Source: Sphingomonas sp. PAMC 26605 (lineage in GTDB: Bacteria > Pseudomonadota > Alphaproteobacteria > Sphingomonadales > Sphingomonadaceae). From it: DNA of 64,000 nucleotides. The notes below the pieces were generated by a model, which ran no database searches, was not told the origin of the DNA, and was given only the letters and a program-made list of their open reading frames with translations. The stretch's first letter is position 1. Each line of letters opens with the position of its first letter. Positions 1 to 64,000 of the stretch are shown here, one piece after another. Both the position numbers and the translations under genes were made by a program. The DNA is taken from the NCBI RefSeq assembly GCF_000241485.1, contig NZ_JH584241.1, positions 2,093,502-2,157,501 on the forward strand. The letters run 5' to 3'.

Positions 1-5
1 TTGTT

Positions 6-1652
6 TCAGCGGCAAGGCGCTCCGCTCGCATTCAGGTCCAGGCACCGCCCATCCATCTTTGGCGCAGTCAGCGGCAGCGCGATCTGGTGCGCGAGCGTGG
101 GCGCGATATCGACCGTCTCGACGCTGCCGGTGTGTTCGAAGCCGGTCATCCCCTTGCGCCAGAACAGGATCGGCACGCGGCGGTCGTAATCGTACGGGCT
201 GCCATGCGTCGCGACGAAGCCTTTGGTCGGATCGGGGATCGGCGTGACGCGCGGCTTGAGGAACACGATTAGCTCGCCCGAACGCCCGGTCTTGTACGAC
301 GCGCGCGCGCGCTCGATCAGGCTCCATTTTTCGGGCGGGCCCTTGGGGCTCGGCGTGGCGAGGATCTGTGCCTGGGTGAACACTTCGGCCACCTGTGGAG
401 CGGCCTTGTAATAGGCGATCGCCGCGGCCTCGACCGCCTTGTGCTGCGCGGGCGTCAGATCCCTGGCGATATAGACGTCGCCATTCGGGATGTCGCCGAA
501 CAGCACGGGCTTGGCGATGCCGAGCTTGGCGGCGATGTCCTTGCCCGCGATCATCGGGGCGAGCATCACCTTCGCGCGCTGCGCGGCGGGCAGCCCCGCG
601 TCGATCTCGCGCTCGGGGATGTCGTTGCCGCCATGATCGGCGGTCAGCACGACTTCGTAATCGACCCCGGTCGAATCGAGTACCTTGAAGAACGAGCCGA
701 GCGTCGCGTCGAGCTGCTGGAGCTGGATGCACATCTCGGCGCCTTCGGTGCCATAGGTGTGGCCGATATAGTCTGTCGCCGAGGCGCCGACGTCGATGAT
801 GTCGGTGGTCGCGCCTTGGCCGAGCTTCATGTCCTGGACGAGCCCCGCGGCCAGCGCGACGATCGCACCGTCGAACGCGGGCGAGGCGCGGAAGCCCGAG
901 GCGCTGCCCGCGGCGCGTTCGAAATGGCCGGCGCCGACGGTCTTGCCGGCACCGAGCGGCACCGCGCGGTCGTGCGCCTTGCACACCTCGGGTACATCGA
1001 GCGCGGCTTGCGGCGCGGCGACATTCGCGGCGGTCGCGGCATTGGCGCGGACGACGACCGCGGGTGTAACGCGGCCGGCATAGCTGACGAATGCCTTACC
1101 GTTCCACCACCAGAGTTCATCGACGGTATGGCCACCCATCATCACCGCGGCGCGATCCTTGCCCGCGACCGACACGACGCGGATCGCGGGATTGGCCGCC
1201 TTCATCCGCTCGCCGAGCGTGGGGACGAGCAGATGCTTGTCCGACACGGTATAATCGGCATCGTGGCGCGAGCCGGGGACGGTTTCGTCCTCGGCGCAAT
1301 ACACGACCTTGTCGTCGCGCGCGACGCTGAGGTCGGTCCAGCTGTTGGCGATGATGCCGGTATGTTCGGGACGGAAGCCGGTCAGGATCGTCGAATGGCC
1401 GGGGCAGGTCTCGGTCGCGGCATGGCTCTGATAGCCGCTCGGGAAGACGCCGCCCTGCTGCAGCCGGGCGAAGCCGCCGGTGAAGGTCTTGCGGTATTCG
1501 TCGAACAGATCAGCGGAGAATTGATCGACCGAGATGACGACGATCAGCTTCGGCGCGCTCGCGGGCGGGGTGAACGGCGCGGCCTGCTTGGCGAAGAGCG
1601 GTGCGCCGAGCAGCGCGAGCGCCATCGCGAAAAGGGAAGCCTGTCGTTTCAT
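6..1652 (-). CDS. Alkaline phosphatase, PafA/SPAP type (alkaline phosphatase superfamily)
   Basis: This 548-residue exported enzyme should hydrolyse phosphate monoesters in the periplasm. Residues 1-21 form a signal peptide ending in PLFA. The phosphodiesterase/phosphatase fold shows its metal and nucleophile signatures: SVDQ (Asp43), ATETCPGH with a Thr nucleophile near residue 82, GKDR (the Lys/Arg pair of the PafA group), DYIGH, ADHGGND and THGSPYDYD. The Thr nucleophile with the K-x-R pair separates this group from PhoA, which uses Ser. Family knowledge links it to the phosphate-irrepressible alkaline phosphatase of Sphingomonas and to Flavobacterium PafA. It is divergent from dsbD with about 75 bases between the starts. 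I see no convincing Pho box there. Function is inferred from these motifs. Confidence 0.9.
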   Translation of the reverse strand: MKRQASLFAMALALLGAPLFAKQAAPFTPPASAPKLIVVISVDQFSADLFDEYRKTFTGGFARLQQGGVFPSGYQSHAATETCPGHSTILTGFRPEHTGIIANSWTDLSVARDDKVVYCAEDETVPGSRHDADYTVSDKHLLVPTLGERMKAANPAIRVVSVAGKDRAAVMMGGHTVDELWWWNGKAFVSYAGRVTPAVVVRANAATAANVAAPQAALDVPEVCKAHDRAVPLGAGKTVGAGHFERAAGSASGFRASPAFDGAIVALAAGLVQDMKLGQGATTDIIDVGASATDYIGHTYGTEGAEMCIQLQQLDATLGSFFKVLDSTGVDYEVVLTADHGGNDIPEREIDAGLPAAQRAKVMLAPMIAGKDIAAKLGIAKPVLFGDIPNGDVYIARDLTPAQHKAVEAAAIAYYKAAPQVAEVFTQAQILATPSPKGPPEKWSLIERARASYKTGRSGELIVFLKPRVTPIPDPTKGFVATHGSPYDYDRRVPILFWRKGMTGFEHTGSVETVDIAPTLAHQIALPLTAPKMDGRCLDLNASGAPCR

Positions 1653-1727
1653 CTCGTGTCTCCGCCACTGCTACTTGACCGCTCGCGCGCTATGGCCTTG
1701 GTGCGCGGCAGCTACAAGGATGTGCGA

Positions 1728-3758
1728 ATGCGCTGGTTTCGTTTCTGCGTGATGACGGTCTTGGCGGCGCTGGCGGGAAGCGCCGCGCATGCCGAAGCCG
1801 GACCGCTGGCCGGCGGGGCGCATCATCTGGCGATCACGCTGGTCGCGGAAAGCGCCCAGCCCAAGGCGGGATCGGACGTCACGCTCGCGCTTGCAACGGT
1901 GCCCGAGCCGGGCTGGCACGGCTATTGGGAGAATCCCGGCGATGCGGGCTTCCCGGCCAAGCTCGACTGGACGCTGCCCAAGGGCGTGACCGCGAGCGCG
2001 CCGGTCTATCCCGTGCCGGGGCGGCTCGTCGTCGCCGATCTGATGAACTATGTGTTCGAAAAGCCCTATGCGCCGCTGGTGACGCTCAAGGTTCCGGCCG
2101 GTCTCGCCGCCGGGACTGCGCTGCCGATCAAGCTGCACACCACCTATCTCGTCTGCTCGGCGACGGTGTGCGTCCCGGAAGCCGCCGATCTTTCGCTTTC
2201 GCTGAGCGTCGGCGATGGCGCGCTCGCACCCGACACGCAGGCGCGCTTCGATGCCTGGCGCCGCGCCGTGCCCAAGCCGCTCGATGCCAAAGGCATCTTC
2301 CAGACAAGCGACGGCCGCATCCGCATCGCAATTCCTTATCCGGCGGGTGCAGCGCCCAAGGACGCCTATTTCTATCCGGTCACGACCGGGCTGCTCGATT
2401 ACAACGCGCCGCAGATGGTCTCGCAGGACGGCGAGCGGCTCGTGATCGAGACCAAGGCCGGGGCGGGTGCCGGGGCGGGGCCGCTCGTCGGCGTGCTGCA
2501 GATCGGCGCGCAGCAGGGGCTGCGCGTCACGTCCGATCGCGGAACGGTGCCCGCTGCCATATCGACCGGCGCCGCCGGGGGCGTCGCGATGGCGACGCTG
2601 ATCGCGTTTGCCGGCGCGATGCTCGGCGGGTTGATCCTCAACATCATGCCGTGCGTCTTCCCGATCCTCAGCCTCAAGGCGCTGAGCTTGGCCCGCGGGC
2701 ACCTCGACGAGGGCGCGGCGCGGCGTGAGGCGCTGGCTTATACCGGCGGCGTCGTGGCGGTGTGCGTCGCGCTCGGCGGCGCGATCCTCGCGCTGCGGGC
2801 AGGCGGCAGCGCGGTCGGCTGGGCGTTCCAGCTGCAGGATCCGCGCGCGATCGTCGTGCTGCTGCTGTTGACCGTCGCGCTGTCACTCAACCTCGGCGGG
2901 CTGTTCGAGATCCCGACGCCGCAATTCGTCAACCGCTCGGGCGGAGCGGGCGGCGCGTTCGCAACGGGCGCGCTCGCGGCGTTCATCGCAACGCCGTGCA
3001 CCGGCCCGTTCATGGGCGCGGCACTGGGCGCGGCTTTGGTGTTGCCATGGCCCGCCGCGCTCGCCGTTTTCGCTGGGCTCGGGCTCGGCCTTGCCATTCC
3101 GTTCCTGCTGCTCGGCTTCGTTCCTACGTTGCGCAAACGCTTGCCCAAGCCCGGTGCGTGGATGGAAACCTTCCGCCACATCCTGTCGGTACCGATGTGG
3201 CTGACCGCGCTCGCGCTCGCCTGGGTGCTCGGGCGGCAGGCCGGGGTCAACGGGCTGACGCTCGGGCTCGGCGCGGCGCTGTTCGCCGGCTTCGCGCTGT
3301 GGATCGGCGGTCGCCGCCAGGCGCGCGGGCTGGCGTTCGGCTGGGGGGCGCTGATCGCGCTGCTGATCGTGACCGTCGGCGGCGCGGCGCTCGTGTCGCG
3401 CGCGCCGGCGCAGGCCGCGGTCGCCGAGGCGGGCAGCGAGCCGTTCACCGAGGCGCGGCTCGACGCGCTGCGCAAGGCGAACCGGCCGGTATTCGTCTAT
3501 TTCACCGCCGATTGGTGCCTGACGTGCAAGGTCAACGAAAAGGCCGCGATCGAGACCGATGCGACGCGCAAAAGCTTTGCCGATCACAAGGTCGCGGTGC
3601 TGCTCGGCGACTGGACCAACGGCGATGCCGCGATGGGGCGCTTCATCGAGGCGCATAACCGCGCTGGCGTGCCGCTCTACCTCTATTACGCGCCCGGCGC
3701 GGCCGAGCCGCGGGTCTTGCCCCAGGTACTGACGCCGGGGATATTGGCGGCGCTATGA
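1728..3758 (+). CDS. dsbD: Protein-disulfide reductase, DsbD/ScsB family
   Basis: A 676-residue inner-membrane protein expected to carry electrons from cytoplasmic thioredoxin to periplasmic thiol proteins. It has a signal peptide (residues 1-22), a periplasmic N-terminal domain with a Cys pair (VCSATVC), a multi-span membrane domain with the two conserved Cys in NIMPCVFP and ATPCTGP, and a C-terminal thioredoxin domain with the CLTC active site (Cys597 and Cys600). The reading frame is open far upstream, antisense to the phosphatase. I chose the ATG at 1728 because AAGGA lies 7 bases before it and it begins the signal peptide. The stop overlaps the start of the beta-lactamase gene by four bases (ATGA), so the two are probably translated together. 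Confidence 0.9.
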   Translation: MRWFRFCVMTVLAALAGSAAHAEAGPLAGGAHHLAITLVAESAQPKAGSDVTLALATVPEPGWHGYWENPGDAGFPAKLDWTLPKGVTASAPVYPVPGRLVVADLMNYVFEKPYAPLVTLKVPAGLAAGTALPIKLHTTYLVCSATVCVPEAADLSLSLSVGDGALAPDTQARFDAWRRAVPKPLDAKGIFQTSDGRIRIAIPYPAGAAPKDAYFYPVTTGLLDYNAPQMVSQDGERLVIETKAGAGAGAGPLVGVLQIGAQQGLRVTSDRGTVPAAISTGAAGGVAMATLIAFAGAMLGGLILNIMPCVFPILSLKALSLARGHLDEGAARREALAYTGGVVAVCVALGGAILALRAGGSAVGWAFQLQDPRAIVVLLLLTVALSLNLGGLFEIPTPQFVNRSGGAGGAFATGALAAFIATPCTGPFMGAALGAALVLPWPAALAVFAGLGLGLAIPFLLLGFVPTLRKRLPKPGAWMETFRHILSVPMWLTALALAWVLGRQAGVNGLTLGLGAALFAGFALWIGGRRQARGLAFGWGALIALLIVTVGGAALVSRAPAQAAVAEAGSEPFTEARLDALRKANRPVFVYFTADWCLTCKVNEKAAIETDATRKSFADHKVAVLLGDWTNGDAAMGRFIEAHNRAGVPLYLYYAPGAAEPRVLPQVLTPGILAAL

Positions 3759-4606
3759 TCGCCCGTATCCTTGCCTGCTTCGCCGTCCTGATCCTCGGGA
3801 TCGGCCCGGCGAGCGCGCAATCCTCGCCCGCATGGTCGCGACCGACCGCGCCGTTCCATATCGCCGGGCCGATCTGGTATGTCGGGACCGAAGGTCTCGG
3901 TGTTTATGCAGTGGTGACGCGCGAGGGCACGATCCTCGTCAGCGGGCCGCTGGCGGAGAGCGCCGGGCTGGTCGAGCGCAATCTGGCGACGATCGGGGTA
4001 CGGCCGCACCAGATCAAATGGATCCTCAATTCGCATGCGCATTTCGACCATGCGGCGGCGTTTGCCGAACTGCGCCGCTGGAGCGGCGCCGAGCTCGTCG
4101 CCTCGGCGGGCGATGCGCCGGCACTGCGCCGCGGTCGGCACGAGGCCGACAATGAGAACGGCCACACCCGCTTCGCCCCGGTCCCCGTCGACCGGATCGT
4201 GCGCGATGGCGAGCAGGTGCGCGTCGGCGACGTCGCGCTGACCGCGGTGCTGACCCCAGGGCATACGCCGGGCTGCACGACCTGGACGACGGCGATCGTC
4301 GATCACGGGCGGCGATTGAACGTGGTGTTCCCGTGCAGCGTGACGGTGGCGGGCAACCGCCTGATCGGCAACCGCGCCTATCCCGGCATCGTTGCCGACT
4401 ATCGCCGCAGCTTCGATCGCCTGGCGACACTGCCCGCCGATATCGTGCTGCCGATGCACCCCGACTTGGTCGACCTGCTTGGGCGCGCAAAGCGCCGCGA
4501 TGCGGGGGCGACCGATGCTTTCGTCGATCGAACCGTGTTGCCGCGCCTCGTCACCGATGCCCGGCGCGACTTTGCGAGCGCGCTGGCGCGCGAACCCGGG
4601 CGTTAG
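3755..4606 (+). CDS. Subclass B3 metallo-beta-lactamase
   Basis: A 283-residue exported MBL-fold hydrolase with signal peptide ending ASAQ. The zinc ligands match subclass B3: His94, His96, Asp98 and His99 in NSHAHFDH, His170 in PGHTPGCTTW, and His235 in MHPD. The GHTPGCTTW block is typical of true B3 enzymes, and length fits (about 280-290 before processing). Expected role is periplasmic hydrolysis of beta-lactams including carbapenems. Many environmental sphingomonads carry chromosomal B3 enzymes, so this need not be acquired. It overlaps dsbD by four bases, which suggests expression follows that gene. Substrate range cannot be read from the sequence, and a non-lactam hydrolase with the same ligands is the main alternative. 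Confidence 0.88.
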   Translation: MIARILACFAVLILGIGPASAQSSPAWSRPTAPFHIAGPIWYVGTEGLGVYAVVTREGTILVSGPLAESAGLVERNLATIGVRPHQIKWILNSHAHFDHAAAFAELRRWSGAELVASAGDAPALRRGRHEADNENGHTRFAPVPVDRIVRDGEQVRVGDVALTAVLTPGHTPGCTTWTTAIVDHGRRLNVVFPCSVTVAGNRLIGNRAYPGIVADYRRSFDRLATLPADIVLPMHPDLVDLLGRAKRRDAGATDAFVDRTVLPRLVTDARRDFASALAREPGR

Positions 4607-4696
4607 AGGTAGGAAATCTTTTTCACACCGCTTGTGCGGCGCAACAATCCATCGCAGCATGGAACCCGGCACGTATCTGGGGGCTTTACCATCTCG

Positions 4697-6190
4697 ATGG
4701 GGACACGACCGGCGTTTGACGAAATCATGGGGCGGGCGGGGTCGACGACCCCGCGGGACGCGCTCGTCGCGCTCGGCGCCTGGATCGAGACGACCCCCGA
4801 TGCCGAACTGCGCCGCCGCCAGCAATCGGCCGAGGCGACCTTCCGCCAATTGGGCATCACCTTCGCGGTTTACGGCGAAAGCGATGCGAGCGAGCGGATC
4901 ATCCCGTTCGACATCGTTCCACGGATCTTCCTTGCTGATGAATGGGAACGGCTGTCGGTCGGCCTCGTCCAGCGCGTCGAGGCGATCAACGCCTTTCTGC
5001 ACGACATCTATGGCGAGCGCCGAATCCTCGCCGAAGGCGTGCTGCCGCCCGACCTGATCTTCGGCAATCCGCAATTCCGCCCCGAGATCGCCGGCATTCG
5101 CCCGCCGCACGACATCTGGGCGCATATTTGCGGGATCGATCTGGTGCGCACCGGGCCCGACGATTTCTACGTGCTCGAAGACAATGCGCGCACGCCGTCG
5201 GGGGTGAGCTACATGCTCGAGAATCGCGAGGCGATGCTGCGGCTGTGCCCCGAGCTGTTCCGCGAATTCCGCGTCGCGGCGGTCGATTCCTATCCCGATC
5301 GATTGCTCGAGACGATGAAGTCGGTCGCGCCGCTCGGCGTCGCCGCTCCGGTGTGCGTCGTCCTGACACCGGGGCATTACAACTCGGCCTATTACGAGCA
5401 CAGCTTTCTTGCCGATTCGATGGGGATCGAACTGGTCGAGGCCGCCGATCTCGTCGTCGACGACGATGTCGTGTGGATGCGCACGATCGCCGGCCGCGTG
5501 AAGGTCGACGTGATCTATCGCCGGATCGACGACGATTATCTCGACCCGCTCGTCTTCCGCCCGGACTCGATGCTCGGCGTGCCGGGGCTGATCGCCGCCT
5601 ATGCCGCAGGCAATGTCGCGCTGCTCAACGCGCCGGGCAACGGCATCGCCGACGACAAGGCGATCTATTCGTACATGCCCGAGATCGTGAAATTCTATTC
5701 GGGCGGCGAAGCCAAGCTGCCCAATGTCGAGACGTGGCGGTGCCGCGAGCCGCAGGCGCTGAAATATGTGCTCGAGCGGCTGCCCGAACTTGTCGTGAAG
5801 CTGGTCGATGGATCGGGCGGATACGGCATGCTGGTCGGCCCGACCGCGACCAAGGCCGAGATCGAGACCTTCCGCGCCGCGCTGATCGCCGAGCCGCATC
5901 GGTACATCGCACAGCCGACGCTTGCGCTGTCGACCGTGCCGACGCTCGCCACGGCGGGGCTTGCCCCGCGTCATGTCGATTTCCGGCCGTTCGTGCTGAC
6001 CGGATCGAAGGGCGTGCAGGTCGTGCCCGGCGGCCTGACGCGCGTCGCGCTGAAGGAGGGATCGCTCGTGGTCAATTCCTCGCAGGGTGGCGGCACCAAG
6101 GACAGTTTCGTGCTGATGGACAATGGCGCCAAGCCTGCGCCGACTACGCAGCTCCAGTCGCAATCGCAGACGCAGGAGCAGGTTTCGTGA
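4697..6190 (+). CDS. Circularly permuted ATP-grasp protein (DUF404/DUF407 type)
   Basis: A 497-residue cytoplasmic protein of the circularly permuted ATP-grasp family, predicted to ligate a carboxylate to an amine with ATP. Recognisable blocks are FDIVPRI, the GIDLVRTGPDDFYVLEDN stretch, VSYMLENRE, a glycine-rich DGSGGYGMLVGP loop and a C-terminal FVLTGSKG region. The C-terminus is Gln/Ser-rich and looks disordered. The frame opens at 4634; I prefer the ATG at 4697 because family members start near MxxFDEMxG. The alpha-E gene starts 41 bases downstream and a transglutaminase-fold gene follows. This trio is a known conserved neighbourhood thought to make or modify a small peptide, but no product is established. 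Confidence 0.85.
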   Translation: MGTRPAFDEIMGRAGSTTPRDALVALGAWIETTPDAELRRRQQSAEATFRQLGITFAVYGESDASERIIPFDIVPRIFLADEWERLSVGLVQRVEAINAFLHDIYGERRILAEGVLPPDLIFGNPQFRPEIAGIRPPHDIWAHICGIDLVRTGPDDFYVLEDNARTPSGVSYMLENREAMLRLCPELFREFRVAAVDSYPDRLLETMKSVAPLGVAAPVCVVLTPGHYNSAYYEHSFLADSMGIELVEAADLVVDDDVVWMRTIAGRVKVDVIYRRIDDDYLDPLVFRPDSMLGVPGLIAAYAAGNVALLNAPGNGIADDKAIYSYMPEIVKFYSGGEAKLPNVETWRCREPQALKYVLERLPELVVKLVDGSGGYGMLVGPTATKAEIETFRAALIAEPHRYIAQPTLALSTVPTLATAGLAPRHVDFRPFVLTGSKGVQVVPGGLTRVALKEGSLVVNSSQGGGTKDSFVLMDNGAKPAPTTQLQSQSQTQEQVS

Positions 6191-6231
6191 GGGCGCCTGT
6201 TTCAATCCTCCCCGGCACGGGGAGGATATTC

Positions 6232-7167
6232 ATGCTGAGCCGCACTGCATCTTCGCTCTACTGGCTCGGCCGCTATGTCGAGCGGACCGATTTCATCGCG
6301 CGGCTGGTCGAGGCGACAGTCCGGCTCGACGTGCTATCGCCGCGCCCGGCGGGGGAGGCGGCGTGGGCGTCGGCGCTTGCCGTCACCGAGACCGACGCCG
6401 CCTTCGCCAAGACCGGGCAGAGCATCTCGCAGAACCCGGTCGCGCGCTTCCTGACCGTCGATACCAGCCATCCCGGCTCGATCGTCCGCGCGCTCGACAT
6501 GGCGCGCAACAATGCGCGCGCGGTGCGCACCGCGCTGACCAAGGAAGCCTGGACCGCGATCAACAGCGCCTGGCTGATCTTCGACAATCGCTCGAGCCCC
6601 GGCGGCGCGATGGCGACGCTCAACCTGGTCGAGGCGGTCAAGGCCGAGACGCGCGGGTTCGAGGGCGCGGTCCACCGCATGCTGCGCAACCAGACGACGT
6701 GGTTCATCCGCCTCGGCCAGGCGATCGAGCGCGCCGACAACACCGCGCGCTTGCTCGACGTCAAATATCACATCCTGCTGCCCAAGGGCGAAGCGGTCGG
6801 CGGCGTGGTCGATCGCGACCAGTGGACGACGATCCTGCAGACCGTGTCGGCGGTCACCGCCTATCGCTGGCTCTATTCGGAAGGGTTGAAGCCGGCGAAC
6901 GTCATCGACCTGCTGATCGCACGCTCCGAATTGCCGCGAAGCCTCGCCGCGTCGGTCGAGGAAGCGGTCGAGATCCTCAACCTGCTCGCCAAGCGGACCG
7001 GCCTGCACGGCGAGGCCGACCGCATGGCGCGCAACCGCCATCAGCGCCTGTCGCGCACCAGATCGGGCGAGGTGATCGCGCGCGGGCTGCACCAATATCT
7101 GCAGGGCTTCATCGCCGAGAACGACAATCTCCACATGGCGGTCGGCCGCCAGTTCAAGTTCAGCTGA
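6232..7167 (+). CDS. Alpha-E domain protein (DUF403)
   Basis: A 311-residue all-alpha protein beginning MLSRTASSLYWLGRYVERTD, the typical start of the alpha-E family, with the conserved YWLGRY and IERADNTAR blocks. GGAGGA lies five bases before the ATG at 6232, fixing the start although the frame is open upstream. Alpha-E proteins almost always sit beside the circularly permuted ATP-grasp and a transglutaminase-like gene, as here. Comparative genomics has proposed roles in peptide synthesis or modification, with no demonstrated biochemistry that I can cite. The stop and the next start overlap as TGATG, so translation is probably coupled. Confidence 0.88.
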   Translation: MLSRTASSLYWLGRYVERTDFIARLVEATVRLDVLSPRPAGEAAWASALAVTETDAAFAKTGQSISQNPVARFLTVDTSHPGSIVRALDMARNNARAVRTALTKEAWTAINSAWLIFDNRSSPGGAMATLNLVEAVKAETRGFEGAVHRMLRNQTTWFIRLGQAIERADNTARLLDVKYHILLPKGEAVGGVVDRDQWTTILQTVSAVTAYRWLYSEGLKPANVIDLLIARSELPRSLAASVEEAVEILNLLAKRTGLHGEADRMARNRHQRLSRTRSGEVIARGLHQYLQGFIAENDNLHMAVGRQFKFS

Positions 7168-7979
7168 TGCGGCTCGCGATCGATCACCGCACGACGTATC
7201 GCTTCACCAGCCCGCAGGCGCGGCTGACCCAACTCCTCCGATTGACCCCCGAAGACACGCACGACCAGTCGGTCGCGGGGTGGAACCTCCATGTCGATTG
7301 CGACGCGCGGCTGCGCTATGGCCGCGACGGCTTCGGCAACCGTACGACGATGCTGTATGTCGAGGGGCCGATCGACAGTATCGAGATCCACGTCTCGGGC
7401 GAGGTGCTGACCAACCGCTCGCACGGCATCGTGCACGGCGGGCACGAGCCGCTGCCGCCCGAACTGTTCCTGCGTGAGACCGCGTTGACCAAACCCGACG
7501 CGGCGATCGCCGGCTTCGCGGCTGGGATCGGCGAGACCGACCCCGTCGCGCGGCTGCACGCGCTCAACCTTGCGGTCCATCGTCGGTTCGCGCTGTGTCG
7601 CGGCCGACCGGTCGCCGGGCGGACCGCGATCGAGGCGTTTGCCGAGGGCTCGGTCAGCTCGCGCGACCTCGCGCAAATGTTCGTCAGCGCGGCGCGAACG
7701 CTCGGCGTGCCGGCGCGGTACGTGTCGGGCTACAGCCCGGCGTGCATCGATGTGGATGACGGGCGCCCGGCGCCGCATGGCTGGGCCGAGGCGCATGTAA
7801 CCGGGCTGGGCTGGGTGGCGTTCGATCCCTGCACCGGCATGTGCGCCGACGAAGCCTATGCGCGCGTCGCGGTGGCGCTCGATTCAGCAGGTGCCGCACC
7901 CGTCGCAGGCTCGCGGCTGGGCGAGGGCGACGAAGTGCTCGACGTCGATCTCCATGTCGATCGCGCGTCGGGACAGTAA
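7167..7979 (+). CDS. Transglutaminase-like protein, catalytic Cys replaced by Ser
   Basis: A 270-residue cytoplasmic protein with an N-terminal beta domain (residues 1 to about 90) and a transglutaminase/papain-like core. The core keeps the family blocks LGVPARYVSGY, HGWAEAH (His204) and GWVAFDP (Asp220). Where relatives normally have VCQDFAH with the catalytic Cys, this protein reads SVSSRDLAQ, aligning Ser165 to the Cys. The codons (AGC TCG CGC GAC) are clear, and the flanking sequence shows no frameshift. It is therefore likely either non-hydrolytic or altered in activity, or it acts as a binding subunit of the ATP-grasp/alpha-E set. It is the last gene of that operon, overlapping alpha-E by one base. 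Confidence 0.82.
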   Translation: MRLAIDHRTTYRFTSPQARLTQLLRLTPEDTHDQSVAGWNLHVDCDARLRYGRDGFGNRTTMLYVEGPIDSIEIHVSGEVLTNRSHGIVHGGHEPLPPELFLRETALTKPDAAIAGFAAGIGETDPVARLHALNLAVHRRFALCRGRPVAGRTAIEAFAEGSVSSRDLAQMFVSAARTLGVPARYVSGYSPACIDVDDGRPAPHGWAEAHVTGLGWVAFDPCTGMCADEAYARVAVALDSAGAAPVAGSRLGEGDEVLDVDLHVDRASGQ

Positions 7980-7991
7980 GCGCCGAGGCGA

Positions 7992-8795
7992 TCAGCCGGT
8001 GGTCACCAATCGCTCGGCCATGATCGCGTATTTTTCCGCCGGGGGCGAATAGACCGCGTCTTCGTCGACCAATACGCTCCATCCGTGGGGCCCCAGCACC
8101 TCGATCGGGCGATAGCGGATCTTGTACGCCATCCGCGGCGAGCCCTTCACCCAATAGCCGAGATAGACATAGGGCAGTCCGGCCGCGCGCGCGCACAGGA
8201 TATGGTCCATGATGATAAAATTGCCGAGCCCGGGACGCTCGACGCTGTCGGCGTCGAAGAAGCTGTAGATCATCGACAGGCCATCGGCATGCTGGTCGGT
8301 CAGGCATGCGCCGATCAGCCGACCGCGCTCGCCGTGCTGCGAGGGTTCGCGATATTCGATGATGAGGCTGTTGACCGGCGAATGTTCGACCATGTCGGCA
8401 TAATCGCCTTCGTCCATCTCGGCCATTCCGCCGCCGGGATGGCGCGAGGCGAGATAGCGGCGGAGCAGCTGGAATTGCTCGTCGGTCGCCCACGGGCGGC
8501 AAGCGGCGACCTCGATCTCGGCATTGCGGCGAAGCTGCTTGCGTTGCGTCGCATTGGCCTCGAAGTCGGACGCGACGACGCGAACCGAGACGCAGGCGGT
8601 GCAACCCGAGCAGCTCGGCCGATACGCGACCGACTGGCTGCGGCGGAAGCCGATCCGGCCAAGCGCATCGTTAAGATCGCTCGCCTGTTCGCCGCGCAAT
8701 TCGGTGAACACTTTGCGCTCCTGGCGCCCCGGCAGATACGGGCAGGGCGACGCGCTGGTGACGAAGAATCGTGGAAAGCGGAATGGCGCTGTCAC
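7992..8795 (-). CDS. bpt: Aspartate/glutamate leucyltransferase (arginyltransferase family)
   Basis: A 267-residue cytoplasmic aminoacyl-tRNA-protein transferase of the N-degron pathway. It should attach leucine to N-terminal Asp or Glu, marking proteins for ClpS/ClpAP. The N-terminal block [16 protein letters not shown] and the [16 protein letters not shown] cysteine cluster are typical of the ATE/Bpt family, and the C-terminal [16 protein letters not shown] block completes the GNAT-like fold. Length matches Bpt (about 240-280). It ends 12 bases from the convergent transglutaminase-like gene. Bpt rather than eukaryote-type Ate1 is inferred from the bacterial context. Confidence 0.92.
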
Positions 8796-8919
8796 CGCAT
8801 GGTGTCCCTTGAACTGGCGCGTCTCGCTGCCCCCCGCGGCCAGCTCGCGCCACCGTTATGAATCGTCGCGAACGTGATGAAAAGCGGCTTTACCAACAAT
8901 GGTGGTTAACGCCGCATTT

Positions 8920-8935
8920 GCTGAATCGATTCAGC
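8920..8935. promoter_or_regulatory. Perfect 16-bp palindrome containing two GANTC sites
   Basis: GCTGAATCGATTCAGC is a perfect palindrome in the 221-base gap between bpt and ilvA, about 125 bases upstream of the bpt start. It contains overlapping GAATC and GATTC, both matches to the CcrM methylation motif GANTC. The rest of the gap holds one hairpin (8967-8985) and no convincing ORF. It could be a dimeric repressor operator or a methylation-sensitive site; which is not decided by sequence. Confidence 0.4.
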
Positions 8936-8966
8936 GGCCTGGCAATAAAATGCACCTTTCCCGCGC

Positions 8967-8985
8967 CCCGCGATAGAGTCGCGGG
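8967..8985. terminator. Possible ilvA terminator hairpin
   Basis: CCCGCGA and TCGCGGG form a perfect 7-bp stem with a 5-base loop, 32 bases beyond the ilvA stop. There is no T-run directly after it on the minus strand, so it is a weak terminator candidate or an RNA-stabilising hairpin. Confidence 0.4.
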
Positions 8986-9016
8986 ACTCGGTTGGCCGCA
9001 CGCCAGATTCGTTTCG

Positions 9017-10255
9017 TCACGCGAGTTCGACGGTACTCACTTCATAGCCCCCGGCGCGCAATGCGGCGATGAGCCGGTCGAGATGCGCGCGGTCGCGCGT
9101 CTCGCATTCGACATCGGTGATCAGCCCCTTGGCGGGGAGCGTCGTGAAGACGCGCTGATGATAGATCTCGATGATGTTGACGCGTTCGGCGTCGAAGATC
9201 CGCGCGACGTTGAACAGCGCGCCGGGCTGATCCTGCAGCCGAATCCGCAATCGCGCGAGCCGCCCCGAGCGCGCGAGATCGCGCAGCAGGACGTTGGCGA
9301 GCAATCGCGTGTCGATATTGCCGCCGCACAAAACGACGCCGACGGTCTTGCCGGCGAAGCGCTCGGGATGCTGGAGCAGCGCCGCGAGGCCTGCCGCGCC
9401 GGCGCCCTCGACCACCGTCTTCTCGATCTGCAGCAACAGGCTGACCGCGCGCTCGAGATTGCGCTCGCTGACCAGCACGATGTCGTCGACCAGCGCCGCG
9501 ACCATGCCCGAGGTGATCCCGCCGGGTTCCTTGACCGCGATGCCCTCGGCGAGCGTATCGCCCGCGCACGGCATTTCGGTGCCGTTGATGCGGTTGAACA
9601 TCGACGGGAACAGCTCGGCCTCGACCCCGACGACTTCGATCGGATGGTCCGCCGCCGCGGCGACCACCGCCATGCCCGAAATCAGACCGCCACCGCCGAT
9701 CGGGGTGAGGAAGGTGTCGATGCTCGGCACATCCTGCAGCATCTCGATCGCGCAGGTGCCCTGGCCGGCGATCACGCGGACATCGTCGAACGGATGGACG
9801 AAGGTCAGTCCGCGCTCGGCTTCGAGCTCGCGCGCATGGGCATAGGCCGCGTCGAACGTGTCGCCGAACAGCACGACGGTCGCGCCGTGGCCCTCGGTCT
9901 GCGTGACCTTCACCGTCGGCGTGTTGGTCGGCATCACGATCGTCGCCGGGATGCCGAGCCGGTTGGCGTGATAGGCGAGACCCTGCGCATGGTTGCCCGC
10001 CGACGCCGCGATCACGCCGCTCGTCCCCGCCGGCAGCTGGAGCAGCGTGTTGAGCGCGCCGCGCTCCTTGTATGCCGCGGTGAACTGCAGGTTCTCGAAC
10101 TTGAGATAGACCGTCGCGCCGGTCAGCTCGGACAGCGTCTTGCTGATGAAGGTCGGCGTCCGCACGATCTGGTCGGCGATCCGGGCATGCGCCATCTGGA
10201 CATCGGCGAGGGTGACGGGGAGGGTTTCGGGCGCGGGGCGGGGATGAGTAGCCAT
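9017..10255 (-). CDS. ilvA: Threonine ammonia-lyase (threonine dehydratase) with ACT domain
   Basis: A 412-residue PLP enzyme converting threonine to 2-oxobutanoate and ammonia, feeding isoleucine synthesis. The PLP lysine lies in AAYKERGALN, the glycine loop is GGGGLISG, and SAGNHAQG binds the cofactor phosphate. After about residue 325 a C-terminal ACT-like domain follows (RLRIRLQDQPGALFNVARIF). This single-ACT layout matches the shorter IlvA/TdcB-like group rather than the two-ACT E. coli IlvA. The frame is open for another 1.7 kb upstream, antisense to the amidohydrolase gene. The ATG at 10255 starts the conserved protein and precedes the LADVQMAHARI segment by about 15 residues. Confidence 0.93.
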   Translation of the reverse strand: MATHPRPAPETLPVTLADVQMAHARIADQIVRTPTFISKTLSELTGATVYLKFENLQFTAAYKERGALNTLLQLPAGTSGVIAASAGNHAQGLAYHANRLGIPATIVMPTNTPTVKVTQTEGHGATVVLFGDTFDAAYAHARELEAERGLTFVHPFDDVRVIAGQGTCAIEMLQDVPSIDTFLTPIGGGGLISGMAVVAAAADHPIEVVGVEAELFPSMFNRINGTEMPCAGDTLAEGIAVKEPGGITSGMVAALVDDIVLVSERNLERAVSLLLQIEKTVVEGAGAAGLAALLQHPERFAGKTVGVVLCGGNIDTRLLANVLLRDLARSGRLARLRIRLQDQPGALFNVARIFDAERVNIIEIYHQRVFTTLPAKGLITDVECETRDRAHLDRLIAALRAGGYEVSTVELA

Positions 10256-10309
10256 GCCGCCGCCTAGACCATCTGGCGCGACGAAGGAACATTGCTTATC
10301 GCACTGGGG

Positions 10310-11971
10310 ATGCAGACCAAGTCCTTCGCCCGTCGCGCCGCTTTCGCCCTTGCGGCGCTTTCGCTCCCGACCGCTGCCTTTGCCGATGGGTTGATCGACA
10401 ACGTCACCGGCATCACGCTCGACAAAGACGGCAAGGTGCTGCGCTTCACCGGCCTGCTCGTCTCGCCCGAGGGCAAGGTCGTCAAACTGCTCGCCGATAA
10501 TGAGAAGCGCCCGGCGAAGCTCGACTGGCGCGCCGACGAGCATGGCAAGGTGCTGCTCCCGGGCTTCATCGACGCGCATGGCCATGTGATGGAACTGGGC
10601 TTCCGCGCGCTCGAGCTCGATCTGTCGGACACAAAGTCGCTCGACGAGGCCAAGGCGCGCATTGCCGCTTATGCCGCCGCCAACCCCGAAAAGAAGTGGA
10701 TCATCGGCGGCGGCTGGAACCAGGAGGTGTGGGCGCTCGGCCGCTTCCCGACCGTGGCCGATCTCGACACGGTGGTGAGCGACCGCCCGGTCTGGCTCGC
10801 GCGTGCGGATGGACATGCCAGCTGGGGCAACAGCGCGGCGCTCAAGGCGGCGGGCGTCACCGCCAAGTCGGTTGCCCCCGCCGGTGGCCGGATCGAGAAG
10901 ACCGGCACGCAGCCGAACGGCGTGTTCGTCGATGCCGCGCAGGCGCTGGTCGAAAAGGTCGTGCCGCAGCCGCAGCCCAAGGAGCGCGACGTCGCCTTCC
11001 TCAAGGCGCAGGAGATCCTGATGTCCTACGGCATCACTGCGACCGCCGACATGGGCACCAGCATGGACGACTGGCTCGCGTATCGCCGAACCGGCGACGC
11101 GGGCAATCTGCGCGTGCGGATCATGAGCTACGGCATGGGGGTCGATACCGCGGTGCGGATCGGCGGCGCCGGGCCGACGCCGTGGCTGTACGGCGACCGG
11201 CTGCGGATGGGCGGGGTCAAGCTCTATGCCGATGGCGCGCTCGGCTCGCGCGGCGCGTGGCTCAAGAAGCCGTATAGCGATGCGCCCGGCCAGACCGGGG
11301 CGGGGTTCATGTCCGACGACGTGATCCGCAACTATATGAGCCGCGCCGCGCTCGACCATTATCAGGTCGCGGTCCATGCGATCGGCGACCGCGCCAATGC
11401 CGAGGTCCTTTCCGCGATCGAGGACATGGCCGATACCTACAAGGGCGATCGCCGCTGGCGGATCGAACATGCGCAGATCGTCGACCCGGTCGATTTGCCG
11501 CGCTTCGGCAAGAACGGCATCATCGCCTCGATGCAGCCGACGCACCAGACGAGCGACCGCGTTATGGCCGAGGCGCGACTGGGCCCGGATCGGCTGGTCG
11601 GCGCCTATGCGTGGAATTCGATGCTGAAGACCGGCGCGACGCTCGCCTTCGGGTCGGACTATCCGGTCGAGAAGCCCGATCCGTTCGCCGGCTGGGCGGC
11701 GGCATTCACGCGGCAGGACGCCGAAGGGCAGCCGTTCGGCGGCTGGCGTCCGGAAGAGCGTATCACGCGCGAGCAGGCGTGGTGGGCGTTCACCGGGGGC
11801 GCGGCCTATGCCGGCTTTGCCGAAGACAAGTTCGGGCGTCTGGGAGTCGGGCAGCGCGCCGACTTCATCATCGTCGACCGCGACCCGCTGCTCGCCTCGC
11901 CGACCGAATTGCGCGCGACCAAGGTCGAGCAAACCTGGATCGGCGGCGCCAAGGCATGGAGCCGCAAGTAA
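10310..11971 (+). CDS. Exported amidohydrolase, YtcJ-like (Amidohydro_3)
   Basis: A 553-residue metal-dependent hydrolase with a signal peptide (about residues 1-25, ending AAFA). Metal-binding blocks include GFIDAHGHVMELG, the substrate-side HASWGNSAAL, VHAIGDRAN, RIEHAQ and FGSDYPVE. YtcJ-like enzymes hydrolyse amide or imide bonds, but substrates vary and none can be assigned. I start at the ATG at 10310; a TTG at 10292 in the same frame lies just after GAAGGA and is the alternative. It is divergent from ilvA, with only about 54 bases between the two starts. Confidence 0.85.
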   Translation: MQTKSFARRAAFALAALSLPTAAFADGLIDNVTGITLDKDGKVLRFTGLLVSPEGKVVKLLADNEKRPAKLDWRADEHGKVLLPGFIDAHGHVMELGFRALELDLSDTKSLDEAKARIAAYAAANPEKKWIIGGGWNQEVWALGRFPTVADLDTVVSDRPVWLARADGHASWGNSAALKAAGVTAKSVAPAGGRIEKTGTQPNGVFVDAAQALVEKVVPQPQPKERDVAFLKAQEILMSYGITATADMGTSMDDWLAYRRTGDAGNLRVRIMSYGMGVDTAVRIGGAGPTPWLYGDRLRMGGVKLYADGALGSRGAWLKKPYSDAPGQTGAGFMSDDVIRNYMSRAALDHYQVAVHAIGDRANAEVLSAIEDMADTYKGDRRWRIEHAQIVDPVDLPRFGKNGIIASMQPTHQTSDRVMAEARLGPDRLVGAYAWNSMLKTGATLAFGSDYPVEKPDPFAGWAAAFTRQDAEGQPFGGWRPEERITREQAWWAFTGGAAYAGFAEDKFGRLGVGQRADFIIVDRDPLLASPTELRATKVEQTWIGGAKAWSRK

Positions 11972-11977
11972 CAAAAA

Positions 11978-12005
11978 GGCCGCGACGTCCCCCGATGTCG
12001 CGGCC
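11978..12005. terminator. Terminator between amidohydrolase and ctrA
   Basis: GGCCGCGAC (11978-11986) and GTCGCGGCC (11997-12005) form a perfect 9-bp stem. The A-run at 11973-11977 gives TTTTT after the stem on the minus strand, so it works best as a Rho-independent terminator for ctrA and possibly for both convergent genes. Confidence 0.75.
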
Positions 12006-12044
12006 TGTCTCCCGCCGCAGCGGGAGCGGTAAACCTTTTGACCC

Positions 12045-12752
<708 letters not shown>

Positions 12753-12820
12753 CTGGGCGGTCCCCGTTTCTCTTCAGACGTTCGGAGCTCCCTGCGGCCC
12801 GATCTGCCTGACACAAACCA

Positions 12821-12896
12821 TTAACCTGATCAGTGATGAAGGCAAAAGGTTAATTTCGCATTAATCGGCCTGAATCCGCGAGTCGCGGGGCGATTC
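12821..12896 (-). promoter_or_regulatory. ctrA control region: CtrA box, half-site, three GANTC sites
   Basis: A full CtrA box, TTAA-N7-TTAA, lies at 12850-12864, and a single TTAA half-site at 12821-12824. Three GANTC motifs follow within 25 bases: GAATC 12872-12876, GAGTC 12880-12884, GATTC 12892-12896. The box overlaps the stop codon of the upstream permease gene and the GANTC sites lie in its last codons. In Caulobacter the ctrA promoters are controlled by CtrA itself and by CcrM methylation of GANTC; the same logic is inferred here. Confidence 0.75.
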
Positions 12897-13925
12897 GGTA
12901 TCGCCGATGAGATCCTCGCCGAGCACTTCGCGGAGATAGAGGCTGCGCACGAGCGAGAAACTGACGACCAGCAAGCCTGCCGAAAAGAACAGTCCGAACA
13001 GCCCGAATACGAAGCCGATCGCGATGATCGCGAACACCGTGATGGCGGGCGGGATGTCGATCACGCGGCTTTGCACATAGGGCGTGACGAAATTGGTCTG
13101 GATCACGCGGACGATCGCATAGGTGATCAGCGTGCCCATCAACGGCGTGGTGCCTGCGGTCGCGGCGAGACCGAGTGCGGGCAGCATCGCCGCGGTCGGC
13201 CCGACATAGGGGATGAATTCGCTGAGACCCGCGAGCAGGCCGAGCGCCCAGGCCGAGGGCACGCCCGCGATCCACAGCCCGGTGCCGACGAGCAGCCCCA
13301 TCGAGGTCATCCCGATCAGCTCGGCGCGCAGCCACAGCCGCAGCGTCGTCCCGACATCGGTCAGCGCGTCTTCGAAAGCCGGGCGCACCGAGGGCGGCAC
13401 GAGCAGCAGCGCGCCGCGCTGGTAGACGTCGGGATCGGCCGAGAAGAACAGCGCCCCGACGAGCAACAGGATGCAGTTGAGCAGCAGTTCGCCGCTGCCG
13501 CTGAGCAGCCCGCCGATATCGCGTGCGACGCGCGAACCGGCGAACGCCGCCTTGACCGCCTCGACGATCTTCGCCCCGACCGGCGATTGCGACAGCCAAT
13601 GCGAAAGCTGGTCGAGCAAATGCGGCAGCTGCGATACGAGCTGGTTGATCTGCTGCGCGAATTCGACGCCGAACAGCCAGCCGAGAAAGCCGATCACGGC
13701 CAGCACCGTCGTCACCGCGAGCGGCATGGTCGCGCGCTTCGGTACCCATTTGCCGTACAGCTCGGCGATCGCGCGGATCGCGACCGCGCCAAGCATCGAG
13801 CCGAAGGCGAGGATTAGCAGATTGCCCGCGCGCCACACCGCCGCGGTCAACGCCACGATTAGAACGACGATCAGGACGCGGCGGATGAACCGGGCGTCGT
13901 CGGCATCGGGGGCTAAGCGCTTCAC
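12861..13925 (-). CDS. AI-2E family transporter (permease)
   Basis: A 354-residue multi-span inner-membrane protein of the AI-2 exporter/TqsA-PerM family. It has two N-terminal helices, a soluble amphipathic stretch (QINQLVSQLPHLLDQL), then paired helices with LSEFIPYVGP and the C-terminal FVTPYVQ block typical of the family. The family name is historical; some members export quorum signals, others act as Na+/H+ antiporters, so the substrate is open. I start at GTG 13925, whose first bases overlap the LysR stop as GTGA. The frame is open further upstream, but antisense-like Arg-rich sequence there is not family-like. Its stop lies inside the ctrA CtrA box. Confidence 0.85.
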   Translation of the reverse strand: MKRLAPDADDARFIRRVLIVVLIVALTAAVWRAGNLLILAFGSMLGAVAIRAIAELYGKWVPKRATMPLAVTTVLAVIGFLGWLFGVEFAQQINQLVSQLPHLLDQLSHWLSQSPVGAKIVEAVKAAFAGSRVARDIGGLLSGSGELLLNCILLLVGALFFSADPDVYQRGALLLVPPSVRPAFEDALTDVGTTLRLWLRAELIGMTSMGLLVGTGLWIAGVPSAWALGLLAGLSEFIPYVGPTAAMLPALGLAATAGTTPLMGTLITYAIVRVIQTNFVTPYVQSRVIDIPPAITVFAIIAIGFVFGLFGLFFSAGLLVVSFSLVRSLYLREVLGEDLIGDTESPRDSRIQAD

Positions 13926-14827
13926 GCTTCGGTAACGCAGGGGTTGCGAACTTTTTCCGTCAAAAAGGCCATCAGCGCCTCGACCCGCGCGGGGCGCAGC
14001 GCGCTCGGCGGGGTCATCAGATGCAGCGCGATCGGTGGGCCGTGCCAGTCGGCGAGCACCACTTCGAGATTCCCCGCGGCGATGTCGGGGCCGACGATGA
14101 AATCGGGCAACAGACCGATGCCGAGGCCTGCCCGCAATGCCGGGAGCAGCGCGTCGCCGTTGTTCGAGGAGAGCGGGCCGCTCGGGCGCACCGCGGCTTC
14201 CGCCCCATCGGCACCGAAGAAGCGCCATGGGCCGGTGACGTTGGTATAGCCGAAACAGGCATGCTCGCCGAGCTGGGCGGGGTGCGTCGGCCGGCCATGC
14301 TGCGCGAAATAGGCGGGCGAGCCGACGACATGCACCGCGATCGGCCCGAGCCGACGCGCGCGCAGCGAGCTGTCGGGCAGGTCGGCGATGCGCAGCGCGA
14401 TGTCGAAGCCCTCGGCGACGATGTCGACCTTGGCGTCGGACAGGATCAGTTCGATCTCGATGCCGGGATTGAGCTGGAGAAATTCGGCGACGAGCGGCGC
14501 GACCACCGCCAGGCCGAGCGTCATCGGCGCGCTCAGCCGGACGAGCCCGGTCGGCGTGGTCGCGGCGTCGTGCGCGGCTTCCTCGGCCGCGATCGCTTCG
14601 GCTAGGATGCGTGCGGCGTGCTCGGCGAGGCCCTTGCCCGTCTCGGTCAGGGTGAGGCGGCGCGAGGTGCGGTGGAAGAGCGATTGGCCGAGATGCGCCT
14701 CGAGCCGCGTCACCGCCTTGGAGACGGTTGCCTTCGAAACACCGATCGAATCGGCAGCGCCGCTAAACGAGCGGTGTTCGACGACGCTGGCGAAGATCGC
14801 CCAGGCTTCGAGATCGGGAAGGCGCAT
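13922..14827 (-). CDS. LysR-family transcriptional regulator
   Basis: A 301-residue LTTR. The N-terminal winged HTH reads AIFASVVEHRSFSGAADSIG then SKATVSKAVTRLEAHLGQ, followed by a two-lobed effector domain starting near residue 90. It is divergent from the pirin gene, with 123 bases between them that contain the operator-like repeat at 14865-14879. LTTRs in this arrangement usually control themselves and the divergent gene. The effector is unknown; the pirin and WrbA neighbours suggest a quinone, flavonoid or other electrophile. The stop overlaps the permease start. Confidence 0.92.
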   Translation of the reverse strand: MRLPDLEAWAIFASVVEHRSFSGAADSIGVSKATVSKAVTRLEAHLGQSLFHRTSRRLTLTETGKGLAEHAARILAEAIAAEEAAHDAATTPTGLVRLSAPMTLGLAVVAPLVAEFLQLNPGIEIELILSDAKVDIVAEGFDIALRIADLPDSSLRARRLGPIAVHVVGSPAYFAQHGRPTHPAQLGEHACFGYTNVTGPWRFFGADGAEAAVRPSGPLSSNNGDALLPALRAGLGIGLLPDFIVGPDIAAGNLEVVLADWHGPPIALHLMTPPSALRPARVEALMAFLTEKVRNPCVTEA

Positions 14828-14864
14828 TCGGGACAGCTCCAGGCAATGCTTTCTCCTACATGTC

Positions 14865-14879
14865 GAAACGATCGGTTTC
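14865..14879. promoter_or_regulatory. Candidate LysR operator
   Basis: GAAACGATCGGTTTC has 5-bp inverted arms (GAAAC/GTTTC) around a 5-base centre and satisfies the T-N11-A style symmetry of LTTR sites when its flanks are included. It lies 38-52 bases upstream of the LysR start, in the divergent LysR-pirin region. A further GTTTCC half-site lies just downstream (14884-14889). Confidence 0.5.
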
Positions 14880-14950
14880 TAGTGTTTCCATTTACCGCGT
14901 AATCCAAATGCCTATCTTGGTGCCAACGCAATTCCTTCGGGAGATCCACG

Positions 14951-15649
14951 ATGATCGAGAAACGTTCGTTCGAAAGCCTCGGCCATGCCGAGCATGGCTG
15001 GCTCAATGCGCGCCACCATTTTTCCTTCGCCAATTATTACGAGCCCGCGCGGATGGGCTGGGGCGCGATCCGCGTGTGGAACGACGACGAGATCGCCGCC
15101 AACAGCGGCTTCCCGCCGCATCCCCACCGCGACATGGAAATCGTCACCTATGTCCGCAAAGGCGCGATCACGCACAAGGATTCAATGGGCAATGAAGGCC
15201 GAACCGGGGCGGGCGACGTCCAGGTGATGAGCGCCGGGACCGGCGTGCGCCACGCCGAATACAATCTCGAGCCCGAGCAGACGACGATCTTCCAGATCTG
15301 GATCGAGCCGAGCCGCAAGGGCGGATCGCCGAGCTGGGGCGCCAAGCCCTTCCCGAAGGACGATCGTTCGGGCCAGTTCGTGACGCTGGCGAGCGGCTTT
15401 GCCGAGGATACCGACGCGCTGCCGATCCGCGCCGAGGCGCGCGTGCTGGCCGCGCTGGTGCGTGCCGGCGAGACGATCACGCATGAGGTCGGGCCGGGGC
15501 GGCATGCCTATCTGGTGCCCGCGACGGGATCGGTCGAGATCGACGGCCAGACCTTCAGGGCGCGCGATGGCGCCGCGATGGATGGCGGGCAGACGGTGAC
15601 GATCACCGCGCTCGAAGACGCCGAACTGGTGCTCGTCGACAGCCAGTGA
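14951..15649 (+). CDS. Pirin family protein (quercetinase-type bicupin)
   Basis: A 232-residue cytoplasmic bicupin. The N-terminal cupin has the metal-binding HPHRDMEIVTYV block and a later His in GVRHAEYN. The family opening MIEKRSFESLGHAEHGWL resembles E. coli YhhW, which oxidises quercetin in vitro. Real physiological substrates are unclear. GGGAG lies eight bases before the ATG. It is divergent from LysR and followed by a repeat element and wrbA. Confidence 0.9.
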   Translation: MIEKRSFESLGHAEHGWLNARHHFSFANYYEPARMGWGAIRVWNDDEIAANSGFPPHPHRDMEIVTYVRKGAITHKDSMGNEGRTGAGDVQVMSAGTGVRHAEYNLEPEQTTIFQIWIEPSRKGGSPSWGAKPFPKDDRSGQFVTLASGFAEDTDALPIRAEARVLAALVRAGETITHEVGPGRHAYLVPATGSVEIDGQTFRARDGAAMDGGQTVTITALEDAELVLVDSQ

Positions 15650-15658
15650 CCGCGTATC

Positions 15659-15760
15659 CCCCTCCCGCTTGCGGGAGGGGTTAGGGGTGGGGCGTGCAGC
15701 AAGCGCAAACCTCTCCCTTTCAGACTTCCCACCCCCGGCCCCTCCCGCAAGCGGGAGGGG
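15659..15760. repeat. 102-bp paired palindromic element (REP/BIME or MITE-like)
   Basis: Two copies of a near-identical unit face each other. The left unit (15659-15691) is a 22-bp palindrome built on CTCCCGCTTGCGGGAG followed by GGGGTGGG; the right unit (15728-15760) is its inverted copy. The 33-base ends match with three mismatches. It fills the gap between pirin and wrbA. Each palindrome can fold into an 11-bp stem. Short mobile element, bidirectional terminator or RNA stabiliser are all possible. Confidence 0.75.
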
Positions 15761-15784
15761 AGCTAGAAGAAGAAGGATTATCCG

Positions 15785-16387
15785 ATGACCAAAGTTCTCG
15801 TGCTCTATTACTCGTCTTACGGCCATATCGAACAGATGGCCGACGCCGTCGCCGAAGGCGCGCGCGCCGGCGGCGCCGAGGTCGACATCCGCCGCGTCGC
15901 CGAAACCGCGCCGCAAGCGGTGATCGAGGCCGCGCACTTCAAGACCGACACCGCGCACGAGCTGATCGAAAGCCCCGATGCGCTCGCCGATTACGACGCG
16001 ATCATCGTCGGTGCGCCCACGCGCTTCGGCCGCATGCCGAGCCAGATGGCGAGCTTCTGGGACACCACCGGCGGCCTGTGGTTCGGCGGCAAGCTCATCG
16101 GCAAGGTCGGCGGCGCGTTCACCTCGACCGCGAGCCAGCATGGCGGTCAGGAGACGACGCTGTTCTCGATCATCACCAACCTGCTGCATCACGGCATGAC
16201 GATCGTCGGCTTGGATTACGGCTTCCAGGACCAGATGGGCGTCGACAAGATCCGCGGCGGCTCGCCTTATGGCGCGACGACGATCGCGGGTGGTGACGGC
16301 AGCCGCCAGCCCGAGGCCGAGGAACTCGCCGCGGCGCGCTATCAGGGCAAGCGGATCGCAGAGACCGCGGCGAAGCTCAAGGCCTGA
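15785..16387 (+). CDS. wrbA: NAD(P)H:quinone oxidoreductase WrbA
   Basis: A 200-residue flavodoxin-like FMN enzyme that reduces quinones by two electrons, protecting against redox-cycling radicals. The FMN phosphate loop is [12 protein letters not shown], the isoalloxazine loop is [12 protein letters not shown], and the C-terminal [10 protein letters not shown] block is diagnostic of WrbA. AAGGA precedes the ATG. It lies downstream of pirin in the same direction; both may belong to a LysR-controlled redox response. Its last 11 bases overlap the end of the convergent M15 peptidase gene. Confidence 0.95.
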
Positions 16388-17252
16388 ACCACTTGCGCCC
16401 CCGCCGGTCGATCGGCGCGATGATCGGCGGGGGAAGCAATTGCGGCAGGACGACCGGCGGCGGGGCGCTCGGCGGCTTGAGCCAGATGTCCGAGACGTCG
16501 CTCACCCGCGGGCTCCCCGGATACGTCGCGCGCGCGCGGACGAAGGTCATCCGCGCGCGCGCCGCGCCCGTCACATTGACGTTCGCGCCGACCCAGCGCC
16601 AGTGCCATGGCTCCCAGGTGACGCCCTGCGCATTGCCCATCGGGAAGGACAGTTCGAAGCCGAATTCGGGCGCATGGCTGATCAGCCAGCGTCCCGCGGG
16701 CGAGGTCGCCATGCACGGATCGACATCGGCGCAGCCCGGCGACGGGCGGATCCCGAAATCGATCGCATAGCCCGTGGCGTGCTCGCTATAGCTGGGCGGG
16801 CCGACCGAGCGCGCGCGCATCGCCGGATCGCCGCATTTGCCGGGCCTGCCATGGTGGCAGAACACCGCGCGCTGATGTGCAATCGAGCGGAAGCAGGAGA
16901 TGCCACGCAACGTTGCGCCGACGCCGGGGGTCAGCGTGGCCGCGGTGAGCATCCGGGCGAGATCGGGCGCCGCGTCGCGGTGGACCATGCACGCTTGCCC
17001 GACCCCGAAACCGGCGGGCGCCGCGACGAGGTCGGTGTGCGCGACTTCGGGATAGGGGAGATGGCCGAGCATCCGACCGTCGGCCATCGCGGCGGGAAGG
17101 TCGCCGGGGTAGACGCCCGGCGGGGTGCTGGTCTGGGCAAGGCAGGGGGACGCCGCCCACAGCCCCGCCGCGATCCAGATCGCCCAAGTTCCGCTGCGTC
17201 GCACGGCCTCGGCTCTGGCATGTCGGCGCTTGCGGTGGCAAGGGGGTCGCAT
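16377..17252 (-). CDS. M15 family D-alanyl-D-alanine carboxypeptidase (VanY-like)
   Basis: A 291-residue exported zinc peptidase. A basic N-terminus and hydrophobic segment ([19 protein letters not shown]) form the signal. The catalytic domain has [12 protein letters not shown] (zinc His and Asp) and EPWHWRW (catalytic Glu and third zinc His), plus several Cys likely in disulfides. It should trim D-Ala-D-Ala ends of peptidoglycan stems. The C-terminus is Pro-rich. I use the ATG at 17252, which shares bases with the start of the opposite-strand gene; GTG at 17204 would give a shorter, more usual signal peptide and is a real alternative. Confidence 0.82.
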
Positions 17253-17943
17253 GCTGGCCAATCATGTTCTTTTCCTCGACGGCGAGGCGCTCGTCATCGA
17301 CAAGCCCGCGGGGCTCCCGGTGGATCGTCCGCGCGACGGATCGCTCTCGCTCGAAAACCATCTCGATGGGCTGACTTTCGCCTTCAAGCGCTGGCCGGTG
17401 CCGGTGCATCGGCTCGATCGCGACACGTCGGGCTGCTTGCTGCTGTCGCGCAATCCCAAGGCGCACGCCCGGCTGCAACAGGCGTTCGAGCAGGGGCTGG
17501 TGCGCAAGCGCTATCTCGCGGTGCTCGAGGGCGTGGTCGAGGGCGAAAGCGGGCTGATCGACCTCGCGCTCGCCAAGGTCAGCACCGAAGAGACCGGCTG
17601 GCGGATGGTCGGCGATCCGCTCGGTGCCAAGGGCAGCAAGGCGTCGCGCACCGCGTGGCGCGTGCTGTCGATCAAGGACGGGCGCAGTTTCGTCGAATTC
17701 ATCCCCGAGACCGGCCGCACGCACCAGATCCGCGTCCATGCCGCCGAGGCGCTCGGCGCCGCGGTGGTCGGCGATCCGATCTACGGCAACGGCACCAAGG
17801 CGAACGGTGCCGCGACGCTGCTCCACGCTGCCGAGCTGACCGTCCCGCGCGTCGGCAAGGAGCCGATCATCGCCAAAGCGCGGCTGCCCGAGCGCTTCGT
17901 CGCGGCGGGTTTCACCGAGGCCGACGCCGCGCCGCAGGAATAG
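17251..17943 (+). CDS. RNA pseudouridine synthase, RluA family
   Basis: A 230-residue enzyme isomerising uridine to pseudouridine in rRNA or tRNA. The catalytic motif is HRLDRDTSG with Asp56, and the family blocks KPAGLPV, RKRYLAV and GRTHQIRVH are present. There is no N-terminal S4 domain, as in RluA/RluF-small types. AGGGGG precedes the ATG at 17251. The specific RNA target cannot be assigned. Its start codon overlaps that of the divergent M15 gene. Confidence 0.9.
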   Translation: MLANHVLFLDGEALVIDKPAGLPVDRPRDGSLSLENHLDGLTFAFKRWPVPVHRLDRDTSGCLLLSRNPKAHARLQQAFEQGLVRKRYLAVLEGVVEGESGLIDLALAKVSTEETGWRMVGDPLGAKGSKASRTAWRVLSIKDGRSFVEFIPETGRTHQIRVHAAEALGAAVVGDPIYGNGTKANGAATLLHAAELTVPRVGKEPIIAKARLPERFVAAGFTEADAAPQE

Positions 17944-17975
17944 CGCTTTCCTCGAACGACCCGACCGACTAGACC

Positions 17976-18080
17976 GCCCGCTCCCCGGGGGGCCGCTGAT
18001 GCGCGGCTGAGAGGTGGGCTGCAGCCCACGACCCGCTGAACCTGATCCGGTTGATACCGGCGTAGGGAGGGCTGGCGGCT
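17976..18080 (+). ncRNA. TPP riboswitch (THI element)
   Basis: The conserved core is easy to read: GGCTGAGAGG at about 18005, then ACCCGCTGAACCTGATCCGG at 18031-18050, GATACC, and GCGTAGGGAGG ending near 18070. These are the hallmark THI-box segments that bind thiamine pyrophosphate. It lies directly upstream of the TonB receptor gene. A following TCCT...AGGA pairing (about 18092-18106) could hide the ribosome-binding GGAG, so control may be translational. Confidence 0.95.
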
Positions 18081-18119
18081 GAATTCCGTTGTCCTCCCGT
18101 GTAGGAGTGACGACGGACG

Positions 18120-20444
18120 ATGACGCCCAAGCTTTCAACGATCGACCGTGCCGGTGTCGCGCGCGGTGCGCTTGGCGCCGCGCTGCTGTCGGCGGCGGTG
18201 TTCGCGACCCCGGCGCTCGCCGCGCCCGACCCGGCGCCCGCCAAGGACCAGTCCGGCGATATCGTCGTCACCGGCCATCCCGACCCCGAGGGGCTGCTCC
18301 CCGACCAGCACGCGGCGAAAGCGCAAAGCGCGATCTCGGCCGATTTCATCACCAAGCAGGCGCCGACGCTCAACGCTTTCCAATTGGTCGGCCTGCTGCC
18401 CGGCGCCAACGTCTCGTCGAGCGACCCGTACGGCCTGTCGACCAGTTCGAGCCTGACGCTGCGCGGGCTCGGGCAGGACGAGATCGGCGTGCTGATGGAG
18501 GGCGCGCCGCAGAACGACATCGGCTATTATTACGCCTATCCCGCGCAATTCGCCGACGCCGAGAACCTCAAGCAGATCACGCTCGCACAAGGTGCGGTCG
18601 ATTTGGATTCGCCGACCGTTGGCGGGGCGGGGGGGCTGCTGTCGCTGTCGCTCGACGATCCCAAGGCGAGCCCGCAGGGCCTCGTCAATGTCTCGCTCGG
18701 TTCGTACGCCGCGCGGCGCGCCTTCGTGCGGGTCGATAGCGGCACGATCGGCCAGACCGGGCTCAGGGCGTTCCTGTCCTATTCGAACATCCGCGCCGAT
18801 AATTGGCGCGGGGCGGGATACGACACGCGCCAGCATGTCGATGCCAAGCTGCTCAACGAATGGGGCAACGGCAATCGTGCGAGCGTGTCGGTGTCGTTCA
18901 ACGACGCCAATTCCTCGACCTACCCGAGCCCGACGCTGGCCGACTGGAAGGCCGATGGCCGCGGGTTCAACTACGACCGAAGCTACAGCGCCGGGGACAC
19001 CAATTACTGGCGGCTGTACCGCGCCCCGTTCCGTAACGTCTATGTCGCGGCGCCGCTGCATCTGGCGCTGAGCGATCGACTGACGCTCGACACGACGAGC
19101 TATCTCCAGTTCGGCTACGGCAACTCGCCCTACGGCACGCAGCTTTCGACAACCGGCAATTTCCTCGGCACCGAGGCGCTGGCGCCGGTCACCCTCCCCG
19201 GCGCGGTCGATGGCACGGCGACGGTGCTCGGCAATTTCACCGGCGACCAGTTCCGCGGCGGTAGCGTCGGCAAGCTGACGCTGACCGCGGGTGCGCACCG
19301 CATCAGCGCCGGGCTGTGGTTCGATTACGGCACCGACCGCGTGCTGCAGAGCTATGGCGCGGTGCGCGCCGACGGGCATCCGGTCGATCCCTGGGGCTAT
19401 CAGGAGCAGGCGATCCGCACCGCCGACGGTCGCCTGCTGGCGTACGAGAATGAGCGCACCGTAACGGTGACCAAGGGCTTCTTCGTCGCCGACAGCGTCA
19501 CGCTGACGCCGCGGCTCAGCGTCGATCTCGGTTTCAAGGGCGTCGATGTCCTGCATAACGGGCGGAATTACCTGCCCGGGCCGCAATCCGCGGTGCGCCT
19601 CGACAGCTTCGCCGCGCTCCCCCGTGCGGCGGTGCAGTATCAGCTCGACGATCGCCAGCAACTGTTCGCCAACATCACCACCAACTTCCGCGCGCCCGAT
19701 GAATATACGCTCTACAACGGCTATGACGGCGGCGCGTTGACCAAGACCGGCACGACCGCGCTCAAGAACGAATATTCGGTCTCGCAGGAAATCGGCTATC
19801 GCTATATCGGCCCGAGCCTGTCGGCGTCGGTCACCGCCTTTCATTACCATTTCCGCAATCGCCAGCTCGGGACGCTGATCGATCTCGGCGGCGCGCAGAT
19901 CAATTCGACGCTCAACGCCGGTAGCCAGACCTCGTACGGCGTCGATGGCGAGATCGACTATCGCCCCGCCGCCGGGGTGAGCCTCTATCTGTCGGGCGAA
20001 TATCTCCATGCGCGGCTCGACGACGATCTGCAGGTTGGCGGCGATCTTCTACCGACGCGCGGCAAGCGCGCGGTGTCGAGCCCGGACTTTCAGGTGGGCC
20101 TCGGCGGGACGTATGACGACGGGCATCTGTTCGGCAGCGGCGCGCTGAAATACGTCGCGCGGCAATATGCCACTTTCGTCAATGACGAGAGCATTCCCGG
20201 CTATGCGACGCTCGATCTGTCGATCGGCGTGCATCTCGCCGACTGGCTCGACGGCAAGCGCACCGACCTCCGGCTCAACGCCATCAACGTGACCGATCCG
20301 CATGTCCTGTCGGGGGTCGCCGCAGTCACCACCAACGCGCAGGACACGCTCGGGCGCGGCGGCAGCGTGATCGCCGGGGCGGCCCCGAGCTATTATGTCG
20401 GCAGCGGCAGGGCCGTCATCGCCACGCTCTCGCGCGTGTTCTGA
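18120..20444 (+). CDS. TonB-dependent receptor, probable thiamine uptake
   Basis: A 774-residue outer-membrane receptor. Residues 1-34 are a signal peptide ending ALAAP; a TonB-box-like DIVVTGH follows, then a plug domain (residues about 60-190, with SLTLRGLGQDEIGVLMEG), then a 22-strand barrel ending in Phe. The substrate is inferred from the TPP riboswitch upstream and the kinase and PnuT-like permease downstream: thiamine or a thiamine precursor. Comparative genomics has predicted such riboswitch-controlled TonB receptors in other Gram-negatives. GGAG lies 12 bases before the ATG. Confidence 0.88.
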   Translation: MTPKLSTIDRAGVARGALGAALLSAAVFATPALAAPDPAPAKDQSGDIVVTGHPDPEGLLPDQHAAKAQSAISADFITKQAPTLNAFQLVGLLPGANVSSSDPYGLSTSSSLTLRGLGQDEIGVLMEGAPQNDIGYYYAYPAQFADAENLKQITLAQGAVDLDSPTVGGAGGLLSLSLDDPKASPQGLVNVSLGSYAARRAFVRVDSGTIGQTGLRAFLSYSNIRADNWRGAGYDTRQHVDAKLLNEWGNGNRASVSVSFNDANSSTYPSPTLADWKADGRGFNYDRSYSAGDTNYWRLYRAPFRNVYVAAPLHLALSDRLTLDTTSYLQFGYGNSPYGTQLSTTGNFLGTEALAPVTLPGAVDGTATVLGNFTGDQFRGGSVGKLTLTAGAHRISAGLWFDYGTDRVLQSYGAVRADGHPVDPWGYQEQAIRTADGRLLAYENERTVTVTKGFFVADSVTLTPRLSVDLGFKGVDVLHNGRNYLPGPQSAVRLDSFAALPRAAVQYQLDDRQQLFANITTNFRAPDEYTLYNGYDGGALTKTGTTALKNEYSVSQEIGYRYIGPSLSASVTAFHYHFRNRQLGTLIDLGGAQINSTLNAGSQTSYGVDGEIDYRPAAGVSLYLSGEYLHARLDDDLQVGGDLLPTRGKRAVSSPDFQVGLGGTYDDGHLFGSGALKYVARQYATFVNDESIPGYATLDLSIGVHLADWLDGKRTDLRLNAINVTDPHVLSGVAAVTTNAQDTLGRGGSVIAGAAPSYYVGSGRAVIATLSRVF

Positions 20445-20448
20445 GCGG

Positions 20449-21591
20449 ATGGCCGCGACCGCCCCGCATCTCGTCCACGGCATGGGCACCACGCTCGAGC
20501 CGCCGACCTGGCCAGCGATCACGCACGCCGAGGCCGCGGCGGCGCTCGTGCGCTTCCCCGCGGTGGGGCGGCTCGAAGCGCTCGAATGGCATTCGCCGCG
20601 GCCGTTTTCGGCTGCGGCGCGCGTGCGAACGTCGCGCGGCGTGTTCGTTCTCAAGCGCCATCATCCAGACCTGCGCACGCCTGCCGGGCTCGCGGAGGAG
20701 CACGCCTTCCTCGCGCATCTCGCCGCGGCTGGCGCACCGGTGCCCGAGGTGATGCTGACCGACGCGGGGATGGGTGCGGTCGCTGTCGGCGGCTGGACCT
20801 ACGAACTGCACCGCCACGGCGCAGGGCGCGATCTGTATCGCGATCGGCTGTCGTGGACGCCGTTCTTTTCCGTGGGGCACGCTCGCGCGGCAGGCGCGGC
20901 GCTTGCCCGGCTGCATGCGGCGTCGCGCGGCTTCGCGGCGCCCGCGCGTGCGGTGCAGCCGTTGGTCGCGAGCTTCACCATTCTCCCGAGCGAGGATCCG
21001 CTCGCGGCGACCGAGGCCTATGTCGCCGCGCGGCCCGCGCTCGCCGCGTTTCTCGAAGATCGCGACTGGCGCCCGGCGCTGGCCCGGCTGTTCACTGTGC
21101 TCGGGCAGGGACTTCCCGCACGCCTTGCCGGGCGCCCGGCGCTGTGGACGCACAACGACTGGCATCCGTCGAACCTGCTGTGGAGCGCGGAGGGCGCGGT
21201 CGAAACGGTGTTCGACTTCGGCCTCGCTGATCGTACGTCCGCGGTCCACGATCTCGCGACGGCGATCGAGCGGACCGCGATCGACTGGCTCGATCTCGGG
21301 CAGGGAGCGGATGCGACGATCGGCCATCCCGAAACGGCGCGCGCGCTGCTGAACGGGTACGCATCGGTCACGCCGCTCGATGGCGCCGATGTGGCGGCCG
21401 TGGTGGCTCTGCTCCCCCTGGTCCATCTCGAATTCGCGCTCTCGGAAATCGACTATTTCGCGGGCGTCGTCGGTGATGCCGATCAGGCGGCGGTGGCGTG
21501 GGAGCAGTATCTGCTCGGCCATGCCGATTGGTTCATCGCGCCCGCCGGGCAGGCCTTCCTAAAGCGTATCGACCTCGAGCCGCTCCGCTGA
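20449..21591 (+). CDS. APH-fold phosphotransferase, candidate thiamine kinase
   Basis: A 380-residue kinase of the aminoglycoside phosphotransferase/choline kinase fold. The catalytic loop is HNDWHPSNLLW and the metal-binding motif VFDFG. Position between the riboswitch-controlled receptor and a PnuC-like permease suggests it phosphorylates thiamine after uptake. The E. coli thiamine kinase ThiK has the same fold. It starts four bases after the receptor stop. The frame is open upstream but only the ATG at 20449 fits the operon. Other small-molecule kinase roles are possible. Confidence 0.7.
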   Translation: MAATAPHLVHGMGTTLEPPTWPAITHAEAAAALVRFPAVGRLEALEWHSPRPFSAAARVRTSRGVFVLKRHHPDLRTPAGLAEEHAFLAHLAAAGAPVPEVMLTDAGMGAVAVGGWTYELHRHGAGRDLYRDRLSWTPFFSVGHARAAGAALARLHAASRGFAAPARAVQPLVASFTILPSEDPLAATEAYVAARPALAAFLEDRDWRPALARLFTVLGQGLPARLAGRPALWTHNDWHPSNLLWSAEGAVETVFDFGLADRTSAVHDLATAIERTAIDWLDLGQGADATIGHPETARALLNGYASVTPLDGADVAAVVALLPLVHLEFALSEIDYFAGVVGDADQAAVAWEQYLLGHADWFIAPAGQAFLKRIDLEPLR

Positions 21592-22148
21592 TGTCGGCGC
21601 TCGAGATCGCCGCCGTCATCGTCAGTTTTCTGGGGATCTGGCTCACCGCCGCGCGGCGGATGCTGTGCTGGCCGATCAATCTGCTGGCCTGCGCGCTCTA
21701 CTTCAAGCTGTTCCTCGACGTCCGGCTCTATGCCGACATGGTGCTGCAGGCGCTGTTCGGCATCGGCATCGTCTATGGCTGGATCGTCTGGGCGCGCGGC
21801 AAGGAGGATCGCGGCGAAGTCGTGGTCGAGCCGCTCGCGGCGTTGCCCGCGCTGGTCGCGCTGGCGTTGGGCGCGATCGGTGCGGTGGCGATCGGCTGGG
21901 GGACGAGCCGGTATACCGACGCCGCGCTGCCGTGGATCGATTCGGCGCTCAGCAGCTTCAGCCTCGTCGCGCAATATTGGACCGCGCGGCGCCACCGCGC
22001 GAGCTGGTTGCTGTGGATCGCGGTGGACGTGATCTATGTCGGGATGTTCGTCTTCAAGGGGCTGATGCTCACCGCCGGTCTCTACGCCGCGATGATCGTC
22101 CTTGCGGTCCTCGGCTATCGCCGCTGGCGGACCGCGCGCCAACGCTAG
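21591..22148 (+). CDS. pnuT: PnuC-family permease, probable thiamine transporter (PnuT-like)
   Basis: A 185-residue inner-membrane protein with about seven helices. The WPINLLACALYFKLF and SWLLWIAVDVIYVGMFVFKG blocks are characteristic of the PnuC/PnuT family, which moves nicotinamide riboside or thiamine by facilitated diffusion and relies on intracellular phosphorylation to trap the substrate. The TPP riboswitch and adjacent kinase favour thiamine. It overlaps the kinase stop by one base (TGATG). Confidence 0.85.
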   Translation: MSALEIAAVIVSFLGIWLTAARRMLCWPINLLACALYFKLFLDVRLYADMVLQALFGIGIVYGWIVWARGKEDRGEVVVEPLAALPALVALALGAIGAVAIGWGTSRYTDAALPWIDSALSSFSLVAQYWTARRHRASWLLWIAVDVIYVGMFVFKGLMLTAGLYAAMIVLAVLGYRRWRTARQR

Positions 22149-22204
22149 CCCCGGCTCGCGCCGCGCTTGGTACTTCTTGGTCAAGGCGTAGCGCAAAGAT
22201 ACCA

Positions 22205-22229
22205 GGAACCCGGCACCGACTTCGCCGTT
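22205..22229 (+). promoter_or_regulatory. EcfG-type general stress promoter
   Basis: GGAAC (22205-22209), a 16-base spacer and CGTT (22226-22229) match the alphaproteobacterial general stress sigma factor consensus exactly. It lies about 100 bases upstream of a CsbD-like gene, the kind of gene that is commonly under EcfG control. Confidence 0.75.
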
Positions 22230-22330
22230 CTATGGGTCCGATCCGAACCCAATTCGGGATGCGCGGCGTGGGCTCGTTTGCCTCGCTGCGTCCCGATCGG
22301 GGGATCCCCTTTCGCACGAGGAGTCAGACG

Positions 22331-22696
22331 ATGAACAAGGACGAATTCCAGGGCGGCGCACGCTATGTCGGCGGCAAGATCGAAAAGGCCGTCGGCGACA
22401 CCGTCAGCAGCCGCGATTGGCAGGTCGACGGCGTGGTCGATCAGGTCGCAGGAGGCGCGCAGAACCTTTATGGCCGCGCCAAGTCTGCGATCGGCGACGT
22501 GGTCGACGGCGCGCCCGAGCTCGCCGAGAAGATCGGCAGCGATGCCCGCGCAGCCGGTGATCGCGCGCTCGATGCAGCCAAGCGCGGCGCGCGGACCGCG
22601 CAGGAATCGGCCAAGCAGGCGCCCGTGTTGTGGGCGCTCGGTGCGGCAGCGCTCGGCTACGGCCTCGCCTGGCTGCTCCACGGGCAGCGCGACTAA
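22331..22696 (+). CDS. CsbD-family stress protein with C-terminal membrane segment
   Basis: A 121-residue protein starting with a CsbD-like domain (MNKDEFQGGARYVGGKIEKAVG), followed by an Ala-rich helix and a C-terminal hydrophobic segment (VLWALGAAALGYGLAWLL) that probably anchors it to the inner membrane. CsbD-like proteins are abundant stress proteins of unknown mechanism. The upstream EcfG-type promoter supports a stress role. ACGAGGAG precedes the ATG. Confidence 0.8.
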   Translation: MNKDEFQGGARYVGGKIEKAVGDTVSSRDWQVDGVVDQVAGGAQNLYGRAKSAIGDVVDGAPELAEKIGSDARAAGDRALDAAKRGARTAQESAKQAPVLWALGAAALGYGLAWLLHGQRD

Positions 22697-22700
22697 GCCC

Positions 22701-24215
22701 GTGACCGTGGTCCCGGCCCTCAAGTCGCTGCGCGACTCCGCCGATCTGCGCCATCTGCGCCAGATCATCGCGGGGCTCGACGAAGGCGTCATCCTGGTCG
22801 ATCCCGACCAATCGATCCTGTGGGCCAATGAAGCGGCGCTCGGGATGCACGGGGTCGATTCGGTAGAGGCACTCGGGGCCACGGTCGACGACTATCGCGA
22901 CCGCTTCCAGCTGCGCTACCGCAACAACCACCGCCTGAAGGGCGCCGACTATCCGATCGAGCGCGTCGTCGCGGGCGAGGCCTTTTCGGAGGTCGTGGTC
23001 GAAGTTGCGGTGGCGGGCGAAGAGGACCCGCGCTGGGTCCACCAGGTGCGCAGCCTGGTGCTGACCAATGCGGAGGGCGAGCCCGAATGCCTCGTGCTGG
23101 TGATCCAGGACGTGTCGGCGCGGTTCGAAGCGGAGGATCGTTTCGAACAGTCGTTCAACGCCAATCCAGCGCCGGCGATCATATGCCGGCTGAGCGACCT
23201 GCGCTACGTCAAGGTCAACCAAGGTTTCGTCGACATGACCGGGCACGACCGCGCCGCGATCCTCGCCCGGACGGTCTATGACATCGACGTGCTCGAACGT
23301 GGCGAGCAGCGCGAGCTCGCCAAGGAACGGCTCGCCGAGGGGCGCACCATTCCGCAGATGGAGGCCGAACTCAGCCTGCCGAACGGCGAGACCAAGCTCG
23401 TCATCGTCGCCGGCCAGCCGATCGACATGGGCGATCAGCCCTGCATGCTGTTCACCTTCGCCGATCTCGAACCGCGGCGGAAGGCGGAAATGGCACTGCG
23501 CCAGAGCGAGGAGCGCTTCACGCGAACCTTTTCACTTGCGCCGGTGGCGCTGGCGATCGGTGCGCTCGAGGGTCACCGGCTGTGCGACGTCAACGAAGCC
23601 TTCACCGCGCTGACCGGCTATGACGCGGAGGAGATCATCGGGCGCCCGCTCGGCGAGGTCGGGCTGTGGGAGACGCCTGCGCTGCAGGATGCGCTCGAGA
23701 CCGAGATCGAGGCGGGTCACGCGCTGCGCGACCGCGAGCTCCGCATCCGGCTCAAAGACGGTGCGATCATCGACGCGATCGTCTCGACCGAGCCGATCCT
23801 GCTGCGCGACGAGGCGTGCGTGCTGTGGGCGATGCGCGACATCACTACGCGCAAGGCTTCCGAGCGCGAGCTAGTCGGCGCGATCGAGGCGGTGATGAAG
23901 GATACGAGCTGGCTCAGCCGCTCGATCATGGAGAAGCTCGCGCGGATCCGCGCGCCGCAGGCCGAACCCAGCGGCGTCGGGCTCGACCAGCTGACGCACC
24001 GCGAGCGCGAGGTGCTGGCGCTGATCTGCCGCGGGCTCGACGACAAATCGATCGCGCGGACGCTCGATCTGTCGGGCAACACCGTGCGTAACCATGTCGC
24101 GCGGATCTACGCCAAGATCGGCGTCAACCGCCGCAACGCGGCGGCGGTATGGGCGCGCGCGCGCGGGTTCGACGGCGATTCGATGCCCGCGCCCGAACGG
24201 GAGATAGCAGCATGA
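22701..24215 (+). CDS. Multi-PAS sensor with LuxR-type DNA-binding domain
   Basis: A 504-residue soluble regulator. Three PAS-like domains are visible: residues about 15-140 (ILVDPDQSILWANEAAL), about 150-260 (NPAPAIICRLSDLRYVKVN), and about 275-390 (LAPVALAIGALEGHRLCDVN). A LuxR HTH closes the protein (LTHREREVLALICRGLDDKSIARTL then NTVRNHVARIYAKIG). No kinase domain or LOV cysteine is seen, so it probably senses a small ligand or redox state directly. It starts with GTG four bases after the CsbD-like gene and overlaps the next gene by four bases. Confidence 0.85.
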   Translation: MTVVPALKSLRDSADLRHLRQIIAGLDEGVILVDPDQSILWANEAALGMHGVDSVEALGATVDDYRDRFQLRYRNNHRLKGADYPIERVVAGEAFSEVVVEVAVAGEEDPRWVHQVRSLVLTNAEGEPECLVLVIQDVSARFEAEDRFEQSFNANPAPAIICRLSDLRYVKVNQGFVDMTGHDRAAILARTVYDIDVLERGEQRELAKERLAEGRTIPQMEAELSLPNGETKLVIVAGQPIDMGDQPCMLFTFADLEPRRKAEMALRQSEERFTRTFSLAPVALAIGALEGHRLCDVNEAFTALTGYDAEEIIGRPLGEVGLWETPALQDALETEIEAGHALRDRELRIRLKDGAIIDAIVSTEPILLRDEACVLWAMRDITTRKASERELVGAIEAVMKDTSWLSRSIMEKLARIRAPQAEPSGVGLDQLTHREREVLALICRGLDDKSIARTLDLSGNTVRNHVARIYAKIGVNRRNAAAVWARARGFDGDSMPAPEREIAA

Positions 24216-24385
24216 CGCAGCACACCGACAAAGGCCGCGCCCGTCAGGCGAAGGGCTCGGTCAAGGAAGCGATCGGCAAGATCATCGGCGACGTCGATGT
24301 CGAACGGCAAGGGCGGCGCGAGAGCAAGGCCGGCGCCGAGCAGGCCCGGGGCGAGAGCCCCGCAACCAAGGACCGCGGCAACTGA
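24212..24385 (+). CDS. CsbD family protein, small
   Basis: A 57-residue hydrophilic protein (MTQHTDKGRARQAKGSVKEA) with the CsbD signature of charged helices. It overlaps the end of the PAS-LuxR gene as ATGA. No cysteine or membrane segment. A stress role is inferred from family and neighbours. Confidence 0.75.
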   Translation: MTQHTDKGRARQAKGSVKEAIGKIIGDVDVERQGRRESKAGAEQARGESPATKDRGN

Positions 24386-24422
24386 CGCCGCTTCCGGCAC
24401 ATTTCTACCAACAGGAGTGACT

Positions 24423-25301
24423 ATGGCTACCAATCTCAACCCCGGCTTCGTGCCGGTTGACGACGCGCGTCTGGTAAAGACGCCCGCGCGCATTTCTTGG
24501 GGCGCGATCTTCGCCGGCGTCGTACTGGCGATCGCGATCCAGCTCGTGCTCGGCATCCTTGGAACGGGGATCGGCATGAGTCTGGTCAACCCGGTCGAGG
24601 GCACGACACCCGGCGCGACCGGGTTCGGGATCGGCGCGGGGCTTTACTGGATCGTGACGACGGTGATCGCGCTCGGTGCGGGTGGCTATGCCGCGGCGCG
24701 CGTCGCTGGGGTACATGACCGCTTCGACGGGCTGGTCCACGGTCTCGTCGTATGGGGCGTGACGCTGATCCTGACGCTGTATCTTCTTATGTCGGCGGTC
24801 GGCGGGATCATCGGCGGCGCGTTCCGCACCGTCGGTGCGGTCGCGGGTGCCGCCGGGAGCGGGATCGGCGCGGCTGCGCCCAAGGTTGCCGATGTGGCGG
24901 GGATCGACACCAGCGACGTGCGCAACGAAGCCGCCGCCTATCTCGCGACGACGCCGTCCGATCCGGCGCAGATGACGCCCGAACAGGCGCAGAAGGAAAT
25001 CGCGATGCAGCTTCCCGCGCTCGCCCGCGGTGGGCAGCAGGGCGCCGAGGCCGAAAGCCGCATCGTCGATGTGGTCGCCGCGCAGCGCAAGGTCAGCCGT
25101 CCCGAGGCGCAGGCCGAAGTGACGCGCGCCAAGGCGCAGTTCGTCAAGACCAAGAACGACACGATCGCCACCGCCAAGTCGGCAACCGACACCGCCGCGG
25201 GCGTCGCCGCCGGGACTTCGTTCCTGCTGGTGATCGCGCTGCTGATCGGCGCGGGTGCTGCGAGCTTCGGTGCGACTGCAGCGACGCGCCGTCGCTACTG
25301 A
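24423..25301 (+). CDS. Glycine-rich multi-span membrane protein, function unknown
   Basis: A 292-residue inner-membrane protein with helices near residues 20-50, 65-85, 100-130 and 260-285. The first part is Gly/Ala-rich; the central soluble region (about 145-250) is Ala/Gln/Lys-rich and may be helical. AGGAG precedes the ATG. I do not recognise a function. It follows the CsbD gene by 37 bases and is probably part of the same stress transcript, ending at the hairpin at 25308-25341. Confidence 0.72.
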   Translation: MATNLNPGFVPVDDARLVKTPARISWGAIFAGVVLAIAIQLVLGILGTGIGMSLVNPVEGTTPGATGFGIGAGLYWIVTTVIALGAGGYAAARVAGVHDRFDGLVHGLVVWGVTLILTLYLLMSAVGGIIGGAFRTVGAVAGAAGSGIGAAAPKVADVAGIDTSDVRNEAAAYLATTPSDPAQMTPEQAQKEIAMQLPALARGGQQGAEAESRIVDVVAAQRKVSRPEAQAEVTRAKAQFVKTKNDTIATAKSATDTAAGVAAGTSFLLVIALLIGAGAASFGATAATRRRY

Positions 25302-25307
25302 AGTCCC

Positions 25308-25341
25308 CTGTAGTGCCATCCCGTGGTGGGTGGCACTACAG
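25308..25341. terminator. Stem-loop after the stress cluster
   Basis: CTGTAGTGCCA (25308-25318) and TGGCACTACAG (25331-25341) form a perfect 11-bp stem, extended by inner CCC/GGG. No T-run follows, but its position just after the membrane protein gene fits transcript end or RNA protection. Confidence 0.55.
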
Positions 25342-25370
25342 ACCCCATGGCCGCGTGTACGACCCTAAGG

Positions 25371-25391
25371 CCGTTTACCTGTCAAAAACGG
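25371..25391. promoter_or_regulatory. Inverted repeat upstream of the GH3 gene
   Basis: CCGTTT and AAACGG are exact inverted arms with a 9-base spacer, about 70 bases before the GH3 start. It is a possible repressor operator. No promoter consensus is clear. Confidence 0.3.
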
Positions 25392-25462
25392 CAGCATATA
25401 CGACCGCGGGTCGGCACCGTGTCTCGAGCATCGCGCGACGCCCATCAAGAGAGGATTTCTTC

Positions 25463-27724
25463 ATGACGCTTCGGGTCGTCGCCATGCCCTTGCTGTTCGT
25501 CGCCGTTGCGGCGTCCGCGCAGGTTGCAGCACCGCCGCCGCCCGCGAAGGTCGCGCCGGTCGCGGGGACTCCGGTCCTCGCGGCCTGGACCAGACCGGCG
25601 ATCCGCGGCGCCTGGAACGACGCGACGCTCGACCCCGATGCGCGCGCCGCGGCGCTGGTGTCGGCGATGACGCGCGATGAAAAGCTGACCATGGTGTTCG
25701 GCTATTTCGGCACCGATTTCCCCGTATCGCTCTACCACGCGCCCGCTGAGGCGCACGCCGGATCGGCCGGCTATGTCCCGGCGATCGCGCGGCTCGGTAT
25801 CCCGGCGCAGCATCAGACCGACGCCGGCGTCGGGGTTGCGACGCAGGGCGGCGCTTTGGTCAAGCGCGAGCGGACAGCACTCCCGTCGAACCTCGCGATC
25901 GCGGCGAGCTGGGATGTGGCGGTCGCGCATGCCGGTGGCGCAATGATCGGCGACGAGGCGCGGCGCTCGGGATTCAACGTCATGCTCGCGGGCGGAGTCG
26001 ATCTGCTGCGCGAGCCGCGCAACGGCCGCAACTTCGAATATGGCGGCGAAGACCCCTTGCTCGCCGGAACGATCGTCGCCGAGCAGGTGCGCGGAATCCA
26101 ATCGAACCATGTCGTCTCGACGATCAAGCATTACGCCTTCAACGACCAGGAAACCGATCGCAACACCGGCAATTCGGTGATCGAGCACAGCGCGGCGCGC
26201 GTGTCCGATCTGCTCGCCTTCCAGCTGGCGATCGAGCGCGCCGATCCGGGCGCGATCATGTGCTCGTACAACCGCGTCGACGGCACGCATGCCTGTGAGA
26301 ACAGCTGGCTGCTGACCGACGTGTTGCGCGGCGACTGGGGCTTCAAGGGCTATGTGATGAGCGACTGGGGCGCGACGCACAGCACCGCGCCCGCCGCCAA
26401 TGCCGGGCTCGACCAGGATTCGGGCTTCCCGTTCGACACGCAGCCCTTCTTCGGCGCGCCGCTGCGCGCGGCGCTCGACAGCGGCACGGTGACGCCGGCG
26501 CGGCTCGACCTGATGACGCACCGCATCGCGCGCGCGATGTTCGCGCAAGGGGTGTTCGAGCATCCGGTCAGCGAGCAGCCGATCGATTATGCCGCGCATG
26601 CCGCGGTGACACGCGCCGCGGCGGAGGCAGGCGCGGTGCTGCTGAAGAACGAGCGCGACCTGTTGCCGCTCGCGGGGCGCGCGAAGCGGATCGTCGTGAT
26701 CGGCGGCCATGCCGACAAGGGCGTGCTTGCGGGCGGCGGTTCGTCGCTGGTCTATCCGATCGGCGGCAACGCCGTGCCGGATTTGCTGCCCAAGACCTGG
26801 CCCGGCCCGATCATGTATTATCCCTCGTCGCCGCTCGACGAGATCAAGCGCCGCGCGCCGGGCGCGGACGTCGCCTTCGCCGATGGCACCGACGCCGCCG
26901 CCGCCGCGGCGCTCGCGAAGGGGGCCGATGTCGTGATCGTCTTCGCGACGCAGTGGCAGGGCGAATCGTTCGATGTGCCGATGGCGCTCGACGGCGCGCA
27001 GGATGCGCTGATCGACGCGGTCGGCGCGGCCAATCCCAAGACCGTCGTCGTGCTCGAGACCGGCAGCCAGGTCGCAATGCCGTGGCTCGGCCGCGTCGGC
27101 GCGGTGCTCGAGGCGTGGTATCCCGGCACGGCGGGTGGTGCTGCGATCGCCAACCTGCTGTTCGGCACGGCCAATCCGTCGGGTCGCTTGCCGATGACCT
27201 TCGCCAAGAGTGTCGATCAGCTGCCCGACCCGGCGGCGCCGCATCCGGGCGACGTCGTCTACAGGGAGGGCGCGACGGTCGGCTACAAATGGTTCGACGC
27301 CAAGGCGATCACGCCGCTTTTCGCCTTCGGCCACGGCCTGTCCTACACGCGCTTCGCCACCGACGGCCTGACCGCGACCGCCGCGAACGGCGCGCTGACG
27401 GCGAGCTTCACGGTGCGCAACACCGGCGCGCGGGCCGGCGCGACGGTGCCGCAAATCTATGTCGCGCCGGTCGCGGGCGGGTGGGAAGCGCCCAAGCGGC
27501 TGGGCGGTTTCACCAAGGTCGCGCTCGCGTCGGGCGCGCGGCAGACGGTGTCGGTGTCGGTCGATCCGCGCTTGCTCGCGACGTGGGACGAGGCTGGCCA
27601 CCAGTGGCGGATCGCGGGCGGGCGCTACAAGGTGATGCTCGCGGATTCGGCGACCGACATTCGCCAGACGGTCACGGTCAGCGTGCCGGCGCGAACGATG
27701 CCCGCGACTTGGCGAGCGCGGTAG
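25463..27724 (+). CDS. Exported beta-glucosidase/beta-xylosidase, glycoside hydrolase family 3
   Basis: A 753-residue secreted GH3 enzyme. Signal peptide residues 1-19 (ending ASAQ). The (beta/alpha)8 domain has KHYAFNDQETDRN and the nucleophile Asp in GYVMSDWGAT; the second alpha/beta domain starts near residue 380 (LLKNERDLLPL); a fibronectin-III-like domain ends the protein. It removes non-reducing terminal beta-linked glucose or xylose. AGAGGA lies upstream of the ATG. With GH31 and the TonB receptor nearby, it may process xyloglucan-type oligosaccharides, which is inference. Confidence 0.9.
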   Translation: MTLRVVAMPLLFVAVAASAQVAAPPPPAKVAPVAGTPVLAAWTRPAIRGAWNDATLDPDARAAALVSAMTRDEKLTMVFGYFGTDFPVSLYHAPAEAHAGSAGYVPAIARLGIPAQHQTDAGVGVATQGGALVKRERTALPSNLAIAASWDVAVAHAGGAMIGDEARRSGFNVMLAGGVDLLREPRNGRNFEYGGEDPLLAGTIVAEQVRGIQSNHVVSTIKHYAFNDQETDRNTGNSVIEHSAARVSDLLAFQLAIERADPGAIMCSYNRVDGTHACENSWLLTDVLRGDWGFKGYVMSDWGATHSTAPAANAGLDQDSGFPFDTQPFFGAPLRAALDSGTVTPARLDLMTHRIARAMFAQGVFEHPVSEQPIDYAAHAAVTRAAAEAGAVLLKNERDLLPLAGRAKRIVVIGGHADKGVLAGGGSSLVYPIGGNAVPDLLPKTWPGPIMYYPSSPLDEIKRRAPGADVAFADGTDAAAAAALAKGADVVIVFATQWQGESFDVPMALDGAQDALIDAVGAANPKTVVVLETGSQVAMPWLGRVGAVLEAWYPGTAGGAAIANLLFGTANPSGRLPMTFAKSVDQLPDPAAPHPGDVVYREGATVGYKWFDAKAITPLFAFGHGLSYTRFATDGLTATAANGALTASFTVRNTGARAGATVPQIYVAPVAGGWEAPKRLGGFTKVALASGARQTVSVSVDPRLLATWDEAGHQWRIAGGRYKVMLADSATDIRQTVTVSVPARTMPATWRAR

Positions 27725-27736
27725 GGTTTCATGGAA

Positions 27737-27803
27737 CCGTCACCCCGGCACAAGCCCGGGGTGACGGCTGAGGGCTGGGCGGATCACCGCGAGGGTGATC
27801 CGC
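27737..27803. terminator. Two strong hairpins between convergent GH3 and IclR genes
   Basis: Hairpin 1: CCGTCACCCCGG (27737-27748) and its exact complement 27756-27767 with a 7-base loop. Hairpin 2: GCGGATCACC (27779-27788) and GGTGATCCGC (27794-27803) with a 5-base loop. They fill the gap between convergent genes and probably end transcripts from both sides. The first resembles an interspersed GTCACCCCGG-type palindrome. Confidence 0.65.
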
Positions 27804-27824
27804 GTGCCCGTCAGCGCAACCGCC

Positions 27825-28604
27825 TCACAACCGCTCGTCGCTCTGCACCAATTGCTCGGCGATGCTGTTCGCCGCGGTGACCACCATCGCAGCCACTTCG
27901 TCGGCGCTGTGCACGGTTTCGCGCCGTTCGAGATAGGGCACGGTGAGCGCCGCCGCTGCCGCGCCGCCGCGCATGATCGGCGCGGAAATGTCGGTCACGC
28001 TGGCGACCAGCGGGCTCTGCGTCAGCTCGACCTGGCGCGTACGGACGGCATCGGCGCGTTCCCGGAATGCGCGCAGCGCCTCCTTGCCGAGCGCCGGAAC
28101 GAACAGTGCTTCCCAGCGCCGCCGGACTTCGTCGGGCTGGAAGGCGTATAATACGACGCCCGAGGCAGTGCCCGCGATCGGCCGCCGATAGCCGACGCGC
28201 ACCGAGAAACCGAGCTGCTCGCCCGATTCGACGCGCGCCACGACGACCATCTCGCCGCGGCTATGGAAGGCGAGGTGGCACGATTCGCGCGAATCCTGCA
28301 CCAATTGCCGCATCACCGGCAGCGCCAGCTCGACGAGGTTGCGCGTCCGCGGCTGGCGCATGCCGAGCGCGAACAGCCGGTCGGTGAGGCGATAGCCCTC
28401 CGATCCTGCGTCTTGGTCGATATAGCCGCGGAACTGCAGCACCTGCACCATCCGGTGAAGCTCGCCGCGCGACCGGTCGAGCCTGTCAGAAATCGCCGCC
28501 AGCGACAGCGCGTCGCTCGCGTCGGCGAGCAGTTCGAGGATATCGAGCCCCTTCTCGAGCGCGGGCGCCCGATAGCGGCGGTCGTCCTCTTCCTGATCGT
28601 CCAT
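27825..28604 (-). CDS. IclR-family transcriptional regulator
   Basis: A 259-residue regulator with an N-terminal winged HTH (ALEKGLDILELLADASDALSLAAI, then SRGELHRMVQVLQFRGYI) and an effector domain whose blocks (GTASGVVLYAF, LVASVTDISAPI) are IclR-like. It sits between GH3 and GH31 genes and is a likely regulator of this carbohydrate locus. I chose ATG 28604, five bases after a GGGGGG stretch; the adjacent ATG 28607 is equally possible. Confidence 0.9.
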   Translation of the reverse strand: MDDQEEDDRRYRAPALEKGLDILELLADASDALSLAAISDRLDRSRGELHRMVQVLQFRGYIDQDAGSEGYRLTDRLFALGMRQPRTRNLVELALPVMRQLVQDSRESCHLAFHSRGEMVVVARVESGEQLGFSVRVGYRRPIAGTASGVVLYAFQPDEVRRRWEALFVPALGKEALRAFRERADAVRTRQVELTQSPLVASVTDISAPIMRGGAAAAALTVPYLERRETVHSADEVAAMVVTAANSIAEQLVQSDERL

Positions 28605-28688
28605 CATATCCCCCCTGTTGCCGTGTGCGTCTCTCGCGCGTTGCGGCCAAGTCATAGAGTGCGACGTCGAACCCGCACAAGCGCTGCC

Positions 28689-31031
28689 TTAGCGGCCGAT
28701 CACCTTGACCAAAGCTGCGGCATCCTGACCGCCGGGCAGCTTGCCCGACGCGGTCAGCCGGCCGCTGGCGTCGTCCCAGCGCAGCACAGTGCCGGCACCG
28801 CCCTTGCGATAGGCGTTGCTCACGCCGTCATCGTCGTACAGCGTGAAGCTCGTCGAGCGGCCGGGATAGACGCGGATGCTCTCGAGGGACTGCCGCGTCG
28901 CGGTGCTCGGGACCTGTACGCCCATCGGCACGATTGATCCGGCGCGGACGAACAGCGGGATCTTGTCGATCGGCGCGGCGGCGCTGACCGTCTGGCCGCC
29001 GGCATGGCGCTCGTTGGTCCAGTAATCGTACCAGTCGGCGCCGGCCGGCAGATAGACCGAGCGGCTGGTCGCGCCCTGCGCGGTCACCGGCGCGACGAGG
29101 AAGGCGGGGCCGAACATATATTCGTCGCCCATGTCGGCGACCTTGGGGTCGTTCGGGAAATCCATGAACAGCCCGCGCATGAACGGCGCACCGGTCGTGT
29201 AGGTCTGGTGGCCCATCGCATAGAGATACGGGATCAGCGCGTAGCGCAGCTTGAGATACTGCGCGAGCACCGGCTCGGCCGCCTTGCCATAGTCCCAGAT
29301 CGCGGTGGCGGGGCGCTGGCCGTGGATGCGCAGCGTCGGGGTGAAGGTGTTGTACTGGAACCAGCGGACGAACAGCTCGGGATAATCGCTATAGCTCGGC
29401 GCCATCGCGGTCGCGCCGGCGGGATCGAGCAGCACGGGATGCTCGGCCTTGGGACCCGCCGGATATTGCCAGCCACCGGTGTCGCTGCTCCAATAGGCCA
29501 TCCCCGAGGCGGTGAAGTTGAGCCCGGTCGGCACCTGGCGCTTGAGCGCCTCCCAGGTTGCCTGGACATCGGACGACCAGAACAGGCAGCCGTTGCGCTG
29601 CGCGCCGAGATACGCCGCGCGGCACAGGATCAGGTTGCGGAAATCGGGGCGGTCCTTGGCCGAGCCATCGGCGACGCTGGCGGTGTGCACCAGCGGGAAG
29701 AGGTTGTGATAGCGGTCGCCCGAACCGATCGCATATTGGTGGCCGTCGGGCACCAGATCGGGCTCGGTCTCGTCGAGCCACATCCAGTCGAACCCTTGCG
29801 AGACGATGTTGTCGCGGATGCGATCCCAGAACCAGCCGCGCGCATCGGGGTTGGTGCTGTCGAGCAAGGCTCCAGCGCGGTCGGCGCGGATCGGCAGGCC
29901 GTCGACGACGGTGCCGTCCTTGTCATGCAGCAGCCAGCCCTTGGCGGCGAGCATGTCGAAATAGCGCGATTCCTTCTCGAAGCGCGGCCATACGCTGATG
30001 ATGCTGTGCATCCCCAGACCCTTGAGCTTGGCGTTCATGCCGGCCGGATCGGGGAAATAGGTGCGGTCGATGTCGAGCTGCCCCATCCGCGTCCAGTAAA
30101 ACCAGTCGAGCACCATCACGTCGAGCGGATAGCCGCGGCTGCGATACCCCTCCGCCACGCCGAGCAGTTCGGCCTGCGTCTCGTAGCGCGCCTTGCTCTG
30201 GATCAGGCCGAACGCCGCCTTGGGCGGGAGCGGGGTCTTGCCGGTCAGCTTGGCATAGCCGGCATAGAGGTCGTCGGTGGTGGCACCGGTGATGACGAAG
30301 AACGAGACGCGCTCGCCGACGTCGGATTGCCAGTGCGTGCTGTTGTGCAGCCCCGGCGACACCGTCGTCGCCGAAGGATTGTCCCACACGATGCCATAGC
30401 CCTTGTTGGTCACCATGAACGGCACGCAGACCGTCTCGCCCGCCGGCGCATCGTAATTGTGGCGGCAGTCGATCGTGCGGCCGCGCAGGTCGAGTCTGCC
30501 CTCCTGGTTCTGGCCGAGCCCGTAATAATGCTCGTCGAGCGGTGCGGCGAAGCTCGCGCCGACCTTGAAGGTCTTTTCGTCCGCGACGGTGTGCGGCGCC
30601 ATCTCCCAGCCGTTCATCTGCGTGATGAGATGGCCGTCGGCGCCCTTCACGCTGACTGACACTGGCGGCAGCGACGGCGCGAAGTACCGCTCCATCTGGC
30701 TCGGTGCCTTGGGCCAGGGCTGCGCATTGACCGTCAGCGACAGCGCCGACGACGTGAACACGTCGCCGCTCGCGTCGGCGCTATGAGTCCAGCCGGCAGC
30801 ATCGGGCTTGGCGTTTGGTCCAGGGCCGGGGGGCGCATCGGCGAGATCGCGGTCGACCGCGATCGTCACGCGGACGATGTTGGGGGCATAGGGTTCGATC
30901 GAGACATGGCTGCCATTGCGGTCGAGCGAGCCGAGCGGCGCGGCCTGCGCCGCGACTGTGGGGACGAGCGCGAAAGCCGCTGCGCCAGCCCATTTTGCGA
31001 GCGCGCGTCCGCGTGCCGATACCATTGCCAT
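28689..31031 (-). CDS. Exported alpha-xylosidase/alpha-glucosidase, glycoside hydrolase family 31
   Basis: A 780-residue secreted GH31 enzyme with signal peptide ending VAAQA (about residue 29). The nucleophile region reads FDWMWLDETEPD, and the acid/base region FWSSDVQATWEALKRQ. LDETEPD, rather than the DMNEP of alpha-glucosidases, is nearer to alpha-xylosidases. C-terminal beta domains contain PAGADWYDYWT. It should remove alpha-linked xylose or glucose from oligosaccharides. GAGG lies upstream of the ATG at 31031; a second ATG is six bases inside. Transcription diverges from the TonB receptor. Confidence 0.9.
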   Translation of the reverse strand: MAMVSARGRALAKWAGAAAFALVPTVAAQAAPLGSLDRNGSHVSIEPYAPNIVRVTIAVDRDLADAPPGPGPNAKPDAAGWTHSADASGDVFTSSALSLTVNAQPWPKAPSQMERYFAPSLPPVSVSVKGADGHLITQMNGWEMAPHTVADEKTFKVGASFAAPLDEHYYGLGQNQEGRLDLRGRTIDCRHNYDAPAGETVCVPFMVTNKGYGIVWDNPSATTVSPGLHNSTHWQSDVGERVSFFVITGATTDDLYAGYAKLTGKTPLPPKAAFGLIQSKARYETQAELLGVAEGYRSRGYPLDVMVLDWFYWTRMGQLDIDRTYFPDPAGMNAKLKGLGMHSIISVWPRFEKESRYFDMLAAKGWLLHDKDGTVVDGLPIRADRAGALLDSTNPDARGWFWDRIRDNIVSQGFDWMWLDETEPDLVPDGHQYAIGSGDRYHNLFPLVHTASVADGSAKDRPDFRNLILCRAAYLGAQRNGCLFWSSDVQATWEALKRQVPTGLNFTASGMAYWSSDTGGWQYPAGPKAEHPVLLDPAGATAMAPSYSDYPELFVRWFQYNTFTPTLRIHGQRPATAIWDYGKAAEPVLAQYLKLRYALIPYLYAMGHQTYTTGAPFMRGLFMDFPNDPKVADMGDEYMFGPAFLVAPVTAQGATSRSVYLPAGADWYDYWTNERHAGGQTVSAAAPIDKIPLFVRAGSIVPMGVQVPSTATRQSLESIRVYPGRSTSFTLYDDDGVSNAYRKGGAGTVLRWDDASGRLTASGKLPGGQDAAALVKVIGR

Positions 31032-31531
31032 GTCGCTGATCCTCACCTTCGATGCCGGCGGTTGACGCATGCGCGCTGCCGAGCGGTGCGTTCACCTATG
31101 AGTATTCGTTTCACTGGCGCAAGCGAGAAAAGTGACTGGAGCGCGCCATGCAGCGCGGCTTGGCGCAGGCCGACGGCGAAGACAATCGCTCCAAAGGTCG
31201 CAGAAGCGCAAGCGAGCGCCGATCAAGCCCGACAAGGGATTGATACGTCCGGATTTCGCTCCGCGTGCGGTCACGGCGATTATAGCGCGGTGATAGCGCT
31301 ACCCGAAATGTCCGACTGTTCACCTATGAATACATAAATCACCCATCCACATTTTAATTGACCCGCCCACCCGACGCGCGTAGCTCGCCGCGATCGAAAG
31401 ACCTCCCCAAAACTTCGGTTGAAGCGAGGGAGGCTTGCAGGGAGAGGCAAGGCGCCGATGGCGTCCGCACCCTTCCCGGATGTTTCATGACCCCCGCGTC
31501 AGCGAGGTGGTGCGCTTTGGAAGGAATATGA
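31032..31531. promoter_or_regulatory. 500-base divergent control region of GH31 and TonB receptor
   Basis: This is the longest non-coding stretch in the window. It holds a LacI/XylR-like operator at 31291-31304, two copies of GTTCACCTATGA at 31090-31101 and 31318-31329, and AT-rich sequence around 31318-31360 that may contain the receptor promoter. No coding potential is convincing; short ORFs here lack ribosome sites and conserved features. Confidence 0.55.
31291..31304. promoter_or_regulatory. LacI/XylR-like carbohydrate operator
   Basis: TGATAGCGCTACCC contains the perfect core TAGCGCTA. Its complement matches the Caulobacter XylR-type operator TGGTAGCGCTAACA at 12 of 14 positions. Location between GH31 and a TonB receptor fits sugar-induced control by a LacI-family repressor, which is not encoded in this window. 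Confidence 0.6.
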
Positions 31532-34363
31532 ATGTCCGCTGTTGATGCCGTCCGCCGCCTGGCCCTGACCAAGGCGCTGCTGCTCGGCGCGTCGGCCCTG
31601 CCGTTCGTCGCGATCGCTGCCCCGGCGGCTGCCCAGGCGACGCCGCAGACCACCCCGCCGGCCACGACCTTGCCGGGCGCCACCGCGCCGTCCGGAGACC
31701 AATCGACCCCCGCGGCGGCCGCGCCCGACGCGGCGGCGCCCGCTGCGGCTGCGCCTGCCGACGAAATCGTCGTCACCGGCGTGCGCGCGAGCCTCCAGTC
31801 GGCGCAGAACATCAAGCGCAACGCGGACCAGGTGGTCGATTCGATCGTCGCCGAGGACATCGGCAAACTGCCCGACCGCAACATCGCCGAAGCGCTGCAG
31901 CGCATCTCGGGCATCCAGATCCAGCGCAATTTCGGCGAAGGCAGCTCGGTCGCGATCCGCGGCCTGACGCAGGTCCGCACCGAACTCAACGGCCGCGACA
32001 TCTTCACCGCGAACGGCCAGACCAATGCCCTGAGCCTCGAGGACGTCCCCTCCGAGCTGCTCGCCGGGGTCGACGTCTACAAGAACCCGTCGTCGGACCT
32101 GATCGAGGATCAGCTCAGCGGCACGATCAATTTCCGCACGCGCAAGCCGTTCGACTTCAAGGGCTTCAAGATTTCGGGGTCGGCGACCAACACCTATTTC
32201 GACCTCGTCCGCAAGAGCGAGCCGGCCGCCTCGCTGCTGATCAGCGATCGCTGGAACACCGGCATCGGCGAGATCGGCGTGCTCGCCAGCGCGTCGTACC
32301 AGAAGACCGCGTTCCGCCAGGACACGATCTCGACCGAGCCGTTCTACACGCTCGACCAGAGCCTCAAGGCCGACGGCACGCCCAATAGCCCGAGCGACGC
32401 CGCGACCGCCGCGCAGCTCGGCCGCACCGGCAAGACGACGACGCTGCCGCACGGCACCGGCATCGGCGAGGTCATCGGCGACCGCCGCCGCTTCGGCATC
32501 GACGTGTCGGTGCAATGGCGCCCGAGCAGCACTCTCGAATTCACCGGCGAATATTTCCGCAACGATTATAAGATCCGCGACTATGGCTACAGCTATTTCG
32601 CCTATACCAGCGGTGCCGCGATCACGCCGCAGGCCGGAGCGCCCTTCACCTACGCCCCGAACGGCGATTTCCAGAGCGGCACGTTCACCAACGTCCCGAT
32701 CGGCGACAACACCTCGATCGGCTCGCGCCATTCGACGACGAGCGATTATTCGCTCAACGGCAAGTGGAAGCCGTCGGCCAATCTGACGATCACCGGCGAT
32801 TTCCAATATGTCGATTCGAAGACCGACAATCTCAACTCGATCGTCGGGCTGAGCGGCACCGCGACGACGCTGACGCAGAACATCTCGGGCGCCACCCCGT
32901 CGTTCCAGATCGCCTCGGCGGCCGGGCTGGCGAACCCTGGAACCTACAGCAACGCCTATTATCTGGACGACCTCAACAATTCCAAAGGTACCGACACTGT
33001 CGGCCGGCTCGACGGCGAATATCGCTTCGACGGCGGTATCCTCAGCTCGATCAAGGCCGGTATCCGCTATGCCGATCGCAAGAACACGACCAACGACACC
33101 GGCTATCGCTACACCAGCGAGTCCGGGCCGGCGAGCGATCTGACCTATGTCGACCTGAGCGACTTCTACCGTGGACAGGCCAATCTGTTCGGCAACATCC
33201 AGGCGTTCTCGCTCCCGACCGTGCTCAACTATGACGCAACGCGCGCCGCGCTCGGTGTCGCCACCACGCCGCCGTATCTGCCGAGCGGCATCAACACCGA
33301 ATCGCAGAAGAGCTATGCCGGCTATGCCGCGGCATTCTTCAAGGCGAGCAATCTGCCGGTGCCGATCGACGGCAATATTGGCGTGCGCGTTGTCCGCACG
33401 CAGTCCGCCGTCTCCGGCTATTATCAGCGCGTCGATCTTATCCCGGGGCCGAATGGCCCGGTGTCGGGTCCTCCGACCTTTACCAAGCTCGGTGAAACGA
33501 ACAGCTACACGTCGGTCCTGCCGAGCTTGAATCTGCGGGCTCACCTGACCGAAAAGCTGCAACTGCGCTTTGCCGCGTCGAAGAACATCTCGCGTCCGCA
33601 GTTCGATCAGGTCAACCCGACCGTCACGTTCACCGAGCCGGGCGATGCCCAGGCCAATCAGCAACACACGACCTCGACCGGCAATCCCTATCTCAAACCG
33701 ATGAAGTCGACCAATTTCGACGTTTCGGCCGAATGGTACTTTGCGCGAACCGGGTCGTTGACGGTGGCGGGGTTCTACAAGGATATCTCGAACTACATCC
33801 AAACGGTCATCAACCAACCCTCCGTAACCTTCGCGGACGGCAAATCTGCTACGTTTGACGTGACGACCTACGACAACGCCGCCAAGGCCAAGGTCAAGGG
33901 CGTGGAAGTCGCCTATCAGCAATTCTTCGACTTCCTGCCCGGCCCACTCAGCGGCCTCGGCGCGCAGGCGAACTTCACGTATGTCGATTCGCAGGCGCCG
34001 AGCCCGGCGAGCCAGGGACCGGTGACGCAATTGCCGCTCGAAGGCCTGTCGAAGTATAACTTCAACCTGGTCGGCATCTACGAGCACGGCATCATCTCGG
34101 CGCGTGCAGCGTATAACTGGCGCGACAAGTTCCTGATGACGACCTCGGCCAACGGCACGGGCAATCTGCCGATCTTCGAGAAGGCGTCGGGGCAGCTCGA
34201 TGCGTCGATCACCGCGAACGTCACGCCGCATTTCTCGCTGACGCTCAACGGGACCAACCTCACCAATACGGTGCGCTCGACCTATTACGGCATCCTCACG
34301 CGTCCGCGCGATTCGATCATGAGCGATCGCCAGATCACGGGCGTGGCGCGTATCACCTTCTAA
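31532..34363 (+). CDS. TonB-dependent receptor, probable oligosaccharide uptake
   Basis: A 943-residue outer-membrane receptor. Signal peptide to about residue 35, a Pro/Ala-rich spacer, the TonB-box-like DEIVVTGVRASLQSA, a plug domain (VDSIVAEDIGKLPDRNIAEA, characteristic of large proteobacterial sugar receptors) and a barrel ending TGVARITF. GGAAGGA lies seven bases before the ATG. With GH31 and GH3 genes beside it, it probably imports xylose- or glucose-containing oligosaccharides. Exact substrate is unknown. Confidence 0.88.
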   Translation: MSAVDAVRRLALTKALLLGASALPFVAIAAPAAAQATPQTTPPATTLPGATAPSGDQSTPAAAAPDAAAPAAAAPADEIVVTGVRASLQSAQNIKRNADQVVDSIVAEDIGKLPDRNIAEALQRISGIQIQRNFGEGSSVAIRGLTQVRTELNGRDIFTANGQTNALSLEDVPSELLAGVDVYKNPSSDLIEDQLSGTINFRTRKPFDFKGFKISGSATNTYFDLVRKSEPAASLLISDRWNTGIGEIGVLASASYQKTAFRQDTISTEPFYTLDQSLKADGTPNSPSDAATAAQLGRTGKTTTLPHGTGIGEVIGDRRRFGIDVSVQWRPSSTLEFTGEYFRNDYKIRDYGYSYFAYTSGAAITPQAGAPFTYAPNGDFQSGTFTNVPIGDNTSIGSRHSTTSDYSLNGKWKPSANLTITGDFQYVDSKTDNLNSIVGLSGTATTLTQNISGATPSFQIASAAGLANPGTYSNAYYLDDLNNSKGTDTVGRLDGEYRFDGGILSSIKAGIRYADRKNTTNDTGYRYTSESGPASDLTYVDLSDFYRGQANLFGNIQAFSLPTVLNYDATRAALGVATTPPYLPSGINTESQKSYAGYAAAFFKASNLPVPIDGNIGVRVVRTQSAVSGYYQRVDLIPGPNGPVSGPPTFTKLGETNSYTSVLPSLNLRAHLTEKLQLRFAASKNISRPQFDQVNPTVTFTEPGDAQANQQHTTSTGNPYLKPMKSTNFDVSAEWYFARTGSLTVAGFYKDISNYIQTVINQPSVTFADGKSATFDVTTYDNAAKAKVKGVEVAYQQFFDFLPGPLSGLGAQANFTYVDSQAPSPASQGPVTQLPLEGLSKYNFNLVGIYEHGIISARAAYNWRDKFLMTTSANGTGNLPIFEKASGQLDASITANVTPHFSLTLNGTNLTNTVRSTYYGILTRPRDSIMSDRQITGVARITF

Positions 34364-34398
34364 ACGCGACCATCGCACCGGATCGCATCCTCGCGCGT

Positions 34399-34450
34399 TG
34401 ACGGTTTCGATTTGCAGCACAAGGGAGCGACACCATGATCGAAACCGTCA
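34399..34450 (+). promoter_or_regulatory. 13-bp inverted repeat enclosing the start of the GFA gene
   Basis: TGACGGTTTCGAT (34399-34411) and ATCGAAACCGTCA (34438-34450) are exact complements. The 26-base loop contains AAGGGAG and the ATG of the GFA gene, and the right arm is its first codons. As RNA it would be a hairpin presenting the ribosome site in the loop; as DNA it could bind a repressor. Confidence 0.55.
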
Positions 34451-34881
34451 CCGGCGGCTGCCAATGTGGCCGCATCCGCTACAGCGTCGAGATCGAGAAT
34501 GACGACGCGTATCTCTGTCACTGCCGGATGTGCCAGCGCGCCACCGGTGGGGTTTCGATCGCGTTCAAGAGCGTCGGGATTGCCGACGTGACTTGGGCGC
34601 GCGAGCCCGATCGCTACCAAAGTTCGCCGATCGCGCAGCGTGGCTTCTGCGCGGCATGCGGGACGCCGCTGACCTTCGAATTCGTCGAGCCGAGCGGCAA
34701 GATGGATCTCACCGTCGGCAGCTTCGACGATCCGTATCGGTTTCGTCCCAAGCATCATTTCTCGCCCGAGACTTGGCACGCGGCATGGCTCGACACTAAG
34801 GACCTCCCGACGACGCGCGTGGCGGACAACCCCTCCACGGCCGATCGATGGATGAAAGCGCTTGGCACACTCCCCGACTGA
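34435..34881 (+). CDS. GFA/CENP-V domain zinc protein
   Basis: A 148-residue protein of the glutathione-dependent formaldehyde-activating enzyme fold. Zinc cysteines appear as GCQCG, CHCRMC and CAACG. Family members may bind glutathione-formaldehyde adducts, but many have no known activity, so the enzymatic name is not assigned. It overlaps the next gene by 20 bases. The start lies inside a long inverted repeat. Confidence 0.85.
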   Translation: MIETVTGGCQCGRIRYSVEIENDDAYLCHCRMCQRATGGVSIAFKSVGIADVTWAREPDRYQSSPIAQRGFCAACGTPLTFEFVEPSGKMDLTVGSFDDPYRFRPKHHFSPETWHAAWLDTKDLPTTRVADNPSTADRWMKALGTLPD

Positions 34882-35623
34882 ACCGCAGTTCTTCGAAAGC
34901 TTTGACGGCACGCGCTTGGCGTGGCGCGAGATGGGCGAAGGGCGGCCGGTGGTGCTGATCCACGGCTATTTCTCGAACGCGACGATCAACTGGATCAAAT
35001 ACGGCCATGCCGCGAAGATCGCCGCTGCCGGCTTCCGCGTGATCATGCCCGACTTGCGCGCCCACGGCGACAGCGCCAAGCCACATGATGCCGCGAGCTA
35101 TCCGCCCGACGTGCTGATGCGTGACGGCTTCGCGTTGATCGAGCATCTCGGGCTTACCGATTACGATCTTGCCGGCTATTCGCTCGGTGGGCGCACGACG
35201 ATGCGAATGCTCGCCAGTGGCGCGACACCACGGCGAGCGGTGTTGTCGGGGATGGGGCTTGAGGGGATCCTCCATACCGCGGGGCGCGGGCACTATTTCC
35301 ACAATGTGCTGACCAATCTCGGCAGCTTCGCGCGCGGCAGCAGCGAGTGGCTGACCGAGGCGTTCCTCAAGACCACCGGCGGCGATCCGATCGCCTTGCT
35401 GCGGATCCTCGACACCTTCGTCGATACGCCGGCCGAAGCGATCGCGGCGGTCGAGACGCCGACGCTGGTGCTCACCGGAGTAGAGGACGACGACAATGGC
35501 TCGGGCGAAGCGCTCGCCGCAGCGATGCCGCACGCGACCTTCCAGTCGATCCCGGGCAATCACATGAGCGCGGTGCTCGAGCCCGAGCTCGGCGCGGCAA
35601 TCGCAGACTTTCTCGCGGCTTGA
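34862..35623 (+). CDS. Alpha/beta-hydrolase
   Basis: A 253-residue alpha/beta-hydrolase. The oxyanion HGYFSN, the nucleophile elbow GYSLGG and the catalytic His in GNHMSA are present; the Asp is probably in TGVEDD. The first usable start is a TTG at 34862, after an in-frame stop at 34853, so start choice is limited. It overlaps the GFA gene by 20 bases. Substrate unknown. Confidence 0.82.
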   Translation: MAHSPTEPQFFESFDGTRLAWREMGEGRPVVLIHGYFSNATINWIKYGHAAKIAAAGFRVIMPDLRAHGDSAKPHDAASYPPDVLMRDGFALIEHLGLTDYDLAGYSLGGRTTMRMLASGATPRRAVLSGMGLEGILHTAGRGHYFHNVLTNLGSFARGSSEWLTEAFLKTTGGDPIALLRILDTFVDTPAEAIAAVETPTLVLTGVEDDDNGSGEALAAAMPHATFQSIPGNHMSAVLEPELGAAIADFLAA

Positions 35624-35673
35624 CCCGGCGCGTGGTGCGGCACAGATTGCCGCATCACGCATTGGGGGCCTCC

Positions 35674-37512
35674 ATGATCCGTACCGGTATTTCTTCGCTC
35701 GCGCTCGTTCTCGGGCTGGCGACCACCCCGGCGCTCGCCGCCACCGCGCCGGTACCTTCCGCCGCTACCGCGACGCCGACCACCGCCGAGGCAGACGCAT
35801 TCGTCGCGCGCGCCGAGAAGGAGCTCGCCGATTTCTCGACCCCCGCGCAGCAGGCGGCGTGGATCAACGCGACTTACATCACCGACGATACCGACGCGAT
35901 CGCCGCCAAGTTCGGCGCAGAGGGGACCGAAATGCAGGTCCGCCTCGCGCTCGAGGCGGCGAAATACGCGAGCGTGCCGGACCTGTCGTTCGACACCAAG
36001 CGCAAGATCGACCTGCTCCGCAACGGGCTGACGCTGCCCGCGCCGACCACGCCCGGTGCCGCATCCGAGCTGTCGACGATCGTCACCAAGCTCGGCTCCG
36101 ATTACGGCAAGGGCAAGGGCACGCTCGACGGCAAGCCGATCAACGGCAGCGATATCGAGGCGGCAATGGGCACGGTGCGCGATCCGGCCAAGTCGAAGGA
36201 GATGTGGGTCAGCTGGCACGACCAGGTCGGCGCGCCGATGCGCAAGGATTTCGCGCGCGAGGTCGTCATCGCCAACCAGGGTGCGAAGGGGCTCGGCTAT
36301 GCCGATGTCGGCGCATTGTGGCGCTCGGGCTACGACATGACGCCCGCGCAGTTCGAGGCGACCACCGACACGCTGTGGAAGCAGGTCGAGCCGCTCTATC
36401 AGGCGCTCCACACCTATGTCCGTTGGAAGCTCAACGCCAAATATGGCGACGCGGTGCAGCCCAAGACCGGCCCGATCCGCGCCGATCTGCTCGGGAACAT
36501 GTGGGCGCAGGAATGGGGCAACATCTATGACGTCGTCGCGCCTGCGGGGGCGGGCGATGTCGGGTACGACGTCGGCGATCTGCTCCGCGCCAAGCGCTAC
36601 GATCCGATCAAGATGTTCAAGACCGGCGAGGGCTTCTACTCCTCGCTCGGCTTCAAGCCGCTGCCCGAGACCTTCTGGGCGCGCTCGCAGATCGTCAAGC
36701 CCGCCGACCGCGAGGTCGTGTGCCACGCCTCGGCGTGGGACGTCGACAGCGTCGCCGACGTGCGCATCAAGATGTGCACCAAGGTCAATGGCGACGACTT
36801 CGTCACGATCCATCACGAGATGGGGCACAACTATTACCAGCGCGCCTACAACACACAGCCCTTTCTCTACCGCAACGGCGCGAACGACGGCTTCCATGAG
36901 GCGATCGGCGATTTCGTCGCGCTGTCGATCACGCCCGATTATCTGGTCAAGATCGGCCTGCTCGATCCCGCCAAGGTGCCGAGCCCCGACAAGGATATCG
37001 GCCTGCTGCTCAAGCAGGCGATGGACAAGGTCGCGTTCCTGCCGTTCGGCCTTTTGATCGACAAATGGCGCTGGGGCGTCTTTTCGGGCGCGACGCCCGC
37101 GAGCCAGTATGAGAAGAGCTGGAACGACCTGCGGCTGAAGTATCAGGGCATCATCCCGCCGGTCGCGCGCGACGAGACGCGCTTCGATCCGGGCGCGAAA
37201 TACCATGTCGCAGCGAGCGTGCCCTATGCGCGCTACTTCCTCGCGCGGCTCTACCAGTTCCAGTTCTACCAGGCGGCGTGCAAGCAATCGGGCTGGACCG
37301 GGCCGCTGCATCGCTGCTCGTTCTACGGCAACAAGGAGGTCGGCGCGAAGCTCGACGCGATGTTGGCAATGGGTCAGTCGAAGCCGTGGCCCGAGGCGCT
37401 TCAGGCGTTCACCGGCAGCCGCGAACTGTCGGGGCAGGCGATGGTCGACTATTTCGCCCCGCTGAAGGCATGGTTGGACAAGCAGAACCAGGGGAAGCCG
37501 CAGGGCTGGTAG
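35674..37512 (+). CDS. M2 family peptidyl-dipeptidase (ACE-like)
   Basis: A 612-residue exported zinc metallopeptidase related to angiotensin-converting enzyme. Signal peptide residues 1-22 (ending PALAA). The zinc site is His381-Glu-Met-Gly-His385 with the third ligand Glu409 in FHEAIGD. Later blocks such as AKYHVAASVPYARYFLA and the Cys in FYQAACKQ are also ACE-like. It removes C-terminal dipeptides in the periplasm. Length fits bacterial single-domain ACE. Followed by about 195 bases of non-coding DNA with a hairpin at 37678-37696. Confidence 0.92.
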   Translation: MIRTGISSLALVLGLATTPALAATAPVPSAATATPTTAEADAFVARAEKELADFSTPAQQAAWINATYITDDTDAIAAKFGAEGTEMQVRLALEAAKYASVPDLSFDTKRKIDLLRNGLTLPAPTTPGAASELSTIVTKLGSDYGKGKGTLDGKPINGSDIEAAMGTVRDPAKSKEMWVSWHDQVGAPMRKDFAREVVIANQGAKGLGYADVGALWRSGYDMTPAQFEATTDTLWKQVEPLYQALHTYVRWKLNAKYGDAVQPKTGPIRADLLGNMWAQEWGNIYDVVAPAGAGDVGYDVGDLLRAKRYDPIKMFKTGEGFYSSLGFKPLPETFWARSQIVKPADREVVCHASAWDVDSVADVRIKMCTKVNGDDFVTIHHEMGHNYYQRAYNTQPFLYRNGANDGFHEAIGDFVALSITPDYLVKIGLLDPAKVPSPDKDIGLLLKQAMDKVAFLPFGLLIDKWRWGVFSGATPASQYEKSWNDLRLKYQGIIPPVARDETRFDPGAKYHVAASVPYARYFLARLYQFQFYQAACKQSGWTGPLHRCSFYGNKEVGAKLDAMLAMGQSKPWPEALQAFTGSRELSGQAMVDYFAPLKAWLDKQNQGKPQGW

Positions 37513-37677
37513 GTTCGACCAACGGCTCACGCCTCTGGTCTCATTGCGTAACCGCATCGTTCACGGCGATCTCGCGGCTGACGCCTCTTCGGCCGAAGTG
37601 AGCGTTGTTTTGAAAGCGATCGAAGCGGCGCTGTTGGAAGCGTAGCGGCCCCGTTCGCTTGCAAATGGGCCAGCCGT

Positions 37678-37696
37678 CCCCGGCGCGAAGCCGGGG
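37678..37696. terminator. Hairpin between M2 peptidase and Lys/Ala-rich gene
   Basis: CCCCGGC and GCCGGGG form a perfect 7-bp stem with a 5-base loop, between convergent genes. No T-run. It resembles other CCCCGG-type hairpins in this window. Confidence 0.45.
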
Positions 37697-37707
37697 GCTA
37701 TGGCCGC

Positions 37708-38217
37708 TCACTCGGGGATCGTACCCTCGTCGGCGATCCCCGCTTCGAACGACGCGCTCGAATCGCTGCCGTCGGCCTGATGCGCATGTTCGCCGGGGTT
37801 GAGCTTGGCGTCGCGGGCCGTGCTGCTGCGTAGCGCGAAGAGCGCAGCGGTGGCGGCGGCGCCGATCGCCGCGATCCCGCCGACGACGCCCGCCTTGCCC
37901 CAGCGGCTCCCCGATTTGGCGGGCGTCGGCGCGGCGGCGGCCTTCTTGGCCGGCGCCTTGCGCGCGGTCTTGGGCGTGGTTGCCGTAGCGCGGGTGGTGG
38001 TGGTCGGACGCGGCTTAGCGGGCTTGCGCGGCGCCGGGGTTTTGGCGGCGGGCGCCTTTACCGGGGCGTCAGCGGGCGCCTTGCCGCTCGCCGAAGCCTT
38101 GCGCGGGGTCGCGGCCTTCGGCTTGGACGGCGTCGCATCCTTGGACGGCGTTGCGGACGTGTCCGCCGCAGGGCGCTTGGACTCGGTATCGGTCGGTTTT
38201 TTCGGCGGCGTTGCCAT
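37708..38217 (-). CDS. Lys/Ala/Pro-rich protein with C-terminal membrane segment
   Basis: A 169-residue low-complexity protein. Residues 1-105 are rich in Ala, Lys, Pro and Thr (PKKPTD, PAKKAAAA), like histone H1 or AlgP tails, followed by a hydrophobic segment (GVVGGIAAIGAAATAALFAL) and an acidic tail. It may be membrane-tethered, with a basic region that binds nucleic acid or acidic polymer; this is inference. GGGAG precedes the ATG. A GGAAA-N16-CGTT stress-promoter-like site lies 30 bases upstream. Confidence 0.7.
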   Translation of the reverse strand: MATPPKKPTDTESKRPAADTSATPSKDATPSKPKAATPRKASASGKAPADAPVKAPAAKTPAPRKPAKPRPTTTTRATATTPKTARKAPAKKAAAAPTPAKSGSRWGKAGVVGGIAAIGAAATAALFALRSSTARDAKLNPGEHAHQADGSDSSASFEAGIADEGTIPE

Positions 38218-38246
38218 GGAGCGCTCCCTATTCGTTGAGCTTGCGT

Positions 38247-38271
38247 AACGCACGAAACCGCAACGGTTTCC
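38247..38271 (-). promoter_or_regulatory. Possible EcfG-type promoter (one mismatch)
   Basis: On the minus strand GGAAA-N16-CGTT differs from GGAAC-N16-CGTT by one base. The -10 element lies 30 bases before the Lys/Ala-rich gene start, a sensible distance. Confidence 0.4.
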
Positions 38272-38287
38272 GCCAGGCCTCGCAGCC

Positions 38288-39742
38288 TCAGCGGAACGGC
38301 GGTTCGTTGAACGCGCGCAGCTTGCGGCTGTGGAGCTTCTTGCCCTCGCGGCGCAACTCCTCGCACGCTTCGATGCCGATCCGCATATGCTCGCTGATCG
38401 CGCGCTCGTAGAAGCGGTTGGCCTGGCCCGGCAGCTTGAGTTCCCCGTGCAGCGGCTTGTCGGACACGCACAGCAGCGTCCCGTAGGGCACGCGGAAGCG
38501 ATAGCCCTGCGCCGCGATCGTCGCGGATTCCATGTCGATCCCGACCGCGCGACTGAGCGAGAAGCGGAGCGCGCTGCGCGAATATTGCAGCTCCCAGTTG
38601 CGATCGTCGGTGGTGACGATCGTCCCGGTGCGCAGCCGCCGCTTGAGTTCCTCGCCGCTCTGCCCCGAGATCGTCTCGGCGGCGCGCGCGAGCGCGAGCT
38701 GCACCTCGGCGATCGCCGGCACGGGGATCGCAGGCGGCAGCACGTCGTCGAGCACGTGATCGTCGCGCAGATAGGCGTGCGCCAGGACATAGTCGCCGAT
38801 CCGCTGGCTCGGCCGCAGCCCGCCACAATGGCCGATCATCAGCCACGCCTCGGGCCGCAGCACCGCGAGATGGTCGCAGATCGTCTTGGCGTTAGACGGG
38901 CCGACGCCGATGTTGACGAGCGTGATGCCGGTGCCGTCCTCCGCGATCAGGTGATAGGCCGGCATCTGGTGCCGCCGCCATGCGCTGGTGTCGGCGAGCG
39001 CGGCCTCGACATCGTCGCCGGCGCGCAGCAACACCCCGCCCGCGCCGGAGACGCCGGTGTAGCGCGACGGCTTACCCGCGGCATCGGGCGCGAGCTGGCC
39101 GAACGCCCAACGGACGAATTCGTCGACATAGCGGTGATAGTTGGTGAACAGCACATAGCGTTGGACATGCTCGGGCGGCGTCCCGGTGTAATGCCGCAAC
39201 CGCGCGAGCGAGAAATCGGTCCGCAGACCGTCGAACAGCGCGAGCGGGCGGGCGCCGTCGCTCACTTCATAGAGTCCGTCGGCGATCTCGTCACCGATAT
39301 GCGCGAGTTCGGTCGCCGGGAAATGCCGCGCCAGCTCGACCGCCGAGATCTGGTCGAGGCTCAACGCGTGACCAGGGTCGATGACATAAGGGAAGGGAAT
39401 TTCCTGGCGCCCGGGCACGGCTTCGACCGTGACGTCGTAATCCTCGATCAACAGCGTCAATTGCTCGATGAGGTAATCGGCGAAGATCGCGGGCTTGGTC
39501 ACGCTGATCGCATAATCGCCCTCGGTCACCAGCCGCCCGAACGAGCGCATCGGCGTGGGCCGGTCGCTGCCGCCGCGATAGTGCAGATGAATTTCGGGAT
39601 AGGCGAAACTGCCGTCGTGGCGCGTTTCGGGGGCGGGGCGCTCGCCGGTGGCGATATAAGCGGTGAGCGCGCTCTGCAACCGCGCCACCGACGCGCGATA
39701 GAGGCGATCGAGCTCGGCGACGATGTCGGATGCGTGCGTCAT
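38288..39742 (-). CDS. amn: AMP nucleosidase
   Basis: A 484-residue cytoplasmic enzyme splitting AMP into adenine and ribose 5-phosphate, affecting purine salvage and adenylate level. The C-terminal half has the nucleoside phosphorylase-like fold with IGVGPSNAKTICDHLAVLRP, MIGHCGGLRP and GIDMESATIA (the ribose-binding Met/Glu). The N-terminal regulatory domain is also typical. Length equals E. coli Amn (484). Confidence 0.95.
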   Translation of the reverse strand: MTHASDIVAELDRLYRASVARLQSALTAYIATGERPAPETRHDGSFAYPEIHLHYRGGSDRPTPMRSFGRLVTEGDYAISVTKPAIFADYLIEQLTLLIEDYDVTVEAVPGRQEIPFPYVIDPGHALSLDQISAVELARHFPATELAHIGDEIADGLYEVSDGARPLALFDGLRTDFSLARLRHYTGTPPEHVQRYVLFTNYHRYVDEFVRWAFGQLAPDAAGKPSRYTGVSGAGGVLLRAGDDVEAALADTSAWRRHQMPAYHLIAEDGTGITLVNIGVGPSNAKTICDHLAVLRPEAWLMIGHCGGLRPSQRIGDYVLAHAYLRDDHVLDDVLPPAIPVPAIAEVQLALARAAETISGQSGEELKRRLRTGTIVTTDDRNWELQYSRSALRFSLSRAVGIDMESATIAAQGYRFRVPYGTLLCVSDKPLHGELKLPGQANRFYERAISEHMRIGIEACEELRREGKKLHSRKLRAFNEPPFR

Positions 39743-39781
39743 CGCAGTGGGCTAATGCGCGAAGGTTACGCTGGCAAGTCG

Positions 39782-39811
39782 GCGCCACCCCGGCCCGAGC
39801 CGGGATGGCGC
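39782..39811. terminator. Imperfect hairpin between amn and the 86-residue protein gene
   Basis: GCGCCACCCCGGC and GCCGGGATGGCGC form a 13-bp stem with one mismatch and a 4-base loop. It follows the stop of the 86-residue gene on the minus strand and probably ends its transcript. Confidence 0.6.
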
Positions 39812-39817
39812 GCGATA

Positions 39818-40078
39818 TTATGCTTTCTCGGCGCTGTCGGTCTCGCCATCCTTGGCGAGCAGCTTGCTCGCCCCGAACGCCGCGCCGGCAATCGCCGCCG
39901 CCGCACCCGCCGCGATCCCGGCGGCCGCGAGCGGGTTGGCCTTGGCGGCATCGACCGTTGCCGTAAAGGCCTCGGACACGGCCTCCTTGGCCTGCTCGAA
40001 CAGACCTTCGGCCTGTTCGATGATCGTTTCGCTCGTGGTGGCGGAGGACTTGGTCGAATCGGTCTGCTTGTCGCTCAT
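39818..40078 (-). CDS. Small membrane-associated protein, stress-type
   Basis: An 86-residue protein with a Ser/Thr/Lys-rich start, an amphipathic helix (IIEQAEGLFEQAKEAVSEAF) and an Ala-rich hydrophobic segment (AAAGIAAGAAAAIAGAAFGA). It resembles DUF883/CsbD-type small stress proteins in outline but I do not assign a family. A GGAAC-N16-AGTT site 38 bases upstream suggests EcfG control. Confidence 0.65.
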   Translation of the reverse strand: MSDKQTDSTKSSATTSETIIEQAEGLFEQAKEAVSEAFTATVDAAKANPLAAAGIAAGAAAAIAGAAFGASKLLAKDGETDSAEKA

Positions 40079-40115
40079 CGTACTGCCCCTGGTTCGAATG
40101 GACTCAACAGCTAGC

Positions 40116-40140
40116 AACTCATTGACACCGGCCGAGTTCC
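40116..40140 (-). promoter_or_regulatory. Possible EcfG-type promoter
   Basis: On the minus strand: GGAAC (40140-40136), 16 bases, AGTT (40119-40116). The -35 is exact and the -10 has one mismatch. It lies 38 bases before the 86-residue gene. Confidence 0.5.
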
Positions 40141-40191
40141 CGGGTGCGAAACGACGCAGCGTCGCAATCGCTCGCTTCGCCGCCCGCGGGC

Positions 40192-40671
40192 TTAGATCTC
40201 GCTCAGCAGATGCTCGGCCGACGACACTTCGAACGCGCCGGGCGCTTCGACGTTGAGCTGCTCGACGACACCATCGTTGACAAGCATCGAGTAACGCTGG
40301 CTGCGCTCGCCCATGCCGAACTTCGAGCCGTCGAAGGTCAGCCCAACCGCTTTGGCGAAATCGGCATTGCCGTCTGCCAGCATGACGATGGCGCTCGCGT
40401 CGCTGGCCTTGCCCCAGGCGTTCATCACGAAAGCGTCGTTGACCGAGGTGAAGGCGATCTCGTCGACGCCCTTCGCCTTGAGCTCGTCGGCCTTGTCGAC
40501 GAAGCCGGGCAGATGGCGCGCCGAGCAGGTCGGGGTGAAGGCGCCGGGCACTGCGACCAGTGCGACCTTGCGGCCCTTGAAGAACTCGTCCGAGCTGATC
40601 TGATCGGGGCCATCGGCCGTGGCCTTGGTGAGGGTGACGCTCGGGATGCGGTCGCCGACGCTGATCGTCAT
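40192..40671 (-). CDS. Peroxiredoxin, Prx5 type
   Basis: A 159-residue thiol peroxidase. The peroxidatic Cys is in PGAFTPTCSARHLPGF, the Prx5 (hybrid/AhpC-TSA redoxin) signature. It should reduce hydrogen and organic peroxides using glutathione or glutaredoxin. No clear second resolving Cys is present, so it is probably 1-Cys. GGAGAG precedes the ATG. It is divergent from yqgE with about 117 bases between. Confidence 0.92.
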   Translation of the reverse strand: MTISVGDRIPSVTLTKATADGPDQISSDEFFKGRKVALVAVPGAFTPTCSARHLPGFVDKADELKAKGVDEIAFTSVNDAFVMNAWGKASDASAIVMLADGNADFAKAVGLTFDGSKFGMGERSQRYSMLVNDGVVEQLNVEAPGAFEVSSAEHLLSEI

Positions 40672-40788
40672 GGGAATCTCTCCTATTGTCGCCCGGCAAG
40701 GAGTGCGCGGGCGGCGGGCCGTACGTCGTACAGGCTTTCGCCAATTTCAAGCGTAGCAGGTCGCGCACCGTCAGCCTATGTTGGCACG

Positions 40789-41361
40789 ATGGAGCAAGCG
40801 ACCTTTCTCACCGGGCAATTCCTGCTGGCGATGCCGGGAATCGGCGACTCGCGGTTCGACCATGCGGTGATTGCGATGTGCGCCCATGACGAGGAGGGCG
40901 CGCTGGGCATCGGCGTGGGGACGACGATCGACGGGCTCGGCCTGCACGCGGTGCTCGAACAGCTCGAGATCGATCCCGGCGTCGCCCCCGACGCGGCGGT
41001 GCATCTCGGCGGGCCGGTCGAACCGCGGCGCGGCTTCGTGCTGCATACGCTCGACTGGGCCGGGCAGGATACGATCGAGGTGATCGGCGGGGCGCGCGCG
41101 CTGTGGGGCCTGTCGGGGACGATCGACGTGCTCAAGGCGATCGCCGAGGGGCGAGGCCCGTCGCGCTGGCTCGTGGCACTCGGCTATGCCGGGTGGGGCG
41201 AGGGGCAGCTCGACGGGGAGATGACGCGCCACGGCTGGTTCAACGTCGCCGCGACGCCCGACCTGCTCTACGACGTCGCCGCCGACGCGCGCTGGCAGGC
41301 CGGGTTCGCGACGGCGGGGATCGATCCGCGGCTGCTCGTCAGCGAGACCGGACGCGCCTGA
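40789..41361 (+). CDS. YqgE/AlgH family protein (UPF0301)
   Basis: A 190-residue cytoplasmic protein. The family blocks [22 protein letters not shown], the [13 protein letters not shown] segment and [14 protein letters not shown] are present. Family function is not well established; links to alginate regulation (AlgH) are old. The start ATG at 40789 begins the conserved region. It lies 95 bases upstream of ahcY, in the same direction. Confidence 0.93.
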
Positions 41362-41379
41362 GCGTCTCCCGATCAACAC

Positions 41380-41395
41380 ATAAAGATATCTTTAT
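41380..41395 (+). promoter_or_regulatory. Perfect 16-bp palindrome upstream of ahcY (SahR/SamR-type operator)
   Basis: ATAAAGATATCTTTAT is a perfect palindrome 62 bases before the ahcY start. ArsR-family regulators SahR/SamR control methionine-cycle genes in many proteobacteria through palindromes with a GATATC-like centre. The match is inferred by appearance; the regulator is not in the window. Confidence 0.65.
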
Positions 41396-41456
41396 ATTTG
41401 ATCCGCAGCGCGGTTCGCGCTACGGGGCGCGGCATCACATAACCGGAGATAGCCCC

Positions 41457-42887
41457 GTGGCCACCGTTCTCGACCGCCCGACCGACAAAGCCGGCGACTA
41501 TGTCGTCGCCGACATCACGCTTGCCGATTTTGGTCGCAAGGAAATCAACATCGCCGAGACCGAGATGCCCGGCCTGATGGCGCTGCGCGAGGAATTCGCC
41601 GCGTCGCAGCCTTTGAAGGGCGCGCGTATCACCGGTTCGCTTCACATGACGATCCAGACCGCGGTGCTGATCGAGACTCTGACCGCGCTCGGCGCCGACG
41701 TCCGCTGGGCGACGTGCAACATCTTCTCGACGCAGGATCATGCCGCCGCCGCGATCGCCGCGACGGGTGTCCCCGTGTTCGCGATCAAGGGCGAGAGCCT
41801 CGCCGATTACTGGAACTATGTCGGCGACATCTTCAACTGGGGTGCCGATACGGACGGCCAGACCGCCAACATCATCCTCGACGATGGCGGCGACGCGACG
41901 ATGTTCGCACTGTGGGGCGCCAAGCTCGAAGCCGGCCACACGATGGGCGAGCCCGAGAATGACGAGGAAGTCGAATTCCAGCGCGCGCTGAAGGCGTTCG
42001 TCGCGAAGTATCCCGGTTACCTGACCGAGACCGTCAAGAACCTGAAGGGCGTTTCGGAAGAGACTACGACGGGCGTCCACCGCCTGTACGAGATCGCCAA
42101 GAAGGGCGAGCTGCCGTTCCCGGCGATCAACGTCAACGACTCGGTGACGAAGTCGAAGTTCGACAACCTCTACGGCTGCAAGGAATCGCTGGTCGATGCG
42201 ATCCGCCGCGCGACCGACGTGATGCTCGCCGGCAAGATCGCCTGCGTCGCCGGCTTCGGTGACGTCGGCAAGGGGTCGGCGCAGTCGCTCCGCAACGGCG
42301 GCGCGCGCGTGATGGTGACCGAAGTCGATCCGATCTGCGCGCTGCAGGCGGCGATGGAAGGCTTCGAAGTCGTGACGATGGAAGAGGCCGTGACGCGCGC
42401 CGACATCTTCGTGACGGCGACGGGCAATGCCGACGTCATCACCGCCGATCACATGCGGGCGATGAAGCCGATGTCGATCGTCTGCAACATCGGCCATTTC
42501 GACTCGGAGATCCAGATCGCCGCGCTGTCAAACTATGAGTGGGACGAAGTGAAGCCGGGCACCGACCTGGTGAAGTTCCCCGACGGCAAGCAGATCCTGA
42601 TCCTTGCCAAGGGCCGCCTGGTCAACCTCGGCTGCGCGACGGGCCATCCTTCGTTCGTCATGTCGGCGTCGTTCACCAACCAGACGCTCGCGCAGATCGA
42701 GCTGTGGACCAAGGGCGAGACCTACAAGAACGAAGTCTACGTTCTGCCGAAGCACCTCGACGAGAAGGTCGCCGCGCTGCATCTCGAAAAGCTCGGCGTC
42801 AAGCTGTCGCAGCTCACCCCGAAGCAGGCTGGTTACATCGGCGTCCCGGTGGAAGGCCCGTTCAAGCCCGACCACTACCGATACTAA
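41457..42887 (+). CDS. ahcY: Adenosylhomocysteinase (SAH hydrolase)
   Basis: A 476-residue NAD-dependent enzyme splitting S-adenosylhomocysteine to adenosine and homocysteine, removing the inhibitor of methyltransferases. Recognisable are [34 protein letters not shown], the NAD loop [13 protein letters not shown], and the C-terminal KPDHYRY ending. GTG start at 41457, with CGGAG eight bases upstream; the frame is open further upstream inside yqgE, which is not used. Ends at a strong terminator. Confidence 0.98.
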
Positions 42888-42930
42888 GACGCAACGCGTC
42901 GTCGGAGACGATGCGATCGCGTAACAAACG

Positions 42931-42965
42931 GCCGCATCGGACCTTAGGTCCGATGCGGCTTTTTT
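42931..42965 (+). terminator. Rho-independent terminator of ahcY
   Basis: GCCGCATCGGACC (42931-42943) and GGTCCGATGCGGC (42947-42959) form a perfect 13-bp stem with a 3-base loop, followed by six T. It is the clearest terminator in the window. Confidence 0.95.
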
Positions 42966-42981
42966 GTGACACCCGTGTCAC
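42966..42981. promoter_or_regulatory. Inverted repeat upstream of TonB receptor
   Basis: GTGACAC-CC-GTGTCAC is a 7-bp perfect inverted repeat with a 2-base centre, directly after the ahcY terminator and 107 bases before the receptor start. Its size fits an operator. A second smaller repeat, GATCT-N6-AGATC, lies at 43055-43070. Confidence 0.45.
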
Positions 42982-43087
42982 ACTGTTACGGTAATATGTA
43001 CTCTATGTGAACGACTTGTTGCCAAAGCGCTGCGCGCTGGTGATCCTGCCTCAAGATCTAAAAATAGATCAATAGAAGGGGTCCCCA

Positions 43088-46000
43088 ATGGCTATCGTTC
43101 CATCTCGTCGCCGCGCTGCATTGATCGTGTCTTCGTCTTTGCTCGCGCTCTCCGTCGTCGGCGCCTCGCCCGCCTTGGCGCAATCGGAAAAGCCGGTTGC
43201 CGGACAGGCGCCCGACCCAGCGGCGATCACACCTTCGAACACCGTTGACGCCGAGGGCCGGTCCGCGGGGAGCGAGATCGTCGTTACCGGGTCGCGCATT
43301 CCGCGCCGCAATTTGACCTCGCTCGAGCCGACCGTGACCGTGACGCGCGATTACGTCGAAAATCGCGGTCTCACCAACGTTGCCGATGCGCTCAACGAGC
43401 AGCCTGGCTTCCGCGGCAGCGTCACCCCCAATGGCCCGCAGGGCAGCTATGGCCAGGGCGTCAATTTCGTCAACGGCTTCGGGATCGGGTCGAACCGCAC
43501 GCTGACGCTCGTCAACGGGCGGCGGTTCGTCAGCTCGAACTCGCCGAGCCTGTTCGGCGACGCGGCCGCCGGCACACAGGTCGATCTCAACGTGATCCCG
43601 ACGATCCTGATCGACCATATCGATACCGTCTCGGTCGGTGGCGCTCCGGTCTATGGCTCGGATGCGATCGCGGGCACCGTGAACGTCATCCTGAAGAACC
43701 GCTACAAGGGGCTGCTGGTCCAGGCGAATTCGGGCATCACGGGCGAGAGCGACAACTTCCGCTATAACGCCGCGATCCTCGGCGGCGCCGACTTCGACGG
43801 CGGGCGCGGCAACATCACGCTGTCCTATTCGCGCGACGACGTGCGGGGGGTGGCGTATAACGACCGCGCCTTCCTGCGCGACAATCTCGGCAACGCCACC
43901 AACCCGACGTCGGCTGCCGCCGCAACGCTGCGCGGTCCTGGCTTCCCGGCCGCAAATGACGGCCGCATCGACCCCTCGATCGGCTATAACAACAGCACGA
44001 CCGACGGCTTCCCTGGCACGGTCGTGGTGCGCGACATCAGCATCTTCCAGCTCAGCCGTGGCGGCCTGATCGACTATGCCGAGAATGGCGCCGGCACCCA
44101 GGTGCTCAGCACGACCGCGGGCGGCCTGAAGTTCGGTCCCGACGGCAATCTCAGCCCGTTCAACACCGGCATCCGCTTCCCCTCGATCTATGCGAGCGGC
44201 GGGGACGGCTTCCGCTTCAACGATTATTCGCAGATCACCGGCAATGTGACGCGCGACACGTTCAACGGCTTCCTCAATTATGATTTCTCGCCGGCGCTCA
44301 AATTCTTCGCCGAGGGGGAATATTATCATTCGCGGACCAACCAGCTGGTCACCCAGCCGACCTTCAACGCCGGCCTGTTCGGCGGAACGAGCGGCGCGTT
44401 GCTCTATGATATCTCCAACCCCTTCCTGACCCCGCAGGCCCGCGCGACGCTGACCGCCGCGGGCGTGACGACCTTCGAAGTCTCGCGCGCCTCGGCCGAT
44501 CTGGCGGACACGGCCGGCTACAACAGCACCAATTTGTATCGCGGCGTGGCGGGCTTCCGCGGCGCGTTCAACGTCGGTTCGCGGTCGTTCACCTATGAAG
44601 TGAGCGGCAATTACGGTCGTTCGGAGATCACCGACGTCCATCAGGACATCGACGCGCAGCGCTTCATCAACGCGGTCAATTATACGACCAACGGTGCAGG
44701 GCAGGTGGTCTGCACGACCAACCCGACCAACGTCTATGGCTTCAGCGATCAATCGGGCATCACGCCCATCGCCGATGCCGCGTGCGTTCCGCTCAACCTG
44801 CTGGGCGAAGGCCGTGCGAGCCAGGCGGCGAAGGACTATGTCATCGCCACCAACCGCTCGCGCACCAATCTGACGCAATGGGTGATTAACGCCAACGTCG
44901 GCGGCAGCCCGTTCTCGCTGTTCGGCAACGATGTCGGCTTTAACGTCGGCTATGAACATCGCGACGAGCGCGGCGATTTCATCCCGAGCCAGTTCGAGCA
45001 GCAAGGGCTTGGGCGCAGTTCGCCGGTATCGCCGGTCTCGGGCGGATATCACACCAACGAGGTCTTCGGCGAAGTCAACGTCCCGCTGGTCACTCCCGAG
45101 AACGGCCTGTCGTTCCTCAACCGGGCGGAAGTGTTCGCACGCGGGCGCTATGTCGATAATTCGACCAACGGCGGTTTCTTCTCCTGGGCGGTGGGCGGGA
45201 CGATCTCGCCGGTGCGCGACATCCAGTTCCGCGGGAACTTCACTAAGTCGTTCCGCGCGCCCGCGATCACCGAACTGTTCCTCCCGATTTCGTCCGCATT
45301 CAGCTCGGTCCCCGACCTCTGCACGGCGGCGGCGCAGCTGCAGGGTGCGGCTCCGGCGACACGGACCGCGAACTGCAAGGCCTTCCTCGCCGTCTACCCG
45401 AACGCGACGCCGCTGCAGGCAGAAGGCGCCACGGTTCCGTCGCTGTCGGGCGGCAACCCCAATCTGCGCAACGAAGTCGCCAACAGCTTCACGGTCGGCG
45501 CGGTGTTCCAGCCGCACTGGATCCGCGGTCTTTCGATCAGCGCCGATTACGTCCGGATCAACATCAAGGATCCGATCGTCCAGCTCTCGGTCGACGATAT
45601 CGCCTCGGCCTGTTTCGACAATTCGACCTTCAACGCCGCTGATCCCGCCAACGGCAATTCCTATTGCTCGTTCATCAAGCGCTATCCGGTCGGTACGCGT
45701 GACGCGCGCGGCAATGATATCGCGGGTCAGGTCGTCAACGATCCTGCAAATCCCGGCGTTTCGGCAGGATATGTCAACGGCGCGCGCAACCTGTTCGAAG
45801 GAATCCAGGGAACGATCGGCTATTCGACCGCTTTGACCGGGCTGCATCTGCCGGGCCGGTTCGAGATCGACGGAAACATGCTCTACACCGCCAAGCGCGT
45901 GGTCGATAACACCGGCGTCGCACCCGTGCGGACCGACGGCACCCTGACCGGCGGCAACCTGTCCGATCCGACCTTCGCGGGTCAGTTGAACGTCGGCTAT

Positions 46001-46285
46001 CGTGGCGACAAGTTCGGGACGAACTGGTCGTTCAACTATACCGGGGAAATCCTGTTCACCCGGGCAGCGCGCGGCCCCGACCTGCGCGAGTTCGACAAGC
46101 TCGATTCGTCGATCACGATCAATCCGTCCTTCTACTTCCTCGTCGACAAGACCTATCGGTTCACCTTCTCGGTGACGAACCTGCTCGATCGCCGTGGCCA
46201 GAAGTTCGGCGATTACATCATTCCGGCGAGCTACAGCGATCTGCTCGGTCGGCGGTTCGTCGCGAGCGTGCAGCTCCGCTTCTAG
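43088..46285 (+). CDS. TonB-dependent receptor
   Basis: A 1065-residue outer-membrane receptor. Signal peptide to about residue 32 (PALAQ), TonB-box-like EIVVTGSRIPRRN, plug (residues about 60-200: NVADALNEQPGFRGS, GSNRTLTLVNGRRFV, YGSDAIAGTVNVILK) and a long barrel ending FVASVQLRF. The SRIPRRNLTSLEP opening is common in sphingomonad/xanthomonad receptors whose substrates are mostly unknown. No transport or catabolic gene is adjacent, so I assign none. Confidence 0.88.
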   Translation: MAIVPSRRRAALIVSSSLLALSVVGASPALAQSEKPVAGQAPDPAAITPSNTVDAEGRSAGSEIVVTGSRIPRRNLTSLEPTVTVTRDYVENRGLTNVADALNEQPGFRGSVTPNGPQGSYGQGVNFVNGFGIGSNRTLTLVNGRRFVSSNSPSLFGDAAAGTQVDLNVIPTILIDHIDTVSVGGAPVYGSDAIAGTVNVILKNRYKGLLVQANSGITGESDNFRYNAAILGGADFDGGRGNITLSYSRDDVRGVAYNDRAFLRDNLGNATNPTSAAAATLRGPGFPAANDGRIDPSIGYNNSTTDGFPGTVVVRDISIFQLSRGGLIDYAENGAGTQVLSTTAGGLKFGPDGNLSPFNTGIRFPSIYASGGDGFRFNDYSQITGNVTRDTFNGFLNYDFSPALKFFAEGEYYHSRTNQLVTQPTFNAGLFGGTSGALLYDISNPFLTPQARATLTAAGVTTFEVSRASADLADTAGYNSTNLYRGVAGFRGAFNVGSRSFTYEVSGNYGRSEITDVHQDIDAQRFINAVNYTTNGAGQVVCTTNPTNVYGFSDQSGITPIADAACVPLNLLGEGRASQAAKDYVIATNRSRTNLTQWVINANVGGSPFSLFGNDVGFNVGYEHRDERGDFIPSQFEQQGLGRSSPVSPVSGGYHTNEVFGEVNVPLVTPENGLSFLNRAEVFARGRYVDNSTNGGFFSWAVGGTISPVRDIQFRGNFTKSFRAPAITELFLPISSAFSSVPDLCTAAAQLQGAAPATRTANCKAFLAVYPNATPLQAEGATVPSLSGGNPNLRNEVANSFTVGAVFQPHWIRGLSISADYVRINIKDPIVQLSVDDIASACFDNSTFNAADPANGNSYCSFIKRYPVGTRDARGNDIAGQVVNDPANPGVSAGYVNGARNLFEGIQGTIGYSTALTGLHLPGRFEIDGNMLYTAKRVVDNTGVAPVRTDGTLTGGNLSDPTFAGQLNVGYRGDKFGTNWSFNYTGEILFTRAARGPDLREFDKLDSSITINPSFYFLVDKTYRFTFSVTNLLDRRGQKFGDYIIPASYSDLLGRRFVASVQLRF

Positions 46286-46326
46286 GCGGTTCGAAGGGTC
46301 CGCGTCCCCGGCGCGGGCCAAAAAAA

Positions 46327-46359
46327 GCCGCATCCGCTTCGCGCGGCTGCGGCTTTTTC
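46327..46359. terminator. Bidirectional terminator after the TonB receptor
   Basis: GCCGCA (46327-46332) pairs with TGCGGC (46348-46353). Six A precede and five T follow, so it can end transcripts from the receptor gene and from the convergent lipoprotein gene. Confidence 0.85.
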
Positions 46360-46407
46360 GTGTCCACCAGCGCCGCCCGGTCGCGCTCGCGCGACCGGGC
46401 GTGGCGA

Positions 46408-47022
46408 TTACTTGGGCGTGACGATCGTCGGCCCGAGGTGCGCGATCACCTCATGCGCGTCGAACGCACGGATGTTGTTGGCGGGCTTGGGACCCTTGCC
46501 GATCACGATCTCGGCATTGGCTTCGTATTTGTCGATCGTCGTGACATCGATCCCGCGATCGAAGAAGGGGTCGCCGAAATACGGGTCCCAGCTGCGCCAG
46601 CCGAAGCCGCGGCCGCGATAGCGCCAGCTCGGGCCCCAATAGCCCCCGCCGAACCCGCCGCCATAGCCGAAGCCACCATAGCCGCCATAGCCGCCGATCC
46701 CGGGCGTGGTGTAGGTCCGGGTCTGCTTGTCGACGCCCCGATCGGCGAAGACGAAATAATCGGCGCCGTTCTGCACGGTCAGCTCGGCAGCGCGGTACAG
46801 CAGATATTTCTCGACCGTGTCGCGTGCGGTATAGCTGTTGCCCGAGAAGCTGACCATGAAGCGGTTCGCCTCGATCTGGCGGTCGCTATAGCCCGAGCGT
46901 TCGAAGCCGTGGCCGACCGCGGGCTGATAGGTCGATTCGGTGGCACAGGCCGAGGTCAACAGGGTGACGGCGCCAAGCGCGGCCGCCAGGGATTTTCTGA
47001 GCGTTGGGGAAGCTGTCGGCAT
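46408..47022 (-). CDS. Glycine-rich outer-membrane-type lipoprotein
   Basis: A 204-residue lipoprotein. The signal segment AALGAVTLLTSAC gives a lipobox with Cys28. A conserved-looking domain (FMVSFSGNSYTARDTVEKYLLYRAAELT) is followed by a Gly/Tyr-rich loop (GIGGYGGYGGFGYGGGFGGG) and a C-terminal segment. It resembles the small alphaproteobacterial CC0125/CC1285-type lipoproteins, named from memory. Function unknown. GGAG lies 8 bases before the ATG at 47022; the open frame further upstream is not used. Confidence 0.78.
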   Translation of the reverse strand: MPTASPTLRKSLAAALGAVTLLTSACATESTYQPAVGHGFERSGYSDRQIEANRFMVSFSGNSYTARDTVEKYLLYRAAELTVQNGADYFVFADRGVDKQTRTYTTPGIGGYGGYGGFGYGGGFGGGYWGPSWRYRGRGFGWRSWDPYFGDPFFDRGIDVTTIDKYEANAEIVIGKGPKPANNIRAFDAHEVIAHLGPTIVTPK

Positions 47023-47186
47023 TTCGATCTCCAGAGGCGGTCCAGTGCGGCGAACCGAGCCGTGCGGGCCATGAAGCGCAGAACGATCGAGGGGACGCAA
47101 GGCTCCGGCGAATCTTCTGGTCGCACGTCCGATAGTCCAATGGACATGAATGGAATCTGACAGCGGCGTGAAGCGTGCGCCTTCGT

Positions 47187-47275
47187 TTCGTCGATGCGAC
47201 GAACCGTTTTGTCGCAGGCGTGGAAGGTCCGGGGCGGTTCTTTCGCAACGGCATCGTCCTGTCTTCGAGGACGAT
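47187..47275. promoter_or_regulatory. Two inverted repeats in the divergent lipoprotein/exported-protein gap
   Basis: TTCGTCG-ATG-CGACGAA (47187-47203) and ATCGTCCT-N7-AGGACGAT (47253-47275) are perfect repeats in the 294-base gap between two divergent genes. The second is 42 bases before the downstream ATG. No promoter consensus is clear. The remainder of the gap shows nothing convincing. Confidence 0.35.
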
Positions 47276-47316
47276 TGCACGGCGGGGGCGCCGTGCGCTC
47301 GCTCGGGGGACATGCC

Positions 47317-47907
47317 ATGCGAAATGGGTACGCAGTATCGTTGGCCATGATGAGCGCAGCGCTGCCGATCGCGGCGAGCGCCGCGCCGGCGGATCCGCTC
47401 GCGGCGTCGCCGCCGGCGCTGACCGAACGGCTGCTCCCGGTCGAGGCGAAACTCGCGCCCGATTTCCGCGTCCGCACCGATCTGCTGACCACGTCGGCCA
47501 GCCTCAACCCGCTCGGCGATCCGACCGGGCCGATGCAGCATCGCTTCGCGAGTTCGATGATCGATTATTACCCGCTCGGTGGCAGCGGGCTAAGGCTCTC
47601 CGCCGGGATGCGCTTCTTTCAAGTCGCCAATTTCCTCAAGGATGCCGAAAAGGCCACGGCGGGGCTGCTCTACAATCCCCGGCTCCCGGGGAGCGGCGGT
47701 GCGGTGCGCACCGGCTTCAACCGGCATACCCCGGCAGCGACGGTCGGTTATACCAGCAGCGTCAAGAATGCGCTGTTCGGGGTCGAGGTCGGCAGCCTGA
47801 TCGGCAACGCCAATGCCAATCTGCCGCGCGCGATGGACCGGCTGAGCAACCGCGCGCGGGGTGGGATGAATCCGATCGCCAACCTCGTGTTCGGCCTGCG
47901 TTTCTGA
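47317..47907 (+). CDS. Small exported beta-barrel-like protein, unknown
   Basis: A 196-residue protein with a signal peptide (residues 1-22, ending ASAA). The body alternates polar and hydrophobic residues and the last residues (IANLVFGLRF) end in Phe, an outer-membrane barrel signature. GGGGGA lies before the ATG. It is followed by a DUF2141-like gene 32 bases on. I do not recognise the family. Confidence 0.7.
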   Translation: MRNGYAVSLAMMSAALPIAASAAPADPLAASPPALTERLLPVEAKLAPDFRVRTDLLTTSASLNPLGDPTGPMQHRFASSMIDYYPLGGSGLRLSAGMRFFQVANFLKDAEKATAGLLYNPRLPGSGGAVRTGFNRHTPAATVGYTSSVKNALFGVEVGSLIGNANANLPRAMDRLSNRARGGMNPIANLVFGLRF

Positions 47908-47939
47908 AGGCGGCCGTGCGCCGCGGTATGGGACTGACG

Positions 47940-48470
47940 ATGCACAAGACGATCCTGAACGTCCTCGCGGCCGCCTCTGGCGCAACGCTGGCGCTGCCGA
48001 GCGCGGCACAGGCGGGCGGGGTGATGGGCACCGATGCGGCGCATTGCACGTCGGGCAGGGGGCCTGCGATCCAGGTCAACGTGCTCGACCTGAAGGATCG
48101 CCGCGGGCAGCTCAAGCTCGAGCTCTATCCCGCGACCGAAACCGATTTCATGCGCTCCGACACCGAGCTGCTCGCGGAGGGCAAGGTGTTCCGCCGCGTG
48201 ACGATCGACGCGCCCGTCGCCGGGCAGGTCGCGATGTGCATCCGCGTCCCGCACCCCGGGCGCTATGCGCTGCTGTTGCTCCATTCGCGCCGCGCGCAGG
48301 ACAAGTTCGATGTCTGGCAGGACGGGGTTGGTCTGCGCAGCAACACCCGGATCGGCCGCGCCCGGCCTTCTGTCGCGAATGCCGCGGTCGAGGTCGGCGC
48401 CGGCGTCGCGGTGCTCGATATCGAGACCCAGTATCTGCGCGGGCTCGGCGGATTTTCCCCGCTTCGATAA
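47940..48470 (+). CDS. DUF2141-type exported protein
   Basis: A 176-residue protein with signal peptide ending AAQA (about residue 25). The domain (IQVNVLDLKDRRGQLKLELYP ... AMCIRVPHPGRYALLLLHS) fits DUF2141, a small beta-sandwich of unknown function found in exported proteins. GGGA lies six bases before ATG 47940; another ATG at 47928 is possible. Probably one transcript with the preceding gene. Confidence 0.75.
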   Translation: MHKTILNVLAAASGATLALPSAAQAGGVMGTDAAHCTSGRGPAIQVNVLDLKDRRGQLKLELYPATETDFMRSDTELLAEGKVFRRVTIDAPVAGQVAMCIRVPHPGRYALLLLHSRRAQDKFDVWQDGVGLRSNTRIGRARPSVANAAVEVGAGVAVLDIETQYLRGLGGFSPLR

Positions 48471-48532
48471 AAGCTGCGAGCGGGCCTTGCGCGTGAGCGA
48501 ATCCCGCTGCTATAGGCACGCCACTGCAGTGT

Positions 48533-48607
48533 TCCCCGATAGCTCAGCGGTAGAGTAGGTGACTGTTAATCACTTGGTCGTTGGTTCGAATCCAACTCGG
48601 GGAGCCA
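48533..48607 (+). tRNA. tRNA-Asn (GTT)
   Basis: A 75-base cloverleaf with encoded CCA. Acceptor TCCCCGA pairs with TCGGGGA, the D arm contains AGCTCAGCGGTAGAG, the anticodon loop is CTGTTAA with GTT at 48565-48567, and the T arm contains GGTTCGAATCC. No integrase or attachment duplication is seen after it. Confidence 0.97.
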
Positions 48608-48657
48608 TTTTCCGCAGTGTCGAGGCTTAGCGCTGCATCAGCGCCGGCCCGCAGCCA

Positions 48658-49452
48658 TCAGGCGGCAAACTGTTCCATCGTGATCCGGTCGTCGAGCGCG
48701 TGCTCGGGATCGAACAGCAGCGTCAGCTCGCGCGTGCGATCGATACCGATCTCGACACAGGCGACGTCGCGTATCTCGCGCTGATCGGCAACCGCGCTGA
48801 CCGGGCGCTTGGCCGGTTCGAGCACGCGCAGCGTGATGCGCGCCTTGTCGGGCAGGATCGCCCCGCGCCAACGCCGCGGGCGGAACGGGCTGATCGGCGT
48901 CAGCGCCAGCATGTTCGAGCCGAGCGGCAGGATCGGCCCCTGCGCCGACAGATTATAGGCGGTCGACCCCGCCGGCGTTGCGACGAGGATGCCGTCGCAC
49001 GCGAGCTCGGGCAGCACGACGCGGTCGTTGACGGTGACTTCGAGCTTGGCGGTCTGGCGCGTCTCGCGCAGCAAGGAGACTTCGTTGATCGCGGGGAGCG
49101 CGAAGCTTTCGCCGCCCATCGTCGTCGCGGTCATCGCGAGCGGCACGACCTTGAACGGCTTGACCCGTTCGAGCCGCGCGTCGAGCCCGTGTTGGCGCCA
49201 CTCGTTCATCAGGAAGCCGACGGTGCCGAGGTTCATCCCGAACACCGGCACGACCGGCTTGCGCCGTTCGAGCATCGCGTGGAGCGTCTGCAGCATGAAG
49301 CCGTCGCCGCCGAGCGCGACGATCAGCTCGGCGTCCTCGACCGGGACCCAATCATGCGCATCGGCGAGCAATGCGCCGGCTTCCTGCGCCACCTGCGTCG
49401 GCGAGGCGACCAGCGCGCGGCGCAGCCCGGCCATATTGGCGGCTGGCGTCAT
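48658..49452 (-). CDS. nadK: NAD kinase
   Basis: A 264-residue cytoplasmic enzyme making NADP from NAD and ATP. The ATP/NAD-kinase signature GGDGFMLQTLH and the conserved LNLGTVGFL-like block (GMNLGTVGFLMNEW), NEVSLLR and TPAGSTAYNLSAQGP are present. GGTGAGAT precedes the ATG. It is divergent from the EAL gene. Confidence 0.95.
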   Translation of the reverse strand: MTPAANMAGLRRALVASPTQVAQEAGALLADAHDWVPVEDAELIVALGGDGFMLQTLHAMLERRKPVVPVFGMNLGTVGFLMNEWRQHGLDARLERVKPFKVVPLAMTATTMGGESFALPAINEVSLLRETRQTAKLEVTVNDRVVLPELACDGILVATPAGSTAYNLSAQGPILPLGSNMLALTPISPFRPRRWRGAILPDKARITLRVLEPAKRPVSAVADQREIRDVACVEIGIDRTRELTLLFDPEHALDDRITMEQFAA

Positions 49453-49487
49453 ATCGCGATCTCACCCCCGGCGCGCCTCCGCGTGGC

Positions 49488-49508
49488 GGGCATGTGCGGC
49501 GCATGCCC
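49488..49508. promoter_or_regulatory. Inverted repeat in the nadK/EAL divergent gap
   Basis: GGGCATG and CATGCCC are exact inverted arms with a 7-base spacer in the 193-base gap. A possible operator; nothing else obvious lies here. Confidence 0.3.
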
Positions 49509-49645
49509 CTTGCGGTCGGAACGGTGGGCAAGGGCGGATGCGTGCGTCATCTCGGATTGAGCTAAGCCTTTGGGTCGGGCCTCACAAGGGATTGCGGCGC
49601 CAACACCCTCTTCTTTAACGCGGGGGGCCGCATTAGGGTCGTTGC

Positions 49646-51634
49646 ATGACCGTTTCACACAACGCCCCTCTGTTCATTCTGTCGTTCCGACAGCGCGACG
49701 AACTGGCGTCGCTCGCGGCGGGCGCGGGGTGGCAAGTGGTGGCCGCGCGCCGCGCGGGTGGGGCCGAGCGGCGCTTCCTGTCGAGCGGCGCCGCGGTCGC
49801 GGTGATCGATGCGCGCGGCGCGCCGGGCGACGGCATCGCCGCGGCGCGGACGATGAGCGGCGCGGTCGAAGCGAACGGCGGGGCGTTGCTCGCGCTCGTG
49901 TCGCGCGGCGAAACCGCGACGATCTCCACGCTGTACGACGCCGGGGCGACGCATTTCCTCGCGAGCCCGTTCAGCGAGGCCGAGTTCCTCCACGCGGTGC
50001 GCTTCGCCGCGCGCCATGCCGAGCGGATGGCGCGCGAATGGGCTGCCGGGCCGGTCTTCGCGCCGCTCGGCTGGCGCTACGATCTGATCAGCCGGACGCT
50101 GGTGCTGACCCCGGGGCTGGCGGCCTTGCTCGCGACCGAGGACGAACCGAGCGTCCGCACGATGCTGCGCCGGCTCGACCGCGCCGATCGCTCGGCGGCG
50201 GTGGCCGCGCTCCGTCGGATTTCCCCCGCGCGGCCGGCGACCGCCTTCGCGCATGATTCGGATCTGACAGCGGTCGGGCGCGTAGTGCAACATCTCCAGC
50301 TCGACGGCGAGGGTGCGCGGATCGATGCGGTGGTCGAGCCGCTCGGCAGCGCGCCCGAGCCTGCCGCCGAGCTGCGCGAATCGCTCGCCGGCGCGCGCGA
50401 CGCCGGCAGCGCACGGCGCTGGCTGACGCGGCGACTGGCGGACGAAGCGGGCGCGCCGCTGCATGCGATGCTGATCGCGCTCAACCGTTTCGACATGGTC
50501 AACACCGCTTATGGCCGCGCGGCTGGCGACGCCTTGCTCGGTAGCGCGCAGAAGCGGATCGACGATGTCGTGCGCGACATGCTCGGGCGCGATGCGCTGA
50601 TCGCCCGGCTGAGCGGATCGACCTTCCTCGTCGCCGCGCGCAGCATCCGGCCGCGGATCGATCTGGCGGTCGAACGGATCGCCAGCGAAATGGCGCGTCC
50701 GTTCGTCACGGGGGATTCGATCGCGGTGCTCGGTTGCCGGATCGGGCTCGCCGAGGCTTTGCCCGAGGATAGCGCGGCAAGCCTGCTGCGCCGGGTGAGC
50801 GAGGCGCTCGCCGAGGCGCGCGAGTCCGATACCGCGACGATGCGCGTCGCCGATGCCGACGGCGCCGAGGCGCCGATCGACCGGCTCGCGGTCGAGCTCA
50901 ACCACGCGCTCGAACGTGGCGAGATCGGCGTGTTGTATCAGCCGCAGGTCTCGGTCTCGACCGGTGCGATCGTCGGGGTCGAAGCGCTCGCGCGCTGGGA
51001 GCATGGTGTGCTCGGGACGCTCGGCGCCGAAACGCTGTTCGCCGCCGCCGCGCGTGCCGATCTCGAGATCGGCCTGTCGGATCATATCCAGCGGCTCGTG
51101 CTCGCCCAGACCGCGCGCTGGCCGGAGGCGCTGTCGCGGCTGCGCGTCTCGCTCAATCTGACCGCGGCGGATATCGCGCGGCCGGGCTTTGCCGACCTGT
51201 TTCTCGACCGCGTCGACGCGAGCGGCTTTCCGCGCGCGCGGCTTACGCTCGAGATCACCGAGAGCGGGCTGATCGAGGATCTCGGGATCGCGTCGAACTT
51301 GCTGTCGCTGCTGCGCGGGGCGGGGTGCCGGATCGCGATCGACGATTTCGGGACGGGCTATTCGAGCCTGGCCTATCTGAAGGCGCTCCCGCTCGATTAT
51401 CTCAAGATCGACAAGAAGCTCGCGCAGGACATCACCGGCAGCGCGCGCGATCGGATCGTGGTGCGCGGCGTGATCGACATGGCGCGCTCGCTCGGGCTGA
51501 CGGTGATCGCCGAAGGGGTCGAAACCGAAGCGCAACTCGGCGCGCTCGCGGCCGAGGGGTGCCAGATCTATCAGGGGTTCCTCTGCGCCGAACCGCTTTC
51601 GCTCGAGGCGTTGGTTGCGCTGGTCGAACGCTAG
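49646..51634 (+). CDS. EAL-domain cyclic-di-GMP phosphodiesterase with degenerate GGDEF
   Basis: A 662-residue cytoplasmic protein. Residues 1-125 look like a degenerate receiver domain; about 255-400 is a GGDEF-like domain whose active site reads RLSGSTF (about residues 320-325), so it should not make cyclic-di-GMP. The EAL domain (about 410-660) looks active: VEALARWEH, NLTAAD, EITESGL, IDDFGTGYSSL, LKIDKKLAQ and VIAEGVET. Expected activity is cyclic-di-GMP hydrolysis, perhaps GTP-regulated through the degenerate domain. No transmembrane segment. Confidence 0.88.
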   Translation: MTVSHNAPLFILSFRQRDELASLAAGAGWQVVAARRAGGAERRFLSSGAAVAVIDARGAPGDGIAAARTMSGAVEANGGALLALVSRGETATISTLYDAGATHFLASPFSEAEFLHAVRFAARHAERMAREWAAGPVFAPLGWRYDLISRTLVLTPGLAALLATEDEPSVRTMLRRLDRADRSAAVAALRRISPARPATAFAHDSDLTAVGRVVQHLQLDGEGARIDAVVEPLGSAPEPAAELRESLAGARDAGSARRWLTRRLADEAGAPLHAMLIALNRFDMVNTAYGRAAGDALLGSAQKRIDDVVRDMLGRDALIARLSGSTFLVAARSIRPRIDLAVERIASEMARPFVTGDSIAVLGCRIGLAEALPEDSAASLLRRVSEALAEARESDTATMRVADADGAEAPIDRLAVELNHALERGEIGVLYQPQVSVSTGAIVGVEALARWEHGVLGTLGAETLFAAAARADLEIGLSDHIQRLVLAQTARWPEALSRLRVSLNLTAADIARPGFADLFLDRVDASGFPRARLTLEITESGLIEDLGIASNLLSLLRGAGCRIAIDDFGTGYSSLAYLKALPLDYLKIDKKLAQDITGSARDRIVVRGVIDMARSLGLTVIAEGVETEAQLGALAAEGCQIYQGFLCAEPLSLEALVALVER

Positions 51635-51688
51635 ACGGGAGATAAGCGCGTCGGCGCGCGACGGACGATCGCCGTTACGGTACCGACC

Positions 51689-52345
51689 CTAGTCGTCCGC
51701 CAATCCGGTTCCGAACCGCGCGCTATGCGCATCCTCGGCGCCCGCCCGCAGCAAGGCTGCCTGCGCGCGCCACTGGTCGCGCGCGATCGTGCCGACAGGC
51801 AGCGCGAGCCGCTGTTCGAGCGCCATCTCGTCTTCGTCGGAGAGCCGCTCGATATCCGCGAAGCGCATCACGCCGAGGCTGAACAGACGCGTCGCGAGCA
51901 ACCCGTCGATCCCGCGCAGCCGCGTGAGATCGTCGCGCGCGGTCCCCGCGGGCCAGGCGCGCGGGCTGGTCGGGAGCGGAGCGGGCGGGGCGACGGGAGG
52001 GGCGATTGGCGCGTCGATGGGCTCTGCCGCCGCCGGCACTGCCGGTCCGTCCGCTTCCGCGCCGACGCGCGGGGCGGTGGTGGCGCGCAGCCGCGCGATC
52101 GTCCGCTCGGCATCGGCGTGATCGGCGCGCAGCGTCGCCAACTCGTCCTTCAGGTCAGCGCCGCGCTGCTGTGCCGCGCGCAGCTTGTCTTCGGCGTCGC
52201 GGCGGTAGGCGGCGAAACTGTCGGTCTGCGCGCGGGCGCGGCGTTTGGCCCTGCTCGCGTTCGGCGCGCTCGCAAAGCCGATCAGCCAGCCGGCGAGCAG
52301 CACCACCGCCAGCACGACGAATTGTTCCGATGTCGTGAACAGCAT
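51689..52345 (-). CDS. Membrane-anchored protein with coiled coil and C-terminal HhH-like domain
   Basis: A 218-residue protein: one N-terminal transmembrane helix (FVVLAVVLLAGWLIGFA), an Ala/Arg-rich coiled coil (about 35-90), a Pro/Ala linker (PPVAPPAPLPTSP) and a C-terminal helix-hairpin-helix-like segment (LTRLRGIDGLLATRLFSLGVMRFADIERL). AGGGA precedes ATG 52345. The HhH part resembles domains that bind DNA or proteins. Downstream of tadC on the same strand by 78 bases; a link to the pilus is unproven. Confidence 0.72.
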   Translation of the reverse strand: MLFTTSEQFVVLAVVLLAGWLIGFASAPNASRAKRRARAQTDSFAAYRRDAEDKLRAAQQRGADLKDELATLRADHADAERTIARLRATTAPRVGAEADGPAVPAAAEPIDAPIAPPVAPPAPLPTSPRAWPAGTARDDLTRLRGIDGLLATRLFSLGVMRFADIERLSDEDEMALEQRLALPVGTIARDQWRAQAALLRAGAEDAHSARFGTGLADD

Positions 52346-52423
52346 GGCCTTATCCCTCGACAAAACGTCGAAGAATAAAATGCCGTCAACCGCGCCCCGC
52401 GGCAAGGGCGCGCGAATCGCCGC

Positions 52424-53422
52424 TCAATGCTTGAACGCGTCGGAGATCGAACAGGCCGCCGGGCCGAGAATGACGACAAACAGCGTCGGCAGGATGAACA
52501 GGATCAGCGGGATCGTCATGATCGCGGGGAGCCGCGCGGCCTTTTCCTCGGCGCGCATCATGCGTTCGTTGCGGAATTCGCCCGACAGTACGCGCAAAGC
52601 GCTCGCGAGCGGTGTGCCGTATTTCTCGGTCTGAATCATCGTCGTGACGACGCCCTTGACCGCGTCGAGCTTGACCCGCTGCGCGAGGTTCTCGAACGCC
52701 TGGCGGCGCTCCGACAGGAAGCCGAGCTCGATCGCGGTGAGCGTGAACTCGTCGCCCAGCTCGGGATAGGCGCGGCCGAGCTCGCGTGCCACGCGGCCGA
52801 ACGCCGCATCGACAGTCAGTCCCGCTTCGGCACAGATGACGAGCAGATCGAGCGCGTCGGGCAGCCCCTTCTGGATCGCGAGCGAACGCTTCGCGATGAT
52901 GTTGTTGAGATAGAGGTCGGGCGCCTTGTACGACAGCACGAAGTTCGCCGCGACCAGGCCGTACGCCTTCCACGGCGTCCAGTCGGCGAACATCGTCGTG
53001 CCGTAGACGACATAGACGCCGAACACGCCCCAGGTCAGCGGCAGCATCAGTCGCCCGAAGATGACCGCGACGGCATATTCCTTCGAGCGGATCCCGGCTT
53101 GCATCAGCTTGACCTGCGCCGCCTTGACCTGGCTGTCCTGCAGCACCTTGAGGTTCGACAGCAGCGCCTTGATCCGGTCGGTCGTCTCGTTCTTGGTGAC
53201 GAGCTTGGCGCGACGCTTGGTCGAGGCGGTGATGCCCGCCTTCAATTGCTCGCGCCGATCGTTGAGCGCCTTGACGCGCTTGGTCATCGGGTCGCGCGCG
53301 GTGGTCGCGGCATAGATCGCGAGCAGCACCATGAAGGCGGCGACCCCGGCGAGCAGCGTCGCGACGGTGTAGACGTTGACGCCAAGGATGACGGGGCCGG
53401 CGGGGTGATCGATCGGGGTCAT
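52424..53422 (-). CDS. tadC: Tad pilus assembly inner-membrane protein TadC
   Basis: A 332-residue type II secretion F-domain protein, a platform component of the Tad pilus. N-terminal helix (VATLLAGVAAFMVLLAIYAA), membrane pair near residues 120-160, the F-domain with GLPDALDLLVICAEAGLTVDAAF and ELGDEFTLTAIELGFL, and a C-terminal helix pair. The adjacent tadB is upstream with a 4-base gap. Confidence 0.92.
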   Translation of the reverse strand: MTPIDHPAGPVILGVNVYTVATLLAGVAAFMVLLAIYAATTARDPMTKRVKALNDRREQLKAGITASTKRRAKLVTKNETTDRIKALLSNLKVLQDSQVKAAQVKLMQAGIRSKEYAVAVIFGRLMLPLTWGVFGVYVVYGTTMFADWTPWKAYGLVAANFVLSYKAPDLYLNNIIAKRSLAIQKGLPDALDLLVICAEAGLTVDAAFGRVARELGRAYPELGDEFTLTAIELGFLSERRQAFENLAQRVKLDAVKGVVTTMIQTEKYGTPLASALRVLSGEFRNERMMRAEEKAARLPAIMTIPLILFILPTLFVVILGPAACSISDAFKH

Positions 53423-53426
53423 CGCA

Positions 53427-54401
53427 TCAGATCTCGAAATTGACCATGCGGCTCATGATGAACGCGCCGATCCCCATCCAGATCAGCCCGCCGCCGCCCG
53501 CGACCATCAGCCGCTGATCGATGAAGAAGTTCTGCATGTAGCTGCCGTTGATCATCCAGATCATCCCGAACACGATGAACGGCAGCGACCCGACGATATA
53601 CGCCGAGGCCTTGGATTCGGACGACATCGCCTTGATCTTGAGCTTCATCTGGCCGCGCATGCGCAGCACGTTGGCGAGGTTGGCGAGCGTTTCGGCAAGG
53701 TTGCCGCCGGTCTCGCGCTGGATCGCGATGGTGATGACGAAGAACTGGAATTCGGGCGTGCCGAGCCGGTCGGCGGTTTCCTGAAGGGCTGCGTCCATCG
53801 TCCGGCCGATCTTCATCTTGTCGGTGATGTTCTTGAACTCGACGCCGACCGGGCCGTCGACCTCGGCGCCGACGACGGCGATCGTCTCGGTGATCGGGAG
53901 CCCTGAGCGCAGGCCGCGCACGAGCAGTTCGATCGCGTCGGGAAACTTGGCGGTGAACTTGGCGATGCGGCGCTTGATGAAGAAGCCGACCGCCATGTGC
54001 GGGATGCCCGCCCCGACGACCACGCCGAGCAACAGGCCGAGCAGTACCGGTAAGCCGAGGAACGACAGCACGAGCGTCACGCCGAGCGCGATGCCGAGCG
54101 TCGCGAGCCCGTATTGCCCGACCGTCCAGCTCTTGCCGGTCATCGCCAGCCGCTTCTTGAGCAGCGCCGGGTTCGGCAGAAAGCGCGCCGCGGCGACATC
54201 CATCCGGGTGTTCTGCATCGTCGCGATGCGCCTCAGCTGGGCATCGGACAGCGTGTTCGCCGACTCGCTGTGGCGCGCGCGCAAGGCGGCCACGCGGCGC
54301 GTGCGGGCGCGTTCGGGCGAGGGGCCGGCAAGGGCGAACGCGACCAGCAGCAGCATGATCAGCGCGCCGCCCCCCAGCGACAGAATGGGCATCAGGTCCA
54401 T
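53427..54401 (-). CDS. tadB: Tad pilus assembly inner-membrane protein TadB
   Basis: A 324-residue F-domain platform protein, partner of TadC. N-terminal helix (MPILSLGGGALIMLLLVAFALA), the domain block FPDAIELLVRGLRSGLPITETI and the conserved ETGGNLAETLANLANVLR, and C-terminal helices. In most Tad clusters the ATPase gene cpaF/tadA lies immediately upstream of tadB; here only 74 bases separate tadB from cpaE. Confidence 0.93.
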   Translation of the reverse strand: MDLMPILSLGGGALIMLLLVAFALAGPSPERARTRRVAALRARHSESANTLSDAQLRRIATMQNTRMDVAAARFLPNPALLKKRLAMTGKSWTVGQYGLATLGIALGVTLVLSFLGLPVLLGLLLGVVVGAGIPHMAVGFFIKRRIAKFTAKFPDAIELLVRGLRSGLPITETIAVVGAEVDGPVGVEFKNITDKMKIGRTMDAALQETADRLGTPEFQFFVITIAIQRETGGNLAETLANLANVLRMRGQMKLKIKAMSSESKASAYIVGSLPFIVFGMIWMINGSYMQNFFIDQRLMVAGGGGLIWMGIGAFIMSRMVNFEI

Positions 54402-54475
54402 GAGCCTATCAAGCGCTCCGCTTCGTTACGACGGCGTTTACGGCGCCGAAAAAACCGTTTGTTCGCGCAGGACCG

Positions 54476-55762
54476 TCAGCCCTTCTTCTTGCGCGAAACC
54501 ATCGCCTTGAAATCGAATTTGCCGACCAGCGACGGTCCTTTCGCGCCGGCCTTCTTCTTGCCCACGCTGTCGATCGGCTCGGCCGAATCACCGACTGCCA
54601 TCAAATTGGTGGCGAGATCGATGATCGGCAGGATCGTCTTCGAGCTCTTGCCGGCTTCGGCGAAAGGCTTGCCGAGCTTGGCCGATTGCGCCGCGAGCTT
54701 CTGGTCGAACACGACGCTGAAATCGATCTTGCGCTCGATCGAGCCCTCGAAGTCCTTGCGGCTGATCTCGAGCTGCGCGGCGGGCTGGACGCGGTTGGCG
54801 ACGACCGCGACCTGCGTCTGCGGCGCGTTCGACTTCATCCACGAGAGCAATCGAATCGTGTCGCGTGCGGCGGCGAGCGTCAGCTCGGTGACGATCACCG
54901 CCACCTGGATGTCCGCGATCAGGTGCGGATGCTGGACCAGCATGCCGCGCGGCAGATCGACCACGGTGCATTCGAACGCCGCGCGCATCTCTTCCTGAAG
55001 CTGGTAGAAGGCCGATCCGTCGGTCATCAGCGGCGAATTGATCGGCGCCTCGGCCGACAGCACCGACAGCCGCTCGCTCGATTTGACCATCGCGCGCTCG
55101 ATGAACAGCCCGTCGATCCGGCTCGGGTTCTCGATCGCGTCGGTCAGGCCACGCCCCGGCTCGAGATCGAGCGACAGCGCGCCCGTGCCGAAATGCACGT
55201 CGAGATCGAGCAGGGCGGTGGTACGCGCGCCCTTTTCGCTCAGCACCCAGGCGACCGAGGTGGCGAGGCTCGACGCGCCGACCCCACCGCGTGCGCCGAT
55301 GAAGGCGGTCGAGATGTGCGGCCGCTCGGTCGATGCCTCGACCGCCTTGGGCGCGTTGAGGATCGCCTGCGCGTTGGTGAAGGCCTCGCGCAGCATGTCG
55401 GGGTTGAGCGGCTTGAGCAGGTAATCCTGGATGCCGCTGACCACGAGGTCGCGGTACAGCCGGACGTCGTTGACCTGGCCCGCCGCGATCACGACCGTGC
55501 CCGGCTCGCACACTTCGGCGAGCGCGTTGATGTCGTTGAGCGGATCGCCGCTTTCCGACAGATCGACGAACAGGATCTGCGGCGAGGCCGAGACCGACAG
55601 CGACTGGACGGCGTTGCGCAGGCCCCCCTTGTTCACCTTTTCGGGCGCCCAGCCCATTTCGAGCGCGATCGGGCGCAGCGTCTCCGCCGTGGTCTCGTCG
55701 CAGACATAGGCCGAAAAGGGTTCGCGAAGGCCGGTTCGGCCTGGAGAAAACGGTGCGTTCAT
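54476..55762 (-). CDS. cpaE: Tad pilus localisation ATPase CpaE/TadZ
   Basis: A 428-residue MinD/ParA-like protein positioning the Tad machine. An N-terminal receiver-like domain (about 20-140: VCDETTAETLRPIALEMGW, DYLLKPLNPDM) precedes an atypical P-loop (GARGGVGASSLATSVAW) that lacks the usual second Lys, as is common in TadZ, then LLDLDVHFGTGALSLDLEP. It overlaps cpaD's stop by one base. Its stop is 74 bases from the tadB start with no room for cpaF. Confidence 0.93.
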   Translation of the reverse strand: MNAPFSPGRTGLREPFSAYVCDETTAETLRPIALEMGWAPEKVNKGGLRNAVQSLSVSASPQILFVDLSESGDPLNDINALAEVCEPGTVVIAAGQVNDVRLYRDLVVSGIQDYLLKPLNPDMLREAFTNAQAILNAPKAVEASTERPHISTAFIGARGGVGASSLATSVAWVLSEKGARTTALLDLDVHFGTGALSLDLEPGRGLTDAIENPSRIDGLFIERAMVKSSERLSVLSAEAPINSPLMTDGSAFYQLQEEMRAAFECTVVDLPRGMLVQHPHLIADIQVAVIVTELTLAAARDTIRLLSWMKSNAPQTQVAVVANRVQPAAQLEISRKDFEGSIERKIDFSVVFDQKLAAQSAKLGKPFAEAGKSSKTILPIIDLATNLMAVGDSAEPIDSVGKKKAGAKGPSLVGKFDFKAMVSRKKKG

Positions 55763-56403
55763 TATTTGCCCCCGGCGCTTTCGGTCTTGATGGCGGACCC
55801 GCCCGATCCGCTCGGCGCGGCCCGGCGGAAGCTGTCGATCGCCTTGGCCGAGGCAAGCTGATCGACGACGCCCGACCCGGCCTGACCAAGCACGAGGTCC
55901 GCCGGATTGGCGATCATCGCAGCGAGCGTCGCGTTGCTCGAGCAGCCATAGTTGGACGAGGTGTTGGACTCGAAATCGGTCGAGCTGTTGCGGCTGTAAT
56001 CGGGGCATCCGGGGACGCGCGCCTTCATGCGGGTGACGACGACCCGGATCGTGCCCGCAGCGATCGGCGCGTTGGTCACCGGCGCGTCGTCGGAGACGAG
56101 CAGCCCGTAATGCGCAACCTGGCGCGCGACGGCATCATGGACCCCGGCGCCATACGGATTGGGATCATCGATCGCGACACGATCGCCATAGCCGAGCCGC
56201 AGCGACGTCATCCAGCCGGCAAGGCGTTGTTCCTCGCCCGGCGCGAGGTCGCCGCCGCTGGTCGCGACGTCGAGCGCGTAATCGGTCCGACTGACGACCG
56301 GTTGGTGGACCGATTCGAGCCCGCGATTCTGCGTTCCCGCGCACGCCGGGGCGAGCAGGACGGGGGCGAGGGCGGTTGCGATGCGGAGCGTGCGCTTGAA
56401 CAT
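55762..56403 (-). CDS. cpaD: Tad pilus lipoprotein CpaD
   Basis: A 213-residue lipoprotein with signal LLAPACAGTQN (Cys near 22) and the CpaD domain (DYALDVATSGGDLAPGEEQRLAGW, YGLLVSDDAPV, the paired Cys in VPGCPDYS and NYGCSSNATLAAMIANP). It is thought to help place the secretin. It lies 20 bases after cpaC and overlaps cpaE. Confidence 0.93.
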   Translation of the reverse strand: MFKRTLRIATALAPVLLAPACAGTQNRGLESVHQPVVSRTDYALDVATSGGDLAPGEEQRLAGWMTSLRLGYGDRVAIDDPNPYGAGVHDAVARQVAHYGLLVSDDAPVTNAPIAAGTIRVVVTRMKARVPGCPDYSRNSSTDFESNTSSNYGCSSNATLAAMIANPADLVLGQAGSGVVDQLASAKAIDSFRRAAPSGSGGSAIKTESAGGK

Positions 56404-56423
56404 GATGGATGTTCCTCTGGCGT

Positions 56424-58121
56424 TTAATTGCTGAAGCCGGGGGCCGCGGTGGCGCCCTTCTTGGGCGCGCGGGCGGGCGGAAGCGGCGCGGGGATCGGAT
56501 CGTTGCGCGTCCGGTCGCCCGGCGTCGGCGGCGCGCGACCGGGTGCGACCGGCAGGCCGCTATCGAACCCCTGCGGCAGCGCCTCGACCGGCGCCATCGT
56601 CGGCTTGGGGCGTTCGCCGCCAGTGGTGCCGCCGCCGAGCTGGCCCATGATGACGCGACCGAGATCGGTCGGCGCCTTGTAGCCATCGGTCGGCAGGACG
56701 ATGTCGGCCGCGTTGACCGGCTTGACCAGATACGGCGTGATGACGATCACGAGTTCGGTTTCGTTGCGCTGAAAGGCGTTCGAGCGGAACAGCGCGCCGA
56801 CGACCGGCACGTCGCCGAGCGCCGGCGCCTTGTCGATCGAGTTGTTGTGGTTGTTCGACAACAGCCCTGCGATCATCATGCTCTGGCCCGAGCCGAGCTC
56901 GACCGTCGTCTCGGCGCGCCGCGTGGTCAGCGCCGGAATGCTGATGCCCTGCAGCGTCACCGAGCCTTGCGACGACAGCTGCGATACTTCTGGGCGGACG
57001 TGGAGCGAGATGCGCCCGTCGGCGAGCACCGTCGGCGTATAGGACAGGCTCACGCCATATTGCTTATATTCGACCGAAACCGCGCCCAGCCCTTGCGAGA
57101 TCGGGATCGGGAATTCGCCGCCGGCGAGGAACGAGCCGGTCTCACCCGAAATGACGGTGATGTTGGGGTTGGCGAGGGTCGAGACCTGGCCGTCGCGCTC
57201 GCCCAGATCGAGCGACGCCAGCAGGTCCATGCCGAATGCGTGGCCGGCAAGGCCGAGCGCGGTGCCCATGCCCGTCGTTCCGGGGAAGCCGTATTGTGTC
57301 GCGCCGGGCGCGAGCCCGCTGGAATTGATGCTCCCGGGAAGCTGGCCCGGCGTGACGGGCACCGTGGTGATCGTCCCCGTGCGCCCCTGAGCGATGTTGA
57401 ACAGCGCGCCGCTGCCGATCTGTCGGTTGGCAAGGTTGACGCCGATGTTCTTGACAAAGCTGCGGCTGACCTCGGCGACGCGAACCTGGAGGTTGACTTG
57501 CAGCGGTGTCGCGGCGCGCAGCCGGTTGATGACGCCGATCTTGAGCAGGGCGTCGGGGCCCGGCGCCACGCCGGGGTTGAGCAGGGCAGTGACGAGCCGC
57601 TGCGCCGCGGCGCTGTCTTCGGGGGAGACGACGGTGCCGGTCAACACCGCGATCTGCCCGACCGTGGTGACGCGGATGTCACTGTCGGGCATGGCGAGCT
57701 TCACCATCCGGTCGATCGAGGTCAGATTCTGGCTGACGCGGATGTTCGCCGAGTAGATCACCGCGCCGCTCGCGCTCGTCGCGAAGATCGTCGATTCGCC
57801 GAATTCCTTGCCGAACAGATGGATCTGGTGCGGGTTGCTGACATAGACGTCGGCGACGCTCGAGTTCGAGATCCACACGTCGCTGACGCTGGCGGGGAGG
57901 TTGATGAGCTCGCCCTGGCCGGTCGAGAGCACGACCTCGGTCGTCGGCCGCACGGTGCCGGCGGGCGCCGCGCCGATATGCGTGACGGCATGACTGGCCG
58001 CGCGCGGCGCCTTGCGGACCGGCTTGGCACCCGCGGCCAGCGCCGCCATCGGCGTGCTCGCGATCAGCGCCGTCAGGACCGTCGCCGAGACGGCGCGATG
58101 CAGAAAGCTGTGGTTGCGCAT
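56424..58121 (-). CDS. cpaC: Tad pilus secretin CpaC/RcpA
   Basis: A 565-residue outer-membrane secretin. Signal peptide to about residue 30 (AALAAG). An N-terminal pilus-binding domain (LSTGQGELINLPASVSDVWI), a BON-like segment (VTTVGQIAVLTGTVVSPEDS) and the secretin core with VEYKQYGVSLSYTPTVL, the VELGSGQSMMIAGLLSNN loop and a Pro-rich C-terminus. It is the outer-membrane channel of the pilus. One-base overlap with cpaB. Confidence 0.95.
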   Translation of the reverse strand: MRNHSFLHRAVSATVLTALIASTPMAALAAGAKPVRKAPRAASHAVTHIGAAPAGTVRPTTEVVLSTGQGELINLPASVSDVWISNSSVADVYVSNPHQIHLFGKEFGESTIFATSASGAVIYSANIRVSQNLTSIDRMVKLAMPDSDIRVTTVGQIAVLTGTVVSPEDSAAAQRLVTALLNPGVAPGPDALLKIGVINRLRAATPLQVNLQVRVAEVSRSFVKNIGVNLANRQIGSGALFNIAQGRTGTITTVPVTPGQLPGSINSSGLAPGATQYGFPGTTGMGTALGLAGHAFGMDLLASLDLGERDGQVSTLANPNITVISGETGSFLAGGEFPIPISQGLGAVSVEYKQYGVSLSYTPTVLADGRISLHVRPEVSQLSSQGSVTLQGISIPALTTRRAETTVELGSGQSMMIAGLLSNNHNNSIDKAPALGDVPVVGALFRSNAFQRNETELVIVITPYLVKPVNAADIVLPTDGYKAPTDLGRVIMGQLGGGTTGGERPKPTMAPVEALPQGFDSGLPVAPGRAPPTPGDRTRNDPIPAPLPPARAPKKGATAAPGFSN

Positions 58122-59152
58122 TACTTCTTCCCTTCGACGGCGACGTCGGTCACCGCATTTCCGCGAACGATGTGGACCATCGGCCCAATGCGTAGCGCGC
58201 CCCCACCGGGGAAACCGCTGCTCGGTGCAGGCGCTGCCGCACCGCCTGCCGGGGCGACCTCGGCCGCCTTGCCGGGCACCGTGCTGCGCTGGAAGCGCGA
58301 GACGTCGGCGCCGGTCGCCAGCGTGCCGTTGCCAGCCGAGGGCGAGCTCGCGATCCGCGTCAGCATCGCCTTTTCGGCCTTGGGATCCTCGGGCATCTTG
58401 ACGTTGCCGCTGGCGATCGCCTGTTCGAGATCGCTATTGTTGTCGGCGATCGAGCGCAGCGACAAAGAGAGCGAGCCGAGCGTCTGCGCGACCGCGATCT
58501 GCTCGGCGATCTTGGGAGTCGCTTCGATCGTCACGTTGGAGAAGGTGCGGACGACTGCCTTGCCATCCTCGCCGACGCCATTGTCGGTGCGCTGGTCGGT
58601 GGCGAGCACGCGCAGGTTGCGCATGATCGTTTCGGCCGCCTTGAGCGGGGGGCCGTCGCCGCCGCCGGCAACCGTCTGCGTCAGGATCAGGTCGATCCGG
58701 TCGCCCGGGAAGACGAAGCCCGCGACGCTCGTCTGCGTCTGGACGGGAACCGTGACCGCGCGCATGCCCGGCCCGAGCGCCGCCGCGAGGAAGCCGCGGT
58801 CGCCCGGCTTGACCAGCGCGCCTTGCGTGAGCGGCTGTCCGGCGGTGATCGCGTTGCGCACCACGGTGCCGATCAGCGTGCGCTGGTCGAAGCCGCCCTT
58901 CTTGATGAAATAGGCGTTCTCGACGAGCTCCTTCGGCCAGGGCTGATACTTTAGCGCGGTCGCATCGAGGATCGTGCCGACCGGCAGCGCCTTGGTCGCG
59001 ACGAGCACTTCGGGCCCGTCGATCACCGGCGCGGCGACCACGGCACTGGCCTGTGGCGCCGAACTGCCGAGGATCAGCGACCGCGCCATGAACGCGGTGA
59101 TCGCAGCGACGATCAGCGCTCCCACCAGCAATAGGACCTTGCGACTATCCAT
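58121..59152 (-). CDS. cpaB: Tad pilus assembly protein CpaB/RcpC
   Basis: A 343-residue protein with a single N-terminal membrane helix (KVLLLVGALIVAAITAFMA) and an SAF domain (VLVATKALPVGTILDATALKY, AITAGQPLTQGALVKPGDRGF). It is a periplasmic partner of the secretin. The C-terminus is Pro/Gly/Ala-rich. It starts 35 bases after cpaA. Confidence 0.93.
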   Translation of the reverse strand: MDSRKVLLLVGALIVAAITAFMARSLILGSSAPQASAVVAAPVIDGPEVLVATKALPVGTILDATALKYQPWPKELVENAYFIKKGGFDQRTLIGTVVRNAITAGQPLTQGALVKPGDRGFLAAALGPGMRAVTVPVQTQTSVAGFVFPGDRIDLILTQTVAGGGDGPPLKAAETIMRNLRVLATDQRTDNGVGEDGKAVVRTFSNVTIEATPKIAEQIAVAQTLGSLSLSLRSIADNNSDLEQAIASGNVKMPEDPKAEKAMLTRIASSPSAGNGTLATGADVSRFQRSTVPGKAAEVAPAGGAAAPAPSSGFPGGGALRIGPMVHIVRGNAVTDVAVEGKK

Positions 59153-59187
59153 TTCGAACCTTTCGAACGTGGGCGGTTGAGCCCGCG

Positions 59188-59670
59188 TTAAGCAATCACA
59201 CCGAAGTGGTTAAAAACCGGTTCACGAAGCGCGAACAGGGCGGCGAGTGCGATCGCGACGCCGTAGGGAATCTCGATTTGCGTGGTGCGTCGCCGCAGCC
59301 GATGCTCGATCAACAGCGCGACCGTCAGCGCACCGCCGACCAGCGACATCACGATCAGCATCCACACCAGCGGCGCGAGCGGCAGCCACAAAGCGAGCGC
59401 GCCGATCATCTTGACGTCGCCGCCGCCCATCCAGCCGAACTGAAACGCCGCGACGAACAGCACGAAGACGACCGTGGCCAATCCGAGCTGGGCGGCCATG
59501 TCGGGCCAGACCGCGAGCCCGCACGCCCACCAATACGCCGGTGCGAGCAGCGCTATCGCGGCATTTTTCCAATTGGCGATCTCGCGCGTCCGCGCGTCCT
59601 GGACGCCGGCGGACACCAGCAGCAGTGCCAGCAGGATCAGCAGCACGATCGAAAGAGAGTCCCCACGCAT
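59188..59670 (-). CDS. cpaA: Tad prepilin peptidase CpaA/TadV
   Basis: A 160-residue inner-membrane aspartic peptidase that processes pilins. It has about five or six helices. The two catalytic aspartates are in VQDARTREIANW and the GGGD of WMGGGDVKMIGAL. Length is typical for the short TadV type. First gene of the minus-strand Tad operon; no flp pilin gene is in the window. It is divergent from an alpha/beta-hydrolase with 48 bases between. Confidence 0.93.
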   Translation of the reverse strand: MRGDSLSIVLLILLALLLVSAGVQDARTREIANWKNAAIALLAPAYWWACGLAVWPDMAAQLGLATVVFVLFVAAFQFGWMGGGDVKMIGALALWLPLAPLVWMLIVMSLVGGALTVALLIEHRLRRRTTQIEIPYGVAIALAALFALREPVFNHFGVIA

Positions 59671-59718
59671 GTGGGAAAGCCCTAGACGACAGGCCTTTCA
59701 AAACCGTAACCATGATCC

Positions 59719-60672
59719 ATGGTTTCCCCGCAGCTGTATCGCCGCACGATTCCCGCTGCGGCGCGGATCACACGCTGGACCGCGCCCGACGGCTGGGTGC
59801 TGCGGCGGTTCGACTGGCCGGCAAGCGGGCGACCGCGCGGCCGGATGCTGTTCCAAGGCGGGCGCGGCGATATCTTCGAGAAATATCTCGAAGCGTTCGC
59901 ACACTGGCAGGCGCAGGGCTGGTCGATCACATCGTTCGACTGGCGCGGGCAGGGCGGTTCGGGGCGGCTGTCGCCCAATGCGCATGTCGGCCATGTCGAT
60001 GATTTTCAGCACTATATCGATGATTTCCGCGCCTTCTGGGCGGAATGGCGCGGCGCGGGCGGCGCAGCGCCGCACGTCGCGATCGGGCATTCGATGGGCG
60101 GGCATCTGCTGTTGCGCGCGCTGGTCGAAGGCGCGGCCGAGCCCGATGCCGCGGTGCTGGTCGCGCCGATGCTTGGCCTGCACAGCCCGTTCGGCGCGAC
60201 GCTCGGCGAACGACTGGCTGGCCTGCTGAGCGGCGTCGGCGATGCCGCACGGCCGGCATGGCGCGGCAACGAGAAACCCGCGACGACCGAGACGCGGCAG
60301 GCGCTGCTGACGCACGATCAGGATCGCTACGAGGACGAGATCTTCTGGCAGTCGAGCAAGCCCGAGCTGCTGCTCGGGCCGCCGAGCTGGCGCTGGGTGG
60401 CCGAGGCGTTCCGTTCGACTCGGCGCTTGCGCGACGACCAGCGGCTGAAGACGCTCGCGGTGCCCTTGCTGTTCGTCGTGCCCGAGCACGACAAGCTCGT
60501 CGCGCCCAAGGCGGCCTATGCCGTCGCTGCGCGACTGCCCGATGCCGAGGTCGCGCGCTTTGGTGCCGACGCGGCGCACGAGATCCTGCGCGAGGTCGAT
60601 GCGGTGCGCGCGCGCGCGATCGGGGCGATCGATGCCTTCCTCGCCGCGCGCGCCCCGGGACAAAGCGGATGA
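59719..60672 (+). CDS. Alpha/beta-hydrolase, lysophospholipase/monoglyceride lipase type
   Basis: A 317-residue alpha/beta-hydrolase of the Hydrolase_4 group. Oxyanion region FQGGRGDIFEKY, then FDWRGQGGSGR, nucleophile elbow GHSMGG, an Asp in VPEHDKLV and a His in ADAAHEILRE. Expected to hydrolyse acylglycerols or lysophospholipids. It overlaps the next flavoprotein gene by four bases (ATGA). Confidence 0.86.
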   Translation: MVSPQLYRRTIPAAARITRWTAPDGWVLRRFDWPASGRPRGRMLFQGGRGDIFEKYLEAFAHWQAQGWSITSFDWRGQGGSGRLSPNAHVGHVDDFQHYIDDFRAFWAEWRGAGGAAPHVAIGHSMGGHLLLRALVEGAAEPDAAVLVAPMLGLHSPFGATLGERLAGLLSGVGDAARPAWRGNEKPATTETRQALLTHDQDRYEDEIFWQSSKPELLLGPPSWRWVAEAFRSTRRLRDDQRLKTLAVPLLFVVPEHDKLVAPKAAYAVAARLPDAEVARFGADAAHEILREVDAVRARAIGAIDAFLAARAPGQSG

Positions 60673-61763
60673 CGCGCTACGACATCGCCATTGTCGGCGC
60701 GGGAATCGCCGGCGCCAGTCTCGCCGCCGCGCTCGCGCCGCATGCGTCGGTGGTGCTGCTCGAGGCGGAGGATCTGCCGGGCTATCACGCGACCGGGCGC
60801 TCGGCGGCGTTCTGGTCGGAAACCTATGGCGGGCCCGGAATCCAGCCGCTCACCACCGCTTCGGGGCCGACGCTGCGCGCGGGCGGCTTTCTGCAGGAGC
60901 TCGGCTCGCTGCATATCGGGCGCGCCGGTGATGCGGCGGCGATCGATACGTTTATGGCCGCGTTCGCGGGGAGCGGCGTCGCGCTCGAGCAGGTCGATCC
61001 GCGCGCGCATGTGCCGGGCCTGCGCCCCGAATGGACGCTCGGCGTGCTCGAGGCGAGCAGCACCTATATCGATGTCGCCGCGCTGCACGCCGGCTATCTC
61101 GCGCAGGCCAAGCGTGCGGGCGCGACGCTGCTGCTCGCGGCACCGCTGCAGGACGCGGTCCGCAGCGGCGATCGCTGGGCGCTGACGACCGGGGCGGGGC
61201 GGTGTGCGGCGACGATCCTGGTCGACGCGGCGGGTGCCTGGGCAGACCAGGTTGCACGCGTGGCGGGCGTGACGCCGATCGGCATCACCCCCTATCGGCG
61301 CACCGTCGTGCAACTCGCGACCGATCCGGCAGCGCCCGCGGCTTTGCCGCATGTCGCCGATATCTCGGGCAATTTCTACTTCAAGCCCGAGGCGGGCGGG
61401 CGGCTCTGGCTCAGCCCGCACGACGAAACCGAAGCCGCGCCCGGAGACGCCCAGCCCGAGGAACTCGACGTGGCGATCGCGATCGACCGGTTCGAGCAGG
61501 TGGTTGACTGGAAAATTACGCGGGTCGAGCGGCGCTGGGCAGGGTTGCGCAGCTTCGCGCCCGATCGCTTGCCGGTGTACGGCTTCGCGCCCGAGTCGCC
61601 GGGCTTCTTCTGGTTCGCGGGACAGGGCGGTTTCGGGATCCAGACCGCGCCCGCCGCGGCGGCCGTGGCGGCGGCGCTGCTGCTGGGGCAGACGCCCGAT
61701 CCGAGCGTCGCTGCGATCGACGCCACGCGCTATGCCCCCGATCGTTTCGTCACGATAGCGTAA
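60669..61763 (+). CDS. FAD-dependent D-amino acid dehydrogenase, D-arginine dehydrogenase (DauA)-like
   Basis: A 364-residue DAO-superfamily flavoprotein. FAD-binding GAGIAGASLAAAL opens the protein; PGYHATGRSAAFWSETYG closely follows the Pseudomonas DauA pattern, as do VDAAGAWADQVA, NFYFKPEAGGRLWLSP, WAGLRSFAPDRLPVYG and FFWFAGQGGFGIQT. DauA oxidises D-arginine and other D-amino acids to 2-oxo acids. Substrate here is inferred from resemblance, and other amine substrates are possible. Coupled to the upstream hydrolase. Confidence 0.85.
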   Translation: MTRYDIAIVGAGIAGASLAAALAPHASVVLLEAEDLPGYHATGRSAAFWSETYGGPGIQPLTTASGPTLRAGGFLQELGSLHIGRAGDAAAIDTFMAAFAGSGVALEQVDPRAHVPGLRPEWTLGVLEASSTYIDVAALHAGYLAQAKRAGATLLLAAPLQDAVRSGDRWALTTGAGRCAATILVDAAGAWADQVARVAGVTPIGITPYRRTVVQLATDPAAPAALPHVADISGNFYFKPEAGGRLWLSPHDETEAAPGDAQPEELDVAIAIDRFEQVVDWKITRVERRWAGLRSFAPDRLPVYGFAPESPGFFWFAGQGGFGIQTAPAAAAVAAALLLGQTPDPSVAAIDATRYAPDRFVTIA

Positions 61764-61809
61764 CGACCCGATTCGCGCTATCGTCGGCGCGTATCCCGGG
61801 AGAGCGACG

Positions 61810-61983
61810 ATGGCACACAAGTTCGTGATTGAGCAGAACAAGGCCGGCGATTATGTCGCCAAGTTCAAATACAATGCCGAGCTGATCTGGTGGACCGAAG
61901 GCTATGCGAGCAAGGCCGGTGCGCGCAATGCGATCGAATCGGTGCTTAAGAACGGCCCTGCCGCGCCGGTCGAGGAGGCCTAA
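61810..61983 (+). CDS. YegP-like small protein (DUF1508)
   Basis: A 57-residue protein reading [20 protein letters not shown], then [20 protein letters not shown] and [10 protein letters not shown]. This matches one DUF1508 repeat, as in E. coli YegP, which has two. GGGAGAG lies a few bases before the ATG. Its stop overlaps that of the convergent rnhA. Family function is unknown. Confidence 0.85.
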
Positions 61984-62444
61984 CCGCGCCGACCCGCGAG
62001 CACCGCGGCGTCGCTCGCCAGCCGGTCGGCGCGCTCATTGTCGGGGTGGCCGGCATGGCCCTTGACCCACACCCAGTCGATCCGGTGCGGCTTGGCGGCG
62101 TCGAGCAGCGCCTGCCACAGCTCGGCATTCTTGACCGGCTGCTTGGCGGCGGTCTTCCAGCCGTTCTTCTGCCACCCTTTGATCCACTTGGTCAGGCCGT
62201 CCATCACGTAGCGGCTGTCGGTCGACAGCGTCACGCGGCACGGGCGCTTGAGCGCATTGAGCCCCTCGATCGCCGCCATCAGCTCCATGCGGTTGTTGGT
62301 CGTGGGGTTCTCGCCGCCCGACAGTTCCTTTTCGGTCGTTCCCGAGCGAATCAGCGCACCCCAGCCGCCGGGGCCGGGATTGCCCTTGCACGCGCCATCG
62401 GTGGCGATTTCGACTCGGGTCATTTCGGCGGCAGTGTCGGTCAT
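61980..62444 (-). CDS. rnhA: Ribonuclease HI
   Basis: A 154-residue enzyme cutting RNA in RNA-DNA hybrids. Catalytic acidic residues appear in [31 protein letters not shown] and [11 protein letters not shown]. Length equals E. coli RnhA (155). The ATG at 62444 overlaps the thrB stop as ATGA; a second Met seven residues later is possible. Last gene of an ispH-thrB-rnhA operon. Confidence 0.97.
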
Positions 62445-63391
62445 TGGAAAAGGTCGTCCGTGGCGTAGGTTTGGTAGCGGCGCAGATAGGCCAGCGGATC
62501 CTTGCGTGTCACCAGCGCATCGGCCGGCGTGTTGAGCCAGTCCCACGCGCGCGACAGGAAGAAGCGCAGGCAAGCGCCCTTCGCGAGCGTAACGAGCTGC
62601 GCACGCTCGGCGGCCGACAGGCCGAAGGTCGCGTCATAGCCTTCGATCAGCGCGGCGCCGACCGCGCGGTCGATCGTGCGGCCTTCGGCGTCGAACGCCC
62701 AGGCGCTGTGCAGGATCGCGACGTCGAGCGCACGGATGTCGGTACAGGCGAAATAGAAGTCGATCAGCCCGCTGACCTGATCGCCGCGCATCAGCACGTT
62801 GTCGGGGAACAGATCGGCATGGATCGTCGCGGTCGGCAGGTCGCTCGGCCAGTCGCGCAGCACAGACGCGAGCATCGCGCTGGCGTTGGCATGGAGACCG
62901 GGTGCGATCGAATCGAGCTCCGTGCCGCAGCGGTCGAGCAGCGGCTGCCACGTCGCGACTCCCATAGAATTGGGGCGAACGGCGGCAAAGTCGGCGAGCG
63001 CGGCGTGCATCCGGCCCATCGCCTGCCCCGCGGCGAACGCCTGGGCGGGGGTCGGGTGCGTCACCGAAACCCCGGGCAGGAACTGGATCAGGCAGGCGGG
63101 CCGCCCTTCGAGCGTCTGGATCGCGACGCCGCCGCGATCCTTGATCGCCGGCGGCACGGGGTTGCCGCGCGCCGCGAGATGATCGAGCAGATCCATGAAA
63201 TAAGGCAGGTCGCCGCCGTCGACGCGCTTCTCGTAAAGCGTCAGGACGAAACGCCCGGTCGTCGTATCGACGAGATAATTGGTATTCTCGACCCCCTCGG
63301 CGATTCCCTTGGACGAGACGAGGGCGCCGACGTCATAGCGGGCGAGGAAGCCGGCCAGCAGCTCGGCCGAAACGGGCGTGTAGACGGCCAT
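62441..63391 (-). CDS. thrB: Homoserine kinase, APH-fold (ThrB II)
   Basis: A 316-residue kinase phosphorylating homoserine in threonine synthesis. It uses the aminoglycoside phosphotransferase fold, with catalytic loop HADLFPDN and [10 protein letters not shown], not the GHMP fold of E. coli ThrB. The opening [20 protein letters not shown] is typical of the alphaproteobacterial type. Overlaps rnhA and starts 3 bases after ispH. Confidence 0.95.
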
Positions 63392-63394
63392 CGG

Positions 63395-64000
63395 TCAGGC
63401 GGCGGCGTCGAGGCCGCGCGGCAGCTTGAAGACGATCGTCTCGCGCTTGGTCTCGACCTCCTGCTCGGTCACCGCATAATGCTGTCCGAGCAGATCGACG
63501 AGTTCGCGCACCAGCACTTCGGGTGCCGAGGCGCCGGCGGTGATGCCGAGCGTCTTGACCCCGTCGAGAAACGCGAAGTCGAGTTCGGCGGCGCGCTGGA
63601 TCAGCCGGGCCGGGGTTCCCTCGCGTTCGGCGACCTCGACGAGGCGTACCGAATTGGATGAGTTGGGCGCACCGATCACGAGCACCGCGTCGCAGGCATG
63701 CGCGATCGCCTTGACCGCGCTTTGGCGATTCGACGTGGCGTAGCAAATGTCCTCGCCGCGCGGCGACAGCATCGTCGGGAAGCGCCGCTGCAAGGTCGCG
63801 ACCACGGCAGCAGTGTCGTCGATCGACAGCGTCGTCTGCGTCAGAAACGCGAGGCGGTCGGGGTCCGCCGGCGCATAGGCCTCGGCATCGGCGACAGTCT
63901 CGATCAGCGACATCGATCCTTCGGGCACCTGGCCGAAGGTGCCGACGACTTCGGGATGCCCCGCATGGCCGATGAAGACGATGTGCCGCCCCGCCTCGAC
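63395..64000 (-). CDS. ispH: 4-hydroxy-3-methylbut-2-enyl diphosphate reductase, C-terminal part
   Basis: The last 201 residues of IspH; the start is beyond the window edge. This Fe-S enzyme makes IPP and DMAPP in the MEP pathway. The reading frame enters at 64000 as VEAGRHIVFIGHAGHPEVVG, matching the GHxGHPE signature, then CYATSNRQSAV (cluster Cys), GAPNSSNSVRLVEVAE and GITAGASAPE. First gene of the ispH-thrB-rnhA operon. Confidence 0.95.
   Translation of the reverse strand, partial: VEAGRHIVFIGHAGHPEVVGTFGQVPEGSMSLIETVADAEAYAPADPDRLAFLTQTTLSIDDTAAVVATLQRRFPTMLSPRGEDICYATSNRQSAVKAIAHACDAVLVIGAPNSSNSVRLVEVAEREGTPARLIQRAAELDFAFLDGVKTLGITAGASAPEVLVRELVDLLGQHYAVTEQEVETKRETIVFKLPRGLDAAA

Follow-up and report, generated by a model that had tools for sequence, protein, structure and literature searches.

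Where is the motor of a Tad pilus whose core gene cluster lacks cpaF? The question arises in a 64,000-nucleotide stretch of DNA from Sphingomonas sp. PAMC 26605 (contig NZ_JH584241.1, positions 2,093,502 to 2,157,501), the whole of which was analysed here and is called the window. A first-pass annotation had reported a run of Tad genes without the assembly ATPase and had offered three explanations: that cpaF lies elsewhere, that it has been deleted, or that another ATPase serves. Our analysis supports a combination of the three. The cluster no longer holds the canonical cpaF, the CpaF encoded elsewhere is a paralog of separate descent, and it is likely that, with the canonical gene lost, this orphan paralog took over the motor role of a dispersed, working Tad (Flp, type IVc) system.

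The Tad core cluster, the distant CpaF and their distribution

Pfam searches confirmed the gene order first read from the sequence, cpaA, cpaB, cpaC, cpaD, cpaE, tadB, tadC, which runs down the minus strand from 59670 to 52424. The prepilin peptidase gene cpaA (59188..59670; PF01478, Peptidase_A24, E 9.8e-13) is followed by cpaB, or rcpC (58121..59152; PF16976, E 3.1e-30, and PF08666, SAF), the secretin gene cpaC (56424..58121; PF00263, E 1.9e-43, and PF13629) and cpaD (55762..56403; PF09476, E 1e-38). The assignment of cpaE, or tadZ (54476..55762), draws on cluster position, the ORF and its translation, and a ParA-type match (E 1.5e-4) under the Pfam cut-off. Its longest ORF extends to 56008, and the likelier start is an in-frame ATG at 55762 that overlaps the cpaD stop. 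Two platform proteins are encoded by tadB (53427..54401; PF00482, T2SSF, E 1.3e-23) and tadC (52424..53422; PF00482, T2SSF, E 6.6e-18). CpaA, CpaB, CpaC, CpaE (weak by Pfam), TadB and TadC are all present, and by Pfam and ORF analysis the core reading frames are intact. A 238-aa ORF 3' of tadC on the same strand (51689..52405) has coding-like composition, no Pfam match and no match in the mapped Tad loci of other families (tblastn, 1e-5); it is possibly an accessory tad gene. A gene for a GGDEF-EAL protein adjoins the cluster on the opposite strand (49646-51634).

In other families, cpaF lies between cpaE and tadB. Here the end of cpaE at 54476 is separated from the start of tadB at 54401 by a 74-bp junction (54402..54475, minus strand), which holds no ORF, as the first-pass annotation had said, and no CpaF remnant. 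The spacing between cpaE and tadB is 4-88 bp in all 30 genomes of the family examined, and a sensitive search of these 30 gaps gave no credible match to a CpaF remnant.

A genome-wide search with PF00437 found five genes, none of them in the window, where the first-pass annotation had seen no secretion ATPase either. One of the five encodes the genome's single CpaF. This protein, P0001 (508 aa), is encoded 1.64 Mb away at G000:C1:509176-510699 (linear distance to tadB on the contig 1,636,232 bp), rather than in the usual, non-defining place between cpaE and tadB. Its PF00437 (T2SSE) domain covers residues 158-434 (E 4.9e-62), and its closest solved relatives are CpaF chains (E 3e-140), with the next family at E 7e-42; P0001 is thus closer to CpaF than to VirB11, FlaI or GspE. 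Among 80 named loci, the nearest CpaF proteins are those of S. pruni (86% identity) and S. changbaiensis (85%). Aligned to Caulobacter crescentus CpaF, in which platform contacts and hinge residues are essential (PMC11300603), P0001 keeps the Walker A motif, the Central-Loop E-G-x-G, the Loop-8 Asp and two hinge glycines (G-x-G), and has Gln for Ser at one Central Loop position.

Of the other four PF00437 genes, one is GspE-like and adjoins two GspF genes, and the remaining three are shorter, VirB11-like frames located on contigs C2, C4 and C5. The genome holds four T2SSF domains, those of tadB and tadC in the window and two GspF-like ones at C1:3.33 Mb. Only one TadB/TadC pair is present, which rules out a second complete Tad system as a source of the motor. 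The first-pass annotation had also suspected a split system, with Flp pilin and TadE outside the window, and so it proved: three Flp pilins are encoded at C1:3.457 Mb and one at C1:1.554 Mb, and two TadE-like matches, one above and one below the curated cut-off, lie at C1:1.387 Mb. With cpaF, pilins and TadE-like genes all at other loci, this genome does not have the usual single-locus Tad organisation.

The loss of cpaF from the cluster turned out not to be peculiar to one genome. We searched 147 genomes of the order, 86 of them in the host's family, Sphingomonadaceae, with CpaF and TadB. A distant CpaF at 77% identity or more (hereafter displaced CpaF) is present in 82 of the 86, and type-A TadB in the same 82; neither is found in G089, G099, G111 and G133. 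This co-occurrence, perfect in the sample, gives a Fisher p of 4.7e-7, uncorrected for kinship, and the four co-losses may represent about three events (genera g13, g18 and g28). Where the two genes lie on one contig (54 of 82 genomes), 29 kb to 2.29 Mb separate them. Since so many relatives carry cpaF at a distant site, the arrangement characterises the lineage as a whole and does not reflect a fault in a single genome. The displaced CpaF of one of the 82, G093, appears as two overlapping matches, as if frame-broken (L098:12109-13618).

Outside the family, 54 genomes of the order have both genes, and in 52 of these only 21-152 bp (between match ends) separate cpaF from tadB; the same holds for G045. 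In the remaining two, G014 and G052, the genes sit at the ends of separate contigs. At the thresholds used, neither gene was found in seven genomes of other families. The canonical order cpaE-cpaF-tadB-tadC was found at all 15 mapped canonical loci of the order and at each of 20 loci selected across the remainder of the class (out of 81 positive genomes outside the family). Some genomes of the family (G133, G131, G108, G132 and G099) have a second and divergent Tad-like cluster (L099, L138-L141), in which a separate CpaF (~50-57% identity to P0001) lies between CpaE-like and TadB-like genes. Two of these, G099 and G133, are among the genomes without displaced CpaF and type-A TadB, and their divergent clusters have CpaF in place; G089 has CpaF and TadB matches of the divergent level only.

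The pilins are scattered as well. In all 14 core family genomes checked, the 50 kb on either side of tadB are free of Flp pilins, and in eight of nine genomes of other families a pilin lies within ~7 kb (the exception, G006, at 29 kb). The pilins of G045 are on contigs other than that of tadB, with no pilin near the cluster and the canonical cpaF in place.

Descent of the displaced CpaF

Other families of the order carry orphan CpaF genes, which are sister lineages of the displaced CpaF. Eight genomes encode both an orphan and a canonical CpaF (G002, G016, G019, G020, G022, G024, G053 and G045). The mapped orphan loci have no TadB or TadC of their own, so any platform driven by an orphan is probably the only one in its genome. 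In one orphan outside the family (L143), the Loop-8 Asp is replaced by Asn, and the orphan of G007 appears as two overlapping matches, as if frame-broken (L164:1746-3070).

The orphan cpaF is directly followed by a short ORF (about 81-88 aa) that matches DUF6812 (PF20660) and overlaps the cpaF stop by four bases in L078, L143, L144 and L146; examples of ~81 aa lie at L078:11585-11830, L143:7387-7632 and eight further loci. A six-protein DUF6812 profile matched 12 of the 147 genomes of the order, and the match abuts CpaF in ten; the weak matches in G011 and G032 are not beside CpaF. There is no match in the window's genome or in 84 of the 85 other genomes of the family, the one exception being G045. 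Across the wider class, DUF6812 matched 41 of 387 genomes, and at none of 30 loci examined from these 41 was it beside CpaF. In one alphaproteobacterium (L275), three matches lie within 1.6 kb (G185:C3:50522-52089), not beside CpaF. We found no paper naming DUF6812 in the open-access literature searched. The orphans thus coexist with a canonical CpaF and keep DUF6812, whereas the displaced cpaF has no DUF6812 gene 3' of it.

In a tree of 100 CpaF proteins, 51 displaced copies and the orphans of G045, G002, G014, G016, G019, G020, G022, G024 and G053 form one group (SH-aLRT 99), and G045's own canonical CpaF falls outside it, with the canonical copies. In a 53-row tree, the branch that separates displaced and orphan copies from canonical ones has support of 100/100. 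All eight orphans in this tree lie with the displaced copies across that branch, although the root as drawn places two of them, G014 and G016, on the side of the canonical copies. The orphans make up a grade in which branches are long and the branching order is not firm. Three duplicate loci and the frame-broken G093 copy were left out of both trees, L142 and nine divergent type-B or outgroup rows were left out of the 53-row tree, and the L126 protein was trimmed to its last 600 residues.

These trees bear on the simplest account, in which the canonical cpaF itself left the cluster for the atp locus and diverged after the move. Such a move would fit the mutual exclusion of displaced and canonical CpaF in the family, to which G045 is the exception, and the ~60% identity between the displaced protein and canonical copies. 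It is nonetheless improbable, as the displaced clade groups with orphans that coexist with a canonical CpaF, and a clade of displaced and canonical copies without the orphans is rejected (p-AU 1.2e-54 on the 53-row tree, 7.9e-4 on a 410-residue core); a single clade of all CpaF proteins of the order is not rejected (p-AU 0.41). Several residues that distinguish the two lineages point the same way: among them, E155 and C374 are fixed in all 14 displaced and all 8 orphan rows, and the canonical majority differs at both (26 and 28 of 29).

We therefore favour displacement of the canonical motor by a paralog. The displaced CpaF would descend from an orphan once alone with its DUF6812 gene, which coexisted with a canonical gene in the cpaE-cpaF-tadB arrangement. 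In an ancestor of the family, after the G045 lineage had split off, the canonical cpaF would have been cleanly lost and the orphan would have taken over TadB and TadC; its DUF6812 partner would have been lost, and cpaF would have ended up beside the atp genes, where many genera retained it. G045 carries an orphan cpaF with its DUF6812 gene and a canonical cpaF inside its Tad cluster. It is one metagenome-assembled genome whose place in the family rests on a database label, and its TadB, at 51% identity, is as diverged as the TadB of other families. A reasonable order of disassembly would be that the pilins moved out first, and that the canonical cpaF was then lost with the orphan takeover and the loss of DUF6812.

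In type IVa pili, PilT and PilU act beside PilB. By analogy, in Sphingomonadales that had both genes a Tad system with two motors may have preceded the takeover, a canonical CpaF and a DUF6812-controlled orphan CpaF acting on one TadB/TadC platform, with Sphingomonadaceae keeping the former second motor alone; we raise this tentatively, as a conceivable but doubtful stage. If true, such a stage, with the exchange of motors after it, would be new, CpaF of Tad pili having been described as a single bifunctional motor (PMC12019362).

Role and neighbourhood of the displaced cpaF

We infer that the motor of the window's Tad core is the CpaF encoded 1.64 Mb away, 3' of atpC, and that it drives the TadB/TadC platform. 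It is very unlikely that this protein serves some other role while the Tad core is motorless, decaying or run by another ATPase such as GspE. The position of the displaced cpaF, beside ATP synthase genes and far from the Tad genes, would suit such a role, and the genome does encode a GspE-like and three VirB11-like ATPases. However, CpaF and platform co-occur strictly across 86 of 86 genomes of the family, the core Tad frames are intact, and the remaining ATPases have a platform of their own or sit on other contigs.

Regulation also argues against another role. Anoxia lowers the expression of Sphingopyxis granuli cpaABCDEtadBC, Flp, tadGE1E2, pilZ and a cpaF with a gene number of its own, in every case 4- to 13-fold (PMC6472365, in the part of the paper available), a co-repression that supports the distant cpaF as part of the Tad regulon. 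An upstream element common to cpaF and the flp genes is consistent with this. The element TTAGGAAATTnTCAAAGTTTCCnnnTTATTCACCA lies 5' of the displaced cpaF in 44 of 48 distinct upstream regions, the same regions from which its model was built, and the first 16 bases of TTAGGAAATTnTCAAAGTTTCCnnnTTATTCACCA are found again 5' of flp pilin genes, about -95 to -120 from the start. In an exploratory comparison, with a threshold chosen once the scores were known, this 16-base box reached a score of >=10 at 9 of 10 flp loci and in 1 of 160 other upstream regions. Where pilin starts were in tandem, the best of up to two was used; L297 was unparsed and stands outside the ten. Eight cpaF rows had been removed by eye from 168 controls, and the 160 left may still include cpaF rows with lower scores. 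The box was not found at the second pilin locus of the window's genome (L009, score 2.1), nor was the full element found 5' of cpaA at ten of ten family loci (best <=2.2; one just above the 99% null value of -0.22). Judging from these sequences, the common element may keep the dispersed parts in step. The shared box reads TTAR-N7-TCAA (for example at L006 about 10760, L291 and L299) and resembles a degenerate CtrA box, mostly with two or more mismatches from TTAA-N7-TTAA. CtrA boxes (TTAA-N7-TTAA, <=1 mismatch) occur 5' of 4 of 59 displaced cpaF genes, against 2% of background windows, which is a small difference.

In the window's genome, cpaF follows atpH-A-G-D-(89-aa ORF)-C on the same strand and begins 153 bp 3' of atpC. 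Within the family, cpaF is within 5 kb of atpD in 35 and within 25 kb in 49 of 84 tabulated genomes, and it is downstream of atpD on the same strand in 47 of these 49. Of 82 loci showing both genes (some loci share a genome), 80 have cpaF 82-7218 bp 3' of atpC in the same orientation, and atp genes directly precede cpaF in Sphingopyxis, Novosphingobium, Croceicoccus, Sphingorhabdus, Sphingobium sp. SYK-6 and Sphingomonas loci. The 89-aa ORF between atpD and atpC (L006:11218-11487) has a relative at the same site in L192 and a CCDC90-like Pfam match under the cut-off. On the 3' side of cpaF in the window's genome are a ParD antitoxin gene (PF03693) and, by eye, a ParE-like ORF (L006:8009-8853).

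Such a neighbourhood, with cpaF within 25 kb 3' of atpD on the same strand in 47 of 84 genomes and after atpC in 80 of 82 loci, could suggest that cpaF is functionally part of the ATP synthase operon and couples pilus work to the energy supply. We regard this as highly improbable: a 14-pair terminator-like hairpin with a T-rich tail lies 3' of atpC in the window's genome, cpaF has its own conserved upstream element, and the linkage is loose, being inverted in G110 and G126 and missing in many genera, including several Erythrobacter, Qipengyuania and Altererythrobacter loci with no atp gene in the stretch examined. Because so strong a terminator-like hairpin separates atpC from cpaF, the displaced cpaF is probably made from its own promoter; a simple scan upstream of cpaF found none of the sigma-70 type. 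Lastly, an artefact of assembly or annotation between cpaE and tadB is vanishingly unlikely: the assembly is in 23 contigs, but the assembly gap that had been named as a possible refutation is itself refuted, the junction lying inside a 3.96-Mb contig and being equally short in all 30 family genomes.

The split Tad system beside known systems

Tad systems are almost exclusively encoded at single loci and scattered ones are very rare, according to the available text of PMC6668835, and the family-wide split layout is a notable exception to this rule. In the open-access literature searched, subscription papers excluded, we found no account of a paralog taking over the Tad motor in sphingomonads. 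On the reading favoured here, what appeared to be a missing gene would become a dated evolutionary event, in which the essential motor of a nanomachine was swapped for a paralog throughout a family, with at least one genome holding both. The swap would serve as a natural experiment on the features that a Tad motor needs to retain if it is to function with its platform. It also draws attention to DUF6812 as a small uncharacterised partner of the older orphan motors. In practice, methods that detect Tad systems by locus will wrongly take sphingomonads to be motorless.

The split layout itself has been in print since 2019 (PMC6472365). Sphingopyxis granuli TFA has the same division, with cpaABCDEtadBC, Flp, tadGE1E2 and cpaF at separate gene numbers and co-regulated; the layout is given there in a table, and the part of the paper available does not discuss the missing cpaF or its descent. 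Canonical Tad loci in other families of the order and in the class share the order cpaA-B-C-D-E, tadB-tadC with the window's cluster and, unlike it, keep cpaF between cpaE and tadB. A further close counterpart is the Tad pilus of C. crescentus (PMC11300603, PMC12019362, as far as their available text goes), which has the same core genes and whose CpaF is the nearest solved relative of P0001. In contrast to that system, cpaF, the pilins and the tadE-like genes here lie outside the core cluster, and the motor would come from an orphan paralog.
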